NCBI RefSeq assembly: GCF_004834005.1 | Contig: NZ_STFF01000001.1 | Span: forward strand, 1,115,347-1,179,346 | Direction: 5' to 3' | DNA: 64,000 nt | DNA from: Niastella caeni | GTDB taxonomy: Bacteria; Bacteroidota; Bacteroidia; Chitinophagales; Chitinophagaceae | Shown: piece by piece, positions 1 through 64,000 of the stretch | Position numbering within the stretch: position 1 is the first letter of the stretch | Layout: every line of letters starts with the position of its first letter | The notes under the pieces: generated by a model | What the model saw: the letters and a program-made list of their open reading frames with translations, nothing else | Databases searched by the model: none | What the model was told of the DNA's origin: nothing | Program-made: the position numbers and the translations under genes

Positions 1-591
1 CCGCGTATTGGGCACTTTAAAAGTTAAACTGGAAGTGGTCATTTGCACGCCCTTTACATTCTCCAGCGCATCGTAGAAGTTAGGCGCCGGGGTTTCGCGG
101 ATCGCCCGGATATCGAGCTTTTCAATCGCAACCGGCGATTTGAGGATGTTTTCAGGTACGCGGGATGCAGTTACAACTACTTCATTACCCAATACCGTTT
201 GCGTTACCATGGCCACCTGTAATTTGGAGCCCAGGCTTTTTATTTCCAGCTCCCGTGGTTGAAAACCTACGGATGTAAAAACAAGTGTAAAAGGCAATTT
301 TTGTTTTGTACGAAGTATAAAGCCGCCGGTATTGTCGGTAATAGTTCCGGTTACCGAACCTTTTATCTGCACACTTACATCGGGCAAAGGTTCATTCTTT
401 TCATGGTTGATCACCGTGCCGGATATTTCAATAAGGGCCACAGTTTGAGAAAAAGCAGTTGAGCTTACAAAGAGTGCCAGCGATGCTAAAACGACCAATT
501 TCAATTTTTGAACCCGGTTATCCTGTGCAAAAAGGCCTTTGTACAAAGTTTTGGGTGCAAGCATCCAGGCTGATGGATTTGCAGATTTCAT
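1..591 (-). CDS. TonB-dependent receptor, N-terminal part (runs off the left edge)
   Basis: Reading leftward from an ATG at 591 gives 197 codons without a stop. The protein has a long N-terminal stretch, then a hydrophobic signal segment (about residues 31-48, ending in AFSQT). A carboxypeptidase-regulatory-like beta domain follows (about 52-120, with the GTVIN and GGFIL type pattern), then a TonB-box/plug start around NEVVVTASRVPE and the FYDALENVKGVQ plug signature. The family forms outer-membrane beta barrels that import substrates using TonB energy. The substrate is not visible. The gene lies 240 bp beyond the sulfur operon in the same direction, and two copies of the dyad also found at the sulfur promoter lie in its 5' region, so a sulfur-containing substrate is a reasonable inference. 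Confidence 0.9.
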   Translation of the reverse strand, partial: MKSANPSAWMLAPKTLYKGLFAQDNRVQKLKLVVLASLALFVSSTAFSQTVALIEISGTVINHEKNEPLPDVSVQIKGSVTGTITDNTGGFILRTKQKLPFTLVFTSVGFQPRELEIKSLGSKLQVAMVTQTVLGNEVVVTASRVPENILKSPVAIEKLDIRAIRETPAPNFYDALENVKGVQMTTSSLTFKVPNTR

Positions 592-615
592 TTCGTTGAT
601 TTTTGCTTATACAAT

Positions 616-636
616 AGCCTATTAATTCAATAGACT
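616..636. promoter_or_regulatory. 21-bp dyad, copy A (candidate operator)
   Basis: AGCCTATT-N5-AATAGACT: two 8-bp arms that are complementary except for one base. It lies 25 bp upstream of the TonB receptor start, on the start-codon side of the leader terminator at 647-675. The same dyad occurs at 765-785 and, more degenerate, at the sulfur-operon promoter. I infer a repressor or activator binding site; the protein is unknown. Confidence 0.6.
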
Positions 637-646
637 AAAATGTTGT

Positions 647-675
647 AAAAAAACCCGGTTAGTAACTGTACCGGG
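647..675 (-). terminator. Intrinsic terminator in the TonB receptor leader
   Basis: On the minus strand, CCCGGT (675-670) pairs perfectly with ACCGGG (659-654) around a 10-nt loop and is followed by seven T. It sits between the dyad at 765-785 and the receptor start, so it is either an attenuator of the receptor mRNA or a back-up terminator for the sulfur operon. Confidence 0.7.
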
Positions 676-720
676 GAAGGGCGCTAAATATGTCTACAAT
701 TCTTATATACTAAAAGAACC

Positions 721-749
721 ATTAAAAATCCTGGTTGCTATTCCAGGAT
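721..749 (-). terminator. Second hairpin with T-run in the TonB receptor leader
   Basis: On the minus strand, ATCCTGG (749-743) and CCAGGAT (734-728) form a perfect 7-bp stem with an 8-nt loop, followed by TTTTAAT. It begins about 10 nt after the -7-like element at 758-765. It is one of three consecutive hairpins between the sulfur operon and the receptor gene. Confidence 0.6.
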
Positions 750-757
750 CTGAATTG

Positions 758-765
758 CGAATATA
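758..765 (-). promoter_or_regulatory. Possible -7 promoter element for the TonB receptor
   Basis: TATATTCG on the minus strand matches the Bacteroidota -7 consensus TAnnTTTG at 5 of the 6 fixed bases, and abuts the dyad at 765-785. No clear -33 element is seen, so support is modest. Confidence 0.35.
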
Positions 766-785
766 GTCCATTATTTTAATAGACT
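765..785. promoter_or_regulatory. 21-bp dyad, copy B (candidate operator)
   Basis: AGTCCATT-N5-AATAGACT, two 8-bp arms complementary at 7 of 8 positions, spaced exactly like copy A. It covers the spacer just upstream of the -7-like element at 758-765, a position suited to control of transcription. Confidence 0.6.
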
Positions 786-802
786 AATACATTATTTTAA
801 AT

Positions 803-825
803 CCCGGTCACTTTTCAGTGCCGGG
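803..825 (-). terminator. Terminator of the sulfur assimilation operon
   Basis: Minus-strand stem CCCGG-CACT / AGTG-A-CCGGG with a short GAAA-type loop and an A/T-rich tail, starting 8 nt after the stop codon of the siroheme synthase/TSUP fusion. Confidence 0.65.
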
Positions 826-832
826 AATACTA

Positions 833-2362
833 TTAAAAGATCTTTACAATAATTTTCAGGCTCCAGAATATTACCAGTATACCCAATAAGATCAGAGAGG
901 TTTTACGAGGTAATTTACCGGCCAGTTTCGCCGCCAATGGGGCTGCCAGTAAACCGCCTATAACCAGGGCCACGATCACCTGCCAGTGCGTAACACCCAG
1001 CATGGTAAAAAAAGTAAAGGCGCTTGCCAGTGTAACAAAAAACTCTGTAAGGCTCACCGATCCTATCACAAACCGCGGGCTACGGCCTTTGGTAATTAAC
1101 GTAGTGGTTACTATAGGGCCCCAGCCACCGCCGCCAAATGAATCGAGGAAACCGCCAAAACCGGCCAGCCAGCCATAATGCTTGAACTTCTTTTTTTTCT
1201 GCTCGCTTTTAAAGGCATTCCAAAGTATACGAAGGCCCAGCAACATGGTGTAGCTGGCAATAATTGGCCGTAAATACGGGGTATGCGTATCGCCATATTT
1301 TGAAAGCAGTATGGCTCCCAATATAGCGCCCAATACGCCCGGTATAACCAGTGCCTTGAATAGTTTCTTATTTACGTTGCCGAATTTATAGTGGCTGTAT
1401 CCCGAAGCGCCGCTGGCGAACATTTCTGCCGTATGTATACTACCGCTCATCGCCGCCGGACTCACCCCTGCCGTTAATAAAATGGTTGCGCTGGTAACAC
1501 CATAGCCCATCCCCAATGCACCGTCTACCAACTGTGCCAGGAAACCGGCCAGCAGCATCCAGTGAAAGTTCTTATCCAGGTGCTGGTACCATCTTACCGT
1601 ATCATCGGCTATTCGCTGAAACGGTAAGTATGAAAATATAAAGTGACCTACAAGCATCAGGGCAAATGCGATCAGGGAATACGTAGCAATTTTGCGCCAG
1701 CGTTTTTCCCTTTCTACATTATCCTTTTCAACGAGTATGCGGGTGATCTCGTTCAGCCGTTTTACTTTGTATTCAAAATTGCCATTCAGTTTATTTCTAA
1801 CTGCATGCAGGTTATTGATCATGTCGTCCAGCTCAGCCGGTAAGGCATGATTCAATACTTCTTTTATACGTTTGGCAGCAGTAGGTGATTTACCATTGGT
1901 TGAAATGGCAATCTTCAGGTTGCCTTTCTGCACAACAGAGCTCAGGTAAAAATCGCATTGCTCCGGCGTATCCGCTACGTTCACCAGGATCTTTTTCTCT
2001 TTGGCAGCCGCGCGAATAGTAAGGCTCGATTCTTTTTCGTTTACAGCAATTACAACCAGGTCTTTATTTTCAAGATCGGCTTCTATAAACGCCCGCTCAT
2101 GCAACGTAACGTTGGGATGGTGTTTTGCCAGCTTACGTACTTCATCGGAAATATGGATAGCGACAACAGTGACCGGTGCTGCAGGTGAATTACCCAGCAA
2201 CGCTGATAATTTTTCTGCGCCTACCTTTCCGCCTCCTACCAGCAATACTTTCAGTTCTTCCAGCTTTAAAAAAACAGGAAATAAAAGATTGCCCTGATCG
2301 CCGGAAGCGCCAGTTGTTTGTTTTACCGGTATCTTTTGATCTGTTGACATGCTTGTCAGCAT
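833..2362 (-). CDS. Fusion: siroheme synthase N-domain (precorrin-2 dehydrogenase/ferrochelatase) + TSUP permease
   Basis: The protein has 509 residues in two recognisable parts. Residues about 27-215 match the CysG N-terminal/Met8p fold: NAD loop GGGKVG at 43-48, NVAD with the conserved Asp131, and NGKSPTAAKRIKE. This part oxidises precorrin-2 and inserts iron to make siroheme. Residues about 226-509 are a TauE/SafE (TSUP) membrane permease with about eight hydrophobic segments and the motifs QLVDGALGMGYG (about 277-288) and DSFGGGGWGP (407-416). TSUP proteins carry sulfite, sulfate or organosulfonates. The gene is last in the sulfur operon, starting 3 bp after the cysI stop. No other sulfate transporter is in the operon, so the TSUP half may supply or export the oxyanion. 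An alternative start is Met5. Confidence 0.9.
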   Translation of the reverse strand: MLTSMSTDQKIPVKQTTGASGDQGNLLFPVFLKLEELKVLLVGGGKVGAEKLSALLGNSPAAPVTVVAIHISDEVRKLAKHHPNVTLHERAFIEADLENKDLVVIAVNEKESSLTIRAAAKEKKILVNVADTPEQCDFYLSSVVQKGNLKIAISTNGKSPTAAKRIKEVLNHALPAELDDMINNLHAVRNKLNGNFEYKVKRLNEITRILVEKDNVEREKRWRKIATYSLIAFALMLVGHFIFSYLPFQRIADDTVRWYQHLDKNFHWMLLAGFLAQLVDGALGMGYGVTSATILLTAGVSPAAMSGSIHTAEMFASGASGYSHYKFGNVNKKLFKALVIPGVLGAILGAILLSKYGDTHTPYLRPIIASYTMLLGLRILWNAFKSEQKKKKFKHYGWLAGFGGFLDSFGGGGWGPIVTTTLITKGRSPRFVIGSVSLTEFFVTLASAFTFFTMLGVTHWQVIVALVIGGLLAAPLAAKLAGKLPRKTSLILLGILVIFWSLKIIVKIF

Positions 2363-2365
2363 TTT

Positions 2366-4051
2366 TTAAAACGTTACCAACTTTTCCCGAACTGCAAAAT
2401 CACCAAATGTTTCGCCTGAATTCCTGTTCTTGCTATATCTTTCAAACAGTTCATCCAGCTCTTTCAAAATTGCAGGCTCGTCGATATTTTCTTTATACTT
2501 TTTATTTAAACGGAAACCTTCGCGGTCGCCACCCAAATGCAAATTATAACGTCCATACGCAGTGCCTATAAAACCGATCTCCGCTGCATACGGCCTTCCG
2601 CAACCATTGGGACAACCGGTCATACGCATTGAAATTTCCTCATCCTGCAGGCCATACTTTGCCAATATTGGCTCAACTTTAGTGATGAGCGATGGCAGAT
2701 AACGTTGTGCTTCGGCCAACGCCAGCGAACAGGTGTTGAAGGCTACGCAGGCTATGGCGCTTTTACGCATGGCGCCCGCATTGTCAGTATGTGCAATAAT
2801 ACCAAAATCGTTCAATATCTTTTCTATCGCTTTTTTGTCTTTCTGCGCAATGTCGCTGATGATAAGGCCCTGATTACTGGTAAACCTGAAATTGGCTTTA
2901 CCGGTTTTTGCCACTTCGAGCAAGGCTGTTTTTAAAGCCACCTTTTCATCGGCTATACGGCCATTTTCAATAAATACGGTATAATACCATTTGCCTTCGT
3001 GGTTCTTATGCCAGCCATAATCATCCTTTCTGCTGGTGAAGGTATATGGTTTTGGCTCTTCGAGTTTGAAACCACAACGTTTTTCCAGTTCTGCCTTGAA
3101 TGCTTCCACTCCCATTTTGTCGATGGTATATTTCAGCCTCGATAGCTTACGATCGCTGCGATTACCATAGTCGCGCTGAACGGTAATTACTTCCAGTACC
3201 GCTTTCAGCGTTTGTTCTTCGCCGCGTACAAAACCGAGCATAGATGCCAGGCGTGGATAAGTGGCAGCGTTACCATGCGTAGTGCCCAGGCCGCCACCCG
3301 CAGCAATATTAAACCCTATCAGTTTGTTATTTTCAACAATGGCAATAAGACCCAGGTCATTGGTAAATACATCCACGTCGTTGTTTGGCGGAATAGCTAT
3401 ACCTATTTTGAACTTACGGGGCAGATAGCGGTCCTGGTATAAAGGATCTTTTTCTACTTCTTCTTTTTCCTTCGGGTCAAGCAGGGGCTTTTCATCGAGC
3501 CATATTTCATAATAGGCTTTTGTTTTGGGCAAACCCAGCTTGCTTATTTTTGCCGCATAAGAGAATATTTCTTCATGTATTGGCGAGAATTTGGGATGTG
3601 AAGCACAAGCCACATTACGGTTCACATCGCCACAGGCTGAAATAGAATCAATGAGTATGGTGTTGAAAGCCTTAATAGTTGGCTTTACATGCGATTTTAA
3701 AATGCCATGCAACTGAATGGTTTGGCGGGTGGTGATCTTAATAACCCCAGTTGAATGTTCACCGGCAATATTATGCAGGCCCACGTATTGTTCACCGGTC
3801 ATAAAACCACCGGGCAAACGTAAACGGAGCATATATGAATACAGCCATTCCAGCTTTTTAGCGCTACGCTCTTCGCGGCGGTCCCGATCGTCCTGCTGGT
3901 ACATGCCATGAAACTTAACCAGCGCCTGGTCATCTTCACGTATGGCACCTGTTAACTCGTCGTGCAGGCTCTCTTTTAATGTACCCCGCAAGCCGTCGCT
4001 GGCCATTTTTATTCTCTCGGTAGAAGACAAATTATTTTGATTCGTGCTCAT
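2366..4051 (-). CDS. cysI: Assimilatory sulfite reductase, hemoprotein subunit
   Basis: The protein reduces sulfite to sulfide with six electrons delivered by CysJ. Counting from the upstream in-frame ATG at 4060, the four cysteines that bind the coupled siroheme/4Fe-4S centre are visible: C438 and C444 in ACVAFNTC, and C483 and C487 in TGCPNGCGRP. The ferredoxin-like repeats and the RLPGGFMTGEQ and TTRQTIQLHG siroheme-pocket signatures are also present. Length is typical of CysI. I prefer the MSTN start at 4051 because the same 30-nt initiation context precedes cysE. It lies 43 bp downstream of cysJ and is followed at once by the siroheme-making fusion, consistent with cofactor supply from the same mRNA. 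Confidence 0.95.
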   Translation of the reverse strand: MSTNQNNLSSTERIKMASDGLRGTLKESLHDELTGAIREDDQALVKFHGMYQQDDRDRREERSAKKLEWLYSYMLRLRLPGGFMTGEQYVGLHNIAGEHSTGVIKITTRQTIQLHGILKSHVKPTIKAFNTILIDSISACGDVNRNVACASHPKFSPIHEEIFSYAAKISKLGLPKTKAYYEIWLDEKPLLDPKEKEEVEKDPLYQDRYLPRKFKIGIAIPPNNDVDVFTNDLGLIAIVENNKLIGFNIAAGGGLGTTHGNAATYPRLASMLGFVRGEEQTLKAVLEVITVQRDYGNRSDRKLSRLKYTIDKMGVEAFKAELEKRCGFKLEEPKPYTFTSRKDDYGWHKNHEGKWYYTVFIENGRIADEKVALKTALLEVAKTGKANFRFTSNQGLIISDIAQKDKKAIEKILNDFGIIAHTDNAGAMRKSAIACVAFNTCSLALAEAQRYLPSLITKVEPILAKYGLQDEEISMRMTGCPNGCGRPYAAEIGFIGTAYGRYNLHLGGDREGFRLNKKYKENIDEPAILKELDELFERYSKNRNSGETFGDFAVREKLVTF

Positions 4052-4094
4052 AATTTTCAATGTTCAATGTGGAAAAAATGTAAACTCACTTTTA

Positions 4095-5843
4095 CTAATA
4101 CACGTCTTTCAGGAACCGGCCTTCTTCTTTCAGGTTAATTAAAAATTCAATAGCCTGCGCGCTTGATTTGTTACCAAAACGCTCAATGATCTGCAGAAGG
4201 GTGTTCTCCACATCTACACTCATTGGTTCCTTGGCACCGCATATATATACATAAGCGCCATTTTGCAACCACTCATACAGCTCCCTGGCATGTTGCAACA
4301 TTTTGTGCTGTACATATATTTTAGTTGCCTGATCTCTTGAAAAGGCTACGTTCATTTTTGTGAGTACACCGGTTTGCATCCAGTTCTGCAATTCCGTTTG
4401 ATACAGGAAATCGGTTGTGAAATGCTGGTCACCAAAGAACAGCCAGTTGCGACCGGTAGCACCCGCGGCATCCCGCTCAGCCACAAACGACCTGAATGGA
4501 GCAATACCGGTTCCGGGTCCGATCATGATCACATCTTTATCGGGCGCCGGCAACCTGAACTGGTTGTTTTTGTGCACATAAAATTCCAGGGTGCTGTCAA
4601 CCGGCAATTCTGCCAGGTAATTAGAGCACAAGCCATGTTTTACTTCCCCGTTCACTTTAAAATTATCGCGGGCGATGGTAACATGCACTTCACCACTATG
4701 CGCCTGGGGTGAAGAAGAAATGGAATACAGGCGCGGTGTGATCGGTTCTAAGATGCCAATCACTTCTTCAAACTGTGAAGCATTATTCACCGGGTATATT
4801 TTCAACAAGTCGAGCAGGCTGATCTTTGTTTCAGGAATATCCTGTTTAACAATAGCAGCATATTGCTTTACTACACGTTCCGGCAAATAAGCGATGTTCA
4901 GTTTCTTTTTCAACAGTTCTAAAACCGTATGCGACTCATTGCGGAAAGGCACTGTTTTCTTCGCATCAATACCGGTCAATGCAATGATCGCATCTATAAT
5001 AGCTGGCGCATTCTCAGGAACAATCCCGATTGAATCACCGGGTTGATATTCCAGCTCATCCGCTGTTATTTCAATATGGTGTGTTTGTTTGTTAGAACCC
5101 CTGTCGTTCAGATTAATATTGGTAATGATGTTACCGGTATATGTTTTTTTACCGGCAGGCTTCTTAGCCACCACGGTAGCGCCCACTGATGCGCTGCCAT
5201 TGCTGCTGGTGGTTGTGGTGAGCGAATGTAATACCTGGGAAAACCAGCCTTCTGCATCGCCCTGGTAATCGGTATCGCATTTTATTAATGGTGCGATCCT
5301 TTCCCCGCCCAGCTTTTGCAATTGCTGATCTACATCTTCGCCGGCCTTGCAAAACAAGGGATACGAAGTATCGCCCAACGCCAGTACGCCAAACTTTAAT
5401 TGATTCAACTTAAATCCATTCTGATGAATATGGTCGTAAAACTTCTTTGCGGTAGCAGGTGGTTCACCTTCGCCCTGTGTGCTGATGATCGTAAAGAAAT
5501 ATTCTTCTTTCGACAGATCATTCAGCCGGTATTGATCGAGGCTTACCACTTTGGCATTGATACCGCTCTTCTTTGCTTTAGCAGCCAGGTCGGTTGCCAG
5601 CTTTTTAGAGTTGCCGGTTTCAGTGCCATAAGCAATAGTAATTTTGGATACGGCTGGCTTATCGGAAGCAGGTGCAGCAACTGGTGCAGACGCAGTTGCA
5701 GGTACTGAAGCTGAAGCCAGCGCGGGTTGTTCGTGGCAATTCATTAACACCCCGGCCAGGAATCCATTCATCCAAACCAGTTCTTCTTTGGTTGAAGACC
5801 TTACTAAATCCTGTAACAATTTCAATTTATGCTCTGCTAACAT
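4095..5843 (-). CDS. cysJ: Sulfite reductase flavoprotein (NADPH, FMN/FAD)
   Basis: This 582-residue diflavin reductase passes NADPH electrons to CysI. Order of parts: a short helical N-terminal region (1-35), an Ala/Pro/Ser-rich linker (38-63), a flavodoxin domain (about 68-205, FMN loop GTETGNS 73-79, STQGEGEPP), a Thr/Ser linker (209-233), an FAD domain with RLYS (371-374), and an NADPH domain with GPGTGIAPF (442-450), ending in the typical C-terminal aromatic (DVY). The start overlaps the end of the cobA-type gene by 17 bp, implying translational coupling. Confidence 0.95.
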   Translation of the reverse strand: MLAEHKLKLLQDLVRSSTKEELVWMNGFLAGVLMNCHEQPALASASVPATASAPVAAPASDKPAVSKITIAYGTETGNSKKLATDLAAKAKKSGINAKVVSLDQYRLNDLSKEEYFFTIISTQGEGEPPATAKKFYDHIHQNGFKLNQLKFGVLALGDTSYPLFCKAGEDVDQQLQKLGGERIAPLIKCDTDYQGDAEGWFSQVLHSLTTTTSSNGSASVGATVVAKKPAGKKTYTGNIITNINLNDRGSNKQTHHIEITADELEYQPGDSIGIVPENAPAIIDAIIALTGIDAKKTVPFRNESHTVLELLKKKLNIAYLPERVVKQYAAIVKQDIPETKISLLDLLKIYPVNNASQFEEVIGILEPITPRLYSISSSPQAHSGEVHVTIARDNFKVNGEVKHGLCSNYLAELPVDSTLEFYVHKNNQFRLPAPDKDVIMIGPGTGIAPFRSFVAERDAAGATGRNWLFFGDQHFTTDFLYQTELQNWMQTGVLTKMNVAFSRDQATKIYVQHKMLQHARELYEWLQNGAYVYICGAKEPMSVDVENTLLQIIERFGNKSSAQAIEFLINLKEEGRFLKDVY

Positions 5844-6690
5844 GTTTATTTACTTTTTCCGCGTTTTCAGAATCGGATGTTGTTGTAATCAGTTTGGCTA
5901 GTGGTTTAAAATAATGCTCGGCACTATTGCTGTTTTCAATCCATTTGAATTGCTCGTGCAAAGCCACCACTTTTCCTATGATCACCAGCGAAGGAGAAAC
6001 AAATGTTTTTCCCCGCAATTGTTCATCGTATTTATATATATTGGTAACATGTACGTTTTGCAAAGGCGTAGTAGCCTGTTCAATCACTGCCAGCAACTTA
6101 TCGTCGCCAATGTTATGTTGAACCAGGTTGTTCACTACATGATCCAGTGTTTCAGATGACATATAAAACACCAGCGTATCATTCGTTTGCGCCAGTTCTT
6201 TCCAGTAAGCTTCGGTAACTACATCCAGTTTATAACTGGTTAAGAAACGAACGGCTGTAGTATATCCTCTGGCTGTTAATGGAATGCCTGCATACGCAGC
6301 CGCACCGAGTGCTGCCGTTACACCGGGCACAATTTCATACGGTATGTTGTTTTGTACCAGGGTTTGCAACTCATCGAGGATGTTCGAGAACATAGATGCA
6401 TCGCCCCCTTTCAACCGTACTACCAGTTTACCCTGCAAAGCATAGTGCACCATCAGTTCATTAATGGTATACTGAGGTGTGGAGGAACCGCGGCTGCACT
6501 GCTTTCCTACATATACGATCTCCGCGTTGCCGTTCACATACTCCTGCAAAATCACCTCACTTACCAGGCGATCGGCCAACACCACTTCAGCCTGCTGCAG
6601 GTAACGCACCGTTTTTACCGTTACCAGTTCCGGGTCACCGGGACCAGCAGCAGCCAGTATTACTTTACCATATGTTGGGTTCGTTTGCAT
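5827..6690 (-). CDS. cobA: Uroporphyrinogen-III C-methyltransferase (SUMT)
   Basis: This methyltransferase adds two methyl groups from SAM to uroporphyrinogen III to give precorrin-2, the substrate of the siroheme synthase domain at the operon end. Family signatures seen: GPGDPELVTVK (16-26), the second motif VVRLKGGDASMF, and the region VPGVTAALGAAAYAGIPLTARG. Length (287 aa) fits a stand-alone SUMT. The C-terminal tail of about 35 residues is rich in Thr/Ser/Glu and overlaps cysJ. Together with the fusion gene it provides the complete path from uroporphyrinogen III to siroheme within the operon. Confidence 0.93.
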   Translation of the reverse strand: MQTNPTYGKVILAAAGPGDPELVTVKTVRYLQQAEVVLADRLVSEVILQEYVNGNAEIVYVGKQCSRGSSTPQYTINELMVHYALQGKLVVRLKGGDASMFSNILDELQTLVQNNIPYEIVPGVTAALGAAAYAGIPLTARGYTTAVRFLTSYKLDVVTEAYWKELAQTNDTLVFYMSSETLDHVVNNLVQHNIGDDKLLAVIEQATTPLQNVHVTNIYKYDEQLRGKTFVSPSLVIIGKVVALHEQFKWIENSNSAEHYFKPLAKLITTTSDSENAEKVNKHVSRA

Positions 6691-6702
6691 GTACCTGTTT
6701 AC

Positions 6703-7677
6703 TTATTTATACAAACCGTCAATTGACAAATAGCGTTCACCGGTATCGTAATTGAATGTCAGTACCCGGGCGCCTTTAGGGATCTCGGCCAATTTTTTAG
6801 CTACTGCGGCCAATGCTGCACCGGTTGAAATACCAGCCAATATGCCTTCTTCTTTAGCCAGTCGTTGCGCAAAGTCAAATGCTTCATCTTTACCAACCTG
6901 TATTGTTCCATCGAGCAATTTTGTGTTCAGGATGGAAGGAATGAATCCGGCGCCGAGCCCTTGCAAAGGATGTGGTCCGGGAGCGCCACCGCTGATCACG
7001 GCTGACAACTCAGGCTCTACAGCATATACTTTCAGGTTAGGGAATTTTTCTTTCAACACTTCTGCAACACCAGTGATATGTCCACCAGTTCCCACACCGG
7101 TGATCAGATAATCGATTCCATCAGGGAAGCTTGCTAAAATTTCCTGCGCTGTGGTTTCCCGATGTACTTTAACGTTGGCTGCATTATCAAACTGCTGGGG
7201 CATCCAGGAGTTAGGAGTTTGCGCAACCAGTTCCTTTGCCTTTTCAATAGCGCCCTTCATGCCTTTCTCACGCGGCGTTAATTCAAATGAAGCACCGTAC
7301 AATTCCATCAATTGTCTTCTTTCCATACTCATTGATTCGGGCATTACCAAAATCAATTTGTATCCTTTTACCGCAGCTACCATAGCCAACCCGATACCGG
7401 TGTTGCCCGAAGTAGGTTCAATGATCACACTGTTTTTATTCAGAATACCTTTTTTCTCTGCATCATCTATCATGGATAATGCAATGCGGTCTTTAATGCT
7501 ATTGCCTGGGTTGCTGCGCTCCAGTTTTATCCAAACTTCATGATTATCGCCATACAGCCTGTTTATTTTTACATGCGGTGTTTGGCCAATTGTTTCTAAA
7601 ATGTTACCGGCTCTCATTCGCTGGTTGTTTTGGTTGTCAGTAATATTATTTGTTTTGCTTGGTTGTTCTGTGATCAT
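6703..7677 (-). CDS. cysK: Cysteine synthase A (O-acetylserine sulfhydrylase)
   Basis: The enzyme combines O-acetylserine with sulfide to give cysteine. The PLP lysine is K62 in [11 protein letters not shown], the substrate loop is EPTSGNTG (87-94), and the glycine-rich phosphate cradle is GVGTGGH. Total length is 324 aa. The first 20 residues (Asn/Gln-rich) are unlike the family, so a start at Met21 ([11 protein letters not shown], 7617) is equally possible. It lies 12 bp upstream of cobA and 14 bp downstream of cysE, so the two last steps of cysteine synthesis are adjacent. Confidence 0.94.
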
Positions 7678-7691
7678 TGTAATAAGTTTTT

Positions 7692-8519
7692 TTATATGAC
7701 AAAGTTTAATGGCTCCGGAAATGGATTGTTATCCCGCACCTTTACTTCACTTTTATGATACACCACCGAGAATGAGGGCACGCTGTATGTAAGCCAAACA
7801 TTACCGCCTATGATACTATCTTTTCCAATTACAGTTGTGCCACCCAGTATGGTTGCGCCTGAATAAATGGTCACATTATCTTCAATGGTAGGGTGGCGTT
7901 TTGATACATTGTCCTTCGACACGTTTAAAGCGCCTAATGTTACGCCCTGGTATATTTTTACATTATTACCTATTTCAGTTGTCTCCCCTATCACAATGCC
8001 GGTACCGTGGTCAATGCAAAACGATTCGCCGATGCGTGCGCCAGGATGAATATCAACACCGGTTTTGCCATGTGCATATTCTGTAAATAATCTTGGCAAA
8101 ATTTCTACGCCTTGTTCCCATAACTGGTGCGACAAGCGATAAACAGCCGTTGCATAAAACCCGGGATAGGCCACTATCACTTCTTCTACAGAGCGTGCCG
8201 CAGGGTCAAACTGCAACAATGCATACGCATCTTTCATCAGCTTCGCATATAGGGCCGGTATAGCTGCAAAAAACGTTTCGGTAATTTTTTCTGCCTTCTC
8301 TTTCTTGTGCACCACATCATAAGCCAGGCTGGTAAGATGACTCTTCAATATTTCGAGTTCCTTTTCCAGATCGCTTACCTGGTGATGTTTTTTATTAGGC
8401 AGAAACAAAAAATTAAATGCCTGATCAATGAACTGCGCTGCTATTTCCTTATCAGGAAATGCAGTATCCACCTTTTTATGTTGTGCAAATAAATGCTGTA
8501 TAAATTCGTTCGTGCTCAT
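7692..8519 (-). CDS. cysE: Serine O-acetyltransferase
   Basis: The enzyme acetylates serine with acetyl-CoA to make O-acetylserine for CysK. An alpha-helical N-terminal half is followed by a left-handed beta-helix of hexapeptide repeats, with the conserved block [23 protein letters not shown] (read in short pieces: [20 protein letters not shown]) and GVTLGAL. The protein ends with the flexible tail PEPLNFVI, which in the family docks into the CysK active site. I prefer the MSTN start at 8519 over the upstream ATG at 8528, because the same initiation context occurs before cysI. Confidence 0.93.
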
Positions 8520-8561
8520 AATAATCAAGATTCAACGTTCAACACATTATTGACTGTTCAT

Positions 8562-9800
8562 CTATTGAATCATACAGGCGCCTACCGTTACATGGCTTGT
8601 TTCATCTATCAGGATCGCACCGCCGTTCTCGCGCAATTCGCTATATGAATCGTACGGGATAGGTGACGCTGTTTTTATTTTTACTTTTATTACATCATTC
8701 AATGTAGCCGATGTAGCATCTGTTTTCTGCAGCGTATTTACATCCAGCTTGTATTCAATTTCTTTTACCACGCTTCTAACCAACCTGCTGTTGATCTGCA
8801 ATAAATATTTATTACCGGTAACCAGGGGTTTATTATCCATCCAGCACAACACCACGTCCAGCTCCTGCGTCAATTTTGGCAGGTTGTCGCTTTTTACGAT
8901 AATGTCGCCACGGCTGATATCAATATCATCTTCCAGGTGCAGAATAGCGCTTTGCGGTGCAAAAACTTCTTCTACTTCCTTTCCGTTGTGTTCAATGGAT
9001 TTTATGGTGCTGGTATGTCCTGACGGAAGTACGGTTATTGCATCGCCTGTTCGATAAATACCGCTGATCACCTTTCCGGCATAACCGCGGTAATCGTGCA
9101 GTTCCTCTGTTTGAGGACGAATTACATATTGCACAGGGAACCGGGGGTCGGTGAGGTTAATATCTTTATCTACCTCTACGCTTTCCAGGAAATTCAGTAG
9201 GGAAGTGCCTTCGTACCAGCTCAGCTTGGGTGATTTTTCAACGATGTTATCGCCAAACATGGCACTGATAGGAATATAGGTCACATCTTTCAAACCTAAT
9301 GATTTTGCCACTTCGGCATAATCAATCACGATATTGTTGTAAACATCCTGCGAGTAGTCAACCAGGTCCATTTTGTTAATGGCCACCACCACGTGCGGAA
9401 TGTTCAATAAAGAAGCTATTATAGAATGCCGGCGGGTTTGTTCAACCACTCCATTACGGGCATCAATTAAAATAATGGCCAGGTCGGCAGTAGAAGCGCC
9501 GGTAACCATGTTGCGGGTATACTGAATATGACCCGGTGCATCGGCGATAATGAATTTACGTTTGGGAGTAGAAAAATATTTATACGCCACATCGATCGTA
9601 ATGCCCTGTTCCCTTTCTGCACGCAATCCATCGGTAAGCAAAGCCAGATCGATCTCGCCCTGCTCTTTATTCTTACTTTGTTTCTCAATAGCCTCCAGTT
9701 GATCGATCATTATACTTTTGCTATCGTATAATAAACGGCCGATCAGGGTACTCTTACCATCATCAACACTGCCTGCTGTTATAAACCGTAATAAATCCAT
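8562..9800 (-). CDS. cysN: Sulfate adenylyltransferase subunit 1 (GTPase)
   Basis: This elongation-factor-like GTPase drives ATP sulfurylase together with CysD. GTP-binding motifs: G1 GSVDDGKS (10-17), G3 DAPGHIQYTRNM, and G4 NKMDLVD. Two beta-barrel domains follow, as in CysN. Length is 412 aa; there is no C-terminal APS kinase extension (as in the CysNC fusion), and no cysC exists in the operon. This fits direct use of APS by the iron-sulfur CysH. Confidence 0.95.
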   Translation of the reverse strand: MDLLRFITAGSVDDGKSTLIGRLLYDSKSIMIDQLEAIEKQSKNKEQGEIDLALLTDGLRAEREQGITIDVAYKYFSTPKRKFIIADAPGHIQYTRNMVTGASTADLAIILIDARNGVVEQTRRHSIIASLLNIPHVVVAINKMDLVDYSQDVYNNIVIDYAEVAKSLGLKDVTYIPISAMFGDNIVEKSPKLSWYEGTSLLNFLESVEVDKDINLTDPRFPVQYVIRPQTEELHDYRGYAGKVISGIYRTGDAITVLPSGHTSTIKSIEHNGKEVEEVFAPQSAILHLEDDIDISRGDIIVKSDNLPKLTQELDVVLCWMDNKPLVTGNKYLLQINSRLVRSVVKEIEYKLDVNTLQKTDATSATLNDVIKVKIKTASPIPYDSYSELRENGGAILIDETSHVTVGACMIQ

Positions 9801-9809
9801 TGTAGAAAT

Positions 9810-9875
9810 TTTGTGATTTTGGGATTTGGGGATTTTGGGATTTAAATCGAAACATCCCGAAATCTCTAAATCAGA
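9810..9875. repeat. GGGATTT-type word array between cysD and cysN
   Basis: Forward words GATTTTGGGATTTGGGG and GATTTTGGGATTT are followed by complementary words ATCCCGAAATC and CTAAATC. The array fills nearly all of the cysD-cysN gap inside the operon, so it cannot be a strong terminator there. It belongs to the array family described in the findings. Confidence 0.7.
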
Positions 9876-9876
9876 A

Positions 9877-10785
9877 TTAAAAATATCCGTTCTTCTTCCT
9901 GTCTTCCATCGCTGCTTCAGACACTTTATCGTCTATACGGGTTTCGCCGCGTTCGCTTGTTTTGGTAGCGGTGATCTCGCTGATAATATCATCGATATTC
10001 GATGCATGTGATTCTACTGCTGCGGTGCAGGTCATGTCGCCCACGGTACGGTAACGCACTTTCTTTCTCAACACTTTGTCAGTATCATCTAACTTTATAA
10101 AATCGCTTACAGCTACCAGTTGTCCTTCGTGATCGATCACTTCGCGTTCGTGTGAAAAATAAATAGAAGGCAATTCGATCTTTTCGCGGCGGATATAATT
10201 CCAAACATCCAGTTCCGTCCAGTTGCTGATCGGGAATACCCGTACGTTCTCACCTTTGGTAATTCTTCCATTGTAGGTATTCCACAGTTCGGGACGTTGC
10301 AGTTTAGGGTCCCATTGACCGAACTCATCCCGTACAGAAAATATGCGTTCTTTCGCTCTTGCTTTTTCTTCATCGCGGCGGGCGCCACCGATGCAGGCAT
10401 CAAACTTGAACTCCTCAATAGTATCCAGCAAAGTGTAGGTTTGCAAAGCATTGCGGCTTGCAAACTTTCCTTTGGGTTCTGTGAGGTGCTTTGCTTTAAT
10501 GGTATCTTCTACGTTACGTACTATTAATTTCTCGCCAAGGGTTTTAGCCAGTTGATCACGGTATTCCAGCGCTTCAGGGAAATTATGCCCGGTATCGATG
10601 TGCACCAGCGGGAAAGGGAATTTACCGGGACGGAATGCCTTCAATGCCAATTGCACCAGGGTAATAGAATCTTTACCGCCGGAAAATAATAATGCTGGTC
10701 TTTCAAATTGCCCTGCTACTTCGCGGAAGATATGAATAGCTTCCGATTCCAGATGATCCAAATAATCTAAACTATACTTACTCAT
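9877..10785 (-). CDS. cysD: Sulfate adenylyltransferase subunit 2
   Basis: This PAPS-reductase-fold catalytic subunit of ATP sulfurylase makes APS from sulfate and ATP with CysN. The PP-loop SGGKDS is at 35-40. Also seen are the HIDTGHNFPEALEYRD motif, the basic FACIGGARRDEEKARAKER block, and the C-terminal RKKVRYRTVGDMTCTAAV and ERGETRIDD signatures of CysD. At 302 aa it is full length. It lies 29 bp after cysH. Confidence 0.96.
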   Translation of the reverse strand: MSKYSLDYLDHLESEAIHIFREVAGQFERPALLFSGGKDSITLVQLALKAFRPGKFPFPLVHIDTGHNFPEALEYRDQLAKTLGEKLIVRNVEDTIKAKHLTEPKGKFASRNALQTYTLLDTIEEFKFDACIGGARRDEEKARAKERIFSVRDEFGQWDPKLQRPELWNTYNGRITKGENVRVFPISNWTELDVWNYIRREKIELPSIYFSHEREVIDHEGQLVAVSDFIKLDDTDKVLRKKVRYRTVGDMTCTAAVESHASNIDDIISEITATKTSERGETRIDDKVSEAAMEDRKKNGYF

Positions 10786-10814
10786 ATTTCTGTTTTCAGG
10801 AGTTCAGTTAATAA

Positions 10815-11531
10815 TTATTTATGAATATGCAGCCCACACTCTTTTTTGGCTGCATCTTCCCACCACCAACGACCGGCCCTGAAATCTTCACCAGGCCGTA
10901 TTGCACGGGTACAGGGAGCGCAACCGATGCTTACAAAACCGCGGTCGTGCAGCACGTTGTAAGGCACATTGTTATCGTTTATATATTTTTTAACCTGCTC
11001 AGTGTTCCAGTGCAGTATGGGATTGTATTTAATGATCTGGTTGGTCTCGTCCCACTCGATCACGCTGAGGTCTTTGCGATCGGGAGAATGTTCTGCCCGA
11101 AGCCCGGTGATCCAGATCGCATTGCCGGCCAATGCCCTTTTCAGTGGTTCTACTTTACGGATAAAGCAGCACTGTTTGCGGTTTTCCACCGACTCATAAA
11201 AGGCATTGGGGCCTTTATCGGTAACAAATTCTTCCAGCAAACGGTAGTCGGGATAGTAGGCGGTTATGTGAGCCTGGTATTTTTCGTTGGTATTGTTCCA
11301 AACAGAATAGGTTTCAGCAAATAACCTTCCGGTATCCAAAGTAAAGATGTTAACAGGCAGGTGATTGCTCAGAATTTCATGGGCAATTACCTGGTCTTCA
11401 TAACTAAAGCTGGTAGAAAACGTAACCTGGCCAGGAAACTGTTCGGTAAGCAGTTTTATAAATTCGCGAATATTTAGTCTATCTGACTGGTGGGTTAATT
11501 CTGACAAAGATTCCTTTAGTATTGCGCTCAT
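10815..11531 (-). CDS. cysH: Adenylyl-sulfate (APS) reductase, 4Fe-4S type
   Basis: First gene of the sulfur operon. It reduces APS to sulfite using thioredoxin. The cysteine pairs C121-C122 (KQCCFIRK) and C204/C207 (GCAPCTRA) are the 4Fe-4S ligands that separate APS reductases from the cluster-free PAPS reductases, and the catalytic C232 lies in the C-terminal ECGLHIHK. The absence of cysC in the operon agrees. The start ATG at 11531 follows a leader of about 160 nt that contains a Cys-rich mini-ORF. Confidence 0.95.
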   Translation of the reverse strand: MSAILKESLSELTHQSDRLNIREFIKLLTEQFPGQVTFSTSFSYEDQVIAHEILSNHLPVNIFTLDTGRLFAETYSVWNNTNEKYQAHITAYYPDYRLLEEFVTDKGPNAFYESVENRKQCCFIRKVEPLKRALAGNAIWITGLRAEHSPDRKDLSVIEWDETNQIIKYNPILHWNTEQVKKYINDNNVPYNVLHDRGFVSIGCAPCTRAIRPGEDFRAGRWWWEDAAKKECGLHIHK

Positions 11532-11609
11532 ATGGATATATCATTCATTTCATTCATTAATCTGGATCATGGAAGCAAGTGCGACGGACAAGCGAGTAGG
11601 TATTGAGTA

Positions 11610-11678
11610 TTAACAGCAACAACAATACTTGTTGCAACAGGAGATGTACATTATTTGTATGGCGTGGGAACAAAACAT
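11610..11678 (-). CDS. Cysteine-rich leader peptide of the sulfur operon (22 aa)
   Basis: Reading leftward from ATG at 11678, 22 codons end in TAA (11612-11610). The peptide starts MFCSHAIQ and ends SCCNKYCCCC, so the last nine codons contain six Cys codons and the final four codons before the stop are all Cys (TGT, TGT, TGC, TGT). A second in-frame ATG at 11651 would give 13 residues. It starts about 16 nt after the expected transcription start and ends 78 nt before cysH. A run of codons for the pathway end-product immediately before a stop is the hallmark of attenuation-type leader peptides, so I infer cysteine-responsive control. No T-run terminator is visible between it and cysH, so the mechanism would be translational or Rho-dependent. 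Confidence 0.7.
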   Translation of the reverse strand: MFCSHAIQIMYISCCNKYCCCC

Positions 11679-11681
11679 ATA

Positions 11682-11702
11682 AGTCTACTCAATTTGTAGA
11701 TC
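11682..11702. promoter_or_regulatory. 21-bp dyad, copy C, at the cysH promoter
   Basis: AGTCTACT-N5-TGTAGATC. The inner arms TCTAC/GTAGA are complementary, and the left arm matches the dyads at 616-636 and 765-785. It touches the -7 element at 11702-11709 and covers the expected start point, a repressor-like position. Confidence 0.55.
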
Positions 11703-11709
11703 AAAGATA
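11702..11709 (-). promoter_or_regulatory. -7 promoter element of the sulfur operon
   Basis: TATCTTTG on the minus strand is a full match to the Bacteroidota consensus TAnnTTTG. Transcription would start near 11694, 16 nt before the leader-peptide ATG. Dyads lie on both sides: copy C over the start region and copy D near the -33 region. Confidence 0.7.
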
Positions 11710-11726
11710 AAACAGAAAGCTGGATT

Positions 11727-11757
11727 GTAGAAATTTTTTCTACCAAACGAGTGGACT
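11727..11757. promoter_or_regulatory. Dyad copy D plus an overlapping perfect palindrome at the cysH -33 region
   Basis: Positions 11737-11757 read TTTCTACC-N5-AGTGGACT, the fourth match to the 21-bp dyad. Positions 11727-11743 (GTAGAAA-TTT-TTTCTAC) form an overlapping perfect 7-bp-arm palindrome. Both lie 20-50 bp upstream of the -7 element. Confidence 0.5.
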
Positions 11758-12142
11758 AAAACGGTTCATTTAACAAAAGCATCTACAAACAATTGTTTGT
11801 TTGTTTAATTTTAGCGGGGTTTTCAACCAATGGCTGTTTTTAATTGTTGATTTCGCACTTATTATTCATGCTAAATAAAACTAATGATTGTTCGGTTAAC
11901 CTTTTAACCTTATTGAGTATTAAAACCGCCTGACAGGCTTTCGGACGTTTTTACATAGGACTACCTGTTAGGGTACAGAGAAGGGAGAAAGGGGCTTTTT
12001 ATGCCAGCCCGACTGCCTGTATAGCAGCCTCAAAAGGCTTGTTTATGAAGATATTAGGTCAAAATGGCTGTTTTTTTATGTAGCACGGTATTTGGTTTCC
12101 CACAAAGACTTAAATTGCCAACTCAAATAATAGAAAAGTACT
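11758..12142. other. Intergenic region between the sulfur operon and clpP1
   Basis: A/T-rich, without an open frame I trust. It contains a perfect 14-bp palindrome CAAACAATTGTTTG (11786-11799) followed by GTTT repeats. A trigger-factor gene, often found next to clpP in other bacteria, is absent here. No clear TAnnTTTG element for clpP1 was found. Confidence 0.5.
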
Positions 12143-12835
12143 ATGAATCTTGGAAAAGAATTTGAAAAATACGCGGTACACCACAGAGGTATTTCAAGCA
12201 ATACCCTGCACAGTTACCAAACGCACCAGGTTACGAACCTCACTCCCAATATTATTGAAGAACGTCCAATGAATATTGCTGTCATGGACGTTTACAGCCG
12301 ATTGATGATGGACCGCATTATCTTTCTTGGCTACCCCATTAATGACGAAGTGGCAAATATCGTAACCGCCCAGATGTTGTTCCTGGAGAGCACCGATCGT
12401 ACACGCGACATCCAGATGTACATCAACTCGCCCGGCGGCAACGTATATTCAGGTTTGGGCATGTATGACACCATGAATTACATCACCCCCGATGTATCTA
12501 CCATTTGCATAGGTATGGCTGCTTCCATGGCTGCTGTATTGTTGTGCGCAGGTACAAAAGGAAAACGAACGGCTTTAAAGCACAGCCGGGTAATGATGCA
12601 CCAACCCAGTGGCGCTATTGGCGGTCAGGCCAGCGATATCGAGATCACTGTACAAGAGATCAAAAAGATCAAAAAGAACCTGTACGACGCTATTTCTTTC
12701 CATACCGGAAAAACAGTGAAACAGGTTGAAAAAGATTGCGATCGCGATTACTGGTTAACTTCTGAAGAAGCCAAGGAATATGGCCTCGTTGATGAAGTTT
12801 TATTGATCAATCCACGTAAAGAGAAGAAAGACTAA
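12143..12835 (+). CDS. clpP: ATP-dependent Clp protease proteolytic subunit (copy 1)
   Basis: Self-compartmentalised serine protease that degrades proteins unfolded by ClpX. Catalytic Ser128 (GMAASMAA), His153 (MMHQPSG) and Asp202 (DCDRDYW) have the ClpP spacing. Length is 230 aa with an N-terminal extension of about 35 residues that could be a processed propeptide. It lies 167 bp before a second clpP and is followed by clpX on the same strand, so the machine's parts are grouped. Confidence 0.95.
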   Translation: MNLGKEFEKYAVHHRGISSNTLHSYQTHQVTNLTPNIIEERPMNIAVMDVYSRLMMDRIIFLGYPINDEVANIVTAQMLFLESTDRTRDIQMYINSPGGNVYSGLGMYDTMNYITPDVSTICIGMAASMAAVLLCAGTKGKRTALKHSRVMMHQPSGAIGGQASDIEITVQEIKKIKKNLYDAISFHTGKTVKQVEKDCDRDYWLTSEEAKEYGLVDEVLLINPRKEKKD

Positions 12836-13002
12836 CAGCCTCCTGGCCCTTCGACTTGCGCCTCCGCTAAGCTTCAGCGACACGCAGGCACTCAGGGTAA
12901 GGGCAGCATCCTTCCACTTTCCGCCAAAGGGCGGAACACGCTTAAGGATTGGCTCGGGATCTTTGAATAACTAATTCTATCGAACTTCAAATAAAAATTA
13001 TC
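12836..13002. repeat. clpP1-clpP2 spacer with REP-like inverted words
   Basis: GC-rich relative to its surroundings. Short inverted words are present, for example GCTAAGCTT/AAGC and CCGCCAAAGGGCGG (a hairpin near 12920). No gene. It could be a REP-like element or a weak processing site between the two clpP cistrons. Confidence 0.35.
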
Positions 13003-13647
13003 ATGCAGAGATATTCTAATCATTTATTCCAACCATTTCGCATGGACGATGAAGATGAACCAAAAGAAAACGGCAAAGAGGAAAAGAACGCTGACTTTGG
13101 GGTGCTGGCCAAGAAAATGGAAAAGTTCTTTTTTGAAAAAAGGGCCGTGTACCTGTGGGGCGTTGTAGAAGATAAATCAGCGAAAGATATTGTAACCCGT
13201 TTGTTATTGTTAGATGCCGATAAACCTGGTGAAGAAATTAAATTCTTCATTAACAGCCCCGGTGGCGTGGTTACCAGCGGCATGGTTATTTATGATACCA
13301 TGCGTATGCTAAAAAGTCCGGTTAGCACCATCTGTATGGGCCTGGCAGCCTCTATGGGCTCCATTCTGTTAAGCGCCGGTGCAAAAGGAAAACGCATGAT
13401 CTTTCCGCATGGGGAAGTAATGATCCACCAACCTAGTTTGGGCGGTTATATGCAGGGCGTAAGTGCCGATCTGGAAATTCAGGCAAAACAAACCAGAAAG
13501 ACCAAGGAAATGGGCGCCCGAATACTCGCAGAAAACTGTGGAAAAAAGTTTGAGCAGATCATGAAAGATTTTGATCGCGATTACTGGATGGATGCAAAAG
13601 AGGCTATTGAATATGGCATTGTAGATCAGCAAGTTGAAAAGCTGTAA
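13003..13647 (+). CDS. clpP: ATP-dependent Clp protease proteolytic subunit (copy 2)
   Basis: Second ClpP paralogue, 214 aa. It keeps the catalytic Ser117 (GLAASMGS), His142 (MIHQPSLGG) and the DFDRDYW aspartate, so it looks active. Its N-terminal 40 residues are acidic and Lys-rich (DDEDEPKENGKEEKN), unlike copy 1. It may form mixed rings with copy 1. A terminator follows at 13670-13718. Confidence 0.94.
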   Translation: MQRYSNHLFQPFRMDDEDEPKENGKEEKNADFGVLAKKMEKFFFEKRAVYLWGVVEDKSAKDIVTRLLLLDADKPGEEIKFFINSPGGVVTSGMVIYDTMRMLKSPVSTICMGLAASMGSILLSAGAKGKRMIFPHGEVMIHQPSLGGYMQGVSADLEIQAKQTRKTKEMGARILAENCGKKFEQIMKDFDRDYWMDAKEAIEYGIVDQQVEKL

Positions 13648-13669
13648 GTACATATAAACCTGTAGAAGT

Positions 13670-13718
13670 CCCAAATTCCGTATACTAATTTTCTGGAAAA
13701 GGAGTTTGGGATTTTTTA
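13670..13718 (+). terminator. Intrinsic terminator after clpP2
   Basis: CCCAAA (13670-13675) pairs with TTTGGG (13705-13710), with a further CC/GG pairing inside, and is followed by ATTTTTTATT. It separates clpP2 from the independent clpX promoter. Confidence 0.65.
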
Positions 13719-13742
13719 TTGGGATTTGGACAGGCATTTAGA

Positions 13743-13750
13743 TACCTTTG
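13743..13750 (+). promoter_or_regulatory. -7 promoter element of clpX
   Basis: TACCTTTG, a full TAnnTTTG match, with a TTG at 13719-13721 at a suitable -33 distance. Expected start near 13757, about 14 nt before the ATG at 13771. It therefore excludes the longer in-frame start at 13726. Confidence 0.65.
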
Positions 13751-13770
13751 TAAGCGATTTTATACTAAAC

Positions 13771-15015
13771 ATGGCTAAAACAACATTACATTGTTCTTTT
13801 TGCGGACGCAGCCGCGATGAAGTAAAGATTCTTATTGCCGGGCAGGAAGGACATATTTGTGAAAATTGCGTTGAGCATGCACGCGAGATCATTGAACAGG
13901 AGTTGATGATCCGCCATGAAAGTACCCCGCCTTCTACTTCGTTCAAACTGAACGTTAAGAAACCCGTTGAAGTTAAACGCTTTCTTGATGAATATGTGAT
14001 CGGTCAGGATGATGCTAAAAAAGTATTAGCCGTGGCCGTTTACAATCACTATAAACGCCTGCAACAAAAACCAACCACCGATAACAACGATGTTGATATT
14101 GAAAAAAGCAATATCGTAATGGTGGGAGAAACAGGTACTGGTAAAACGCTGTTGGCCAAAACCATTGCCCGGTTACTGAATGTACCGTTCGCGATCGTTG
14201 ATGCTACCGTGTTTACCGAAGCCGGTTATGTTGGTGAAGATGTTGAAAGCATTTTGACCCGCTTGTTACAGGTATGCAACTACGACGTAGCCGCTGCCGA
14301 AAGAGGCATCGTGTATATAGATGAAATAGATAAAATTGCCCGCAAAGGCGATAACCCTTCCATTACCCGCGACGTTAGCGGCGAAGGCGTACAACAGGGC
14401 TTATTGAAATTGCTGGAAGGGACCGACGTACTGGTTCCACCCCAGGGCGGCCGTAAGCACCCTGAGCAAAAGCTGATCAAGATCAACACGCAAAACATCC
14501 TCTTCATTTGCGGTGGCGCTTTTGACGGAATTGACAAAGTAATTGCCCGCCGGGTAAATACAAATGCCATCGGTTTTAATGTAAACAAAGAGCTGCAGGA
14601 GCATATGAAGAAGAACCTGCTGCAATACATTAATGCCACCGACCTGAAATCGTTTGGATTAATACCTGAGTTACTTGGCCGTTTACCGGTAGTTACTCAC
14701 CTGAATCCGCTTGATAAATCAACCCTCCGTTCTATCTTAACAGAACCTAAAAATGCGCTGATCAAACAATACAAAAAATTGTTCGAACTGGAAGGCATTC
14801 AACTGACCATCGATAATGATGTGCTGGACTTTATGGTTGATAAAGCAGTTGAATACAAACTGGGCGCCCGCGGCTTGCGCAGCATTTGCGAAAGCATTTT
14901 GACCGACGCCATGTTTGAATTGCCTTCTTCAAAGCAAACCGTTTTTCATTTGAACCTGGAATACGCTCAGAAGAATTTCGACAAGAGCAAAATGAGTTTG
15001 CTGAAAGTAGCGTAA
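13771..15015 (+). CDS. clpX: ATP-dependent Clp protease ATP-binding subunit ClpX
   Basis: AAA+ unfoldase that feeds proteins into ClpP. An N-terminal zinc-binding domain has C8/C11 and C30/C33 (CSFC, CENC). Also seen: Walker A GETGTGKT, pore loop GYVG, Walker B IDEIDK, a sensor/arginine region, and the IGF loop (NAIGFN) that docks on ClpP. The start at 13771 (MAKTTLHC) is chosen because it directly precedes the zinc finger and follows a good promoter. Full length for the family. Confidence 0.96.
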
Positions 15016-15136
15016 AATGCGAAACGCCAAAGGCTGAACGCAAAAACGCTAATACCTTGCAAAGACGATACGAGGGCCTGTTTGGGACGTATCATTTAAT
15101 CACTAAAATATTTCCGTCTGTTGGCGGAGTTAGGGT

Positions 15137-15310
15137 ATGCAGGAACTGATTAAGCAGTTAATGGCTGAAGGATTAACAGAACAACAAGCTTATAAGGCAG
15201 TTGAGATCATCAAGAATTTTGCAAAAGATAAATTCCCCATTTTCGGCGGCGCCATCGATAAATTGTTTGATAAATACGGCCCGAAAGAGGAGGATGATAT
15301 AATGCCGTAA
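15137..15310 (+). CDS. Small helical hypothetical protein (57 aa)
   Basis: An ATG at 15137 opens 57 codons ending TAA. The peptide begins MQELIKQLMAEGL and contains TEQQAYKAVEIIKNFAKDK and an acidic end (KEEDDIMP). The sequence is amphipathic and mostly helical with a central FPIFGG turn, and its composition looks like a real soluble protein. It lies 121 bp after clpX on the same strand. I do not recognise a named family; a small stress or regulatory protein is possible. Confidence 0.6.
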   Translation: MQELIKQLMAEGLTEQQAYKAVEIIKNFAKDKFPIFGGAIDKLFDKYGPKEEDDIMP

Positions 15311-15335
15311 GGATGGGTCATACAGCCGCTATAGC

Positions 15336-15785
15336 TCATTTACTATGGTGGTCAATATACGAAAGTACGGCGTTGATCTCATCATCCGATAGGTTCGTAA
15401 AAGGGGTCATTACTGTGCCATACCGCTTTTGAAGCGTGTTAAAATAAACATTACCCGATTTTAAAACAGCGGAAGGATTCCGGATCCACTTATATAACAA
15501 TTTTTTATCGGGCACTCTTTCCAGCACGCCTGCCAATGACGGGCCAACCATGTCTTTGAAAATGGAATGGCAGGAAGCACAATTTTCCTGAAATAATGTT
15601 TTCCCCCTGACAGCATCGGAAGTGAAGACAGGGGCCGCATTCCCACAAACTCCTTGCATTACTTTATTTTCGTTGGGATCTTCATGAACTGGTAGTGACA
15701 ATAAAAAGCCGCCAAATTTAAAGGCTCCTATAAACAATAACGTTAGTAAGAAGCCCTGCAACACATAATTGACTTCTTTATTCAT
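15336..15785 (-). CDS. Membrane-anchored c-type cytochrome (monohaem)
   Basis: An N-terminal hydrophobic segment (about 9-30) acts as signal or anchor. A class I cytochrome c domain follows, with the haem site CASCH and the distal Met in GTVMTPFTNLSD, ahead of the typical C-terminal helix DDEINAVLSYIDH. Of 149 aa, the haem domain occupies residues about 57-147. It probably transfers electrons in the periplasm; its partner is unknown. It converges on the 57-aa protein gene and is not obviously in an operon. Confidence 0.9.
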   Translation of the reverse strand: MNKEVNYVLQGFLLTLLFIGAFKFGGFLLSLPVHEDPNENKVMQGVCGNAAPVFTSDAVRGKTLFQENCASCHSIFKDMVGPSLAGVLERVPDKKLLYKWIRNPSAVLKSGNVYFNTLQKRYGTVMTPFTNLSDDEINAVLSYIDHHSK

Positions 15786-15867
15786 ACTATAAATGTACTA
15801 CAGGAATCGAATGATGCATAAACTTTAATCATTCCTGTTTTTTGCACTATTTAATGGCCTGCTAATA

Positions 15868-15900
15868 AATAAAAAGGCCCCGCATTAAGCAGGGCCTTCT
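15868..15900 (-). terminator. Strong intrinsic terminator of the acyl-CoA dehydrogenase gene
   Basis: On the minus strand AAGGCCCTGC and GCGGGGCCTT pair around TTAAT and are followed by TTTATTTATT. Located 36 bp after the dehydrogenase stop. Confidence 0.85.
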
Positions 15901-15936
15901 GTCATGACAAGCAACCTTGAGCAGTATTCATCGTCA

Positions 15937-17079
15937 CTAAGCCCGTAACACCTCCCTGGCAATCACTATCTTTTGAATTTCAGATGTGCCTTCGCCAATG
16001 GTGCATAATTTACTATCTCTATAATATTTTTCAACAGGAAAGTCTTTCGTATAACCATATCCGCCAAAGATCTGAACGGCATCGGTAGCTACTTTTACGG
16101 CCACCTCGCTGGCGTAATATTTTGCCATGGCAGATTCTTTGCTCATGGTTTCGCCACGCATTTTCAGATCACATGCCTGCAGGGTCAGTAATTCGGCAGC
16201 GGCAATTTCTGTAGCCATATCTGCCAGTTTAAATGAAATACCCTGGAAGCCCGCAATAGGTTGGTCGAACTGATGGCGCTCTTTTGCGTATTGAATGGAT
16301 GCTTCGTATGCTCCTTTGGCAATGCCCAGCGACAGAGCAGCTATAGAAATACGACCGCCATCCAACACTTTTAAGGACTGCTTAAATCCATCGCCATAAT
16401 TGCCCAAACGATTGGTATCGGGTATACGGCAATTATCAAAGATCATTTCAGTTGTTTCACTGGCGCGCATGCCCAGCTTGTTCTCTTTTTTTCCGGCCTT
16501 GAAACCAGGCGTGCCCCGTTCTACTACAAAAGCGGTGGCATTATTTTTAGCCCTGGGCTCGCCGGTACGGGCAATTACAACAGCTACATCGGCACTTTTG
16601 CCATGGGTGATCCAGCATTTGGTCCCATTCAAAACCCAGTGGTCCCCATCCTTAACGGCCGTTGTTTTCATATTGGCTGCATCACTGCCGGTATTAGGTT
16701 CCGTTAATCCCCAGGCGCCCAGCCATTCTGCAGTGGCCAGCTTGGGCAGGTATTTTTTCTTTTGCTCTTCATTGGCAAAACTCAAAATATGCCCCGTACA
16801 AAGCGAATTGTGCGCGGCTAAACTTAAACCTATTGAACCGCATACTTTGGCAATCTCCTGTATGATGGCAACATATTCGAAGTACGTCAGCCCGGCGCCG
16901 CCATACATTTCGGGTACCAGTACGCCCATTAAACCCAGTTTACCCATTTCTTTAAATACATGTATAGGAAACTGCTGGGATTCATCCCATTCCATCACGT
17001 AAGGTTTAATGTGTTGCAACGCGAAATCCCTGGCTGATTGTGCAACTTGATCTGTAAGCTCTGAGGTTTGAAAATTCAT
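15937..17079 (-). CDS. Acyl-CoA dehydrogenase
   Basis: FAD flavoenzyme that introduces the alpha-beta double bond in acyl-CoA. Signatures: WGLTEPNTGSDAANMKTTA in the middle domain, GYGYTKDFPVEKYYRDSKL, and the GEGTSEIQ motif with the catalytic glutamate of the short/medium-chain group. About 380 aa, standard for the family. The start MNFQTSEL at 17079 is preferred to the ATG at 17106 because it fits the family N-terminus. Chain-length preference cannot be told. It stands alone with its own terminator. Confidence 0.93.
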   Translation of the reverse strand: MNFQTSELTDQVAQSARDFALQHIKPYVMEWDESQQFPIHVFKEMGKLGLMGVLVPEMYGGAGLTYFEYVAIIQEIAKVCGSIGLSLAAHNSLCTGHILSFANEEQKKKYLPKLATAEWLGAWGLTEPNTGSDAANMKTTAVKDGDHWVLNGTKCWITHGKSADVAVVIARTGEPRAKNNATAFVVERGTPGFKAGKKENKLGMRASETTEMIFDNCRIPDTNRLGNYGDGFKQSLKVLDGGRISIAALSLGIAKGAYEASIQYAKERHQFDQPIAGFQGISFKLADMATEIAAAELLTLQACDLKMRGETMSKESAMAKYYASEVAVKVATDAVQIFGGYGYTKDFPVEKYYRDSKLCTIGEGTSEIQKIVIAREVLRA

Positions 17080-17195
17080 AATTAAAATTACCTGAATAAC
17101 TCGCAAGAATCGCTAAAGGCCGCTGCAATATAGGAGGTTTTTTTCTAAAAACTAACAAATGTTAGTGATTTTTTTAGCTACTTAACTCTGGCTAA

Positions 17196-18128
17196 TTATT
17201 CCACAGTTACATAGGTTGCTATCTTCTGGTATAACTCTGGTGTTATCAGCACAATTTGCTGCAACTCTTCCGGCGAATGAAATACCCCATGCTGCTGACG
17301 AAACTGAATAATAGCATTGGCGATGTTCCAGCGGATGTAAGGATGCTGTTTCAACGTGTTTACATCGGCCGTATTGATATTGATCTTTTGAACGGGAGTC
17401 GAAGCGCATTGCAATCGCGGTTTTATTAATTGAAAAGTAGAATCGGGTAAACCAAACGTCTCCCCTACCTGCTGCACCGAATAAAACCCGCCGAGCTTGT
17501 CGCGAAAATTAATGATGCGGTTGGCCAGCTTACTGCCAATTCCCGGCAGGGAAATAAAAGCGGAAGTATCTGCTTGGTTGATATCAATTATGGGGGGCGG
17601 CGTCTTTATATATTTCACCGGCGCCTTTCCGGAATTATTAAACGCTGTTGCAGTTGCAGGCGCCGTAATTCGTACGTAGGGCATTAACCGGTCATAGTCT
17701 TCTTTTTTCAACCCGTATATCCTTTGCAGCTCGTTGGCGTTCCTGAACCGTCCGCCTTTGGAAATGTAGTTTCGTATAGTGCGAATTGTTCTATTGTTTA
17801 CGCCCAGCTTGCGCCATCCTGCCGAATCCAGCGTATTGGGATCAAAGGGAAAAAGTTCAACTGCTGGCTGATCACTTGCCGGTTCATAATAGATCTCGTT
17901 GTAGGATTGCTTTTCACCGGTTGATGAACGTTTGGCCAGATCAGTTTTTGCATCTTCAGCCTGCGCCTCCTGTAAATAGATAGCTTCAGCTTTTAATTCA
18001 TTACCCAGGTCGGCAGCTTTAAAAAAGCGGGGAATAAAAGTGCAAATACCGATCCCTGTAAGGAGCACATAGATACCGATGCGTTCTTTCTTTGTGAAAG
18101 AGAAATAATCTTTCCAGTTGCTTTCCAT
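17196..18128 (-). CDS. Helix-hairpin-helix (ComEA-like) DNA-binding protein with a membrane anchor
   Basis: 310 aa. A hydrophobic segment (about 17-33, GIYVLLTGIGICTFIP) is followed by a charged stretch, then three helix-hairpin-helix units: around LGVNNRTIRTIRNYISKGGRF, then INQADTSAFISLPGIGSKLANRIINFR (the classic ComEA repeat, with SLPGIG), and ININTADVNTLKQHPYIRWNIANAIIQFR. In ComEA these bind incoming DNA non-specifically. Here the arrangement suggests a membrane-tethered DNA-binding protein, possibly for competence. No other competence gene is adjacent. Confidence 0.85.
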   Translation of the reverse strand: MESNWKDYFSFTKKERIGIYVLLTGIGICTFIPRFFKAADLGNELKAEAIYLQEAQAEDAKTDLAKRSSTGEKQSYNEIYYEPASDQPAVELFPFDPNTLDSAGWRKLGVNNRTIRTIRNYISKGGRFRNANELQRIYGLKKEDYDRLMPYVRITAPATATAFNNSGKAPVKYIKTPPPIIDINQADTSAFISLPGIGSKLANRIINFRDKLGGFYSVQQVGETFGLPDSTFQLIKPRLQCASTPVQKININTADVNTLKQHPYIRWNIANAIIQFRQQHGVFHSPEELQQIVLITPELYQKIATYVTVE

Positions 18129-18327
18129 AACAAAACATTGAGCTGTGTCAATTTTCGATTTCGGACTACTACTTATTATCTGCCTTTCACTAAGGGTTAT
18201 TTGAAATTCTCTACAACTTTCTAACGATGTGGGAAAAAAACACTTACTTTTTTATGTCTAAATATAAGTATTTGATTCAATATACGTTACATATATAGCC
18301 TTATCTGCACCCTTAAACAATACCTAA

Positions 18328-19467
18328 ATGAAAATCCAACAACTGCAGTATTTAGATAAGGCATGGAAAATTCACCTGCATCCCGAGGACTTTGACCGGA
18401 TGCAATGCCAATTGGTGCTGGTCTTTGGCGAACCGTCGCTTATTACCGATACCTCTGTTTTTAATTACCTGGAAAGAAGCTATCCCGAAGCGCATATTAT
18501 ATTGTCCTCTACGTCCGGAGAAATTATTCGTAATGATGTTTATGACAATAGTGTAGTAGTTACAGCCATTCAATTTGATAACACGATCGTTCATTGCGCC
18601 GAAACCAATATTAAGAGGCACAAAAGCAGTTACGATGCCGGGTTATACCTGATGCAGCAATTGCAGCGAAACGATTTGAACGCCGCCTTTATCATTTCAG
18701 ATGGTACAAATATTAATGGCAGCGAACTGGTAGTTGGTTTTAATGAAACAAACAAGAATAATGTACCTGTTACCGGAGGCCTGGCTGGCGACGGTTCCCG
18801 CTTTATAAAAACTTTTGTTGGGCTGAATCAGTTGCCTGCCGAAGGCGTCATTGTAGCTATTGGTTTTTACGGCCAACAGTTACAGGTAGGTCATGGTTCA
18901 TTTGGCGGTTGGGATGAGTTTGGTCCGGCACGAACCATTACCCGGTCTGAGAAAAATATTTTGTATGAAATAGATGGCAAAAATGCTTTTGATCTTTATA
19001 AAGAATACCTGGGCCCTTATAAAAAAGAACTACCCGGTTCTACATTGCTTTTTCCTTTGTCGGTTAAAGAACCAGGCGCCGAAAAAGCAGTGATTCGCAC
19101 CATACTAACCATCAATGAAAAAGACCGGTTCATGGTATTCGCCGGTAACATGCCCAATGGCAGCCAGGTGCGTTTAATGAAAGCCAGTTACAACAAACTG
19201 ATCGACGGATCAACCAGGGCGGCATTACATACCGTTCATACGCAGGTTACAAAACCCGACCTGGCTATACTGATCAGTTGCATTGGCCGCAAACTGATAC
19301 TACGTGAAAGAACCGAAGAAGAAGTACAAGCTGTAAATGAAATTTTTGGTAAGGCAACCTGTACCACAGGTTTTTATTCATATGGAGAAATTTCTCCTTT
19401 CCATGCCGGTAGCCAGAGTGAGCTGCATAATCAAACCATGACCATTACCACATTTACAGAATTTTAA
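18328..19467 (+). CDS. FIST-domain sensor protein
   Basis: The 379-aa protein matches the FIST_N plus FIST_C arrangement (residues about 25-200 and 210-355). Recognisable pieces are VFGEPSLI, LSSTSGEI, VTGGLAGDGSRF, GVIVAIGFYG and the C-terminal LAILISCIGRKLILRERTEEEVQ. FIST domains are thought to sense small ligands such as amino acids and are usually tied to signalling proteins. The kinase gene starts 13 bp downstream, so this is probably its sensor acting in trans. No membrane segment, so a cytoplasmic system. Confidence 0.88.
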   Translation: MKIQQLQYLDKAWKIHLHPEDFDRMQCQLVLVFGEPSLITDTSVFNYLERSYPEAHIILSSTSGEIIRNDVYDNSVVVTAIQFDNTIVHCAETNIKRHKSSYDAGLYLMQQLQRNDLNAAFIISDGTNINGSELVVGFNETNKNNVPVTGGLAGDGSRFIKTFVGLNQLPAEGVIVAIGFYGQQLQVGHGSFGGWDEFGPARTITRSEKNILYEIDGKNAFDLYKEYLGPYKKELPGSTLLFPLSVKEPGAEKAVIRTILTINEKDRFMVFAGNMPNGSQVRLMKASYNKLIDGSTRAALHTVHTQVTKPDLAILISCIGRKLILRERTEEEVQAVNEIFGKATCTTGFYSYGEISPFHAGSQSELHNQTMTITTFTEF

Positions 19468-19480
19468 GCCCAAGCCCTTT

Positions 19481-20809
19481 ATGCAGTATCATAAAATACT
19501 AGAAAAGCAAATTCAAAAAACACTGTCAGCCCAGCAACTGAATGACCCGGCTATTCAGCGCTTACTGCAATTGATTGATCAGTCGTACAAAAATTATGAG
19601 ATCGATCAGCAGCTTACCGAACATGCTTTTCTGGTAAGTGAAAAAGAATACCAGGACATATTGCACAACCAACAACTCCAAAATAATATTTTTAGTCAGT
19701 CGGTAAAGAAGTTAAAAGATGCCATCATTGCGCATGATCCGCAAGCGGCAGCCATCATAGAAAAAGAAGACAATGTACTGATCAATATTATAGCTTACCT
19801 GGAAAAGCAAATTCAAAAAAGAAAAGAAACAGAAGCGGAACTTATCAGGGCAAAAGAACAGGCTGAAGACGGCGCCCGCGCCAAAAGCGATTTTCTGTCG
19901 GTAATGAGCCATGAAATTCGCACACCACTGAACGCTATCATAGGCATTGCCCATTTGCTTTTGCAGGACCAGCTATTGCCCAATCAGTTGGAGAACCTGA
20001 AAGCCCTGAACATTTCTGCCGAGAACCTGCTTCGCCTTATCAACGATATTCTTGATTTTGGTAAAATAGAAGAAGGGAAAATTGTACTGGCAGAAAAAAA
20101 CATTCACTTACAACAACTGGCTGAGAATATTAAAACAGCCCATCAGATTCGATCGGCCGAAAGAGGCAATGCCTTCAATATGATCATTGACAATGCCCTG
20201 CCTAAATTTGTTTTGGGCGATGAAGTAAGGATTGGGCAAATTTTACACAACCTTGTTTCTAATGCCGTGAAATTTACCCGCAATGGCGTTATAACCATGC
20301 AGATCTCATTACAAAAAATGCAGGGCGACGAAGCAACGGTTTACTTTTCAGTGACCGATACCGGCGTTGGTATTGAAAAAGAAAAACAGGTATTGATATT
20401 CGACCGGTTCACACAGGCCAGTGTTGATATTGCGCGTGAATTTGGCGGATCAGGTTTAGGCCTGGCTATTGTTAAACGGCTGGTGGCCTTGCATAACAGC
20501 GATATCTACCTGAACAGTGAGATCGGACGCGGTTCTACCTTTTTCTTCACCATCACTTTTAAAAAGGGTAAACCAGAAATACAACAGCAACAAACCATAG
20601 CGGGTGTGAATGATCTGTCTGGTATAAAAGTGTTGCTGGTTGAAGATGTTGAATTCAACATCATGGTTGCCAAAAAAATGATCACCAACTGGAATGGCGT
20701 TGTAGACGTTGCTGAAAATGGAGCCATTGCTATTAATAAGATGCGGGAAACCAATTACGATATTGTGTTAATGGACCTGCAGATGCCGGTAATGGATGGA
20801 TGGATATAA
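19481..20809 (+). CDS. Soluble hybrid histidine kinase, receiver domain cut off by a frameshift
   Basis: A helical N-terminal region (1-130) leads into HisKA with the phospho-acceptor H144 (FLSVMSHEIRTPLNA), then a HATPase domain with N box LHNLVSNAVKF, G1 DTGVGIEKE and G2 GGSGLGLAIV. A receiver domain begins at about 383 (VLLVEDVEFN) and reaches its phospho-acceptor D432 (VLMDLQMPVMDG), but the frame then ends at a TAA. The cause is a third copy of ATGG at 20792-20803; with two copies the reading would continue into YNATQHIRDFN. The kinase core is intact. No membrane segment. It is co-transcribed with the FIST gene. Confidence 0.88.
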   Translation: MQYHKILEKQIQKTLSAQQLNDPAIQRLLQLIDQSYKNYEIDQQLTEHAFLVSEKEYQDILHNQQLQNNIFSQSVKKLKDAIIAHDPQAAAIIEKEDNVLINIIAYLEKQIQKRKETEAELIRAKEQAEDGARAKSDFLSVMSHEIRTPLNAIIGIAHLLLQDQLLPNQLENLKALNISAENLLRLINDILDFGKIEEGKIVLAEKNIHLQQLAENIKTAHQIRSAERGNAFNMIIDNALPKFVLGDEVRIGQILHNLVSNAVKFTRNGVITMQISLQKMQGDEATVYFSVTDTGVGIEKEKQVLIFDRFTQASVDIAREFGGSGLGLAIVKRLVALHNSDIYLNSEIGRGSTFFFTITFKKGKPEIQQQQTIAGVNDLSGIKVLLVEDVEFNIMVAKKMITNWNGVVDVAENGAIAINKMRETNYDIVLMDLQMPVMDGWI

Positions 20810-20993
20810 TGCCACGCAACACATCAGGGATTTTAACGACGAGATACCTATCATTGCGTTAACGGCTTCTGCATCGGCCGATATTTTACAAAGGACCCGT
20901 GAATTTGGCATGACCGATTACCTGGCGAAACCTTTTAAGCCGGGAGAGTTGTATGAGATGATTTATAAGTATAGTAGGAAGTTGACAAGTTAA
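20804..20993 (+). pseudogene. Detached C-terminal half of the kinase receiver domain
   Basis: In the other frame, the sequence encodes YNATQHIRDFN, then IPIIALTASAS (the receiver Thr/Ser strand) and DYLAKPFKPGEL (the conserved Lys), completing the receiver of the preceding kinase. It has no convincing start of its own. It would be translated only if the 4-bp insertion were reversed or read by ribosomal slippage, or if the insertion is an assembly error. Confidence 0.85.
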
Positions 20994-21004
20994 AAAAATC
21001 AACA

Positions 21005-21781
21005 TCACACTTTAATCACCAACCCATCATAAGCCAGGTGAACGCCGTTTGGTAATTCAGCATCTACATCGGCATGGCGGCCCATTTGATGGCTGAGGTG
21101 AGTAAGATAACACTGCGGTATTTTCAATGATTTGGCCACTTCAATACTTTCGCCGAGCGAGTAATGCGAAATGTGTTTCTCTTTACGCAACGCATTCAGC
21201 ACCAACACCTCGCTTCCCTTTATTTTTTCCAGTTCATGCTCTTCAATGCGGTTGGCATCTGTTATGTAAGTGAAGCGCCCAAACCGAAAGCCGAGCACCG
21301 GCATTTTCAAATGCCAAACCAGAATAGGTGTTACCTCAATATCACCGGCCATGAACGGTTCCAACCCAATTGTATTTAACTGAATATCGGGAACGCCGGG
21401 GTATTTTGATTCATAAAAAGCATAGGGAAACTCGCGAATGATCACTTCCTGCGTCATGTCGCTGGCATATACCTGCATGGGTTGTTGAGAGAAGAAATTA
21501 AAAGCCCGTACATCATCCAATCCGGCCACATGATCTTTATGTGCATGGGTAAAAACAATGGCATCCAAGTGCTTTAAACGGGCCCTCAACATCTGGTAAC
21601 GAAAATCGGGACCGGTATCAACTACCAACGTTGTTTTTTCTGATTGCACCAGGATGCTGGATCGAAGCCTGTTGTCTCTTTTATCAGGAGATGTACAAAC
21701 CGGGCATTCACAGGCGATCATAGGCACACCGGCACTGGTCCCGGTTCCTAAAAATGTAATGGTTAATGAAGGATAGCTCAC
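21005..21781 (-). CDS. PhnP-like metallo-beta-lactamase-fold phosphodiesterase
   Basis: 258 aa. N-terminal GTGTSAGVPMIAC with the CECPVC cysteine cluster typical of the PhnP group, metal ligands in FTHAHKDHVAGLDD, a further DTGPDFR, and a C-terminal LSHQMGRHADVD. PhnP cleaves cyclic ribose phosphates, but many Bacteroidota relatives are only generally annotated as MBL hydrolases. The gene starts 120 bp from the 95-aa gene upstream, across a word array. Confidence 0.85.
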   Translation of the reverse strand: MSYPSLTITFLGTGTSAGVPMIACECPVCTSPDKRDNRLRSSILVQSEKTTLVVDTGPDFRYQMLRARLKHLDAIVFTHAHKDHVAGLDDVRAFNFFSQQPMQVYASDMTQEVIIREFPYAFYESKYPGVPDIQLNTIGLEPFMAGDIEVTPILVWHLKMPVLGFRFGRFTYITDANRIEEHELEKIKGSEVLVLNALRKEKHISHYSLGESIEVAKSLKIPQCYLTHLSHQMGRHADVDAELPNGVHLAYDGLVIKV

Positions 21782-21805
21782 GGGGGTAAAAATACGGAAG
21801 AAATT

Positions 21806-21879
21806 AGCGATTTCGGGATTTCGGGATTTTGAGATTTGTTATTTGGCTAATCATAAAGAAATCGCTAAATCTCAAAATC
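21806..21879. repeat. GATTT-type word array with complementary blocks
   Basis: AGCGATTTC (21806-21814) and GATTTTGAGATTT (21825-21837) are each followed later by their exact reverse complements (21858-21866 and 21867-21879). The blocks come back in the same order, not nested, so they cannot form one simple hairpin. Confidence 0.8.
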
Positions 21880-21900
21880 TATAAATCAGAAATTGCCATC

Positions 21901-22188
21901 TTACTTCTGATTTTCCGCCTGTACCAATGCATGTCTTTCAAGCACATCATTATATGTTCTGCGAACTTCAGAGGAAAATGATTCCGGATCAACATTCAAC
22001 TGTGGAATAAGATCAATAAGGGTGCTTATACGACCTTCGAGTTGGAGAAATTTATTTAGTACTACTACTTTCTTTTGTTCTAAAATGCAATATCCGCTTT
22101 GAAAATTACCCCGTTCATAGCGTAGCACATATTCCGCCTCATCGAGAATCGCTTCAATTTTGTCTAATGTTGACTGCGTAAATTTCAT
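21901..22188 (-). CDS. Small conserved hypothetical protein
   Basis: 95 aa, soluble, largely helical at both ends with a central beta-like stretch (GYCILEQKKVVVLNKFL). I recognise it only as the kind of small conserved protein seen in Bacteroidota genomes, with no function. It lies 220 bp downstream of porX on the same strand and upstream of the PhnP-like gene. Confidence 0.75.
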   Translation of the reverse strand: MKFTQSTLDKIEAILDEAEYVLRYERGNFQSGYCILEQKKVVVLNKFLQLEGRISTLIDLIPQLNVDPESFSSEVRRTYNDVLERHALVQAENQK

Positions 22189-22408
22189 AGTCTGGATGTA
22201 GATGACTTTAAATGATTCGCAAAGTTACTATTCACAATTTTGGTGCTGGAAATAGATAACCTCAACTTTTCCACACAAAACGTTGAGAATTATGCCTTAT
22301 AGCCCAAAAAAGCGTAAAAAATGCCTTTTTTGGCCATAAAAGCCTGTTTTTTTATCAAAACCCAGCCTACAAACCACTCCCCCTCGCTACTAGCTACTTA
22401 CCACTCGC

Positions 22409-23965
22409 TTACTTATTGGTCATCTTTATTATCGGTACAATCATCTCTTCTAAACTAACGCCGCCATGCTGGAAAGTGTTGCGATAATAGTTCACATAAT
22501 AATTGTAATTATTGGGATAACACAGGTACATGTCTTCCCGGGCAAAAATGTACGATGAATTCACTGTTGGAACAGGCAATCCTGCCTCTTTAGGATCGCG
22601 GAAAGCCAGCACATCTTTTGGTTCATAATTGAGGTTGCGACCATGTTTGTACCGCAGGTTGGTGGTTGTTTGCTTGTCGCCAATAACTTTGGCCGGGGTT
22701 TTTACCCGTACCGTACCATGGTCGGTAGCCAGAATGAGGTTGAGCTTTTTATCGGCAACCTTTTTCAATGCCTGGTGCAAAGGCGAATGCTCAAACCAAC
22801 TTCTCGTAACACTTCGATAGCTGGTTTCATCGCCGGCCAGTTCTTTCAGCACTTCCATTTCGGTACGTGCATGGCTCAGCATATCAACAAAGTTGTAAAC
22901 AATAATATTCAGGTCGTTGCCCATGAGGTTATGAATATTATTTACCAGGTCCTGCCCCGCCTGGTTGTTCAGGATCTTTGTATAGGAGAATTTTATATCA
23001 TCGCGACGTTGCCGTTTTATAAAGCCTCTGAAAAATTCTTCTTCATGTAAATTTTTTCCGCCTTCATCATCATCGTTTTTCCATTGCTGAGGAAAACTTT
23101 TTTCAATATCAATGGGAAGCAGTCCGCTGAAAATAGCATTCCGTGCATATTGCGTAGCTGTGGGCAGAATGCTGTAAAAGCTGTCTTCTTCCAGTATGCG
23201 AAAACTTTCGGCAAAGATTGGTTGAATGGCTTTCCACTGATCGAACCGCAGATTATCGATCAATATAAAGAAGGTTGGCGTTCCTTTTTCAATATGGGGA
23301 AGCACTTTAAACTTAAGCAGGTTGTGCGACATCACCGGGCCGTCATCACTTTTGGGGTTCACCCAACGCGCATAATTCTTCGAAACAAATTTAAAGAACT
23401 CGGTATTGGCTTCGTTCTTTTGGGTTTGAAACACTTCCTGCATTTCAGGGCTGTCGCTCTTTTCCATTTCCAGTTCCCAATACACCAGTTTTTTGTAAAT
23501 ATCCATCCACTCGTTGTAATCGGGATTGCTGTTCAGCGCCATGAACAAATTACGGAACTGTTGCTGATACGCCGTAGTGGTTTTTTCTGCCACCAGCCGT
23601 TTATTGTCGATGATCTTTTTCAGGCTTAACAGCACCTGGTTGGGATTCACCGGCTTAATAAGGTAATCGGTTATCTGGCTGCCGATGGCATCATCCATCA
23701 GGTTTTCCGTTTCATTTTTGGTGATCATTACCACCGGGATCTGCGAGTTGATCTCTTTTATCTTGGAGAGGGTTTCCAGTCCGGTAATACCGGGCATAGT
23801 TTCATCGAGCAACACTACATCGAGCGGATTTTCCCTTACAAAATCCACCGCGTCAAAACCATTGGTAAGCGCAGTTACATCGTACCCTTTATTTTGTAAA
23901 AACAGTATTTGAGATTGTAAACTTTCAATTTCATCGTCAACCCAAAGTATTTTTCCTAATGGCAT
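22409..23965 (-). CDS. porX: PglZ-domain response regulator, PorX type
   Basis: 518 aa. An N-terminal receiver domain has the acidic pair D10/D11, phospho-acceptor D54 (VLLDETMPG), and VVMITKNE and LIKPVNPNQ. After a helical linker comes a large PglZ/alkaline-phosphatase-like domain, with FILIDNLRFDQWKAIQP (containing the family's Asp/Asn metal-site region) and LATDHGTVRVK. PorX with the kinase PorY controls type IX secretion in Bacteroidota, and its PglZ domain has been reported to be a metal-dependent phosphodiesterase. No porY is in this window, so the pair is split on the genome. Confidence 0.92.
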   Translation of the reverse strand: MPLGKILWVDDEIESLQSQILFLQNKGYDVTALTNGFDAVDFVRENPLDVVLLDETMPGITGLETLSKIKEINSQIPVVMITKNETENLMDDAIGSQITDYLIKPVNPNQVLLSLKKIIDNKRLVAEKTTTAYQQQFRNLFMALNSNPDYNEWMDIYKKLVYWELEMEKSDSPEMQEVFQTQKNEANTEFFKFVSKNYARWVNPKSDDGPVMSHNLLKFKVLPHIEKGTPTFFILIDNLRFDQWKAIQPIFAESFRILEEDSFYSILPTATQYARNAIFSGLLPIDIEKSFPQQWKNDDDEGGKNLHEEEFFRGFIKRQRRDDIKFSYTKILNNQAGQDLVNNIHNLMGNDLNIIVYNFVDMLSHARTEMEVLKELAGDETSYRSVTRSWFEHSPLHQALKKVADKKLNLILATDHGTVRVKTPAKVIGDKQTTTNLRYKHGRNLNYEPKDVLAFRDPKEAGLPVPTVNSSYIFAREDMYLCYPNNYNYYVNYYRNTFQHGGVSLEEMIVPIIKMTNK

Positions 23966-24054
23966 GTATAGTTGTTTATATTATTTATCAGTTTTAAGTT
24001 CTTGAATCAACTGCCCCCAATCTAACCAAATTTAATTTATCCCACCAGGCTTTG

Positions 24055-24062
24055 TACTTTTG
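24055..24062 (+). promoter_or_regulatory. -7 promoter element of the HD-domain gene
   Basis: TACTTTTG, a full TAnnTTTG match, 44 bp before the ATG at 24107. Confidence 0.6.
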
Positions 24063-24106
24063 CCAGCTGCTTTTAGCAGCAATTTTAACAAAATAGCAGG
24101 CAGCGA

Positions 24107-25327
24107 ATGACAAACCGCATCAGAAAGATTATCAATGACCCCGTTTACGGTTTTATTACCATTGATGATCCGCTTGTTTTTCAGGTAATCTCGCATCCCT
24201 GGTACCAGCGTTTGCGACGCATTCATCAGATGGCATTTGCCCACCTGGTTTACCCGGGTGCGGTGCATACCCGCCTGCATCATTCACTAGGTGCTTACCA
24301 CCTAATGTGCAGTGCATTAACCGAACTGAAAAATAAAGGAGTGGATATTACTCCCGAAGAGGAAACTGCGGCTAAAGTTGCGATCCTTTTACACGATATA
24401 GGTCATGGTCCTTTTTCACATGCTCTTGAAAATGTGCTGATCAACAATACAAGTCACGAAACGATCAGTATTTTGATCATGCGTGTGCTAAATGAACAAA
24501 TGAAGGGGCAATTGCATAAAGCCATAGACATTTTTACCAATAATTATACCAAGCCATTTTTACACCAGCTCATCAGTGGCCAGTTGGATGTAGATCGCAT
24601 GGACTACTTAACCCGCGACAGCTTTTACACAGGTGTTTCGGAAGGTGTTATCGGTTACGATCGTATTTTAAAAATGCTTACTGTGAAAGAAGGCGATCTG
24701 ATGGTTGAAGAAAAAGGCATTTACAGCATTGAAAAGTTCCTGGTGGCCCGGCGGCTCATGTACTGGCAGGTTTACCTGCATAAAACCGTGCTGGGTGCTG
24801 AAAAAACACTTGTAAAGATCGTTCAGCGGGCCAAAGAACTGATTCAACAAGGGCACGAAGTGCCGGCAGCATCTGTTACATTTGACTTCTTTTTAAAAAG
24901 CCCTACCAGTAAGGCGTTTATTGAGCAGCATCTCGATAAATTTTGCCTGCTCGATGATTACGATGTGCTGGCAGCTATTAAAAACTGGGTGTTCCATTCA
25001 GATACGGTATTAAGCACGTTATGCCGCAGTTTCATCGAGCGGCGTTTACTAAAAGTTAAATTACAGGCTGAACCGTTCGATCAGGATTGGATTAAAACAC
25101 AACGGAATAACATTTGCCGCCATTTGAAAATAAATGATGCCGATTGCGATTATTTTATTTTTACGGGGGAAGCTGAAAACACTACTTACAACCCTACCGT
25201 TGAACGCATCAATATTTTATTTAAGAACGAGACGGTGACTGATATATCAAAAGTTGATAATGCATTGATACATCAGGCATTAGCAAGCCCTGTGAAAAAA
25301 TATTACATTTGTTACTACAATTGTTAA
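24107..25327 (+). CDS. HD-superfamily phosphohydrolase (dNTPase-like)
   Basis: 406 aa. The HD metal site is visible: the H of YPGAVHTRLHHSLG, LLHDIGHGPFSHALE (the H-D pair), and DVDRMDYLTRDSF later. The sequence resembles the YwfO/SAMHD1-like group of deoxynucleotide triphosphohydrolases rather than cyclic-di-GMP enzymes. Its true substrate is unknown. It is divergent from porX and precedes the lipid A block, apparently as a separate unit. Confidence 0.88.
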   Translation: MTNRIRKIINDPVYGFITIDDPLVFQVISHPWYQRLRRIHQMAFAHLVYPGAVHTRLHHSLGAYHLMCSALTELKNKGVDITPEEETAAKVAILLHDIGHGPFSHALENVLINNTSHETISILIMRVLNEQMKGQLHKAIDIFTNNYTKPFLHQLISGQLDVDRMDYLTRDSFYTGVSEGVIGYDRILKMLTVKEGDLMVEEKGIYSIEKFLVARRLMYWQVYLHKTVLGAEKTLVKIVQRAKELIQQGHEVPAASVTFDFFLKSPTSKAFIEQHLDKFCLLDDYDVLAAIKNWVFHSDTVLSTLCRSFIERRLLKVKLQAEPFDQDWIKTQRNNICRHLKINDADCDYFIFTGEAENTTYNPTVERINILFKNETVTDISKVDNALIHQALASPVKKYYICYYNC

Positions 25328-25440
25328 ACAGTTATATAAGTCAATACGTTAAGACCTTTTATTAAAGCGCCTGAACATATTACACTTTTTCTATATACAA
25401 TTGCTTTAACAAATTTTATTATTTTGATTTATATAACAGA

Positions 25441-25467
25441 TTTGACATATTTGACTTACTTGACCTA
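25441..25467 (+). repeat. Three tandem 9-bp repeats just upstream of lpxD
   Basis: TTTGACATA, TTTGACTTA and CTTGACCTA lie head to tail, ending 11 bp before the lpxD ATG. They are in the 5' untranslated or promoter region and could be a repeated regulator site. Confidence 0.5.
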
Positions 25468-25478
25468 ACGACTATTCT

Positions 25479-26531
25479 ATGCAATTTACCGCAGCACAAA
25501 TAGCTATGATCATCAATGGCAAAGTGGAGGGAAATCCCGACGCTTTGGTAAGCTCTTTCGGAAAGATTGAAGAAGCCCAGGCCGGTCAGCTCTCTTTTTT
25601 GGCTAACCCCAAATACGAAGAATACCTGTACCGTACAAAAGCTTCCCTGGTTATTATCAATGATTCGCAGGAATTGAAGGAACCTGTGAACGCTACCCTT
25701 ATCAGGGTTGCCGATGCGTATTCCGCTTTCGCTACCCTGTTAAGCAAATACCAGGAAATGGCTACCCAAAAATTAACGGGTATACAGGAACCTTCCTACA
25801 TCAGCAAATCAGCCAAAGTAGGTCAACAGGTTTTTATCGGCGCTTTTTCTTACCTCGGCGAAAATGTAGTGTTGGGGAACAACGTGAAAATTTTTCCGAA
25901 TGTATTCCTCGGCGATAATGTAAAGATCAACGACAATACCATTATACATCCTGGCGTAAAAATTTACCACGACTGTGTTATTGGTAAAAATGTGACCATT
26001 CATGCCGGAACAGTTGTAGGCAGTGATGGATTTGGTTTTGCACCGCAGGCAGATGGCAGCTTTAAAAAAGTGCCGCAAATTGGTAACGTGGTAGTGGAAG
26101 ATTTTGTAGAAATTGGCGCCAATGCTACCATTGATCGCGCCACTATCGGTTCTACCATAATAAAATCGGGCGCCAAACTCGATAACCTTATACAGGTTGC
26201 CCACAATGTGGAAGTAGGTAACAATACTGTTATCGCGGCCCAGGCCGGCGTAAGCGGCAGTACCAAAATTGGTAATAATGTAATGATCGGCGGACAAGCG
26301 GGTATTGTGGGTCATATTCAAATTGCGGATGGCAGTAAGATCAATGCACAAAGCGGCGTAAGCAAATCTATAAAAACGCCGAATGCCGCCGTAACCGGTA
26401 GCCCTGCATTTGAATACACAAGCGCATTGCGCAGCCAGGCCGTTAGCCGTAAATTGCCCGACCTGGAAAAGAGAATAAAAGAACTGGAACAACTGGTAAA
26501 ACAGTTACTCACTGAAAAAATATCTGAGTAA
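25479..26531 (+). CDS. lpxD: UDP-3-O-acylglucosamine N-acyltransferase
   Basis: Third step of lipid A synthesis: adds the N-linked hydroxyacyl chain. The N-terminal uridine-binding domain (1-100) is followed by a long left-handed beta-helix of hexapeptides (about 105-310), with the catalytic-His region around VAHNVEVGNNTVIAAQ and GGQAGIVGH. The C-terminal helix (LEKRIKELEQLVKQ) is typical. Length is 350 aa. It is followed, after a terminator, by lpxC/fabZ and lpxA. Confidence 0.95.
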   Translation: MQFTAAQIAMIINGKVEGNPDALVSSFGKIEEAQAGQLSFLANPKYEEYLYRTKASLVIINDSQELKEPVNATLIRVADAYSAFATLLSKYQEMATQKLTGIQEPSYISKSAKVGQQVFIGAFSYLGENVVLGNNVKIFPNVFLGDNVKINDNTIIHPGVKIYHDCVIGKNVTIHAGTVVGSDGFGFAPQADGSFKKVPQIGNVVVEDFVEIGANATIDRATIGSTIIKSGAKLDNLIQVAHNVEVGNNTVIAAQAGVSGSTKIGNNVMIGGQAGIVGHIQIADGSKINAQSGVSKSIKTPNAAVTGSPAFEYTSALRSQAVSRKLPDLEKRIKELEQLVKQLLTEKISE

Positions 26532-26710
26532 GGATTACGGATCAAGAGTTACCAGATGCCGTTTACCAGTAACCAGGGTTTAAATCCGAAACTGCCGACT
26601 TCGGCTTGCAGGCAAAATTAGAGGTTTTGATTTTCGGGCCCGGTATCCGGTACGGTAACAGCGTTCTTAATTCACCGTAATTATTTCTTTATTGATATGA
26701 TGAATAAATT

Positions 26711-26750
26711 AATGGGTTGATGGTTTTACAGGCCATCAACCCATTTCGTT
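26711..26750 (+). terminator. Terminator between lpxD and lpxC/fabZ
   Basis: AATGGGTTGATGG (26711-26723) pairs perfectly over 13 bp with CCATCAACCCATT (26733-26745), followed by TCGTTT. About 180 bp after the lpxD stop. Confidence 0.75.
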
Positions 26751-26917
26751 TAATCACTCTTGTATAAGTTTAAACATTGAGCCATGATTGCGTGTTACTG
26801 CAACCGTACAACGGCTGGCAGCGGGTACTGGACCTGGTAGGTATCTGGAAAACTATAGATGATTGGAAGAAAAACAAGTACGTCATTTTCAGTACCCTTT
26901 CGTCTTAAATGAATCCC

Positions 26918-26925
26918 TATCTTTG
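26918..26925 (+). promoter_or_regulatory. -7 promoter element of lpxC/fabZ
   Basis: TATCTTTG, a full TAnnTTTG match, 24 bp before the ATG at 26949. Confidence 0.65.
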
Positions 26926-26948
26926 CGCATTCGTTTTAAAAAGCAAGA

Positions 26949-28352
26949 ATGAATAATAACTTTAATCCCGATAAACAACATACCCTGCAGTCGGCTGTAA
27001 GTATCTCTGGTACCGGTTTACATACAGGAATTAATGTGGATATGACCCTGAAACCAGCCAATCCCGGCTTTGGATTTCAGTTTCAACGCATTGACCTGCC
27101 CGGACAACCGGTGATCAAAGCGGATTGCGACCTGGTTACCGATACTTCGCGGGGAACTACCCTTCAGGAAGGCGATACCAAAGTTTGCACGGTTGAGCAC
27201 ATCCTGGCGGCGCTTGTTGGAATGGGAGTGGATAATTGCCTGATAGAGCTGAATGGACCTGAAATTCCCATCGCAGATGGAAGTTCTGCACCCTTTGTTG
27301 AGATCATTGAAGAGGCAGGCGTGTTGGAACAGGATGCGGCCAAAGCCTGGTACAGCATCGATACCAATATTACCCACTACGATGAAAAGAAAAGGGTTGA
27401 AATGACTGCCCTTCCCTCAACAGATTATAAAGTTACCACCCTCATAGATTTTAATAGTCCGGTATTGGGCACCCAGCATGCAGGTTTAAAAACCATGCGT
27501 GATTTTAAGGAAGAAATTGCCCCTTGTCGTACTTTCTGCTTTTTGCATGAACTGGAGATGTTGCTGGAACATAATCTTATCAAGGGTGGCGACATCAACA
27601 ACGCTATTGTGGTGGTTGACAAGCCCGTTACCAAAGAGGAAATGGACCGGCTGGCCAAAGTTTTTGGTCGCAAGAACATTGAAGTGAAGAATGAAGGGTA
27701 CCTCAACAACCTTGAATTACGTTTTCCGAATGAACCGGCCCGCCATAAAACCCTGGATGTGGTGGGCGACCTGGCGCTGATCGGGTATCCCATTAAGGCC
27801 CATATCATTGCCAACCGGCCCGGTCATAGCACCAATGTTGATTTTGCCCGCAAGATCAAGCAATACATTAAGAAGAACAAGCATGTAAAGGATGTACCGG
27901 TGTATGACCCTGCGTTACCCCCGGTATATACTTTGCAGCAGATTGAAAAAACGCTGCCGCATCGCTTTCCGTTCCTGTTGGTTGACAAGATCATTGAACT
28001 AACCGATAAACATATTGTGGGTATTAAAAATGTGACTTACAACGAACCGTTCTTTGCAGGTCACTTTCCCGGTAACCCCGTGATGCCCGGCGTATTACAG
28101 GTAGAAGCACTTGCCCAAACAGGGGGTATTCTTTGTATCAATGCCATGCCTCCCGGAGAGTACGATACCTACTTTTTGAAGATCGATAATTGTAAATTCA
28201 AGCAAAAAGTTGTTCCCGGAGATACTATGATCCTTAAAATGGAGTTAATGGCTCCAATACGGCGTGGTATTTGCGAAATGCGTGGAACGGTGTATGTAGG
28301 CAACAAGATTGCCACCGAAGCCGACCTTATGGCACAACTGGTAAAAAGGTAA
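26949..28352 (+). CDS. lpxC/fabZ: Bifunctional UDP-3-O-acyl-GlcNAc deacetylase / 3-hydroxyacyl-ACP dehydratase
   Basis: 467 aa in two domains. Residues 1-300 are LpxC (TLQSAVSISGTGLHTG, the zinc-ligand region TVEHILAALVGMGVDN, and HKTLDVVGDLALIG), the committed deacetylation step of lipid A synthesis. Residues about 320-467 are FabZ (LPHRFPFLLVDKI, AGHFPGNPVMPGVLQVEALAQ with the active-site His and Glu), which dehydrates hydroxyacyl-ACP. The fusion is usual in Bacteroidota and links lipid A and fatty acid synthesis. Confidence 0.96.
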   Translation: MNNNFNPDKQHTLQSAVSISGTGLHTGINVDMTLKPANPGFGFQFQRIDLPGQPVIKADCDLVTDTSRGTTLQEGDTKVCTVEHILAALVGMGVDNCLIELNGPEIPIADGSSAPFVEIIEEAGVLEQDAAKAWYSIDTNITHYDEKKRVEMTALPSTDYKVTTLIDFNSPVLGTQHAGLKTMRDFKEEIAPCRTFCFLHELEMLLEHNLIKGGDINNAIVVVDKPVTKEEMDRLAKVFGRKNIEVKNEGYLNNLELRFPNEPARHKTLDVVGDLALIGYPIKAHIIANRPGHSTNVDFARKIKQYIKKNKHVKDVPVYDPALPPVYTLQQIEKTLPHRFPFLLVDKIIELTDKHIVGIKNVTYNEPFFAGHFPGNPVMPGVLQVEALAQTGGILCINAMPPGEYDTYFLKIDNCKFKQKVVPGDTMILKMELMAPIRRGICEMRGTVYVGNKIATEADLMAQLVKR

Positions 28353-28580
28353 TTAATTGGTTATTATACCTGAAATGGGTAATTAGCCATAAAATATATT
28401 CAGGACATAGGGGTTTATTGAACGAGTTTTGTCTATTTTAGCAGATTAATTAACATCAAACGTCAATCCATCCATAAACAGAGTTTAGGTGACAATCACC
28501 AGCAAAATCCCACCGGGGATGGGATGTCTGTAACGCCTATGAATGAATATCCTGCTACAACCCTTAAGAATGTAAATAAA

Positions 28581-29387
28581 ATGATTCATCCGCATACTTA
28601 TATTCATCCCAATGCCAAGTTAGCCACCAATGTGAAAATTGACCCGTTTACGGTGATTCACCAGAACGTGGAAATTGGCGAGGGAACCTGGATAGGAAGC
28701 AATGTTACCATCATGGAAGGCGCCCGGATAGGCAAAAACTGCCGTATTTTCCCGGGAGCTGTAATTTCTGCCATTCCACAAGACCTGAAATTTGAAGGGG
28801 AAGACACCATTATAGAAATTGGTGATAATACCACCATTCGTGAGTTTGTGACCATTCACCGGGGAACCAAAGACAGGTGGAAAACCAAGATCGGTAAAAA
28901 TTGCATGATCATGGCTTACAGCCACGTTGCCCATGATTGTATCATCGGCAATAACGTGATCCTTAGCAATAACTCGCAGGTGGCTGGTCACGTTACGCTG
29001 GGCGACTGGGCAATTTTGGGTGGTATGTGCGCTGTGCACCAGTTTGTTATGGTAGGGCAGCATGCTTTTGTAAGCGGCGGGTCCTTAGTTGGTAAAGATA
29101 TTCCTCCTTATATTAAAGCCGGACGTCAGCCATTGAGCTATGCCGGTGTAAACTCGGTTGGTTTAAAAAGAAGAGGTTTTACCATCGATAAGATCAATCA
29201 TATTCTTGATATCTATCGCGTCATTTATAACAAAGGATTGAACACCAGCCAGGCGCTCGAACACCTGGAAGAAGAGTTCCCCGCTACCGACGAACGCGAT
29301 GAAATTGTAACCTTTATTCGCGAAAGCGGTCGCGGCATCATTAAACGCTATTCAAAAAATAGTGTGGATGAAGATATCGCTGATTAA
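28581..29387 (+). CDS. lpxA: Acyl-ACP--UDP-GlcNAc O-acyltransferase
   Basis: First step of lipid A synthesis. It has a left-handed beta-helix of hexapeptide repeats from the N-terminus (IHPHTYIHPNAKLATNVKID), the catalytic His region YSHVAHDCIIGNN, GHVTLGDWAILGGMCAVHQFV, and the helical C-terminus. I start at MIHPHTY (28581), since the family begins this way; in-frame ATGs at 28524 and 28539 would add an unrelated leader. The end overlaps the ABC ATPase gene by 20 bp. Confidence 0.94.
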   Translation: MIHPHTYIHPNAKLATNVKIDPFTVIHQNVEIGEGTWIGSNVTIMEGARIGKNCRIFPGAVISAIPQDLKFEGEDTIIEIGDNTTIREFVTIHRGTKDRWKTKIGKNCMIMAYSHVAHDCIIGNNVILSNNSQVAGHVTLGDWAILGGMCAVHQFVMVGQHAFVSGGSLVGKDIPPYIKAGRQPLSYAGVNSVGLKRRGFTIDKINHILDIYRVIYNKGLNTSQALEHLEEEFPATDERDEIVTFIRESGRGIIKRYSKNSVDEDIAD

Positions 29388-30009
29388 TGCCGGCAAACGT
29401 TTTAACCGGGATTGGATCTTTCGTAACATTCACCAGGAGTTTATTTCAGGTTTAGCCTATGCTATAACCGGTCCTAACGGGTCGGGTAAATCTACTTTGC
29501 TGCAAGTGATTGGCGGTGCCATGATGATGAGCGAAGGGGAAGCGAAGTATGAAGCCGGAAGCCGGAAGTCGGAAATACATATCGACCAGGCGTTCCGGTA
29601 TATCTCCATTGCAGCACCCTATCTTGAGCTTATAGAAGAAATGACCTTGCTGGAGTTTCTGCAATTTCACGGGCAATTCAAACCATTCCTTTCTTCCTTA
29701 AAAATACAGGATATTATTTCCGCCATTGGTTTAAAATCTGCGGCTAATAAACAGATCCGGTTCTATTCAAGTGGAATGAAACAGCGGGTTAAACTGGCGC
29801 AGGCTATTTTCAGCGATGTTCCCTGCGTACTGCTCGATGAGCCCTGCACCAACCTTGATGCGGCAGGTATTGAACTCTATCACCAACTGATACGCGATCA
29901 TTGTAATAACCGCCTCGTAATTGTAAGCTCAAATGATGAGCAGGAGTATAAGTTCTGTACTGAGGTAATAAGTATTCTGGATTATAAAAGACAAGCCTCT
30001 TCTAACTAG
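29368..30009 (+). CDS. ABC transporter ATP-binding protein
   Basis: About 213 aa. Walker A GPNGSGKST, signature YSSGMKQR (an atypical SSGM form of LSGGQ), Walker B VPCVLLDEPCTNLD, and an H-loop replaced by IVSSNDEQE, that is Ser-Ser-Asn where a His is expected. It overlaps lpxA by 20 bp, suggesting coupling; no permease is nearby. A short Glu/Gly/Ser/Arg/Lys stretch around residues 60-70, coded by GGAAGCCGGAAG-type repeats, is an expansion not typical of the fold. Confidence 0.87.
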   Translation: MKISLINAGKRFNRDWIFRNIHQEFISGLAYAITGPNGSGKSTLLQVIGGAMMMSEGEAKYEAGSRKSEIHIDQAFRYISIAAPYLELIEEMTLLEFLQFHGQFKPFLSSLKIQDIISAIGLKSAANKQIRFYSSGMKQRVKLAQAIFSDVPCVLLDEPCTNLDAAGIELYHQLIRDHCNNRLVIVSSNDEQEYKFCTEVISILDYKRQASSN

Positions 30010-30019
30010 GTACCTTCGT

Positions 30020-30130
30020 AGGCTGAACGCGTAACGCTGAAGGCTGAACGCTACCTAAAATTCGGCCTTCCGGGTAAAATCGAACTACCCGATATCCGGG
30101 TTGGGCGTTAAGCGTTAAGCATTTAGCGTT
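30020..30130. repeat. CTGAACG/CGTTAAG word array
   Basis: Words GGCTGAACGC, GTAACGCTGAAGGCTGAACGC on the left and GGGCGTTAAGCGTTAAGC on the right, between converging genes. It runs into the last codons of the gene to the right. It may serve as a two-way terminator. Confidence 0.7.
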
Positions 30131-31373
30131 TCTGCATATACACATGATTGCCTATTCCAAAATGCGCTTTGTCTTTCGGGTAGAAATAAAATGCCCGGCG
30201 CATCGTAGTGCCATTATTAAACCGTAACTCAATAGAGTATCCGTTCAAAGAATAGGCGCCGGCTTCGTCTTTTTTAGTATAAGCCGAAGTAGCGATACTG
30301 TAATCAGTATAGTTAGTGCCTACACCTACACCGGTTAAAGCAAAACGGCCCAGTGTATTAAACAAAATATTCTTGCTCGAAACCGTCATCACATTCCCGC
30401 CCATAGCGGTATTGCCCGCGCCTGAAATACTGGTAAATGCCCCTTCAATCTTTTCGTTGCCTGCTGCCGGCCGTGCCCAGAACCAGTTTTTCTCCCATCT
30501 TTCCGATTTATTTCTGGCAGGCCAGTTAACGGAGATGGCATTGCCGCTTATTTTCCAGGTGCCCCATTTTTTAGGCTCCCGTTGCTTTGAAAGCGCAACA
30601 TCAAATTCATAGGGACTAACAACCGGGTTACTGTACAAGCTGCCATCATTCAATAACAAATAAGGCATATACTCGCTAATAACGGCGCCCCCTACCCCAT
30701 AACTATATTCCAGGTTTATTACAACACCTTTTATTTCAGTTGCCTTTAATCCCTTCACTACTTTTGGTACATTCTCATTTGCAATGCGGGGCGCAGGCGA
30801 TTTTTCTGCAACAGCGGGTGGATTAACCGGCACGGGCGTATTGCTTTTTACCAAATCAACCAGGCCGGTGGTTTCAAAGGCGCCTTCCTGTTTAGCGAGT
30901 TTTCCAAAATGCATAGCGGCCGATTTCATGCAATTGGTATAGTAGGTAATATCGGGTGAGCTAAACAGTTTCGCCATCCTGTATTGCTGGTTGTTGGTGC
31001 GGTAAGCCATGTAAGCCACATACCATACTTTGCCACCTTTATCGTAGATCTTTCCTGAGTAAGAAGAAAGCGTGCTGTAACTGATATTCTTTTTGTCTTT
31101 GCTTTTTGGTAACGAAAACCCCGAGCCGCGCATATTCTTCTCAATAGAACCGGTAAACCACTCATCAAAGCTTCTTCCCTCACTCCTTTCGAGCGGCATT
31201 ACTTCATATGAGAACTCTTTATTTTCATCACTGAAAACTGCGGTCGGTTTAAAAATAAAGCGCCCTTTATTTTCTTCCATTTTCCAGCCCAACATAGGCT
31301 GAACAGGAGTTTGTGCAAAAACCGTGGGAATACCCAAACCCATGATCAGGACTAAAACCAGGATATTTTTCAT
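30123..31373 (-). CDS. Secreted hypothetical protein, paralogue 1
   Basis: 416 aa with a clear signal peptide (MKNILVLVLIMGLGIPTVFAQ). It is related along its length to the next gene, 31591-32850: both carry GWxMxExxGxxxxKP, YEVMPLxxxEGxSxxxWFxGxIxKxxxxSGFxLP, EPKxWGTWKxxxNxxxVxWxARNxxExWxKNWFWAxP, and end in KRDEAGxYxLNxYSIELRFNNGTxxRRxFYFYxxxKxHFGxGNxVYxxK. I know no named family. Likely exported to the periplasm or surface. The C-terminal third is strongest conserved and probably forms the functional domain. Confidence 0.8.
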   Translation of the reverse strand: MKNILVLVLIMGLGIPTVFAQTPVQPMLGWKMEENKGRFIFKPTAVFSDENKEFSYEVMPLERSEGRSFDEWFTGSIEKNMRGSGFSLPKSKDKKNISYSTLSSYSGKIYDKGGKVWYVAYMAYRTNNQQYRMAKLFSSPDITYYTNCMKSAAMHFGKLAKQEGAFETTGLVDLVKSNTPVPVNPPAVAEKSPAPRIANENVPKVVKGLKATEIKGVVINLEYSYGVGGAVISEYMPYLLLNDGSLYSNPVVSPYEFDVALSKQREPKKWGTWKISGNAISVNWPARNKSERWEKNWFWARPAAGNEKIEGAFTSISGAGNTAMGGNVMTVSSKNILFNTLGRFALTGVGVGTNYTDYSIATSAYTKKDEAGAYSLNGYSIELRFNNGTTMRRAFYFYPKDKAHFGIGNHVYMQKR

Positions 31374-31450
31374 AGTAGGCTATTTACAGGCATTGGTCAA
31401 TTTTCGGGCCACAGAAAAGAAAGGTGGATTATGAAGCCTAAAAATTTGTC

Positions 31451-31490
31451 ACATGTTTAAAACTTTTCCATAGAAAAGTTTTAAACATGT
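31451..31490. repeat. Perfect 18-bp palindrome with a 4-nt loop
   Basis: Positions 31451-31468 and 31473-31490 are exact reverse complements (ACATGTTTAAAACTTTTC and its complement), separated by CATA. It lies in the 5' region of the first paralogue gene and just downstream of the terminator of the second. No T-run follows directly, so an operator or cruciform is as likely as a terminator. Confidence 0.85.
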
Positions 31491-31500
31491 ATATGCGCCT

Positions 31501-31540
31501 GTAAATAAAGAGGGATTACCCGGCTGCAGGTAACCCCTCC
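31501..31540 (-). terminator. Terminator of the second paralogue gene
   Basis: On the minus strand GAGGGGTTACC and GGTAATCCCTC form a stem with one G-T pair around a GC-rich loop, followed by TTTATTTAC. Confidence 0.7.
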
Positions 31541-31590
31541 TTATAAGCTGTTGTTCAATCAGTTCCTTAAACTTCCGGCATATGTAACGG

Positions 31591-32850
31591 TTAATTGCTG
31601 GTTACTTCAGCAGCAGATTGAGATTGCTTGGGCACATAAACGGAATTGCCTACACCGAAATGCGTTTTACCCTGCAGGTAAAAGTAAAAGATGCGGCGAA
31701 TAACGGTGCCGTTATTAAAACGAAGCTCAATAGAATAATCATTGAGAACGTATGTACCGGCTTCATCTCTTTTGGCAAATTCAGAAGCGGGCAAGGTTGC
31801 GTTACCGTTACTATATGGGCTGGTAGTTAACGTAAACTGACCTGCGTTGTTAAATGCGAGAAACTTGGAGGCGCCCGCCTTGTCGAAGCTTTTCAAGGCA
31901 TCGTTCTCAATACCATTCACCGTCATGAAAGATCCTTCGATCTTCTCTTCCTTCTGAGAAGGAGTTGCCCAGAACCAGTTCTTAAACCATTTTTCCGTTT
32001 CGTTGCGGGCTGACCATTCAACCATAAAAGAGTTATTCTTCAACTTCCAGGTTCCCCATCTTTTAGGCTCTTTCAGTTTTGACGCGGCAACATCCAGGCT
32101 GTAAGGGCTTACAACCGGTTCGCTGTAAATACTGCCATCATTCAATACGAGGTAGGGCTTGTAAACCCGTACCATTTTGCCATCAGGTGTGGTGTTATAT
32201 TCAAGGTGGATTAGAATTCCATTAATTTCGTGTGAGTGCAATCCTTTTTCAGGAATATGCTCACTTTGAGTTGGGGCATGAGCTTTAGTTTCCTGTCTTG
32301 TATGCGTGGGCGTTGCTTTAACGGTAAGCTTACCAGCAGCGGCCGCAGAAGCATCCAGTTTTGCCAGTTGACCAAAATGGTCGGCAGCTGGGCGCATATA
32401 GGTTGCATAATGTTTCACATCGGGTGAACTCATTACACGGGCCATGCGGTTTTCGCTACCAGTTACCTGGTAACCAACATACGTAACGTACCAGGCTTTA
32501 CCCTTCTTGTCTGTTAATTCAGTAGAAAAGGAGATTATCGTTTGATTGGTGGTAATGCTTTTCTTGCCGGTACCTGCAGGTAAGGCAAAACCTGATTGCT
32601 GTATATCTTTATCGATCGCGCCACTAAACCAGTCTTCGATTGATTGCCCTTCACCTTTTGTAACGGGCATTATTTCGTATACAAACTCTTTGGGTTCAGT
32701 ACCGGTAGTTTTTCCCGGTTTAAGGATGTAACTGCCACTTTTCTCATCCATATCCCAACCTGAAATAGGCGGAACCGAATTTTGGGCAAAAGAAGTGATT
32801 TCATTAATCAGTAAGCAAAGTACTAGTAACAAATAGGGCCTTGTCTTCAT
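31591..32850 (-). CDS. Secreted hypothetical protein, paralogue 2
   Basis: 419 aa with signal peptide (hydrophobic 5-22, ending SFAQN). Tandem duplicate of the 30123-31373 gene: the same N-terminal and C-terminal blocks, but a different middle linker (VKATPTHTRQETKAHAPTQSE here, Pro-rich in the other). The upstream regions of the two genes are also similar (TGGCCC followed by an A-rich stretch), so the duplication seems to include the promoter region. Function unknown. Confidence 0.8.
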   Translation of the reverse strand: MKTRPYLLLVLCLLINEITSFAQNSVPPISGWDMDEKSGSYILKPGKTTGTEPKEFVYEIMPVTKGEGQSIEDWFSGAIDKDIQQSGFALPAGTGKKSITTNQTIISFSTELTDKKGKAWYVTYVGYQVTGSENRMARVMSSPDVKHYATYMRPAADHFGQLAKLDASAAAAGKLTVKATPTHTRQETKAHAPTQSEHIPEKGLHSHEINGILIHLEYNTTPDGKMVRVYKPYLVLNDGSIYSEPVVSPYSLDVAASKLKEPKRWGTWKLKNNSFMVEWSARNETEKWFKNWFWATPSQKEEKIEGSFMTVNGIENDALKSFDKAGASKFLAFNNAGQFTLTTSPYSNGNATLPASEFAKRDEAGTYVLNDYSIELRFNNGTVIRRIFYFYLQGKTHFGVGNSVYVPKQSQSAAEVTSN

Positions 32851-33141
32851 AACAGGTATTTGATTCCAATTAGCAACTTTTGGGCCATAGAAAACGTGAA
32901 AAACACTATTTTATTTCGAAAATCTACGTTTTCTTATCAAGAAAAAGGCCGGCAATTGTTAATTGGGAATGCGTAAAATAATTGGAAACTCGTTAAAGTC
33001 AAATGTCCAACGTATTATTAATGGAATTTAATATTCAATAACACGCTAAAATTACGTGAGTGCTGCTCATTATCGTTTATTCGACAATAAATATTGCAAC
33101 AGTGTAATGAAAAATATTTTTTTCCTTACATGCAACCTTCG

Positions 33142-34356
33142 TTAGCGCTGGCTTGCAATCAGCAGATTAAGATCGGTATATTTCAAGTCGAAACGTTGAC
33201 TTAGATGGAAATTGGTGAGCGCACCCTTGAAAAGATATATTCCACTACGCAGGTGAACTTTATGCCATACGAGGTTTTCAAAACCGCCTTCTTCCCCTGC
33301 TTCCAGCAACAATGGCATCAATACATTACTGATAGCCTGTGAAGCCGTGCGGGCAAAGCCGGAAGGAATATTTGGAACGCAATAATGGATTACGCCATAC
33401 TTCATGAATATCGGTTGTTCATGACTGGTAATCTCTGATGTTTCAAAACAACCGCCGCGGTCGATACTAACATCAATGATCACACTGCCAGGTCGCATAT
33501 TGCTTACCATTTCTTCGGTAACCACTACCGGCGTACGGCCGCTTTGAGAGCCCAGCGCGCCTACTGCCACTTCGCATGTCTTCAATTGTTTAGCCAAAAT
33601 GCGTGGTTCCATGACGGAGGTCCACATACGTTGGCCGATATTATTTTGTAACCGTTTCAGGCGGTATACACTGTTGTCGAATACTTTTACCGAGGCGCCC
33701 AATGCCAGGGCGGCACGGGCTGCAAATTCACCCACAATACCGGCCCCCAGAATAATTACTTTGGTTGGCGGAATACCTGAAATGCCGCCCAGCAATACAC
33801 CTTTACCATGATTGGCCGAGCTGAGGTATTGCGCTGCAATGAGCATTACCGCACTTCCAGCTATTTCACTCATGCTGCGCACAATGGGTAAACTATCGCT
33901 ATCGTCTTTGAGGTTTTCGAACGAGATGGCCGTAATGCGCTTTTCCATCATCTTCTGCAGGAACTCCGCCTTCATGGCCGATAAATGAATGGGCGAAATG
34001 ATCACCTGGTTAAATTGCAGATGAGGCAGGTCCTCTTCTACCACCGGGGCGCTTTTTACCAGTATGGGCGCTTTATATACGGCAGCCTTATCATATACTA
34101 TTTTGGCGCCGGCCTCGCTATAATCGCGATCGCGAAAATGTGCAGCTTCCCCTGCATTGTGCTCAATAACTACATTATGCCCGTTACTTACCAGTACACC
34201 CACCGCTTCGGGCGTCAGCGCTATGCGGTTTTCCTGGAACGCAGTTTCTTTTGGGATGCCAATATGCAACTGTGCCCCTTTGGGTTTTATATCCAGAGTT
34301 TCCTGAAGTGTTTCGTAACTAAAAGAAGTGCTGATGATCGGCTTTTGCTGGGACAT
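33142..34356 (-). CDS. ald: Alanine dehydrogenase
   Basis: 404 aa. N-terminal domain with the substrate signature IGIPKETAFQENRIALTP and a Rossmann NAD domain with VIILGAGIVGEFAARAALALGA. SVIIDVSIDRGGCFETSEIT and HYCVPNIPSGFARTAS follow, as in the Ald/PntA family. It interconverts alanine and pyruvate with NAD. The N-terminus is about 25 residues longer than in classical Ald. It lies downstream of tsaE on the same strand, across the word array at 34440-34570. Confidence 0.9.
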   Translation of the reverse strand: MSQQKPIISTSFSYETLQETLDIKPKGAQLHIGIPKETAFQENRIALTPEAVGVLVSNGHNVVIEHNAGEAAHFRDRDYSEAGAKIVYDKAAVYKAPILVKSAPVVEEDLPHLQFNQVIISPIHLSAMKAEFLQKMMEKRITAISFENLKDDSDSLPIVRSMSEIAGSAVMLIAAQYLSSANHGKGVLLGGISGIPPTKVIILGAGIVGEFAARAALALGASVKVFDNSVYRLKRLQNNIGQRMWTSVMEPRILAKQLKTCEVAVGALGSQSGRTPVVVTEEMVSNMRPGSVIIDVSIDRGGCFETSEITSHEQPIFMKYGVIHYCVPNIPSGFARTASQAISNVLMPLLLEAGEEGGFENLVWHKVHLRSGIYLFKGALTNFHLSQRFDLKYTDLNLLIASQR

Positions 34357-34400
34357 GTAGCAGTAAATGATTTTACCCCCATTATCGGGGCCACAAGTTA

Positions 34401-34408
34401 CAAATTTA
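34401..34408 (-). promoter_or_regulatory. -7 promoter element of ald
   Basis: TAAATTTG on the minus strand, a full TAnnTTTG match, 44 bp before the ald ATG at 34356. It shows ald has its own promoter downstream of tsaE. Confidence 0.6.
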
Positions 34409-34439
34409 ATCGGAAGTCGGAGGGGATTTCATAGGTAAG

Positions 34440-34570
34440 AGCAGACGTAGGTGTTCAGAAGCCTGATGTCAACAACCGAAGTAAGAAGAAGAATGTAAGA
34501 AGAACCCTAAATTATAGCCTCACACCAAATTTTTACCTCAATCTTCGTACTTCTTACCTCCTACTTCAGA
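34440..34570. repeat. AAGTAAG/CTTACTTC word array
   Basis: Left words GAAGTAAGAAGAAGAATGTAAGAAG (34478-34502, read as separate AAGTAAG units) and right words CTTCGTACTTCTTACCTCCTACTTC (34543-34567) are complementary. The right arm reaches the tsaE stop codon. Confidence 0.7.
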
Positions 34571-34979
34571 CCCCAATTATCTGAATGGAACGGGTATCTC
34601 TGTCCACTACCTTAATATCTACCCTGGCCGCCTCCTCGGGCAAAATCGCTTCTGCACGGGCAGGCCATTCTACCAGGCATATATCGCCGGAATACAGGCA
34701 ATCTTCCACCCCCGCCCGCACTGCTTCTTCCTCATCCCTCAACCGATACAGGTCTATATGAAAGAGCCTGCCCCCCGGGTATGTATATTCATTGATTATT
34801 GAAAAGGTAGGACTGCCCACCGTGCTAGTTACCCCTTTTTCATCGCACAAAGCATGAATAAAGGTAGTTTTGCCGGCGCCCATAGGGCCATAAAAGGCAA
34901 TAACCTTACGCCCATCAACAAGTTCCCAAAACCGGCGTGCCGTTTGCCTGATATTATCTAATGTACATTGCAATTGCAT
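34566..34979 (-). CDS. tsaE: tRNA threonylcarbamoyladenosine biosynthesis ATPase TsaE
   Basis: 137 aa, small P-loop ATPase that regulates the TsaB/TsaD step of t6A formation on tRNAs reading ANN codons. Walker A GPMGAGKTTFIHALC, then SPTFSIINEY and HIDLYRL with the conserved residues, and CLVEWPARAEAILP. Standard length. Its promoter places the start point within a few bases of the ATG, so the mRNA is probably nearly leaderless. Confidence 0.93.
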   Translation of the reverse strand: MQLQCTLDNIRQTARRFWELVDGRKVIAFYGPMGAGKTTFIHALCDEKGVTSTVGSPTFSIINEYTYPGGRLFHIDLYRLRDEEEAVRAGVEDCLYSGDICLVEWPARAEAILPEEAARVDIKVVDRDTRSIQIIGV

Positions 34980-34986
34980 AAAGACG

Positions 34987-34994
34987 CAAAGATA
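34987..34994 (-). promoter_or_regulatory. -7 promoter element of tsaE
   Basis: TATCTTTG on the minus strand, a full TAnnTTTG match, ending only 7 bp before the tsaE ATG (34979). This implies an almost leaderless transcript. Confidence 0.65.
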
Positions 34995-35072
34995 ATATCA
35001 TAGGCCGAAAGATAGATTTAAGTTAAAATTGCAACCCCGTGGACATATTATTGCTTTTATGCCGGGGACATA

Positions 35073-35088
35073 TACCCATTGAGGGGTA
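35073..35088. promoter_or_regulatory. Candidate copper-sensor operator in the P-type ATPase promoter
   Basis: TACCC-ATTGAG-GGGTA, a 16-bp dyad overlapping the -7 element. Its shape (TACCC, short spacer, GGGGTA) resembles known CsoR operators ahead of copper genes in other phyla. A direct repeat GGACATAT (35041 and 35067) lies just upstream. Confidence 0.45.
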
Positions 35089-35094
35089 AATTTG
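35087..35094 (+). promoter_or_regulatory. -7 promoter element of the P-type ATPase gene
   Basis: TAAATTTG, a full TAnnTTTG match, 26 bp before the preferred ATG at 35120 and overlapped by the TACCC/GGGTA dyad. Confidence 0.65.
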
Positions 35095-35119
35095 CACACA
35101 CATAACCCCATGGATGATC

Positions 35120-37240
35120 ATGAAAAAAGTGAATTGGAAAGTAGATGGAATGACCTGCTCAAATTGTGCGCTGACCGTTCAGCAATACCTCACTAATGAA
35201 GGAATGGACAATGTGAAGGTAAACCTGATGGGTGGTGAAGTAAGCTTTGACATCAATGGCAAAAACGAACAACAGATCATCAAAGGCATTGAATCGCTGG
35301 GTTATACTGTACAAAATGAAGGAACGGAGGCTCCCAAACGTGGTAAAAAATTATTTTCTTCCCATAAACACCGCTTCTTATTCTGCCTGGTATTTACCCT
35401 ACCGCTGATGCTTCATATGTTCGACAAATGGCTCCACATTCACTGGCTGATGAATCCCTGGATACAGTTGGGCCTTTGCTTACCCGTTTATGTGGTGGGT
35501 ATGGACTTCTTCGGTCGCAGTGCTATTAAAAGCATTCGGAACCGAATGCCCAATATGAACGTGCTGATAGCTATTGGCGCCACCGCAGCCTTTGTTTATA
35601 GCTTAACGGGCGCCCTGTTGAACCTGGGCCCGCAATACCTTTTTTTTGAAACCACTGCCTCTATCATTACGCTCGTATTCCTTGGCAACTTTCTGGAAGA
35701 TGCGTCTATACAATCTACCCAACGGGCATTGAACAGCCTGGCCAAATCGCAAAAAGTAATGGCCAATATGATCGCCTTTGATGAACATCACCAGGAGATC
35801 ATTTTCCCTATTGAAAATACACAACTACGAAGCGGCGATCTTATTCTTATTAAAAGCGGAGAACAGGTGCCGGCCGATTGCAAAATATTATCGGGCGATG
35901 CTATCGTAAACGAATCAATAATCACCGGGGAAAGTTTGCCAATTACTAAGAAAGGAAAAGACAAACTCATTGGTGGCAGTATAATCATTGATGGCATTAT
36001 AAAAGCGCAGGTGTTGGCCGAAGCAAAAGATTCGGTATTATCAAACATCATTAACCTGGTAAAACAGGCGCAAAGCGAAAAACCGCCGGTGCAACAACTG
36101 GCCGATAAGATAAGTGCGATATTCGTGCCTGTAGTGCTGGCTATTGCCGTGGTTGCCTTTGCGGTGAATTACCTGTTCCTGCATGACTTTACCATTTCGT
36201 TAATGCGTAGCATAGCCATCCTCGTAATTGCCTGCCCATGCGCTATGGGCCTGGCCACACCTGCAGCCATTGCGGTAGGATTGGGAAGGGCCGCCAAAAA
36301 CGGCGTATTGTTCCGCAATGCCAAAAGCCTTGAATTATTCAGGACCATAAAGCAAGTAGTGTTTGATAAAACCGGTACGCTGACTACAGGCAGGTTTGAA
36401 CTGGCCAACTACCAGGTGATCGCCGATAACCTCTCAGCTGAAGAATTCAAACACATAGCATTTTCATTGGAGAAATATTCAAACCATCCCATTGCACAGT
36501 GTATAACCACCGCGTGGAAACGCAAAGACGCGATCCGGTGGACAAAGGTAGAAGAGAAAAAAGGGACCGGCATGAAAGCCACCACTGCAACAGGCGACCG
36601 TTATGTAGCGGGCTCGTTTGAAACAGCAATGCGTTTAACTACCGACGATTCGCATAATGTATATATCCTGAAAAACGATGAGTTGCTGGGCTGGATAGAC
36701 ATAAAAGATGAAGTGCGTCCGGAAGCTATTTCCATTGTTCAATACCTGCGCCACAGAGGTATTCGTACTATTTTATTAAGCGGTGATCGCCTGAATAAAT
36801 GCAAACTATTAGCCAACTTACTGGGCATTGATGAAGTGATTGCAGAAAAAAAGCCCGAAGAAAAACTGGCTGTTATTGAAGACCTCACACTGCAAGGTCC
36901 TACCGCCATGGTGGGCGATGGCATCAATGATGCGCCGGCGCTGGCGAAAGCTACCATTGGTATTTCTTTAAGCGAAGCATCGCAGATTGCCGTTCAAACG
37001 GCTGATGTGGTGCTGATGAACAGCGGCATCAAAAACTTACCTTTGGCATTGGGGTTAGGCCGCCATACTTTTCTCACCATCAAACAAAATCTTTTCTGGG
37101 CATTTATTTACAATATCATTGCTATTCCGGTAGCCGCGTTTGGATTGCTCACGCCCACCTTTGGTGCCTTGGTAATGGGATTGAGTGATGTAGTGCTTGC
37201 GGTGAATTCGGTGAGACTGTTTGTTAAGAGAGTAGCGTAA
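35120..37240 (+). CDS. copA: Copper-type P1B ATPase
   Basis: Heavy-metal exporter. Counting from the in-frame ATG at 35114: one N-terminal metal-binding domain with CSNC (C15, C18), the actuator motif TGES (271-274), the membrane metal site CPC (374-376), phosphorylation site DKTGT (D418), and GDGINDAP. In TM7 the YN pair (666-667) fits Cu(I) pumps, but the TM8 motif reads MGLSD (688-692) where copper pumps usually have MxxSS. The start MKKVNWK at 35120 is preferred. The promoter has a copper-sensor-like dyad. The stop codon abuts the left arm of the inverted repeat around the next gene. Confidence 0.9.
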   Translation: MKKVNWKVDGMTCSNCALTVQQYLTNEGMDNVKVNLMGGEVSFDINGKNEQQIIKGIESLGYTVQNEGTEAPKRGKKLFSSHKHRFLFCLVFTLPLMLHMFDKWLHIHWLMNPWIQLGLCLPVYVVGMDFFGRSAIKSIRNRMPNMNVLIAIGATAAFVYSLTGALLNLGPQYLFFETTASIITLVFLGNFLEDASIQSTQRALNSLAKSQKVMANMIAFDEHHQEIIFPIENTQLRSGDLILIKSGEQVPADCKILSGDAIVNESIITGESLPITKKGKDKLIGGSIIIDGIIKAQVLAEAKDSVLSNIINLVKQAQSEKPPVQQLADKISAIFVPVVLAIAVVAFAVNYLFLHDFTISLMRSIAILVIACPCAMGLATPAAIAVGLGRAAKNGVLFRNAKSLELFRTIKQVVFDKTGTLTTGRFELANYQVIADNLSAEEFKHIAFSLEKYSNHPIAQCITTAWKRKDAIRWTKVEEKKGTGMKATTATGDRYVAGSFETAMRLTTDDSHNVYILKNDELLGWIDIKDEVRPEAISIVQYLRHRGIRTILLSGDRLNKCKLLANLLGIDEVIAEKKPEEKLAVIEDLTLQGPTAMVGDGINDAPALAKATIGISLSEASQIAVQTADVVLMNSGIKNLPLALGLGRHTFLTIKQNLFWAFIYNIIAIPVAAFGLLTPTFGALVMGLSDVVLAVNSVRLFVKRVA

Positions 37241-37345
37241 ACGGCAAACGGCAGACGTGAAACGGCAGACGGCAATCGGCAATCGTGAATCGGCAAGTCG
37301 GTAGACGGCAAACGTGAAACGGCAGACGGAAGACAGAAGACAGCA
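37241..37345. repeat. Left word array of the four-helix-bundle cassette
   Basis: Tandem degenerate words of the type ACGGCAGACG, TGAAACGGCA and GGCAATCG begin directly after the copA stop. ATCGTGAATCG (37282-37292) and ACGGCAAACGTGAAA (37305-37319) recur as exact reverse complements in the right array. Confidence 0.8.
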
Positions 37346-37436
37346 AAATACCCGGCTGGCGCCTTCGCCAAAACTTCAACACGGAAAACAAAAGCATGAT
37401 ATTGAATAGCATTCATAGACATTTCGAATAATATGA

Positions 37437-37444
37437 TACTTTTG
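37437..37444 (+). promoter_or_regulatory. -7 promoter element of the four-helix-bundle gene
   Basis: TACTTTTG, a full TAnnTTTG match, 8 bp before the ATG at 37453, implying a nearly leaderless mRNA driven from inside the cassette. Confidence 0.55.
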
Positions 37445-37452
37445 AATAAAAC

Positions 37453-37803
37453 ATGTTTATACCATTAAACCACAAAACCCTCGATGTGTATAAAGCAGCC
37501 CATGAAATGCTTTTGGAATGTTATATAATCACACGAGAATTACCTCCAGAAGAAAAATTTGTTCTCGTATCACAAATCAGAAGAGCATCATTATCTGTTA
37601 AACTAAATATTGCAGAAGGTGCATCCCGGAAATCAACAGCGGAAAGAAAACGATTTTATGAAGTTGCCCGCAGCTCTGTAGTTGAAATAGATTCCGCTGT
37701 AGAAGCTGTTGTTGATATAAAATATGTGGCTTTAGATAACTTACAAAATCTAGGAATACTATTAAACCGTTGCTTTAGTATGCTGTGTAATATGATAAGT
37801 TAA
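37453..37803 (+). CDS. Four-helix-bundle protein (23S rRNA-intervening-sequence protein family)
   Basis: 116 aa, all-helical. It matches the family by LDVYKAAHEMLLECY, TRELPPEEKFVLVSQIRRASLSVKLNIAEGASRKS (the diagnostic QIRRAxxSxxxNIAEGxxR core) and KRFYEVARSSVVEID. Members are coded by insertions in 23S rRNA of some bacteria or lie free in the genome, and the related Avd protein helps diversity-generating retroelements; their general function is unknown. The base composition is more A/T-rich than copA and recQ on either side. The gene is enclosed by inverted repeat arrays, which suggests acquisition as a cassette between copA and recQ. Confidence 0.88.
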   Translation: MFIPLNHKTLDVYKAAHEMLLECYIITRELPPEEKFVLVSQIRRASLSVKLNIAEGASRKSTAERKRFYEVARSSVVEIDSAVEAVVDIKYVALDNLQNLGILLNRCFSMLCNMIS

Positions 37804-37807
37804 TGTA

Positions 37808-37840
37808 TTTTTCACGTTTGCCGTTTCACGATTCACGATC
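37808..37840. repeat. Right word array of the four-helix-bundle cassette
   Basis: TTTCACGTTTGCCGT (37810-37824) and CGATTCACGAT (37829-37839) are exact reverse complements of 37305-37319 and 37282-37292. It ends 13 bp before the recQ ATG. Confidence 0.8.
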
Positions 37841-37852
37841 TGACACCTAACA

Positions 37853-39757
37853 ATGCAGAACATTCATTCCATATTAAAAGAATATTGGGGCTACAATTCC
37901 TTCCGTCCGCTACAGGAAGAAATAGTTACTTCCGTTATGTCAGGTAAAGATACGCTGGCGTTAATGCCTACGGGTGGCGGTAAATCTATTTGCTTCCAGG
38001 TACCGGCTATGGTACAGAAAGGCTTATGCCTTGTAGTAAGTCCATTGATCGCATTGATGAAAGACCAGGTAGATAACCTGCGCAAAAAAGGCATCACCGC
38101 TTTTGCCATTTATTCGGGCATGAACCGAAAAGAAGTAATCAATATTTTTAAATTAGCCACTAATAGCAATTGCAAATTTTTATACGTTTCACCAGAGCGG
38201 TTAGAAACAAAATTATTCCTGGAATATCTTCCGGCCCTCGATATCAATCTTATTGCAGTAGACGAAGCGCATTGTATTTCGCAATGGGGGTACGATTTCC
38301 GTCCGCCTTATTTACGCATAGCCGCATTACGGGAAGAGTTACCTGGCATTCCCGTATTGGCGCTTACAGCCTCCGCTACGCCGGAAGTGCAAAAAGATAT
38401 TTGCGACAAGCTGCTTTTTAAAAACCAGGCGATCTTCAGTCGCTCGTTTGAACGGCCGAACCTATCGTATAGTGTTTTCACTGTTGAATCAAAGATCAAC
38501 AAGATCACAGAGATATTACAGAAAGTACATGGCAGCAGCATTGTTTATTGTAAAAGCCGAAAGCGCACAAAGGAGATGAGCGATCTGCTGAATATGCATG
38601 GCATTACAGCCGACTTCTATCATGCCGGGCTTCAACAGGAAGTACGTATGCGCAAACAAACTGCCTGGATCAATAATTCCATTCGCACCATCGTTTGCAC
38701 CAATGCATTTGGTATGGGTATCGATAAACCCGATGTGCGCGCAGTGGTCCACGCCGACGTACCCGATTGCCTGGAAAATTATTACCAGGAGGCGGGCCGC
38801 GCCGGTCGTGATGAAAAGAAATCGTACGCCGTATTACTATATGACCACAACGAACTGGATGAACTACAACTGTTGCCTGATATCCGCTTCCCTTCGCTGG
38901 AAAGCATCAGGCAGGTATACGAAGCGTTGATGAACTTTTTGCAAATACCCTCCGGTGCAGGCGAAGGCAATTATTATGATTTTGACTTTACCGACTTTAT
39001 AAAAAAATTTCAACTGGATGTTCACCAGGCCATCTATTCAATAAAAGCATTGGAACAGGAAGGCTGGGTATCTTATAATGAACAGATCTTTTTACCGGCC
39101 CGCATTCAGTTCATAACAGGCAAAGAATGGCTATACCAGTTTGAAAAAGATCATCCGCAACTGGAGCCATTGATAAAAACATTGTTACGCACGTACGAAG
39201 GCATATTTGATATGCCGGTAAATATTCATGAAAAAAGTATTGCTTACCTGATGCGCAAAGAAGAAGCAGTTGTTATGCGCGAGTTGAAAATACTACATGG
39301 CAATGCCATCATAGAATACATTCCCCGCAAAGATAGTCCGCAGTTATATGTTATGCTGAACCGGGTAAGAGCAGCCACCCTGTACATAGATATGGCCGGT
39401 TATGAAAAAAGAAAGCAACAGTTCATAGAGCGGATAAAGAAGATGATGGCGTATATCCGTGGCAACAAGCAATGCCGCAGCCAATATATCGCTTCTTACT
39501 TTGGTGATCAAAAAACAAAACCATGCGGCATTTGCGACAATTGCCTGCAACGAAAAAATCACGGCTTGTCCATTACTGAATTTGAAACCATAGCTCAAGC
39601 TGTTTTTTCCGTTATTCAACTACAGCCGGTACAAGGCGAAAGACTACCCCACCAACTGCCCGATATTAAAAAAGAAAAGTTGTGGAAAGTGCTCGACTTC
39701 TTACAAACTGAAAATAAGATCTACATAGATAAAGAAGGTTATGTAAAGCCGGTTTAA
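37853..39757 (+). CDS. recQ: ATP-dependent DNA helicase RecQ
   Basis: 634 aa 3'-5' helicase for recombination and repair. Helicase core: PTGGGKSICFQVPA (motif I), VSPLIALMKDQV (Ia), DEAHCISQWGYDFRP (II plus the RecQ aromatic loop), LTASATP (III), FGMGIDKPDVRAVVH and YYQEAGRAGRD (V/VI). A zinc-binding RecQ-Ct region ends in CRSQYIASYFGDQ and CGICDNC. No clear HRDC domain at the C-terminus, so it is a short-tail RecQ. Its 5' region is the right arm of the cassette, which may have replaced or modified its promoter. Confidence 0.95.
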   Translation: MQNIHSILKEYWGYNSFRPLQEEIVTSVMSGKDTLALMPTGGGKSICFQVPAMVQKGLCLVVSPLIALMKDQVDNLRKKGITAFAIYSGMNRKEVINIFKLATNSNCKFLYVSPERLETKLFLEYLPALDINLIAVDEAHCISQWGYDFRPPYLRIAALREELPGIPVLALTASATPEVQKDICDKLLFKNQAIFSRSFERPNLSYSVFTVESKINKITEILQKVHGSSIVYCKSRKRTKEMSDLLNMHGITADFYHAGLQQEVRMRKQTAWINNSIRTIVCTNAFGMGIDKPDVRAVVHADVPDCLENYYQEAGRAGRDEKKSYAVLLYDHNELDELQLLPDIRFPSLESIRQVYEALMNFLQIPSGAGEGNYYDFDFTDFIKKFQLDVHQAIYSIKALEQEGWVSYNEQIFLPARIQFITGKEWLYQFEKDHPQLEPLIKTLLRTYEGIFDMPVNIHEKSIAYLMRKEEAVVMRELKILHGNAIIEYIPRKDSPQLYVMLNRVRAATLYIDMAGYEKRKQQFIERIKKMMAYIRGNKQCRSQYIASYFGDQKTKPCGICDNCLQRKNHGLSITEFETIAQAVFSVIQLQPVQGERLPHQLPDIKKEKLWKVLDFLQTENKIYIDKEGYVKPV

Positions 39758-39763
39758 TTAAAA

Positions 39764-39796
39764 AAGCCCGGATGATAATCTATCACCCGGACCTAA
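39764..39796 (-). terminator. Terminator between recQ and the SnoaL-like gene
   Basis: CCGGATGATA and TATCACCCGG pair (one G-T) around ATC; on the minus strand the stem is followed by CTTTTTTAATT. It serves the minus-strand gene and may also stop recQ transcripts. Confidence 0.75.
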
Positions 39797-39818
39797 TAAA
39801 CTTTCACAAAACGATTGA

Positions 39819-40361
39819 TCATTTTTTAGGCGGCGTCATTCCTACCTGCCCCATCATGGTATTGGGCGACTGAATGTTGTGGTGCTCAGTAATCTGACCG
39901 GCATCATTCAATTTGAATATATCCACATCCTTCAATTTATACGATTTGTTGGTGGCTTTCATACCCATGAAATCATTTTTAAAGGTACCGCTCCATTCAC
40001 CCCACACCATTACCCAGTCGCCATCGGCTACATACTTAATGTCCTGGCCTTTATTATCAGGAAAAGCGTTCACCCATTGTTTTACCATATTCATAATACT
40101 ATCCTTTCCTTTGATAGCCGGCATACTGCCATCGTTATAGTCAACGGCATCGGGCGCTACATCTTTAAAAGCTTCATCTACATTTTTTGCGATCATAGCC
40201 TCCATGCTGGCCATGACTACTTTTTTGTTGCGTTCCTCTTTGTCTTCAACCATGGTTGTGTCAGTCTTTGCGCCCTCAGTGCCTTCTGTCTTGTTGGTAG
40301 TAGTTTCACAGGCTGTAATAATAGCGGTAGATACTGCAAGCAATAGAAATACTTTCTTCAT
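39819..40361 (-). CDS. SnoaL/NTF2-like lipoprotein
   Basis: 180 aa. A signal peptide ends in the lipobox ITAC (Cys18), so it is a lipoprotein. After a Thr/Glu/Lys-rich linker comes a SnoaL-like cone domain (about 45-170), with EAMIAKNVDEAFKDVAPDAVDYNDG, KGKDSIMNMVKQW and GEWSGTFKNDFMGM. These domains bind small ligands or act as polyketide-cyclase-like enzymes; here the role is unknown. Converges on recQ. Confidence 0.85.
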   Translation of the reverse strand: MKKVFLLLAVSTAIITACETTTNKTEGTEGAKTDTTMVEDKEERNKKVVMASMEAMIAKNVDEAFKDVAPDAVDYNDGSMPAIKGKDSIMNMVKQWVNAFPDNKGQDIKYVADGDWVMVWGEWSGTFKNDFMGMKATNKSYKLKDVDIFKLNDAGQITEHHNIQSPNTMMGQVGMTPPKK

Positions 40362-40471
40362 AATTCTTGTTTTAAATTAAAGAATAAATATTCCGGGCGT
40401 ACGCATTGGCGTAAGGTTGGGCTCACGGAAACAATAGAAGATACGGTATGTTCGCTGCAAAACAGTCCTTA

Positions 40472-42034
40472 TCAGAACCAGCTACCTGATTTACGATGAG
40501 ACGAACTCTTTCCACCCAAACCCAATGCACCCAGCAGGCTGCGGGTAATAACACTGGCGGCGGTACGACCTATTTGTTTTGTAACAGGGCTTTCGAGCAC
40601 TTTTTCCAGGGTTGATTTTTCTTCTTTTGATGACCTGGTTGGTTTTTTATCTTCTTTTTGTTGCTCGGATCTTTGGGCTGCTTCTTCCAGTTTTGCGGTT
40701 AAGATCTCGCAGGCGCTTTCCCTGTCTTCTGCGTCGGCATATTTTTTAATCAGCTTCGATTGACTGATCAGGTTATCCATTTCAGTATCGGTTAAAACAT
40801 CCATTCGCGAACGGGGAGGAACGAGCATTGTGTGTACCAGGGGGGTGGGAATCCCTTTTTCATTCAGGGCAGTGATCAATACTTCTCCAATACCTAATTG
40901 GGTAAGCAACGATTCTGTTTTATAATATTCGGTCTCGGGATAATTTTCAGCAGCCTGTTTTATGGTCTTTCTATCAGCAGCGGTGAAAGCCCGCAAGGCA
41001 TGCTGCACTTTCAACCCCAACTGACTTAATATTGCGGCAGGAATGTCCTGTGGGTTTTGCGTACAGAAGAAAATACCTACCCCTTTTGAGCGGATAAGTT
41101 TTATGACCGTTTCAATTTGTTGCAACAAAGCATCGGTAGCTTCCTGAAATACCAGGTGCGCCTCATCAATGAACAATACCAGCTTAGGTTTGTCAACATC
41201 ACCCGCTTCCGGCAAGGTTGCATACAGCTCGGCCAGCATTTGCAACATAAACGTGGAGAACAGCTTGGGCCGGTTTTGCATGTCCGTTACCCGAAGTACA
41301 TTTATGATACCACGGCCGTCATCGGCAATGCGCATGAGGTCGTCAATTTCAAAAGAAGGCTCGCCAAAGAAAAGATCGGCTCCCTGTTGTTGTAATTCTA
41401 TTACTTTACGCAGGATGGTACCGGTACTGGTAGTGGCAATTTTTCCGTAAGCCTGCTCTATTTCTTTCTTACCCTCATTGCTTATGAACTGAATTACCTT
41501 CACAAAATCTTTCAGATCGAGCAAAGGCATTTTATTATCATCGCAATATTTAAAGATCAGGGATACAATGCCCTCCTGTGTATTGTTAAGGTCCAGGATC
41601 TTTGATAATAAAATAGGACCAAATTCGCTTACTGTGGCGCGCAGGCGTACACCTTTTTCATTGCTCAGGGTCATCAGCTCAACCGGAAAATGAGCGGGCT
41701 TATATTCGCCACCGATCTTAGCCAGGCGTTCTTTGATGTTCTTATTTTCAGTACCGGCAGCTGCAATACCACTTAAATCGCCTTTAATATCCATCAACAA
41801 AACCGGTACGCTGGCGTCGCTTAATGCTTCGACGATCAGTTGCAGGGATTTGGTCTTACCGGTACCGGTAGCACCAGCGATCAGCCCATGCCGGTTCATT
41901 GTTTTTAATGGGATGTGCGCATCTGCTCCCGAAAGCACTTCGCCATCCAATACTGCCGTCCCTATGCGAAAAGATTCTCCTTTAAAAGTATAGCTCTCCT
42001 TAATTAACTGAACGAAGGCATCCTTATTAGGCAT
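40472..42034 (-). CDS. HerA-like/DUF853 P-loop ATPase
   Basis: 520 aa. Walker A GATGTGKTKSLQLIVE (about 54-69), MDIKGDLSGIA, Walker B LVLFIDEAHLVFQ, and RSKGVGIFFCTQNPQDIP as in the HerA/FtsK superfamily, DUF853 (YjgR) group. The C-terminal part is charged (RSEQQKEDKKPTRSSKEEKS) and ends in a Ser/Lys/Gly-rich tail. The cellular role is not established. It is not next to a nurA-like nuclease, which argues against the archaeal HerA-NurA repair role. Confidence 0.88.
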   Translation of the reverse strand: MPNKDAFVQLIKESYTFKGESFRIGTAVLDGEVLSGADAHIPLKTMNRHGLIAGATGTGKTKSLQLIVEALSDASVPVLLMDIKGDLSGIAAAGTENKNIKERLAKIGGEYKPAHFPVELMTLSNEKGVRLRATVSEFGPILLSKILDLNNTQEGIVSLIFKYCDDNKMPLLDLKDFVKVIQFISNEGKKEIEQAYGKIATTSTGTILRKVIELQQQGADLFFGEPSFEIDDLMRIADDGRGIINVLRVTDMQNRPKLFSTFMLQMLAELYATLPEAGDVDKPKLVLFIDEAHLVFQEATDALLQQIETVIKLIRSKGVGIFFCTQNPQDIPAAILSQLGLKVQHALRAFTAADRKTIKQAAENYPETEYYKTESLLTQLGIGEVLITALNEKGIPTPLVHTMLVPPRSRMDVLTDTEMDNLISQSKLIKKYADAEDRESACEILTAKLEEAAQRSEQQKEDKKPTRSSKEEKSTLEKVLESPVTKQIGRTAASVITRSLLGALGLGGKSSSHRKSGSWF

Positions 42035-42414
42035 ATTCGAATTTTATGGCAGAAAGATACATGTTTACCGGCAATCAACAAGGTTGGGAAGTGAACAGAT
42101 TATATTTTTTGCGGAAGTGTGAGCGGCAGGCGGGATATTACATAATACTCTGAAAGTAAACACTTTAATAAAGTTCAAAATGGCTATTATCAAGTTTCTG
42201 TTACAGGTTTCAGGTTACAGGTTACAAGGGAAAGCACATTTTCATCTTGAACAATATCCTCTCTGCAACCTGCAATTTGAAATATGCAACGGCATTTTAT
42301 AAGCACATTAACTTACGTTTTCACGCTAAAACAAAAGGAGCCATCTGCTACCGGGCAGACGACTCCTTATTAATCATTTGTGCGGACGTTTAATTAGCAT
42401 AATAGCTAATTGGC
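42035..42414. other. Intergenic region with a TTACAGG word array and a terminator
   Basis: No gene seen. It holds the array TGTTACAGGTTTCAGG and TTACAGGTTACAAGG (42197-42232), partly complementary to GCAACCTGCAATTTG downstream, and the terminator at 42330-42370 for the GroES-like gene. Confidence 0.6.
42330..42370 (-). terminator. Terminator of the GroES-like gene
   Basis: On the minus strand AAGGAGTCGTCTGC pairs with GCAGATGGCTCCTT (two mismatches or wobble) and is followed by TTGTTTT. Confidence 0.8.
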
Positions 42415-42786
42415 TTACATCTCTTCTTCTCTTTCTAACATCAATATCGCACTTTGCGGAACGATATAGTATTTATCATTTTCGTACAACACTTCGGTAG
42501 CGCCACTTAGCAGAAAGATCGCCAGGTCGCCTTCTTTCGCCTGTAAAGGCACATATTTAACCTGTTCATCGGAGCTTTTCCAGGTTTCTTCTTCTACCGG
42601 CATGGGAATAGCATATCCAGGGCCTGTTTTTATTACATACCCCTGCTGTACTTTTTCACGTTCCTGTACCCCGGGCGGCAGGTACAACCCGGTTTCAGTA
42701 CGTTCATTGGCTTTAGCGGGACGGATCAATACTCTGTCGCCAATGACAATAAGCTTTTTGAATTTGTTATCAGTTGTCAAACGCAT
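42415..42786 (-). CDS. GroES-like co-chaperonin family protein
   Basis: 123 aa. The Cpn10 beta-barrel pattern is recognisable: VIGDRVLIRPAKANERTETGLYLPPGVQEREKVQQGYVIKTGPG (read as GDRVLIRP, GLYLPPG, GYVIKTGPG), then EGDLAIFLLSGATEVLYENDKYYIVPQSAILML. It is longer than classical GroES (about 95 aa) and stands alone without groEL, so it may be a divergent second GroES rather than the main co-chaperonin. Confidence 0.85.
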   Translation of the reverse strand: MRLTTDNKFKKLIVIGDRVLIRPAKANERTETGLYLPPGVQEREKVQQGYVIKTGPGYAIPMPVEEETWKSSDEQVKYVPLQAKEGDLAIFLLSGATEVLYENDKYYIVPQSAILMLEREEEM

Positions 42787-43009
42787 ATAACCATTATTAA
42801 AGCGTAAAATTAACCAATTAACGGTTCATACTTGTTATTTGCCCTTCAACCGGCACCCGCTTTCGTGCTCAAACGCCGAAGCTCTGGCTCAATCGGCCAA
42901 GGCTACAGCGGGCAAGCACCGGGATTATTAACAAAAAATTACGCGGCGATTGCCGGTTATGGCAAATGTTTTAACTTTATTTACACTATCGAACTAAATC
43001 TACATCACA

Positions 43010-43711
43010 ATGGAAGGAAAGAAACCTAAAATTTTATTATGCGAGGACGACCAGAACCTAGGAATGGTGTTGAAGAATTACCTGGAGTTGAATGATTTTG
43101 ATGTGACGCTGGAACGTGACGGTCGACTTGGCCTTGCCGCATTTCAACGCGAAAGATTTGATCTTTGCCTGCTTGATATAATGATGCCTCACATGGATGG
43201 CTTCACCCTGGCGGAAGAGATCCGCGATGTTGACCCGGATATTCCATTATTCTTCCTGAGCGCCAAAACCATGAAAGAAGATATCATTCAGGGTTATAAA
43301 CTCGGCGCCGATGATTACATTACCAAGCCGTTCGACAGTGAAGTGCTGTTGCTGAAAATAAAAGCCATTCTGAAAAGGAATGAAGAAGTGAATAAAGAAC
43401 AGGAGAATAAAGAATACGACCTGGGCGAATATCACTTCAATCCCAAATTGCGCGAACTAAGCCACAACGGGAAAACACAAACATTATCACCAAAGGAGAA
43501 TGAGTTGTTGAAAATGCTGTGCGAGCATATGAACGACCTGTTACCACGTGAACAAGCCCTCAAAAAAATATGGGGCAGCGATACGTATTTCAATGGCCGT
43601 AGTATGGATGTGTATATTGCCAAATTGCGCAAATACCTGAAAGACGATGACAGTATTGAGATCGTGAACATTCACGGTAATGGTTTCCGCCTGGTAGTGC
43701 CGGTGGCGTAA
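43010..43711 (+). CDS. OmpR-family response regulator (RprY-like)
   Basis: 233 aa. A receiver domain has the acidic pocket CEDD, phospho-acceptor D56 or thereabouts (LCLLDIMMPHMDG), FLSAKT and KPFDSEVL. A winged-helix DNA-binding domain follows, with LSPKENELLKMLCEHMNDLLPREQAL and SMDVYIAKLRKYLKDDDSIEIVNIHGNGFRL. It resembles RprY of Bacteroides, an envelope-stress regulator, but no partner kinase is adjacent. A strong terminator follows. Confidence 0.93.
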   Translation: MEGKKPKILLCEDDQNLGMVLKNYLELNDFDVTLERDGRLGLAAFQRERFDLCLLDIMMPHMDGFTLAEEIRDVDPDIPLFFLSAKTMKEDIIQGYKLGADDYITKPFDSEVLLLKIKAILKRNEEVNKEQENKEYDLGEYHFNPKLRELSHNGKTQTLSPKENELLKMLCEHMNDLLPREQALKKIWGSDTYFNGRSMDVYIAKLRKYLKDDDSIEIVNIHGNGFRLVVPVA

Positions 43712-43712
43712 A

Positions 43713-43802
43713 GAGTTGCCAGTTACCGGTTACCAGTTTCCGGGCCGGTTAAAATATTAAACGCTGAGTATATAGTGTGAAACCATATACTCAGCGTTTT
43801 TC
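43713..43802 (+). terminator. Word array and strong terminator after the response regulator
   Basis: GTTGCCAGTTACCGG and TTACCAGTTTCCGGGCCGG words (43715-43749) are followed by a 14-bp perfect stem: AACGCTGAGTATAT (43759-43772) with ATATACTCAGCGTT (43785-43798), then TTTTTC. It also faces the converging ruvB gene and can act both ways. Confidence 0.85.
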
Positions 43803-43910
43803 GTTATTGTTTATTACTTATTGTAAATTGGTTATTACAAATTGTATATTACGGCTGTATTCTGTATTGGCTTTGGCTTGCAGCGTGTAGCTTGTTTGTA
43901 GCTTTACTTC

Positions 43911-44957
43911 TTACTCAAACAATAAATTAGCGCCGCCGCTTCCGGGTGCTTTTCTTCCCAGGTGCTCATACGCTTTATGCGTTGCTTCACGCCCACGAGG
44001 CGTACGTTTAATAAACCCTTCCTGAATTAAGAATGGTTCGTATACTTCTTCCAGTGTACCGGTTTCCTCCCCTACAGCCGTAGCAATGGTAGTAATGCCT
44101 ACCGGGCCGCCTTTGAATTTATCAACGATGGTTAACAGAATGCGGTTATCCATTTCATCTAACCCATGCTCATCAACATTCAATGCTTTCAGGCCATGCT
44201 GCGTTATACCCAGGTCAATAACGCCATTACCCAACACCTGCGCAAAATCGCGCATGCGGCGTAACAAGCCATTGGCAATACGGGGTGTACCCCGACTACG
44301 CCGGGCAATTTCACCGGCAGCATCGGACGTAATTTTAGTTCCCAGGATGCCGGCAGAACGTTGAATGATCCTCTGCAATGTATCGGCCGTATAATATTCC
44401 AACCTCGATTTAATAGCAAAGCGCGACAACAGCGGAGCCGTTAACAAACCACTGCGTGTGGTTGCGCCAATCAGGGTAAACGGGTTAAGCGTCAGCTGTA
44501 TGCTGCGCGCGTTTGGACCGCTATCGATCATAATATCGATGCGGTAATCTTCCATAGCCGCATACAGGTATTCTTCCACTACCGTACTCAGGCGGTGTAT
44601 TTCATCGATAAACAATACATCCCGGTTTTCGAGGTTGGTGAGCAGACCGGCCAGGTCGCCGGGCTTTTCAATCACAGGACCGCTCGTTTCCTTTATGTTT
44701 ACACCCAGCTCATTGGCCACTATGCGGCTGAGCGTGGTTTTACCCAAACCGGGCGGGCCATGGAACAGGATATGGTCCAGCGCCTCACCGCGCATTTTAG
44801 CTGCCTTAATAAAAATGGTAATGTTTTCGATGATCTGACCCTGCCCCGAAAAATCAGTTATTTCCCGGGGACGGATATTATTTTCAAACTCTTTATCCGC
44901 CGCGCTAAGCGTTTCCTTGTTGTTATTTAAGTTGGGATTGGCCATTTGTTTGGACAT
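43911..44957 (-). CDS. ruvB: Holliday junction branch-migration ATPase RuvB
   Basis: AAA+ motor that moves Holliday junctions with RuvA. Walker [12 protein letters not shown], Walker [10 protein letters not shown], sensor [17 protein letters not shown], and a C-terminal winged helix ending in [17 protein letters not shown] start at MSKQMANP (44957) because a full -7 element at 44973-44980 lies inside the longer open frame that begins at 45002. The RuvC gene is 16 kb away; RuvA is not in the window. Confidence 0.95.
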
Positions 44958-44972
44958 CTTTGTAAAACTACA

Positions 44973-44980
44973 CAAATGTA
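44973..44980 (-). promoter_or_regulatory. -7 promoter element of ruvB
   Basis: TACATTTG on the minus strand, a full TAnnTTTG match, 15 bp before the ATG at 44957. It fixes the start choice for ruvB. Confidence 0.65.
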
Positions 44981-45078
44981 AGCGAGTAATTCCAACATCC
45001 ACACAAACACAAAATTCACTAACTTAATACAGCACTATAATTTACGCTTACATAATTTTTTCATACCAAAACTGATTT

Positions 45079-45726
45079 ATGAAAATAGGCATCATTGGCT
45101 CCGGCGCAGTTGGCCAAAAACTGGGCACTGCCTTTTTAGCTGAGGGACATGAAGTCATGCTGGGTACCCGCAACCCCGGCAAAGAAGAAGTAAAAAAATG
45201 GAAGAAAGAAAATCCCAAAGGCCAAAGCGCCACCTTTGGTGTAACGGCACAGTTTGGCGACATCCTGGTACTGGCGGTTGCCGGGTCAGTAGCCGAATCG
45301 GCCATCAGGCTGGCAGGCACTTCGCACTTCAACAATAAAATATTGATAGATACTACCAATCCCATAGCCGCAGGCGCACCACAAGATGGCGTACTATCTT
45401 TTTTTACCGATCTGAAAGAATCGCTGATGGAAAAGCTGCAACGGCAAATTCCGCAGGCCAAACTGGTAAAAGCATTCAACAGCGTAGGTAATGCGCAGAT
45501 GTATAAACCCACTTTAAAAGGCGGTCCGCCCACTATGTTCATTTGCGGCAACGACGAAAACGCCAAAAAGACGGTGACCAATATATTAACTGACTTTGGC
45601 TGGGAAACAGCCGATATGGGAAAAGCCACTGCCGCCCGTGCTATTGAACCTTTATGCATTTTGTGGTGTATACCAGGTTTTCTGCAAAACCAATGGACGC
45701 ATGCGTTCAAACTATTGAAGGTGTAA
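45079..45726 (+). CDS. NADPH-dependent F420-reductase-like oxidoreductase
   Basis: 215 aa with an N-terminal Rossmann site GIIGSGAVGQKLGTAFLAEGHEVMLGTR (GSGAVG; Arg after the second strand suggests NADP), IDTTNPI, VKAFNSVG and MFICGNDENAK, matching the F420_oxidored/NADP-dependent reductase family. Bacteroidota do not generally make F420, so the second substrate is unknown. It is followed 23 bp later by a small hypothetical gene, probably the same transcript. Confidence 0.87.
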   Translation: MKIGIIGSGAVGQKLGTAFLAEGHEVMLGTRNPGKEEVKKWKKENPKGQSATFGVTAQFGDILVLAVAGSVAESAIRLAGTSHFNNKILIDTTNPIAAGAPQDGVLSFFTDLKESLMEKLQRQIPQAKLVKAFNSVGNAQMYKPTLKGGPPTMFICGNDENAKKTVTNILTDFGWETADMGKATAARAIEPLCILWCIPGFLQNQWTHAFKLLKV

Positions 45727-45749
45727 GGTAGAAGGTTTACCTTTAGCCC

Positions 45750-46034
45750 ATGAATTTCGAAACCTTTCACCAAAGCTTACAAACGAATACGCCGCCTGCT
45801 ACCAGTAATGTGTATCTGCAATCGCTATGGCACGATGCCAAAGGAGATTGGGACGAAGCCCATACCCTTATTCAGGACCTGACCGATAAAACGGCAGCCT
45901 GGATCCACGCTTACCTGCACCGCCGTGAGGGCGACGTTTTTAATGCCAACTACTGGTACACCAAAGCCGGTAAACGCATGCCTGGTTACTCTCTTGAACA
46001 GGAATGGGAAGAGATTGTGAAAGCAATGTTATAA
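45750..46034 (+). CDS. Small conserved hypothetical protein
   Basis: 94 aa, soluble, Trp-rich. The block AHTLIQDLTDKTAAWIHAYLHRREGDVFNANYWYTKAGKRMP is the recognisable conserved part (central WIHAYLHRREGD, NYWYTKAG). I have a memory of similar small proteins in several phyla but no function. Downstream of, and probably co-transcribed with, the F420-reductase-like gene. Confidence 0.8.
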   Translation: MNFETFHQSLQTNTPPATSNVYLQSLWHDAKGDWDEAHTLIQDLTDKTAAWIHAYLHRREGDVFNANYWYTKAGKRMPGYSLEQEWEEIVKAML

Positions 46035-46115
46035 ACGCATATCAAAACGGCAAAGCCTTGTACAAGTGGGTCACTTGAGTATTTTTATACTTCAATAGAA
46101 CATTTTATCCTATTA

Positions 46116-47204
46116 ATGCCCATGGAGCTTTTATTATTATTCCCCATAATTATTTCAAACTTATTTGTTGTAATAAGTCGTTTTTATTTCCTGCATACCG
46201 GCAAACAGCTATTTGGAAAAGCATTCCTGGTAGTAGAAATTTTTTCAATAGTTCTCAGCCCTCTATTTTTTCTTTTTTTAGCTGATATAGGACATATCAA
46301 TGATTGCTGCTTCGAAAATGCAGTGTTTTCACCCGAACACCGGGCATCTATTTATACATTGATCTTTCTTTGCCTGGTAGCTTACTTTTATTCAGGATAC
46401 CGGAAAGCTATTGCTACACCAGTTGTTGAAATTATCACCAATTCATTATTGATAACAGGCATAGTATTGAATATATTAATGTTCATTCATGAAGAAATAA
46501 TAGTGACAATCATTGGTAATACACCTATAATTTTTCTGTTTATATTAATGCTGGTTAAAAACCAACGGCTTCTGATAGAGCATATTCAACAAATGGAAAT
46601 TGAACCCCGTAATAGTCTTGAAGGGTTCGCGTTGAAAATATTATTGCTAAAGCCCTTTGCCAAATTTTCGGTACTATTTGTGCTTTGCCTTCCTTTACTG
46701 GCCATCATCACAGGAATACTATTACTGTTTGGCCAGAAACCCGACTCCATGATCAGGGCATTTACAGATACATACAAACATGGTTTTTCACAACTTGATT
46801 ACATGTGTGCAAACGTAGATTGTGGAGAGCATTTTTTATGTTCGGTGGCGGCTAAAGGGCATAAAGACTTTGTAAAACCTACCCGTTTAGGTATCAGGAA
46901 AGAACGGCTAATTCTTTGTAACAGGCAGTTGCTTGTATCCAATGCTTTTGAAGATCTTTTACAGCACAAATTACCTTTTCTGCATAAAACCATCCGGCGT
47001 AACTATAATCGCGTTGGCAATCTCATTCATCGCCATTATACTATCTTCAATAACAAATGGGTATGCGACGTTGTGTATGTAATTATGAAACCGGCAGAAT
47101 GGTTCTTTCTATTGGTACTTTATACCTTCGACAGGAACCCCGAAAACAGGATTGCCAAACAATATATAAGCAGCAATCACCGGCAGCAACTGGAAAGCCA
47201 GTGA
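46116..47204 (+). CDS. Multi-pass membrane protein of unknown function (DUF6688-like)
   Basis: 362 aa. The N-terminal 230 residues hold about six hydrophobic segments, followed by a conserved cytoplasmic-looking part with CANVDCGEHFLCSVAAKGHKDFVKPTRLGIRKERLILCNRQLLVSNAFEDLL (key pieces CGEHFLCSVAA, VKPTR, NRQLL.SNAFE). This resembles the DUF6688 family as I remember it; no function is known. The A/T content and codon use look slightly different from the neighbours. Confidence 0.75.
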   Translation: MPMELLLLFPIIISNLFVVISRFYFLHTGKQLFGKAFLVVEIFSIVLSPLFFLFLADIGHINDCCFENAVFSPEHRASIYTLIFLCLVAYFYSGYRKAIATPVVEIITNSLLITGIVLNILMFIHEEIIVTIIGNTPIIFLFILMLVKNQRLLIEHIQQMEIEPRNSLEGFALKILLLKPFAKFSVLFVLCLPLLAIITGILLLFGQKPDSMIRAFTDTYKHGFSQLDYMCANVDCGEHFLCSVAAKGHKDFVKPTRLGIRKERLILCNRQLLVSNAFEDLLQHKLPFLHKTIRRNYNRVGNLIHRHYTIFNNKWVCDVVYVIMKPAEWFFLLVLYTFDRNPENRIAKQYISSNHRQQLESQ

Positions 47205-47218
47205 TATTCTTCATCGCA

Positions 47219-47929
47219 TCACTTTCCTATGTGCTTATTCAATTGTAAAATAAGATCCGGGTCAGGACAATTGGCGAGGTATTTTAATCTTTCAGAGTAT
47301 TTGCATACCCCGGGATAATCGCCTTCTTTTAATTCCATATCGAGGATGATCTGAAAATGAAGATGTGGTGGCCAGTGACCGTTTTCATGCAGTTCACCAA
47401 AATGACCAATGGTTTGACCTACAGAAATATATTGTCCGGATGAAAGAGGTTGAATATCGCGGAGACTTAAATGCCCGTACAATGTATAAAAAGGCATCCC
47501 ATCCAGTTGATGCAATAAAATTAACGTTGCGCCATAGTCGCCAAATTGGTCATTGAATGCAAAACTGTGTACCATTCCCCCCAAAAATGCATACACAGGT
47601 GTACCAGCAGGACCCCAGATATCAACGCCCAGATGCAAACGACGCGGCTCTTCGCCAGGAGTTGCGCCATTGAAGACTTCGCTGATACTATAAATGGTCC
47701 TGTGTTCAGCATAACCACCTATGCCATACCGGGAGTTGGTTGCTTTTAGTTTCTGTTGAATGTAATTACTAAAAACATATTCATCGCCTAAAATAGCTGG
47801 CGTCAATTCTTTGTTTTGCTGCGTGAAATCAAGCGGAAGCAATCGATCCGATTCCGGTATAAAATCCACAACGCGGTGATATATAAACTGATACTTGCGG
47901 ATGATATTTTCAAATGTACTCTGCTCCAA
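47219..47929 (-). CDS. M23-family metallopeptidase
   Basis: 236 aa. The zinc ligands of the LytM/M23 fold are visible: HLGVDIWGPAGTPVYAFLGG (His and Asp) and HLHFQI with the upstream His of YTLYGHLS. No signal peptide is seen, so either it is cytoplasmic or exported in another way; some M23 proteins of Bacteroidota lack signals. It could act on peptidoglycan. It converges with the preceding membrane protein gene. Confidence 0.88.
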   Translation of the reverse strand: MEQSTFENIIRKYQFIYHRVVDFIPESDRLLPLDFTQQNKELTPAILGDEYVFSNYIQQKLKATNSRYGIGGYAEHRTIYSISEVFNGATPGEEPRRLHLGVDIWGPAGTPVYAFLGGMVHSFAFNDQFGDYGATLILLHQLDGMPFYTLYGHLSLRDIQPLSSGQYISVGQTIGHFGELHENGHWPPHLHFQIILDMELKEGDYPGVCKYSERLKYLANCPDPDLILQLNKHIGK

Positions 47930-48157
47930 AAGCTGAATGAATTATAATACGCTAATAATCAGGCTACTGCTAAAAAAGAATTTTTTAATCACGCGACGCC
48001 TGATTGCTAATATACAATTATCTCCTTAATAATCAATCTGTAGTAATTAGAGCATAGGTAAATGGGTATGTAACTTTTCAACAAAAAATAAATTTTACCC
48101 TTTAGCAGGGCATCAAATTATAAAATGGCATAATTTCTGACTATTTATCCTATAAAA

Positions 48158-48298
48158 ATGAAGGGTATGGATACGTGGATGATTATATTTTATATGATAC
48201 TGGCGGCTACTATTGTATCATATGCCATTCTGATGAACTATAAAAAAGATCGGAATGAGTTTATGGGCGACCAGGAGGATTCGAAAAAGAGTCATTGA
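48158..48298 (+). CDS. Small single-pass membrane protein (46 aa)
   Basis: An ATG at 48158 opens 46 codons ending in TGA. One transmembrane helix (about residues 7-27: WMIIFYMILAATIVSYAIL) is followed by a charged tail (NYKKDRNEF, DQEDSKKSH). The pattern fits a genuine small membrane protein rather than chance. It ends 3 bp before the stop of the converging 161-aa gene. Function unknown. Confidence 0.6.
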   Translation: MKGMDTWMIIFYMILAATIVSYAILMNYKKDRNEFMGDQEDSKKSH

Positions 48299-48301
48299 TC
48301 T

Positions 48302-48787
48302 TTACTCCATATTGGTATCAATTTCCTGTTCCTCTGGCAACAATTCGCTGTAATCAATTTCAATGTTATTGATCAATTTCTCTTCCAGCATATTCGCCAT
48401 GGTATCGAAATACAGGATCACATGATCCCGTACATTTCTTTTCAACCATCTAAAGCCGCCGGGTAACCGGTTCAACACATCACGATCTTCGAGATATTCA
48501 ATATTATGAATATCCGTAGGGGTTAGTCCCAGTTGTTGCAACTTTGCCAATAATAAATTGACAGGAGCATTGGTAACCGGACAACTTTCCTGCGCGAGTT
48601 CTGTCCATTCGCCGATGCCGGTATGGGCATAAGTAACAATCTCTTCTTTCGTTAATTGAGTAGTGGCCTGCAATAAATGTCCGCAATTGCAGGCACCATG
48701 ATGTCCCCAGGCATAATAATTGCCATTTACCAGGCCGGCGGCCGCTTTACGCAGGCCCTCGATCAATGCTGTATTTGGATGTGCCAT
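48302..48787 (-). CDS. Conserved hypothetical protein with a GACNCGHL motif
   Basis: 161 aa, soluble. N-terminal YYAWGHHGACNCGHLLQATTQLTKEEI has two Cys and several His that could bind a metal, and an acidic C-terminus. The segment DVLNRLPGGFRWLKRNVRDHVILYFDTMANMLEEKL is well ordered. It looks like a conserved Bacteroidota protein without a known role. Confidence 0.78.
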   Translation of the reverse strand: MAHPNTALIEGLRKAAAGLVNGNYYAWGHHGACNCGHLLQATTQLTKEEIVTYAHTGIGEWTELAQESCPVTNAPVNLLLAKLQQLGLTPTDIHNIEYLEDRDVLNRLPGGFRWLKRNVRDHVILYFDTMANMLEEKLINNIEIDYSELLPEEQEIDTNME

Positions 48788-48799
48788 ATTGCAAATTTG

Positions 48800-49030
48800 C
48801 TAATAAATTTAAATCAAATCACAAGAACCAAATTCCGGGAACCCAAAAAGCAAATCCTAAGCAGCAAGAATCAAATAATAAATACAAAATGCCCAAATCT
48901 TAAAACCATTGTGATTTGAGAATTGGAAATTATTGGATCTTGAAATTTTAGATTTCTCCTGGAACTTGTGATTTAAGATTTCCATAAGGATTTGTCATTT
49001 GAGATTTGGGATTGGGGATTTGGTTAACGG
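48800..49030. repeat. Large imperfect inverted word array
   Basis: About 110 bp of forward words (AAATCAAATCACAAG, CAAATCCTAAGCAGC, AAATAATAAATAC) are followed by about 115 bp of complementary words (GTGATTTGAGAATTGG, CTTGTGATTTAAGATTT, CATTTGAGATTTGGG). It fills the gap between the divergent genes at 48787 and 49126; no gene inside. Confidence 0.75.
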
Positions 49031-49125
49031 ATAAACCCAATTCCAGTCAATTCGTTAATTAAAATTTCTACAAAATATAACCCTGCATAGGGCGTTGTAA
49101 ATAATAACCAGCAAAATCAATTGCC

Positions 49126-50166
49126 TTGAAAACATGTATCGCACTTCTTTTAAGCCTGATGCTTTGTGGCATTCTTCCTGTTCTTACGCATGCTCAAACA
49201 ATTACGGGCGCCTGGAAAGGCAAGATCGGTTCGGCCCATACCGAATTGAAACTCATTAAAAAAGGCGATAGCCTGCTGGGCACGTCGTATTATTACACTT
49301 CCCGCAGTAATTACATCCGGTATGCGGTAAAGGGATATTTCGATCCCAACAGCAACAGCGTGATATGGTGGGATGAAGCTATGCTGGAAGACCGCCTTTC
49401 GGGTAAAATGTTTGGTGATAAGGAAGCGCTGCTATCCGTGGCGGATTTTAATTGCCCGGGCGAAAAAACCATGATGCTGGATGGAGAAAGCACCGAACGC
49501 GATAATAAAAACAAACCTAAAGGCACGGTAGCCCTGCAAAAAATTACCTCCTCAGGTTTTCACGATGAATGGGATTTTGTAATTGAGAATTATATCTATG
49601 GTGCTAATGATCCCGAGATCATTGATAGTATTGCCCGGCTACACCTGGTGACGAATGAGGTTACCGAAGAAAAGGAAAGCAGTCTGGAAAGCACCACAAT
49701 TAAACCGGTGGCTAAAAATAACTCATCCATTGCTGTTACAGGCCCGCCAATTGTAGAAAAGAAAAAACCTACTCCCACGCCGACCACAACAGCACAACAA
49801 AAATTTACCAGTCGTGAAAAGAAACTGGCTACCGTAATTCCTATTATAGGCGACAGCATTGAATTGCGCTTTTATGATAATGCGGTAGTAGATGGCGATT
49901 CTATTGCTGTTTTTATGAATGACAAGATGGTGTTTGAGCATGTGCGGTTAAACAATAAACCTTACACACTTACTCTTTCGGTGAATGATCTGTCAGAGGA
50001 TAATGAAATGGTGATGGTAGCCGAAAACCTCGGAACCATTCCGCCCAACACGTCGTTAATGGTAGCTATTGTTGATGGTAAACGCTATGAAGCCCGTTTG
50101 GAAAGCACGGAGAATAGCAGTGCGTTAATACGATTTATTAAACAAAAGAAAAAAGCGAGTCGCTAA
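49126..50166 (+). CDS. Secreted hypothetical protein
   Basis: 346 aa starting with TTG at 49126; the start is supported because it is followed at once by a good signal peptide (MKTCIALLLSLMLC, cleavage near THAQT). The N-terminal part has a lipocalin-like or jelly-like pattern (TGAWKGKIGSAHTELKLIKKGDSLLGTSYYYTS). The middle is Ser/Thr/Pro-rich (TPTPTTTAQQ), and the C-terminal part (KKLATVIPIIGDSIELRFYDNAVVDGDSIAVFMNDKMV) looks like a beta domain. No known function. It converges with leuS. Confidence 0.8.
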   Translation: MKTCIALLLSLMLCGILPVLTHAQTITGAWKGKIGSAHTELKLIKKGDSLLGTSYYYTSRSNYIRYAVKGYFDPNSNSVIWWDEAMLEDRLSGKMFGDKEALLSVADFNCPGEKTMMLDGESTERDNKNKPKGTVALQKITSSGFHDEWDFVIENYIYGANDPEIIDSIARLHLVTNEVTEEKESSLESTTIKPVAKNNSSIAVTGPPIVEKKKPTPTPTTTAQQKFTSREKKLATVIPIIGDSIELRFYDNAVVDGDSIAVFMNDKMVFEHVRLNNKPYTLTLSVNDLSEDNEMVMVAENLGTIPPNTSLMVAIVDGKRYEARLESTENSSALIRFIKQKKKASR

Positions 50167-50179
50167 AATAGTGTTAGGG

Positions 50180-50265
50180 GCAGGCTGCACGCTTCAAGCT
50201 GCAAGCTGCAAGCAGAAATACAGGTTCCGGCTTGTGGCTTGTAGCTTGAGGCTTGTAGCTTTTTC
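50180..50265. repeat. AAGCTGC/GCTTGTA word array, likely two-way terminator
   Basis: GCTTCAAGCTGCAAGC (50191-50206) pairs with GCTTGTAGCTTGAGGC (50237-50252) at 14 of 16 positions; the right side continues GCTTGTAGCTTTTTC. It lies between converging genes. Confidence 0.75.
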
Positions 50266-53037
50266 TTACACAACCACATTCACCATCTTACCCTTCACAT
50301 AAATGATCTTTTTGTGAGGCTTGCCTTCCATCCATTTCTTAATAACTTCATTGTCTAACACGATCCTTTCTACTTCGCCCTGCGGCGCATCCAGCGCAAT
50401 CTCAATAGTCGTGCGCAGTTTTCCATTTACCGAAATGGGATACTCTTTGCTGCTTTCAACCAGGTAACTTTCATTTACCCTGGGATAAGCCGCATCCAGT
50501 ATACAGGAAGTATTGCCCACCAAATGCCATAACTCTTCACTAATGTGCGGTGCATACGGCGTAAGCAATATCAATAATGGTTCAAGAATTTCCTTTTTAT
50601 GGCATTTCAGGTCGATCAAATCATTTACACAAACCATGAAGGCGCTTACACCGGTATTGAATGAAAACCGTTCGGTGTCTTCTTCGATCTTCTTAATGGT
50701 CTTGTGCAGTACTTTCAATTCAGCAGGCGATGCCTTCTCTTCATTCCACACTTTTCCTTTCAATTCATCATAGAACAGGCGCCACAGCTTTTTCAAAAAC
50801 CGATGCACCCCTTCAATACCTTTAGTTTCCCAGGGTTTGCTTTGTTCAACGGGTCCCAGAAACATTTCATACATGCGGAAAGTATCGGCGCCGTATTTAT
50901 TCACCACATCATCGGGGTTCACGGTATTATACAAGCGCTTACTCATTTTCTCTACTTCCGTACCACAGATATATTTTCCTTCTTCAAGAATAAATTCTGC
51001 GGTTTCATATTCAGTCCGCCATTTTTTAAATTCCTCAATATCCAGTTCCACCCCATCTACGATATTAACATCTACGTGTATGGCATCGGTGGAATATTGA
51101 TCTTTCAAACCAAGCGAAACAAATTTGTTTTCCCCATGAATACGATACACAAAACGGCTGCTGCCTTGTATCATTCCCTGGTTAACCAGCTTTTTGTACG
51201 GCTCATCATGTGCAATAAAGCCTAAATCATACAAGCCTTTTGTCCACATACGGCTGTACAACAAATGACCTACCGCATGCTCGGTACCGCCGATATATAA
51301 ATCAACCTGCCCCCAGTAATCGCTGGCTTTACGGCTGCAGAATTCGGTAGCATTGTGCGGGTCCATGTACCGTAAAAAATAGTAACTGCTACCGGCATAA
51401 CCAGGCATGGTATTGGTTTCCAGATCGCGGGACGTCCATTCTGCAATATTTGCCAATGGGCCTTCACCTTCCGGACCGGGTTTATAACTTTCAACATGGG
51501 GTAATTCCAATGGTAACTCGCTTTCTGATAAAGGATAGGCGATCCCATTTTTCCAAACAATGGGGAACGGTTCGCCCCAATAACGCTGGCGGCTGAAGGC
51601 CGCATCACGCATTTTATAATTTACTTTTCGCACCCCAATGCCGAGCTCTTCTATTTTATTGATCACCACTTCCATAGCATTGCGCATTACCATGCCATTC
51701 AGAAAATCGGAATTTTCCAGTTTGGCATCTTTGGTGGCATTGGCTTCTTTTCCGTCGTAATGTTCGCCAATGATATTGGTAATGGGAATATTGAAATGCT
51801 GCGCAAACTTGTGGTCGCGTTCATCGCCGCAAGGCACTGCCATAATAGCGCCGGTGCCATAGCCAGCCAGTACATATTCACTGATCCAGATAGGTATTTC
51901 CCGGCCATTGAACGGATTTAACGCATAGGCGCCGGTGAACACACCGCTGATCTTTTTCTCGGCCATGCGCTCGCGCTCACTGCGACTTTTTACATACGTT
52001 ATATAGTCCTCTACAGCCTGCTTATGTTCAGGCGTTGTTATAGATTGAATCAGGTCATGCTCCGGCGCTATCACCATAAAGTCAACGCCAAAAATGGTAT
52101 CGGGACGCGTAGTATATACGGTAAGCAAATCGCTTGTACCCTTTACCTTAAAGCTGATCTCCGCGCCATAACTTTTACCGATCCAGTTGGTTTGCATTTC
52201 CTTCATAGAATCGCTGAAGTCAACGCGCTCCAATCCTTCCAGTAAACGATCGGCATACTCAGTAATGCGCAGGTACCATTGCCGCAATTTTTTCTTTACT
52301 ACCGGGTGGCCGCCTCTTTCGCTCACGCCATTAACAACTTCATCATTGGCCAACACCGTACCCAAGGCTTCGCACCAGTTCACTTCACCATAGCCGCAAT
52401 AGGCCAGGCGGTATTCCATCAAAATATCCTGCTGTTCTTTCTCTGTAAAACCAGCCCAGTCGGCCGCGGTAAATACGCGCTTCCCGATCTTTGGCACCTG
52501 GAATTTATCATTTGGTATTTCATTGCCGGCATTTCCTTCCTTTTCAAAGATTTTTACCAGGTTGGTAATGTGCTCGGCCTTTTTTGTTCTGCGGTTATAC
52601 CAGCTTTTGAACAATTGCAGGAAGATCCACTGGGTCCATTTGTAGTAAGAAGGATCGCTGGTGCGAATTTCCCGGCTCCAGTCGTAGCAAAAACCGATAT
52701 TATCGAGCTGACGGCGAAACGTTTTAATATTCTGGTCGGTACTTACCGCCGGGTGCACACCATGGTCGATGGCATATTGCTCGGCTGGCAGTCCAAATGC
52801 ATCATACCCCATGGGGTGCAATACGTTAAACCCTTTCAAGCGTTTAAAGCGACTGTAAATATCACTGGCAATGTAGCCCAGTGGATGGCCAACATGCAAT
52901 CCGGCACCGCTTGGGTAAGGGAACATGTCCAGTACATAAAATTTTGGTTTCGGGGAATCATTGCTCACTTTATAGGCGCCTGAAGCCTGCCACTGTTCCT
53001 GCCATTTTTTTTCAATATCCCTGAAGTTGTATTCCAT
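50266..53037 (-). CDS. leuS: Leucyl-tRNA synthetase
   Basis: 923 aa class I synthetase. The HIGH motif appears as GLHVGHPLGY, and the KMSKS loop as EKMSKRLYNTV. The editing domain includes TTRPDTIFGVDF and TGAIMAVP. The C-terminal anticodon region ends in GKPHKKIIYVKGKMVNVVV. It is essential for translation. Its promoter shares a palindrome with ftsX. The 5' untranslated region is about 180 nt and contains no Leu-rich mini-ORF that I can see. Confidence 0.97.
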   Translation of the reverse strand: MEYNFRDIEKKWQEQWQASGAYKVSNDSPKPKFYVLDMFPYPSGAGLHVGHPLGYIASDIYSRFKRLKGFNVLHPMGYDAFGLPAEQYAIDHGVHPAVSTDQNIKTFRRQLDNIGFCYDWSREIRTSDPSYYKWTQWIFLQLFKSWYNRRTKKAEHITNLVKIFEKEGNAGNEIPNDKFQVPKIGKRVFTAADWAGFTEKEQQDILMEYRLAYCGYGEVNWCEALGTVLANDEVVNGVSERGGHPVVKKKLRQWYLRITEYADRLLEGLERVDFSDSMKEMQTNWIGKSYGAEISFKVKGTSDLLTVYTTRPDTIFGVDFMVIAPEHDLIQSITTPEHKQAVEDYITYVKSRSERERMAEKKISGVFTGAYALNPFNGREIPIWISEYVLAGYGTGAIMAVPCGDERDHKFAQHFNIPITNIIGEHYDGKEANATKDAKLENSDFLNGMVMRNAMEVVINKIEELGIGVRKVNYKMRDAAFSRQRYWGEPFPIVWKNGIAYPLSESELPLELPHVESYKPGPEGEGPLANIAEWTSRDLETNTMPGYAGSSYYFLRYMDPHNATEFCSRKASDYWGQVDLYIGGTEHAVGHLLYSRMWTKGLYDLGFIAHDEPYKKLVNQGMIQGSSRFVYRIHGENKFVSLGLKDQYSTDAIHVDVNIVDGVELDIEEFKKWRTEYETAEFILEEGKYICGTEVEKMSKRLYNTVNPDDVVNKYGADTFRMYEMFLGPVEQSKPWETKGIEGVHRFLKKLWRLFYDELKGKVWNEEKASPAELKVLHKTIKKIEEDTERFSFNTGVSAFMVCVNDLIDLKCHKKEILEPLLILLTPYAPHISEELWHLVGNTSCILDAAYPRVNESYLVESSKEYPISVNGKLRTTIEIALDAPQGEVERIVLDNEVIKKWMEGKPHKKIIYVKGKMVNVVV

Positions 53038-53221
53038 AATAATTCTGAGTTCTTAGTTCTGCGTTTTTAGTTTTGAGCCTGCGTTTATGATTCCGGGTTC
53101 TGCGTTTTTTAAGAATTTTGCCTTCATTCGCACATTAGCCTGACAATCAAACGTTGAGGAAACGTTAAAAAGTCATCCACCGCTGAAATTTTTATATCAT
53201 TTCAATCGTTTAGAAGGATGT

Positions 53222-53229
53222 CAAAAATA
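53222..53229 (-). promoter_or_regulatory. -7 promoter element of leuS
   Basis: TATTTTTG on the minus strand, a full TAnnTTTG match, at the left end of the leuS/ftsX palindrome. Confidence 0.65.
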
Positions 53230-53234
53230 CGGAT

Positions 53235-53266
53235 AATAACCGTTTTACCGGGATAAAACCGTTATT
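53235..53266. promoter_or_regulatory. 32-bp palindrome shared by the leuS and ftsX promoters
   Basis: AATAACCGTTTTA (53235-53247) and TAAAACCGTTATT (53254-53266) are reverse complements except at one central base, around CCGGGA. It covers the -7 to -33 region of both divergent promoters, so a bound dimer could control both. Confidence 0.6.
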
Positions 53267-53270
53267 TTTG
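53263..53270 (+). promoter_or_regulatory. -7 promoter element of ftsX
   Basis: TATTTTTG, a full TAnnTTTG match, the mirror image of the leuS element at 53222-53229. Start expected near 53277, about 38 nt before the ATG at 53315. Confidence 0.65.
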
Positions 53271-53314
53271 CCGCTCTTTTGAGGCATTATCATCCCTTCA
53301 AAAACTAATATTAC

Positions 53315-54190
53315 ATGGCGCAATTCGGAAAAGCATCGGCCAAGCGTTCCAAACCATCTTACTTTATGGCCATTTTAGGGGTCACTATTGTTCTTTTTTT
53401 TGTAGGCGTATTCGGGTGGCTGTTATTAAATGCCAGTCGTTATACCGAAGAACTGAAAGAAGACATTAAGCTGCAGGTGTACCTGCGCAGAAGCGCAACC
53501 CAGGCAGACGTTGACACCCTGATGCAATACATTAAATCGCGCCCCTACACCAAAACCGTTGAATTCATAGACAAAGAAACCGCCAAAAAGCAATGGATGG
53601 AAAAAGGCGAAACCGACTTCCAGGAACTGCTGGATGAAAACCCGCTGCCCGCATCCATCGATTTTAACCTGAAGAACGCGTACGTTCAGAAGGACACCAT
53701 TGCCGCCATTAAAGCCGACCTTGAACAGCGGCAACTGGTGATTGAAAGTGTGAAGTATCCTGCTTTCGTGGTAGAAAAAATGGGGTCTTCCGTCCGGGCC
53801 GGATTGATCGTATTTGCCGCCCTGGCAGCCCTGTTCTGTATCTTATCTATTGTACTTATCGATAATACCATTCGCCTGGCCATGTACAGTAACCGGTTCC
53901 TGATTAAGACCATGCAAATGGTAGGCGCTACCCGGGGTTTTATTGCCCGTCCTTTAAATATGCGGGCTGTGCTGAATGGCCTCATTGCGGCCCTGGTAGC
54001 TATTGGTCTTATTTACGGACTGATGATGTTATCGGAATATTTTCTGCCATACCTGGGCGACCTGCGGGATAACAGCAAAGTGGCCATCCTGTTTGGTTTT
54101 CTGATCGTACTGGGTATCAGCATTACGCTGTTCAGCACCTACCGCAGCGTGGTAAAATACCTGAAAATGAAACTCGACGAGTTGTATTAA
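53315..54190 (+). CDS. ftsX: Cell-division protein FtsX
   Basis: 291 aa. A cytoplasmic N-terminus, TM1 (about 24-47), a periplasmic loop (48-165) and three further TM helices. Signatures are the LYWRRS-like YTEELKEDIKLQVYLRRSATQADV segment and KTMQMVGATRGFIARP in the ABC-type permease core. With FtsE it activates peptidoglycan hydrolases at the septum. No ftsE is adjacent; in Bacteroidota it is usually elsewhere. Followed by DUF3098 and uppP. Confidence 0.93.
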   Translation: MAQFGKASAKRSKPSYFMAILGVTIVLFFVGVFGWLLLNASRYTEELKEDIKLQVYLRRSATQADVDTLMQYIKSRPYTKTVEFIDKETAKKQWMEKGETDFQELLDENPLPASIDFNLKNAYVQKDTIAAIKADLEQRQLVIESVKYPAFVVEKMGSSVRAGLIVFAALAALFCILSIVLIDNTIRLAMYSNRFLIKTMQMVGATRGFIARPLNMRAVLNGLIAALVAIGLIYGLMMLSEYFLPYLGDLRDNSKVAILFGFLIVLGISITLFSTYRSVVKYLKMKLDELY

Positions 54191-54191
54191 T

Positions 54192-54290
54192 ACGCTGCAC
54201 GCAAAACGCTGAACGCTGAAGTGAAAATTTTCGGGAAGAACTTGTTTCGGAAGGCAGCGTTAAGCTTTAAGCGTTGAGCGTTGAGCATTA
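54192..54290. repeat. ACGCTGA/GCGTTGAG word array after ftsX
   Basis: Words AACGCTGAACGCTGAAG on the left and TTAAGCGTTGAGCGTTGAGC on the right begin 2 nt after the ftsX stop and end 36 bp before the DUF3098 start, inside what appears to be one transcription unit. Confidence 0.7.
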
Positions 54291-54325
54291 AAATTACCTA
54301 TATTGCGCACCTAATAATTGGCCCA

Positions 54326-54580
54326 ATGAAGGAAACAAAAAAACAAACCGCTCCTGCTACCAGCCTGTTTACCAAGGATAATTACATCTGGATGATCGCA
54401 GGTATCATTCTGGTAGGTATTGGTATTATTTTAATGTCGGGTGGTAAAAGCGACGACCCCAATGTTTTTAAAGAAAATGAAGTGTACAGCTTTCGCCGTA
54501 TTACCATTGCTCCCATTCTGATATTATTGGGCCTGGGCATTGAAGTTTATGCCATTTTTAAAAAACCGAAGGCTAGTTGA
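54326..54580 (+). CDS. DUF3098 small membrane protein
   Basis: 84 aa starting at ATG 54326 (MKETKKQT). Two transmembrane segments (about 20-38 and 58-77) are separated by GGKSDDPNVFKENEVYSFRRITIAP, which is the DUF3098 pattern. The family sits between ftsX and uppP in many Bacteroidota, so a role in envelope or division is inferred. The longer frame starting at 54281 would read through the word array and is not used. Confidence 0.9.
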   Translation: MKETKKQTAPATSLFTKDNYIWMIAGIILVGIGIILMSGGKSDDPNVFKENEVYSFRRITIAPILILLGLGIEVYAIFKKPKAS

Positions 54581-54710
54581 TAATTTAATCTTTATAAGAT
54601 AATAAGGCGATGCTTTTTCAAAGTATCGCTTTCTTTATTTTATATATGTATTGATTAACTTGTGAGCCCATTTAATCTGTCAACCTGTTAATTGATCAAC
54701 CTAATAACTA

Positions 54711-55508
54711 ATGAGCACCCTCCACGCCATTATCATTGCTATCATAGAAGGTCTTACTGAATTCTTACCCATTTCTTCAACCGGGCATATGGCCATTGCC
54801 TCCGCTATAATGGGCGATCATGGCGACTTTGCCAAGTTGTTTGAAGTTGTTATACAATTTGGGGCTATTTTATCGGTTGTTGTATTGTACTGGCGCAAGT
54901 TCTTCGATTTTAAAAAGATCTCGTTCTATATAAAACTCTTTATTGCAATCATTCCGGCCCTGGCTTTTGGCGCGGTCTTTAAAAAGCATATCGATGCCAT
55001 GCTGGAAAAACCCATGATCATTGCGTTGATCATGTTATTGGGTGGCATCGTGCTGCTGTTTGTTGACAAATGGTTTCAAAAACCGGCGATAGATAAAGAA
55101 GAACAAATCACCAATAAAAAGGCTTTTGTCATTGGCCTGTACCAGGTGCTATCTATCATTTTTCCTGGTTTAAGCAGAAGTGCCGCTACCATCATTGGTG
55201 GCATGCAACAGCAATTAAGCCGGCGGCTGGCCGCAGAGTTCTCGTTCTTCCTGGCAGTACCTACCATGCTGGCAGCAACGGTAAAAAGCCTGTACGATAT
55301 GTATAAGGAACAACCCGAAGTACTTAATACCGATAACTTAAGTACCTTACTGTTAGGTTGCGCCATCGCATTTATTGTTGCTATAATAGCTATCCGGTTC
55401 TTCATTGGCTTTTTGCAGAAATATGGCTTTCGTTTATTTGGCTGGTACAGGATCATAGTTGGACTGGCGTTGTTGATATTGTTCTATACCGGTGTTATAG
55501 GAAAATAA
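54711..55508 (+). CDS. uppP: Undecaprenyl-diphosphatase
   Basis: 265 aa, BacA type. [15 protein letters not shown] (catalytic glutamates and Ser) and [17 protein letters not shown] (the second active-site motif with Arg) are present, with about eight membrane helices. It regenerates undecaprenyl phosphate for peptidoglycan and glycan synthesis. The downstream neighbour truB, frequent in related genomes, is missing here. Confidence 0.96.
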
Positions 55509-55509
55509 A

Positions 55510-55620
55510 GCAGTTACCAGTTACCTGACGCCGGGTACCGGGTCTAAAATTCAGAAATTCCGATTATAGGTAACCTGATCGACATGCAAGCCCGGAAACC
55601 GGAAACCGGTAACTCTTGAA
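55510..55620. repeat. TTACCAG/CGGTAAC word array
   Basis: GCAGTTACCAGTTACC and GCCGGGTACCGGGTC on the left; GCCCGGAAACCGG and AAACCGGTAACTC on the right. It begins 1-2 nt after the uppP stop. Confidence 0.7.
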
Positions 55621-55665
55621 AATTCCCAATTGCATGTACCCCTTAACCAACTCAAAGCTTCGCTT

Positions 55666-57042
55666 ATGCAGATAGCTTCCCGTAAAGTCATTAACTCCTG
55701 GTGTATGTACGACTGGGCCAATTCGGCATACAACCTGGTTATAACATCAACAATATTTCCGGCATACTATGAGGCTATTACAAAAAACCGCATGCCGGAT
55801 AATGAAGTAGTATTCCTGGGCAGAAAGTTTGTCAACACGGCTTTATATAATTATGCGCTGGGCACTGCATTTATTGTGGTTGCTTTTATATCACCCATCC
55901 TTACCTCCATTGCCGATTACCGTGGCAATAAACGGAACTTCATGCGCTTTTTTTGTACCATGGGCGCCATCTTCTGTTCGCTGTTATACTTTTTTGCCCC
56001 CACACCTGTAACAGCAGAAACTACGCGGCTCAGCTCAACGAGTTTAGATATCGGTATCATCTGCATGGTGCTATCCTGCATCGGCTTTTGGGCCAGCCTG
56101 GTGTTTTATAATTCCTTTCTGCCCGACCTGGTGCCGCATCGCCTGCGCGACCGCATCAGTGCCCGCGGTTATACCTGGGGGTATATTGGCAGTGTTATTT
56201 TACAGATACTGTGTTTCATCGTCGTGTTCTTTCCCAAAGCATTTGGGTTTAATAGTCAATATGAAATGGATTATATGCCGGCCAGGGTTTCGTTTGTGCT
56301 GGTAGGCGTGTGGTGGTTCGGCTTTGCACAAATTCCTCTCAGGCACCTGCCCATCAGCACGGTAAATGAAAGGCATGAACGCAAAAATGTATTCAGCAAT
56401 GGTTTCCTTGAATTAAAGAAGGTATGGAGCCAGTTGAAACATATGCCGGTGCTCAAACTGTTCCTGCTGTCTTTCTTCTGGTACAGTGCCGGTATACAAA
56501 CTGTATTCCTCGCTGCAACACAGTTTGGTGCAAAAGAATTGCACCTGCCCACCGATAAGCTCATCATCACCATCATGATCATTCAATTGGTGGCTATACC
56601 CGGCGCCATATTAATTTCACGTGCGTCTGAACGGTTTGGTAATATTAAAACCCTGATGGTTTGCGTACTTGTTTGGATTGGCGCCTGTATCGGCGCTTAC
56701 TTTACTTATACTGATATTCAATTTTACTTCCTGGGCGCTATCGTGGGCCTGGTAATGGGAGGAATACAATCACTGAGCCGGTCTACTTATTCTAATCTCA
56801 TGCCTGAGACAAAAGATACGGCCTCCTTTTTCAGCTTCTATGATGTTACTGAAAAAATTGCACTTGTAATGGGTATGTTTACATTTGCTTATATTGAAGA
56901 ACGCACCATCAGGTATGGCGGTATGCGTAACTCGGTATTAGCATTGATGGTATTTTTTATGTTGGGTTTTGTATGGCTGGGTTTAACGATGAGCGCATTG
57001 AGGAAAGCCAATAAGCAATGGGCAATAGGCAATAAGCAATAG
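55666..57042 (+). CDS. MFS permease, Atg22/UMF1 family
   Basis: 459 aa from ATG 55666. The start is chosen because the family begins with the SWCMYDWANSAYNLVITSTIFPAYY block. About twelve membrane segments, with conserved FYNSFLPDLVPHRLRDRISARGYTWGYIGS and QSLSRSTYSNLMPETKDTASFFSFYDVTEK. Relatives include the yeast vacuolar effluxer Atg22; bacterial members probably export small molecules such as amino acids. The last residues (NKQWAIGNKQ) are coded by a GGCAATAAGC-type word array, so the natural C-terminus may be extended by the repeat. Confidence 0.9.
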   Translation: MQIASRKVINSWCMYDWANSAYNLVITSTIFPAYYEAITKNRMPDNEVVFLGRKFVNTALYNYALGTAFIVVAFISPILTSIADYRGNKRNFMRFFCTMGAIFCSLLYFFAPTPVTAETTRLSSTSLDIGIICMVLSCIGFWASLVFYNSFLPDLVPHRLRDRISARGYTWGYIGSVILQILCFIVVFFPKAFGFNSQYEMDYMPARVSFVLVGVWWFGFAQIPLRHLPISTVNERHERKNVFSNGFLELKKVWSQLKHMPVLKLFLLSFFWYSAGIQTVFLAATQFGAKELHLPTDKLIITIMIIQLVAIPGAILISRASERFGNIKTLMVCVLVWIGACIGAYFTYTDIQFYFLGAIVGLVMGGIQSLSRSTYSNLMPETKDTASFFSFYDVTEKIALVMGMFTFAYIEERTIRYGGMRNSVLALMVFFMLGFVWLGLTMSALRKANKQWAIGNKQ

Positions 57043-57180
57043 GCAATTATGCAGTATGAAATGAATTGTGGTCGCATTTTTGCAGACAAGCAATAAATAA
57101 GCCGTAAGCTGCAAGCTTAAAGCTGTAAGCAATACAGCGGTAGCAACCTCAAACCAAAAACCACAAACAATAAACTGTTG
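57006..57180. repeat. GGCAATAAGC word array at the 3' end of the MFS gene
   Basis: AAGCAATGGGCAATAGGC and AATAAGCAATAGGC overlap the end of the coding region; AAGCTGCAAGC, TTAAAGCTGTAAGC and CAAACAATAA words follow toward the MBL gene. Confidence 0.7.
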
Positions 57181-57206
57181 GTTCATATCCACAAACAATA
57201 TTAAAA

Positions 57207-58046
57207 ATGAATTTATACTCAATTAATACAGGATATTTTAAACTGGATGGCGGTGCAATGTTTGGTGTGGTACCAAAATCAATCTGGAATAAATTGAATC
57301 CGGCCGATGATAATAATCTGTGCAACTGGGCTATGCGCAGCATGCTGATACAGGACGAAAACCGGCTTATCCTGGTTGATAACGGTATGGGCGACAAACA
57401 AGATGACAAATTCATGCGCCATTATTATCTGAATGGCGATGATTCATTAAACAAGTCGCTGTCAAAATATGGCTTTCATGCCGATGATATCACTGATGTT
57501 TTTCTTACTCACTTACATTTTGATCATTGCGGCGGTAGCATCATTCGTTCGGGCGATAAACTGGTCCCTGCTTTCAAGAATGCCACGTACTGGAGCAACT
57601 TACGGCATTGGGAAGCTGCAACGCAACCTAACGACCGTGAGAAAGCATCTTTCTTAGCAGAAAATATTTTACCCATCCAGGAAAGCGGGCAATTAAAATT
57701 TGTGGAGCCAACTGATGGGATTGAATTTTCCAGCAACGTGAAAGTTCGTTTTGCATATGGTCATACAGAAGCAATGATGTTACCGCAAATCAGTTACAAA
57801 GGACATACGGTTGTGTATGCCGCCGATCTGTTACCTGCTGTTGCCCACTTACCTATCCCCTACGTAATGGCATATGATATGTTTCCCCTCACTACGCTGC
57901 AGGAAAAAAAGCAATTCCTCACTGAAGCTGTCGAAAACAATTACATCCTGTTTTTTGAGCATGATCCGGTAAATGAATGTTGTTCGTTGCAACAAACAGA
58001 AAGAGGCGTTAGACATAAGAATGTGTTTAAACTGGAGGAGTTGTAG
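57207..58046 (+). CDS. Metallo-beta-lactamase-fold hydrolase (lactonase-like)
   Basis: 279 aa. The zinc site is clear: FLTHLHFDHCGGSII (HxHxDH), AYGHTEAM (third His), and a C-terminal FEHDP. LVDNGMGDK and the general layout resemble AHL-lactonase-like (AiiA/YtnP) proteins. Substrate unknown. No signal peptide. A 9-bp inverted repeat (58086-58094 with 58111-58119) lies downstream. Confidence 0.88.
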   Translation: MNLYSINTGYFKLDGGAMFGVVPKSIWNKLNPADDNNLCNWAMRSMLIQDENRLILVDNGMGDKQDDKFMRHYYLNGDDSLNKSLSKYGFHADDITDVFLTHLHFDHCGGSIIRSGDKLVPAFKNATYWSNLRHWEAATQPNDREKASFLAENILPIQESGQLKFVEPTDGIEFSSNVKVRFAYGHTEAMMLPQISYKGHTVVYAADLLPAVAHLPIPYVMAYDMFPLTTLQEKKQFLTEAVENNYILFFEHDPVNECCSLQQTERGVRHKNVFKLEEL

Positions 58047-58353
58047 ATGCAACTTAAATTCAATTAACTTTTTGAAATGTAAATAGCTATGGCAACTGCC
58101 TGAATGTAGATGCCATAGCATAAGTTATCCACATTCAATATTTATCGGTTGTACATAATTGTTAACGTTACTAACGCATTTTTAACCAAATGGAATGAAC
58201 AAATTTTGCGTCTGTCGCTTTAGTCGTTTTATTCGTTTTTGTCGTTTATGGGAATTTTCTTTGATTCCTTAAAAACAGATGAGATATAATTATAATATCA
58301 ACTCATGATAATTAAATCATATGCATAATTTACAAAATAGATGTTAGTGAATT
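58047..58353. other. A/T-rich intergenic region before the heptad-repeat region
   Basis: No gene seen. It holds a 9-bp inverted repeat GCTATGGCA (58086-58094)/TGCCATAGC (58111-58119), one perfect DnaA-box sequence TTATCCACA (58125-58133), and a GTCGTTT-type word run (58207-58250). Confidence 0.55.
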
Positions 58354-58902
58354 TTGACGAGATCCATTTTTTCGATTCCGGAAGGAATTGGAAATCAAAA
58401 ATTAAAAAGTAGCTATTTCGCAAAAAGAGATCTCCGTGTACCCAAGTCGCTCAACAACCGCTATAATTCAATATGCCGGAGTACAACTTGCGTTTTTAAT
58501 ATTTTTATCGATTTGCCAATTTTGAAAGTTTTGTTCGCCGGAAGGTCCAAGAAAGAATTTTACGGAGCATTTGTAAACTTCAATAAGCAGTTTACTGAAT
58601 TCTATAAAAAGTTTGTCGAATTCAATAAGCAGTTTACTGAACTCTATAAAACATTTGTCGAATTCAATAATCAGTTTACTGAATTCTATTATACATTTCC
58701 CAACTTCGGTAACCAGTTTGTCGATTTTGAAAACCAGTCTCCCGATTTCAGTAACCAGTTTATCGAATTTGACAACCAGCTCACCGGTTTTTATAACCAG
58801 TTGATGGGAATAGATAACCGGTTTGTAAGTTTAGTAGGGAAGATTGCAAATGTTTGCTCAGGTTGGCAAGCGGAGTACAAAACCCGTAACGCGGTTTATT
58901 AA
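58354..58902 (+). CDS. Hypothetical Phe-zipper heptad-repeat protein (TTG start, uncertain)
   Basis: An open frame of 182 codons from TTG. Residues 75-158 consist of twelve 7-residue units such as NFNKQFT, EFYKKFV, EFNNQFT, DFSNQFI and GFYNQLM, with aromatic or aliphatic residues at positions 2 and 6, that is the 4-3 spacing of a coiled coil with a Phe core. The first 70 residues are not repetitive. At DNA level the unit is 21 bp. I cannot confirm that it is translated: the start is weak, no -7 element is close, and the repeat is open in a second frame too. Confidence 0.4.
   Translation: MTRSIFSIPEGIGNQKLKSSYFAKRDLRVPKSLNNRYNSICRSTTCVFNIFIDLPILKVLFAGRSKKEFYGAFVNFNKQFTEFYKKFVEFNKQFTELYKTFVEFNNQFTEFYYTFPNFGNQFVDFENQSPDFSNQFIEFDNQLTGFYNQLMGIDNRFVSLVGKIANVCSGWQAEYKTRNAVY
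58576..58827 (+). repeat. Twelve tandem 21-bp repeats
   Basis: Degenerate units of the type GAATTC-AATAACC-AGTTTGTC. The first five alternate (…AATAAGCAGTTTACT / …TATAAAAAGTTTGTC), giving a 42-bp higher-order period; later units diverge. Confidence 0.85.
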
Positions 58903-59122
58903 AGCCGACAGGCTATTCATTAAAACCAGCAAATGGACTACCAAAACTGCTAAGCACACAATTAAATTCACTAAACGAATAAGTGAAACAGGCAGTTTGA
59001 TGATAGTAACATTCAAACTAATCAATGAATCCTGCACCCCGGCCGTAAAAATTCAAAAACCAGCGATGAAAATCAATAAATTGGGATTGGAATTTGAGCT
59101 GTTGATAGTAAAAAAACGGTAA
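58844..59122 (+). CDS. Second hypothetical heptad-repeat frame (uncertain)
   Basis: 92 codons in a different frame, overlapping the previous frame by 59 bp. Seven-residue units VTRFIKA, DRLFIKT, SKWTTKT, AKHTIKF, TKRISET and so on (58886-59095), basic rather than aromatic. It may be a separate small coiled-coil protein, the continuation of the preceding repeat after a frameshift, or a non-coding repeat that happens to stay open. Confidence 0.3.
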   Translation: MQMFAQVGKRSTKPVTRFIKADRLFIKTSKWTTKTAKHTIKFTKRISETGSLMIVTFKLINESCTPAVKIQKPAMKINKLGLEFELLIVKKR

Positions 59123-59161
59123 CCTGTCTTATATAATAAGTAGCGTCTTTCTGCCGATAGC

Positions 59162-59956
59162 TTACAAGCTGATCAGTGAAGTGAGCGGATATCGCAAATT
59201 ACGGTAGCTGATCATATCGATCTTTACACTGCCAACAGAAATAGGACTTTCTATTCGAACGGGAACATGGTTCTTATCGTCGCTTACCCAAACCGTCATC
59301 TTCTCTCCCCCTTCAAAAATGGTCCCTTTAATAAGTAGCGGTTTAAACTTTATGGCTTTAAACTTACCATACTTGGTCTTTATGGTTTCTTTACCCAGGT
59401 AGCGGAGGTACATTTGAAACACTTCGTTATCGAGGAACATGGAAAAATTGATCTTGTCGCCTACTTTATGCTTATTAAAATCAATATTGCGGGAATAATA
59501 AACAGCGCTTAATACATCCTGTACACATTCGGGCACTTTGTAAACCCCCTGGTTGGTGATAGCCGAGTTAGTGGTTTTATTGAACGTTACATTTTCATAC
59601 TTTTTATACCCGCCTTCATATACATTGCGAATAAAGCGGTATGGTTGCAGGGTGGCTGTATCTATATAAGTTTCATATTTATCACGAACCTTGAAAAAGT
59701 TATCGTAAAAGCTATAAGTTTTACCATCACCAGTAATATGGTACACCGGTTTACCAGCCATTTTTTCCAGGTTAGTAGTAAAAGTGGCTTCCCCGGCGCC
59801 GAAATAGGCACCTACTACTGTATAAAACACCTTTAAGGTAATTACTTCACCGTTCGCAAAGGCTGAATTGCGTAATTCGCAAAAGCCATCCACGGCTCTC
59901 AGCGGAAAACTAATGACGATAAACAGGAGGAAAACGAGTGGTCGGTATACTTTCAT
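59162..59956 (-). CDS. DUF3108 periplasmic protein
   Basis: 264 aa with signal peptide (hydrophobic 6-20, FPLRAVDG). The body matches DUF3108: ANGEVITLKVFYTVVGAYFGAGEATF, YHITGDGKTYSFYDNFFKVRDKYETYID, QPYRFIRNVYEGGYKKYENV, GKFKAIKFKPLLIKG and VWVSDDKNHVPVRIESPI. It is a beta-rich envelope protein whose function is unknown. The flippase-like gene is immediately upstream on the same strand. Confidence 0.9.
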   Translation of the reverse strand: MKVYRPLVFLLFIVISFPLRAVDGFCELRNSAFANGEVITLKVFYTVVGAYFGAGEATFTTNLEKMAGKPVYHITGDGKTYSFYDNFFKVRDKYETYIDTATLQPYRFIRNVYEGGYKKYENVTFNKTTNSAITNQGVYKVPECVQDVLSAVYYSRNIDFNKHKVGDKINFSMFLDNEVFQMYLRYLGKETIKTKYGKFKAIKFKPLLIKGTIFEGGEKMTVWVSDDKNHVPVRIESPISVGSVKIDMISYRNLRYPLTSLISL

Positions 59957-60009
59957 GTAACGCTATTCAATTAATCCATTTAATTTGGTTGACGTCCCAG
60001 GCCGGTGTA

Positions 60010-61014
60010 TTATTTTCTATTATTAAATATTTTAATGCCTAAAATTAACAAACTCCCTATCAATGCCGGAATTACCAGGTTGATGATCCAAATAGCCAGG
60101 GAGGTTGCCAGGATACCGGTAATATTGCTATCAAAAAGTTGTACCACTTCAATGCCGATTTTCCATCGTACCCCTAGTTCGGTGATCACAGCAATAGTTG
60201 GTACTATCGATAAAACCAGGAATATAACACTTACAGAACCCGCAACCTGTGTAGCAGTAACATGCACATCAAACACATCGAACAGCAGGTAATATTGTCC
60301 TATAAAAACGCTGTACCTAAGTACAGATAAAGACAAGATCCGAAATAAGATAGTTGCGTTAAGACTTTCTAAAACCCGGATATAAGATACAGGCTTTTGC
60401 AGTCGTGGAACCTTTTCAAACCATCTTACCAGGCCTGCCAGTCGAAAATAAAATAATGTTAAAATTACCGCAACAGCTACAGTAAAATACAACAACATCG
60501 TCAGCCAAAGTAGCGTATGCGGTGCAAACGTATGAAGCAATTCTGTATTCCCATAGGCCTTTAAATATAAAATTCCGCCAATTCCCGCCCACCAGGTAAC
60601 CAGTAACTGGCCCATACTGCACACAATAGTAAGAGAAATTGCTTTTACTCGCTTGCCTTCATCAAGATATAATATTCGCCCCATGTACTCCCCTATACGG
60701 TTGGGCGTAAAAAAAGCCAGGGTAGTTCCGGTAAAAACTGCTTTCCACGACTGTATAAATGACAAGTGCTGCACCCGGTTGATTACGATCTGCCATTTAC
60801 GGGCTTCCAACCCCCAGTTGGCTAACATGAGCACCAGGGCCAGCACCAGTTTCCAGGCTTCGGCGCCAATGATGGCCCGCCAGGCATGTTGCAGCGATTG
60901 CTGCCAGTTATTCTGCCGTAACAATTGCCGGTAAATTGACCAGGCCAGTAGGCAAAACACCACCGGACCAATCACATAGTTGAGCAGAATTTTGATATTT
61001 TTGTTCGTCGTCAC
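60010..61014 (-). CDS. Flippase-like membrane protein (lysylphosphatidylglycerol synthase TM / UPF0104 family)
   Basis: About 334 aa and eight membrane helices. Family signatures: LLANWGLEARKWQIVINR-like (LMLANWGLEARKWQ), TGTTLAFFTPNRIGEYMGRILYL and the C-terminal ITELGVRWKIG and WIINLVIPALIGSLLIL. The frame is open back to a TTG at 61068, overlapping ruvC, but a TTACTTTG element (61028-61035) near the -7 consensus favours the GTG at 61014. The substrate is unknown; relatives flip lipids or add lysine to phosphatidylglycerol. Confidence 0.85.
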   Translation of the reverse strand: MTTNKNIKILLNYVIGPVVFCLLAWSIYRQLLRQNNWQQSLQHAWRAIIGAEAWKLVLALVLMLANWGLEARKWQIVINRVQHLSFIQSWKAVFTGTTLAFFTPNRIGEYMGRILYLDEGKRVKAISLTIVCSMGQLLVTWWAGIGGILYLKAYGNTELLHTFAPHTLLWLTMLLYFTVAVAVILTLFYFRLAGLVRWFEKVPRLQKPVSYIRVLESLNATILFRILSLSVLRYSVFIGQYYLLFDVFDVHVTATQVAGSVSVIFLVLSIVPTIAVITELGVRWKIGIEVVQLFDSNITGILATSLAIWIINLVIPALIGSLLILGIKIFNNRK

Positions 61015-61052
61015 CAAAATAAGTTCACAAAGTAATCCAATCCCAACGCTCC

Positions 61053-61628
61053 TTGCAAACACCTTCAAAAATAATTCTTGGCATTGACCCCGGCACCCTG
61101 GTGATGGGATATGGTATTATAATGGTATCACCTCAAAAAATTAAACTAGTTGAGATGAGTGTGCTTAAGTTGAATGCACGTAAAGACAATTACGAACGCC
61201 TTCAACTCATTCATCAAAAAGTTGGTGAGCTTATTAAACAACATAAGCCTGGCAGCTTTGCTATTGAGGCGCCATTTTTTGGAAAGAACGTACAAAGTAT
61301 GCTTAAACTGGGACGCGCACAGGGCGTTGCTATTGCCGCTGCCATGAGCGCCGGACTGGAAGTATTTGAATATTCGCCCAAAAAAATAAAGCAGTCCATC
61401 ACGGGTAATGGTAATGCCGGAAAAGAGCAGGTATGGCAAATGTTGCAACGCATTCTCACCATTCAACATAATACCGATATTAAATACCTGGATGCTTCCG
61501 ATGCGCTGGCCGTAGCAGTGTGTCATCATTACCAGGACAACGCCCTACTTAAAACAACAGGGAAGAAATTAAAAGGCTGGGAAGATTTTATAGCTAAGAA
61601 CCCTGATAGAATAACCAACAGGCAATAA
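61053..61628 (+). CDS. ruvC: Crossover junction endodeoxyribonuclease RuvC
   Basis: Holliday junction resolvase, 191 aa from a TTG start at 61053; the family needs only a few residues before ILGIDPGT, and no ATG is available. Catalytic Asp of IDPGTLVMGYG, Glu of AIEAPFFGKNVQS, and YLDASDALAVAVCHH with two further acidic residues are present. The last codons (NRQ) lie in the GGCAATAAGC word array. Confidence 0.94.
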   Translation: MQTPSKIILGIDPGTLVMGYGIIMVSPQKIKLVEMSVLKLNARKDNYERLQLIHQKVGELIKQHKPGSFAIEAPFFGKNVQSMLKLGRAQGVAIAAAMSAGLEVFEYSPKKIKQSITGNGNAGKEQVWQMLQRILTIQHNTDIKYLDASDALAVAVCHHYQDNALLKTTGKKLKGWEDFIAKNPDRITNRQ

Positions 61629-61736
61629 GCAACTGACAATTGACAAATTGTTCCTGAACCGGTAGTAGCTTGCATGCAATCGACACCCCGCAATTCGCGA
61701 ACCCTTGCCAATTGCCTATTGTTGCTTGCCCATTGC
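61620..61736. repeat. GGCAATAAGC/GTTGCTTGCC word array between ruvC and the HIT gene
   Basis: Left arm GGCAATAAGCAACTGACAATTG begins inside ruvC; right arm CAATTGCCTATTGTTGCTTGCC ends inside the HIT gene. Both stop codons are within the array, so it forms the 3' end of both converging genes. Confidence 0.8.
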
Positions 61737-62117
61737 TTTTAAAATCTTCTCCTGCGCCGCTTTCAATTGTTCCGGCGTGAGCTTCAGTTTTCCCCGCGTA
61801 AAATTCAGGTCATTTACGCCATTGATAGGTACAAGGTGTAAATGGGCATGTGGCACTTCCAGTCCCACTACCGATAACCCGCAACGGTTACAGGGAAATG
61901 CTTTTTCAATGGCTTTGGCAATGGGTTTCGCAAACAACAGCATGCGGCCCAGGTAATCATCTGGAACATCAAAAAATTTATCTACCTCAATTTTCGGCAC
62001 AACCAATACATGCCCTTCAACCAAAGGAAATATATCAAGAAATGCAAAGAATCGATTGTCTTCTGCAATTTTATAGGCCGGTATATCACCGGCAATGATC
62101 TTGGAAAAAATAGTCAT
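61716..62117 (-). CDS. HIT family protein
   Basis: 133 aa. Histidine triad HAHLHLVP with the FAFLDIFPLVEGHVLVVPK segment upstream is diagnostic. These are nucleoside phosphoramidase/nucleotidyl hydrolases of the Hint/HIT group. The C-terminus (MGKQQ) is coded by the word array. It follows greA on the same strand, 144 bp apart. Confidence 0.93.
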   Translation of the reverse strand: MTIFSKIIAGDIPAYKIAEDNRFFAFLDIFPLVEGHVLVVPKIEVDKFFDVPDDYLGRMLLFAKPIAKAIEKAFPCNRCGLSVVGLEVPHAHLHLVPINGVNDLNFTRGKLKLTPEQLKAAQEKILKAMGKQQ

Positions 62118-62261
62118 ACGCGCGGTAGTTTTTTATTTAATATGAATGCTTTGCAATAAAATAAAAACAGAGGCACACAAAGCTACTTGTTAAATGATAA
62201 ACCAGCCTTAAAAGAAATTGCAATAAAAAAATTCGGGAATCGAGGGAACAACAACCAGTTG

Positions 62262-62735
62262 TTAAACGGTTATATCTTCAATTTTAAACTTGAGTAAGCC
62301 GGCAGGAACCTGAACTTCTGCCACGTCGCCAACAACTTTGCCAAGCAAGCCCTGGCCTATGGGAGAGGTTACTGAAATTTTTCCCAGTTTCAGATCGGCT
62401 TCTTTTTCAGAAACAATAGTGTAGGTGATCCTTTTCTTGTTAGCAAGATTGAGAATGGTCACTTTGGTAAGAATAGACACCTTACTGGTATCTACATTTT
62501 CGGTATCAAGTATACGAACACTCGCAATATCATTTTCAAGCTTTTTTAATTTTGCTTCCAGTATACCCTGAGCTTCTTTGGCAGCATCGTATTCGGCGTT
62601 TTCCTTCAGATCGCCTTTTTCACGTGCTTCAGCAATAGCCCTGGCTGCCGCCGGACGATCTACTGTACGCATACGCAGCAACTCCTCTTTCATTTGCTCC
62701 AGCGTTTCTTTGGTAACGTATAAAACACTACTCAT
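62262..62735 (-). CDS. greA: Transcription elongation factor GreA
   Basis: 157 aa. An N-terminal coiled coil (about 8-75) has the acidic tip EAREKGDLKENAEYDAAKEAQG (D/E pair), and a C-terminal FKBP-like domain has YTIVSEKEADLKLGKISVTSPIGQGLLGK. It rescues backtracked RNA polymerase by stimulating transcript cleavage. Confidence 0.96.
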   Translation of the reverse strand: MSSVLYVTKETLEQMKEELLRMRTVDRPAAARAIAEAREKGDLKENAEYDAAKEAQGILEAKLKKLENDIASVRILDTENVDTSKVSILTKVTILNLANKKRITYTIVSEKEADLKLGKISVTSPIGQGLLGKVVGDVAEVQVPAGLLKFKIEDITV

Positions 62736-63024
62736 AATAACCTCCTTATTTTAAACCAGATATAATTGGTGCTCTACTATAAACAGAAAAAAAGAACAAC
62801 GCCTCTGAGCTGAAGCGTTGCACTACTGTTATAAAACAAAAATAAAGTTTTTTTCAGAATGATTAAGTTCCCCGGATCGATTTTTTAACAGGAAATTTCT
62901 TAAAAGACATAAAGGCAACGAGGCAAAGAGGCATTACGGAGTAATAGTTTAGCATATTTAGCTACCCTGGGGCCTCAGCTTCTCATTTGAAACCTCAAAT
63001 CTCAGCAACTAAACTATAAACCCT
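62736..63024. other. Intergenic region upstream of greA with its promoter
   Basis: A -7 element TATTTTTG lies on the minus strand at 62837-62844, giving a greA leader of about 95 nt with a small hairpin AACGC...GCGTT (62800-62821). No gene seen. Confidence 0.5.
62837..62844 (-). promoter_or_regulatory. -7 promoter element of greA
   Basis: TATTTTTG on the minus strand, a full TAnnTTTG match, about 100 bp before the greA ATG at 62735. Confidence 0.6.
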
Positions 63025-63951
63025 TTATAATCCCAGCTTTTCCATTACCACACTGGCCATTTTATAATACGCTTCATGACTGTACCCTGCGGTATGCGGC
63101 GTGATCAACACATTTGGCTGATGCAATAACCAGTCCAGTTCCTTTTTTTCCGTTTCTGAATAAGTTTCCAGTTTTTCATTCTCCAACACATCCAGTCCGG
63201 CCCCGGCAATTTTGCCGTTTTGCAAGGCCCTGATAATCGCCCCGGTATCATGCACTTTCCCGCGGCATGTATTCAAAAAAAATGGTTTGCGTTCCAATGC
63301 ATTAAAAAAGTTGTCATTGGCGTAATGGAATGTTTCTTCCGTTAGCGGCAGGTGCATACTTATTACATCTGCATAGCGGGCAACCTGTTCCGGATTGGCT
63401 TCATGCACAAAACCTTTGGCAAAACCAAATTTGTATTTATCGCAAGCCAGTACCGTTACATCGAACGAAGACAATACTTTGGCAAAAGCGCTGCCGGTAT
63501 TTCCATACCCGATAATACCAACTGTTTTACCGGTAAGCTCAATACCGCGGTTGGCATCGCGGACCCACTTGCCTTCCCTGATCTCGAGCATACTGCTGCT
63601 CATCTTGTTCATAAGGTTCAGCAACATACCCAGGGCATGTTCTGCAACGGCGTTGCGGTTGCCTTCGGGGCTACTTACACATTTAATACCTTTCCGTTCG
63701 GCATACGCTACATCAATCAATTCCATACCGCTGCCCAGGCGACCTATCCATTTTAATTGCGTTGCCCGGTCGAGCATGGGCTTATCGATTTTTATACGCG
63801 TTGTTACTATTAACCCATCGGCCTCATGAATAGTTTCCAATAACTCTTCGTAGGTAACAGCGGGAACATGTTGTACAGTAAATCCTTTTTTCTGCAATTC
63901 CTCAATAAGCCAGTTATGTACTTTGGCCGTTATAATAACTTTCTTCATCAT
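63025..63951 (-). CDS. D-2-hydroxyacid dehydrogenase (SerA-like)
   Basis: 308 aa. The NAD-binding motif [16 protein letters not shown], the catalytic Arg of CRGKVHD, the Glu in GLDVLENEK and the His of ITPHTAGYS match the D-isomer 2-hydroxyacid dehydrogenase family. The form resembles phosphoglycerate dehydrogenase without the C-terminal ACT domain. The true substrate (phosphoglycerate, glycerate, or another) cannot be fixed. A start at Met2 (63948) is equally possible. A possible promoter lies at the right edge (TACTTTTA). Confidence 0.9.
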
Positions 63952-64000
63952 TATGTTTGTTCTTCATGCTTTATTTCATAGTAAAAGTAAGCCGCGCAAA

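What the first reader, a model, noticed from the sequence alone, without database searches (positions are those of the whole stretch)
11610..11678. Cysteine-codon leader peptide ahead of the sulfate-to-cysteine operon
Seen: 22-codon frame, ATG to TAA, with seven Cys codons, four of them consecutive just before the stop, placed between a perfect -7 element and cysH. Known: leader peptides rich in the end-product amino acid control trp, his and leu operons in proteobacteria, and Cys-rich uORFs regulate sulfur genes in actinobacteria. Inference: ribosomes slowed at Cys codons when cysteine is scarce change expression of cysH and the genes behind it. I know of no described example in Bacteroidota. 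There is no T-run terminator between the peptide and cysH, so the mechanism would differ from the trp type (translational release or Rho).
Basis: partly seen in the sequence, partly recalled or inferred. Interest (0 to 1): 0.88.

Follow-up and report, generated by a model that had tools for sequence, protein, structure and literature searches.

The report
Cysteine-run leader controlling sulfur genes
Just ahead of its sulfate-to-cysteine genes this Bacteroidota bacterium carries a 22-codon reading frame that ends in four cysteine codons, and frames ending in cysteine runs but otherwise unalike sit at the same place in many relatives and ahead of a sulfatase locus in the same genome; they are predicted to sense cysteine shortage by stalling ribosomes and would thereby likely keep the termination factor Rho from switching the genes off.

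Summary
In detail: a 22-codon frame, MFCSHAIQIMYISCCNKYCCCC*, lies at 11610-11678 (-), between a TAnnTTTG promoter element and cysH.

It is not chance. Of 124 family genomes with a cysH match, 44 carry an upstream Cys-run frame (shuffles: mean 0.47, maximum 2). The rest of the peptide changes freely between genera. In 58 of 60 distinct leaders the last Cys is within two residues of the stop.

The same genome has a second leader (ending CCCCC) before a SusC-SusD-sulfatase locus, behind a similar promoter palindrome (GTCTAC-N7-GTAGAC) that probably belongs to an Rrf2 regulator. Across the family 17 of 68 promoter-palindrome sites precede a Cys-run frame (shuffles 0.45).

Mechanism, inferred: the RNA after the stop is C-rich and G-poor in 57 of 59 cases and the window shows no terminator, so Rho-dependent attenuation relieved by stalled ribosomes is the best reading. 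One clade has a leader-start/cysH-start helix instead or as well.

Cysteine-run leaders with suspected Rho control were predicted in Actinobacteria in 2005; this looks like an independent Bacteroidota version spanning a regulon. Nothing has been tested in cells.

The parts
11610..11678 (-). leader frame, 22 codons plus TAA: MFCSHAIQIMYISCCNKYCCCC*
   Evidence: conserved in relatives
11613..11624 (-). four consecutive Cys codons (TGT TGT TGC TGT) directly before the stop: predicted stall site
   Evidence: last Cys within 2 residues of the stop in 58 of 60 leaders
11634..11639 (-). Cys codons 14-15 of the leader (codon 15 is Cys in all 8 Niastella/Longitalea species, codon 14 in 6)
11702..11709 (-). 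Bacteroidota -7 promoter element TATCTTTG (TAnnTTTG); start of transcription predicted near 11696
   Evidence: sequence; consensus recalled
11683..11701 (.). operator palindrome ATCTAC-N7-GTAGAC overlapping the predicted transcription start
   Evidence: family-wide promoter-linked pattern
11738..11756 (.). second operator copy, GTCCAC-N7-GTAGAA, about 50 nt upstream of the predicted start
   Evidence: one mismatch; two such matches in the window also occur in 19 of 100 shuffles; conserved in 8 species
11547..11609 (-). C-rich, G-poor spacer right after the leader stop: predicted Rho-loading (rut-like) region (C 27%, G 14%)
11686..11693 (-). 5' arm ATTGAGTA of a possible helix that would loop out the leader
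   Evidence: weak: not beyond shuffles
11602..11609 (-). 3' arm TACTCAAT of that helix, directly after the stop
   Evidence: weak
10815..11531 (-). cysH, (phospho)adenylylsulfate reductase, first gene after the leader
9877..10785 (-). cysD, sulfate adenylyltransferase small subunit
8562..9800 (-). cysN, sulfate adenylyltransferase large subunit
7692..8528 (-). serine O-acetyltransferase-like (cysE), below the NCBIfam cut-off
6703..7677 (-). cysK, cysteine synthase A
5827..6690 (-). uroporphyrinogen-III C-methyltransferase (siroheme)
4095..5843 (-). cysJ-like sulfite reductase flavoprotein, below the NCBIfam cut-off
2366..4060 (-). sulfite reductase haemoprotein (NIR_SIR domains)
833..2362 (-). 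siroheme dehydrogenase domain fused to a TauE-type sulfite exporter; last clear sulfur gene of the run

Best explanation
The 22-codon frame ending in four Cys codons ahead of cysH is likely a cysteine-sensing leader peptide that would control the sulfate-to-cysteine operon by Rho-dependent attenuation: when cysteine is plentiful, ribosomes are predicted to finish the leader and leave at its stop, exposing the C-rich, G-poor RNA that follows so that Rho could load and end transcription before cysH; when Cys-tRNA is short, ribosomes would stall on the Cys codons next to the stop, cover the start of that RNA, and let transcription run on. A second layer is likely: the promoter carries two copies of a palindrome that probably binds an Rrf2-family regulator. 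The same module (palindrome, Cys-run leader) stands ahead of a SusC-SusD-sulfatase locus in the same genome and, with a C-rich spacer as a rule, ahead of other SusC or PhyH genes in relatives, so it probably marks a sulfur regulon. Shown by sequence: the frame, its conservation, the C-rich spacers, the palindromes, the second leader, the lack of a terminator in the window, and the presence of rho. Inferred: translation, stalling, Rho action and Rrf2 binding.
For: Conservation of the Cys run only: 44 of 124 family cysH regions against shuffles 0.47, max 2; peptides unalike between genera. Cys is the last residue in 41 of 60 distinct leaders and within two residues of the stop in 58 of 60. Spacer C 26%, G 13%: C>G in 57 of 59 spacers (one of 60 dropped as too short), against 16 of 39 no-leader genomes with no gene just upstream of cysH (C-G p 2e-10) and 19 of 35 window genes (p 9e-6); the C excess begins at the stop and fades by about 40 nt. 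The 15 non-cysH leaders behind the palindrome show it too, 13 of 15. Second leader and sulfatase locus in the same genome. Promoter-linked palindrome: 68 sites in 40 of 195 family genomes against 4 for the reversed pattern; a Cys-run frame follows 17 of 68 against shuffle mean 0.45, max 2. Rrf2: the own gene is 65% identical to the Rrf2 gene beside cysH in Chryseobacterium, and a palindrome lies between rrf2 and the next gene with 2 or fewer of 100 shuffles as good in 8 of 11 cases. rho present.
Against: No expression, ribosome-profiling or termination data. Composition is indirect evidence for Rho, and the genomes are related, so p-values overstate independence. A stalled ribosome covers only about the first 12-15 nt of a region some 40 nt long (footprint recalled), so full masking is not self-evident. 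The leader is not universal: 80 of 124 family genomes lack a CCC frame before cysH; of 20 (of 41) genomes where another gene precedes cysH, 1 has such a frame farther upstream; of 25 sampled cysH loci outside the family, 1 has one (L328, sister family), and there the 60 nt after the stop are NOT C-rich (7 C, 11 G). In the own genome the bare palindrome is not enriched (5 places, reversed control 11), and the second leader's spacer is only slightly C>G (0.03). In clade B, 10 leaders, a leader-start/cysH-start helix argues for translational control.
Confidence: 0.58

Rival explanations
1. Translational release: the mRNA at the leader start pairs with the cysH start region and hides it; ribosomes stalled or queued on the Cys codons would keep the leader start occupied and free cysH.
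For: Clade B (10 leaders): helices of 9-12 bp between the leader ATG region and -22 to +25 of the cysH start, with sequence changes on both arms (e.g. TTCATTGATGGT x ACTATCAATGAA, TTCGTTGATGG x CTATCAACGAA, TCGCTTTGATGG x CCATCAAAGCGA); 8 of the 10 reach p<0.05 against shuffled spacers; own pairs beat exchanged pairs, permutation p 0.003. Masking the leader start opens the cysH start by 2.8 kcal/mol on average there, against 1.5 for an average upstream window.
Against: Clade B was picked by eye, so its p-values are not blind. For the window masking gives -0.3 kcal/mol and the best helix is p 0.19. Of 60 leaders 10 reach p<0.05, 8 of them clade B. The Niastella-group consensus fold has a weak leader-start/cysH-start pairing with no two-sided change.
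Confidence: 0.2
2. Classical trp-type attenuation with competing terminator and antiterminator hairpins.
For: Leader peptide rich in the pathway's end product; a possible 7-bp helix around the leader with one compensated pair; in the sister-family locus L328 the spacer holds a short inverted repeat and is not C-rich (seen by eye).
Against: No terminator-like site in 11480-11830; the consensus fold lacks one; the 7-bp helix is not beyond shuffles, 129 of 500.
Confidence: 0.05
3. The peptide itself acts, for example as a cysteine or metal buffer or an in-trans regulator, and the gene order is incidental.
For: Cys-rich peptides can bind metals (recalled).
Against: Apart from the Cys run the peptides look unrelated across genera; the run hugs the stop and the spacer composition changes right at the stop.
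Confidence: 0.06
4. Regulation is by the promoter palindrome (Rrf2) alone and the Cys run has no regulatory role.
For: Strong palindrome-promoter motif; 51 of 68 palindrome sites have no CCC frame; 19 of 20 genomes with another gene before cysH, many of them rrf2-prx-cysH, lack the leader.
Against: Does not explain the repeated Cys runs or the C-rich spacers.
Confidence: 0.1

Closest known systems
Cysteine-run leader peptides of cys operons in Mycobacterium, Propionibacterium and cbs of Bifidobacterium (Seliverstov et al. 2005, PMC1262725; cysteine section read in full, other passages seen; author name recalled)
   Same: Short frame with Cys codons near the stop, upstream of a cysteine operon, no terminator hairpin, poly-pyrimidine stretches after it, Rho proposed by analogy with tna.
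   Different: Different phylum, no NCBIfam match for the peptide; here the C-rich spacer is a statistical feature across many genera, a promoter palindrome goes with it, and the leaders also precede SusC, sulfatase and PhyH genes.
Polycysteine leaderless short ORFs, cysteine-responsive attenuators in mycobacteria (Canestrari et al. 2020; only its citation was seen, in reference lists; the paper is not held)
   Same: Cys-run short frame before operonic genes, reported as cysteine-responsive (title).
   Different: Those frames are leaderless (title); here a 5' untranslated stretch of about 20 nt is predicted. Mechanism details not read.
tnaC of E. coli (recalled, and named in PMC1262725)
   Same: Ribosome held at the leader's end blocks Rho loading just downstream of the stop (proposed here).
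   Different: TnaC stalls on free tryptophan and induces a catabolic operon (recalled); here the signal would be lack of charged Cys-tRNA and the operon is biosynthetic.
Leader-peptide attenuation in Flavobacterium psychrophilum (PMC9723704; one section and passages read)
   Same: Same phylum; leader-peptide clues upstream of amino-acid operons.
   Different: The cysteine pathway is not named in the main text; its supplementary table could not be read.
CymR/Rrf2-type cysteine regulators (recalled)
   Same: An Rrf2-family gene is tied by position and palindrome to cysH.
   Different: Operator sequence differs from what I recall for CymR; no ligand or binding tested.

Membership tests
Cysteine-run leader attenuator (actinobacterial type) | short frame with consecutive Cys codons near its stop, ahead of a cysteine operon | tested here: met
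Cysteine-run leader attenuator (actinobacterial type) | no intrinsic terminator in the leader | tested here: met
   (window and Niastella group only)
Cysteine-run leader attenuator (actinobacterial type) | homologous peptide or NCBIfam leader family | tested here: not met
   0 NCBIfam families for the peptide at E 0.01; a 22-residue query is near the limit of the method
Cysteine-run leader attenuator (actinobacterial type) | expression responds to cysteine through the Cys codons | not testable with these tools
   needs reporters
TnaC-like Rho-dependent leader | rut-like C>G region right after the leader stop | tested here: met
   (composition only; exception L328)
TnaC-like Rho-dependent leader | Rho present | tested here: met
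TnaC-like Rho-dependent leader | Rho-dependent 3' ends, relieved by stalling | not testable with these tools
   needs 3'-end mapping with Rho inhibited
trp-type attenuator | terminator hairpin with T-run and competing antiterminator | tested here: not met
Known riboswitch or T-box | match to an Rfam family | tested here: not met
   no match at E up to 1
Rrf2-controlled promoter | shared palindrome beside a related rrf2 gene | tested here: met
   8 of 11 cases with 2 or fewer of 100 shuffles as good; 3 of 11 not
Rrf2-controlled promoter | protein binds the palindrome | not testable with these tools
   needs binding assay

The most novel reading that the evidence does not exclude
Chitinophagaceae run a whole sulfur regulon on poly-Cys leader peptides: one module of palindrome, Cys-run leader and rut-like spacer sets not only cysteine synthesis but also outer-membrane SusC/SusD uptake and, in some, sulfatase scavenging by the charging of Cys-tRNA, with some lineages replacing or supplementing Rho control by a leader-start/cysH-start helix. 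It is a leader-peptide system that governs nutrient foraging loci, evolved independently of the actinobacterial one.
Probability: 0.55. Interest if true: 0.72.

Novelty: new variant of a known kind. Interest (0 to 1): 0.62.

Why it matters
If true, amino-acid leader peptides govern sulfur supply in a phylum where few have been described, and do so beyond biosynthesis: the same sensor would tune outer-membrane receptors and sulfatases used to forage for sulfur. The rapid turnover of everything but the Cys run, and the likely independent origin from the actinobacterial Cys leaders, make it a good natural series for asking how Rho-type and translation-type leaders arise and interchange.

Tried and rejected
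Universal RNA structure: RNAduplex of leader start against spacer (40 leaders) gave no general signal; a stricter helix test (60 leaders) singled out clade B. For the Niastella group a 7-bp helix with one compensated pair was not better than shuffles.

A single conserved leader across Bacteroidota: rejected. Of 25 sampled cysH loci outside the family 1 has a Cys-run frame near cysH (L328, sister family). Among named records titled outside Chitinophagaceae, two Pontibacter and one Cytophagales MAG (L063, L064, L058) have one, and L052 (titled Sphingobacteriales) has a clade B leader. Of 20 family genomes (of 41) where another gene precedes cysH, 1 has a Cys-run frame ahead of the operon.

Other TGYTGYTGYTGYTRR hits in the own genome (22 in all): only the window's and the one on C15 have a start codon and no overlapping open frame longer than about 210 nt.

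First control for spacer composition (80 no-leader genomes) was replaced by two stricter ones, because many of those segments follow another gene closely. For one no-leader genome (G172) the assumed cysH start is off by one base; it has no Cys run either way.

G153 and G007 count among the 44 and the 60 although their run is 11-12 residues from the stop; they may be chance.

Full report
What is there. Window 11610-11678 on the minus strand is a 22-codon frame, MFCSHAIQIMYISCCNKYCCCC*, followed after 78 nt by cysH. Behind cysH run cysD, cysN, a cysE-like gene, cysK, a siroheme methyltransferase, a cysJ-like gene, a sulfite reductase haemoprotein and a siroheme-dehydrogenase/TauE fusion, all on the same strand. 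TATCTTTG (11702-11709) fits the Bacteroidota -7 consensus TAnnTTTG (recalled). The genome (8.1 Mb, 17 contigs) is placed in one genus with G071 and G150, whose contig lengths equal those of Longitalea luteola and L. arenae records.

Conservation. In 8 Niastella/Longitalea species the leader's frame and Cys tail persist, with TGT/TGC changes inside the tail, while 34 of 35 columns of the spacer alignment vary. In the first 20 codons, variable columns by codon position are 6, 3 and 8 of 20, a mild third-position excess only. Across 124 family genomes with a cysH match (of 195 searched), 44 have an ATG-started frame with CCC within 350 nt upstream; shuffles give 0.47 (max 2), the antisense strand 0, and the next residue run is Leu in 15. 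The 44 fall mostly among the genomes whose CysH is most like the query: 37 of the best 56, 7 of the other 68 (the cut was chosen afterwards). Adding 16 from 79 named contigs gives 60 distinct leaders. Median length is 22 codons; Cys is the last residue in 41 and within two residues in 58; TGT 236, TGC 96. Outside the run the peptides look unrelated between genera, which fits selection on Cys codons, not on a peptide structure.

Negative results on distribution. 80 of the 124 lack it; in 41 of those 80 another same-strand frame ends within 200 nt upstream of cysH. I fetched about 6 kb upstream for 20 of these 41: 1 (G160) has a Cys-run frame ahead of the first gene of the run, 19 do not; many are arranged rrf2-peroxiredoxin-cysH (gene names there are my reading of the protein starts). 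Of 25 cysH loci outside the family, 1 has one: L328, in a sister family of the same order, with a run of seven Cys directly before the stop. There the 60 nt after the stop hold 7 C and 11 G and a short inverted repeat seen by eye, so the C-rich rule fails at that locus.

Operator and regulon. The palindrome RTCYAC-N7-GTRGAY has five exact places in the genome, against 11 for the reversed pattern, so by itself it is not enriched; but one place is at the window's leader and one at C15:314000. The latter is followed by MRLSKKSSSCDQRVTRVVVYYPNSSYRSFCCCCC*, then SusC, SusD, a PF00884 sulfatase, a PhyH-type dioxygenase and a short-chain dehydrogenase. In 195 family genomes the promoter-linked pattern TTTGTCYAC-N7-RTRGACT has 68 places in 40 genomes against 4 for the reversed pattern. 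All 68 were read: 17 are followed within 330 nt by a CCC frame, against a shuffle mean of 0.45 (max 2). Two of the 17 lie before cysH. Next genes at the 68 sites include cysH, SusC-like receptors, PhyH, YeiH-like and cysteine-desulfurase-like proteins (my reading of protein starts). Of the 15 non-cysH leaders, one is the own C15 locus; the other 14 were read for 6-13 kb downstream: one (G135) has SusC-SusD-sulfatase, others have SusC-SusD (two of them tested carry an M14 peptidase next) or PhyH-dehydrogenase pairs, one with a ComA-family gene. So sulfatases are not general among them.

Regulator. The genome has two Rrf2 genes over the cut-off and one weak match. The one at C15:86653 is 65% identical over 134 residues to the Rrf2 gene just upstream of cysH in Chryseobacterium. 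Between rrf2 and the next gene the palindrome occurs with 1-2 mismatches in 9 of 11 cases tested; 2 or fewer of 100 shuffles did as well in 8 of 11, 13-21 in the other 3. This links palindrome, Rrf2 and cysH by position; binding is not shown.

Mechanism. No terminator, no Rfam match. From the leader stop to 15 nt before cysH the RNA has C 26%, G 13%, pyrimidine 64%; C>G in 57 of 59 (one of 60 too short). In 39 no-leader genomes with no gene just upstream, C>G holds in 16; among 35 window genes, in 19. The C excess starts at the stop and fades after about 40 nt. For the 15 palindrome leaders not before cysH, C>G in 13; for the own C15 leader the excess is slight, 0.03. A C>G stretch free of structure is what Rho prefers (recalled), and rho is present. 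A Cys run pressed against the stop, followed at once by such a stretch, is the layout expected if a stalled ribosome masks Rho's landing site. The genomes are related, so the p-values overstate the surprise.

Clade B. Ten leaders, grouped by eye, show a 9-12 bp helix between the leader ATG and the cysH start region, with two-sided sequence change; 8 of 10 reach p<0.05, own pairings beat exchanged ones (permutation p 0.003), and masking the leader start frees the cysH start by 2.8 kcal/mol on average (range -1.95 to 8.24; an average upstream window gives 1.5). Elsewhere the gain averages 0.61 in the 8 Niastella-group leaders and 0.33 in the other 41 folded (59 of 60 folded). I read this as a lineage that adds or substitutes translational control.

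Literature. Seliverstov et al. 2005 (PMC1262725) predicted Cys-run leaders without terminators and with possible Rho sites in Mycobacterium, Propionibacterium and Bifidobacterium, calling the Rho part weak. Canestrari et al. 2020 reported cysteine-responsive polycysteine frames in mycobacteria (citation only; not held). F. psychrophilum: leader-peptide clues for amino-acid operons (PMC9723704, passages and one section). B. thetaiotaomicron: short frames in long 5' UTRs likened to leader peptides (PMC7366714, passages). A broad attenuator survey does not mention Bacteroides or kin by that word (PMC2965389, passages). Searches for a Bacteroidota cysteine leader showed none among the titles and abstracts listed; three of those lists were capped (20 of 31, 30 of 132, 15 of 330), and most subscription papers are not in the library.

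Verdict. Real, conserved, almost certainly a cis-acting cysteine leader (about 0.9); with Rho as the route about 0.58. A new variant of a known kind.

Noticed in passing
L231:607-711 (genome C15:314106-314210) with L231:907-9782: Second Cys-run leader in the same genome, before SusC, SusD, a sulfatase, a PhyH dioxygenase and a short-chain dehydrogenase.
   Followed up: yes
L228:1501-1519 (genome C14:152077-152095): An exact operator palindrome without an obvious Cys-run frame, upstream of a small CarboxypepD-like protein and a sterol-desaturase-like gene (my reading); possible further member of the regulon.
   Followed up: partly
window 1-591 (-): A protein with a CarboxypepD_reg_2 domain, like the start of a TonB receptor, follows the sulfur genes on the same strand and runs off the window; it may belong to the same operon.
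   Followed up: partly
window 833-2362 (-): Siroheme dehydrogenase domain fused to a TauE-type sulfite exporter in one frame.
   Followed up: partly
L347-L363 (family genomes): A recurrent rrf2-peroxiredoxin-cysH arrangement that lacks the Cys leader, as if one control layer had replaced the other.
   Followed up: partly
L365 (G160), about 4.0 kb upstream of cysH: A 59-codon frame ending CCCICCMP ahead of what looks like metY-metX-like genes that run into cysH.
   Followed up: partly
L328 (G349, sister family), upstream of cysH: A Cys leader ending in seven Cys codons whose spacer is not C-rich but holds a short inverted repeat; it may work by another route. The cysH match there also has an internal TAA.
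   Followed up: partly
L336:2253-3125: A ComA-family (phosphosulfolactate synthase) gene downstream of a Cys-leader PhyH-dehydrogenase pair, hinting at sulfonate metabolism under the same control.
   Followed up: no
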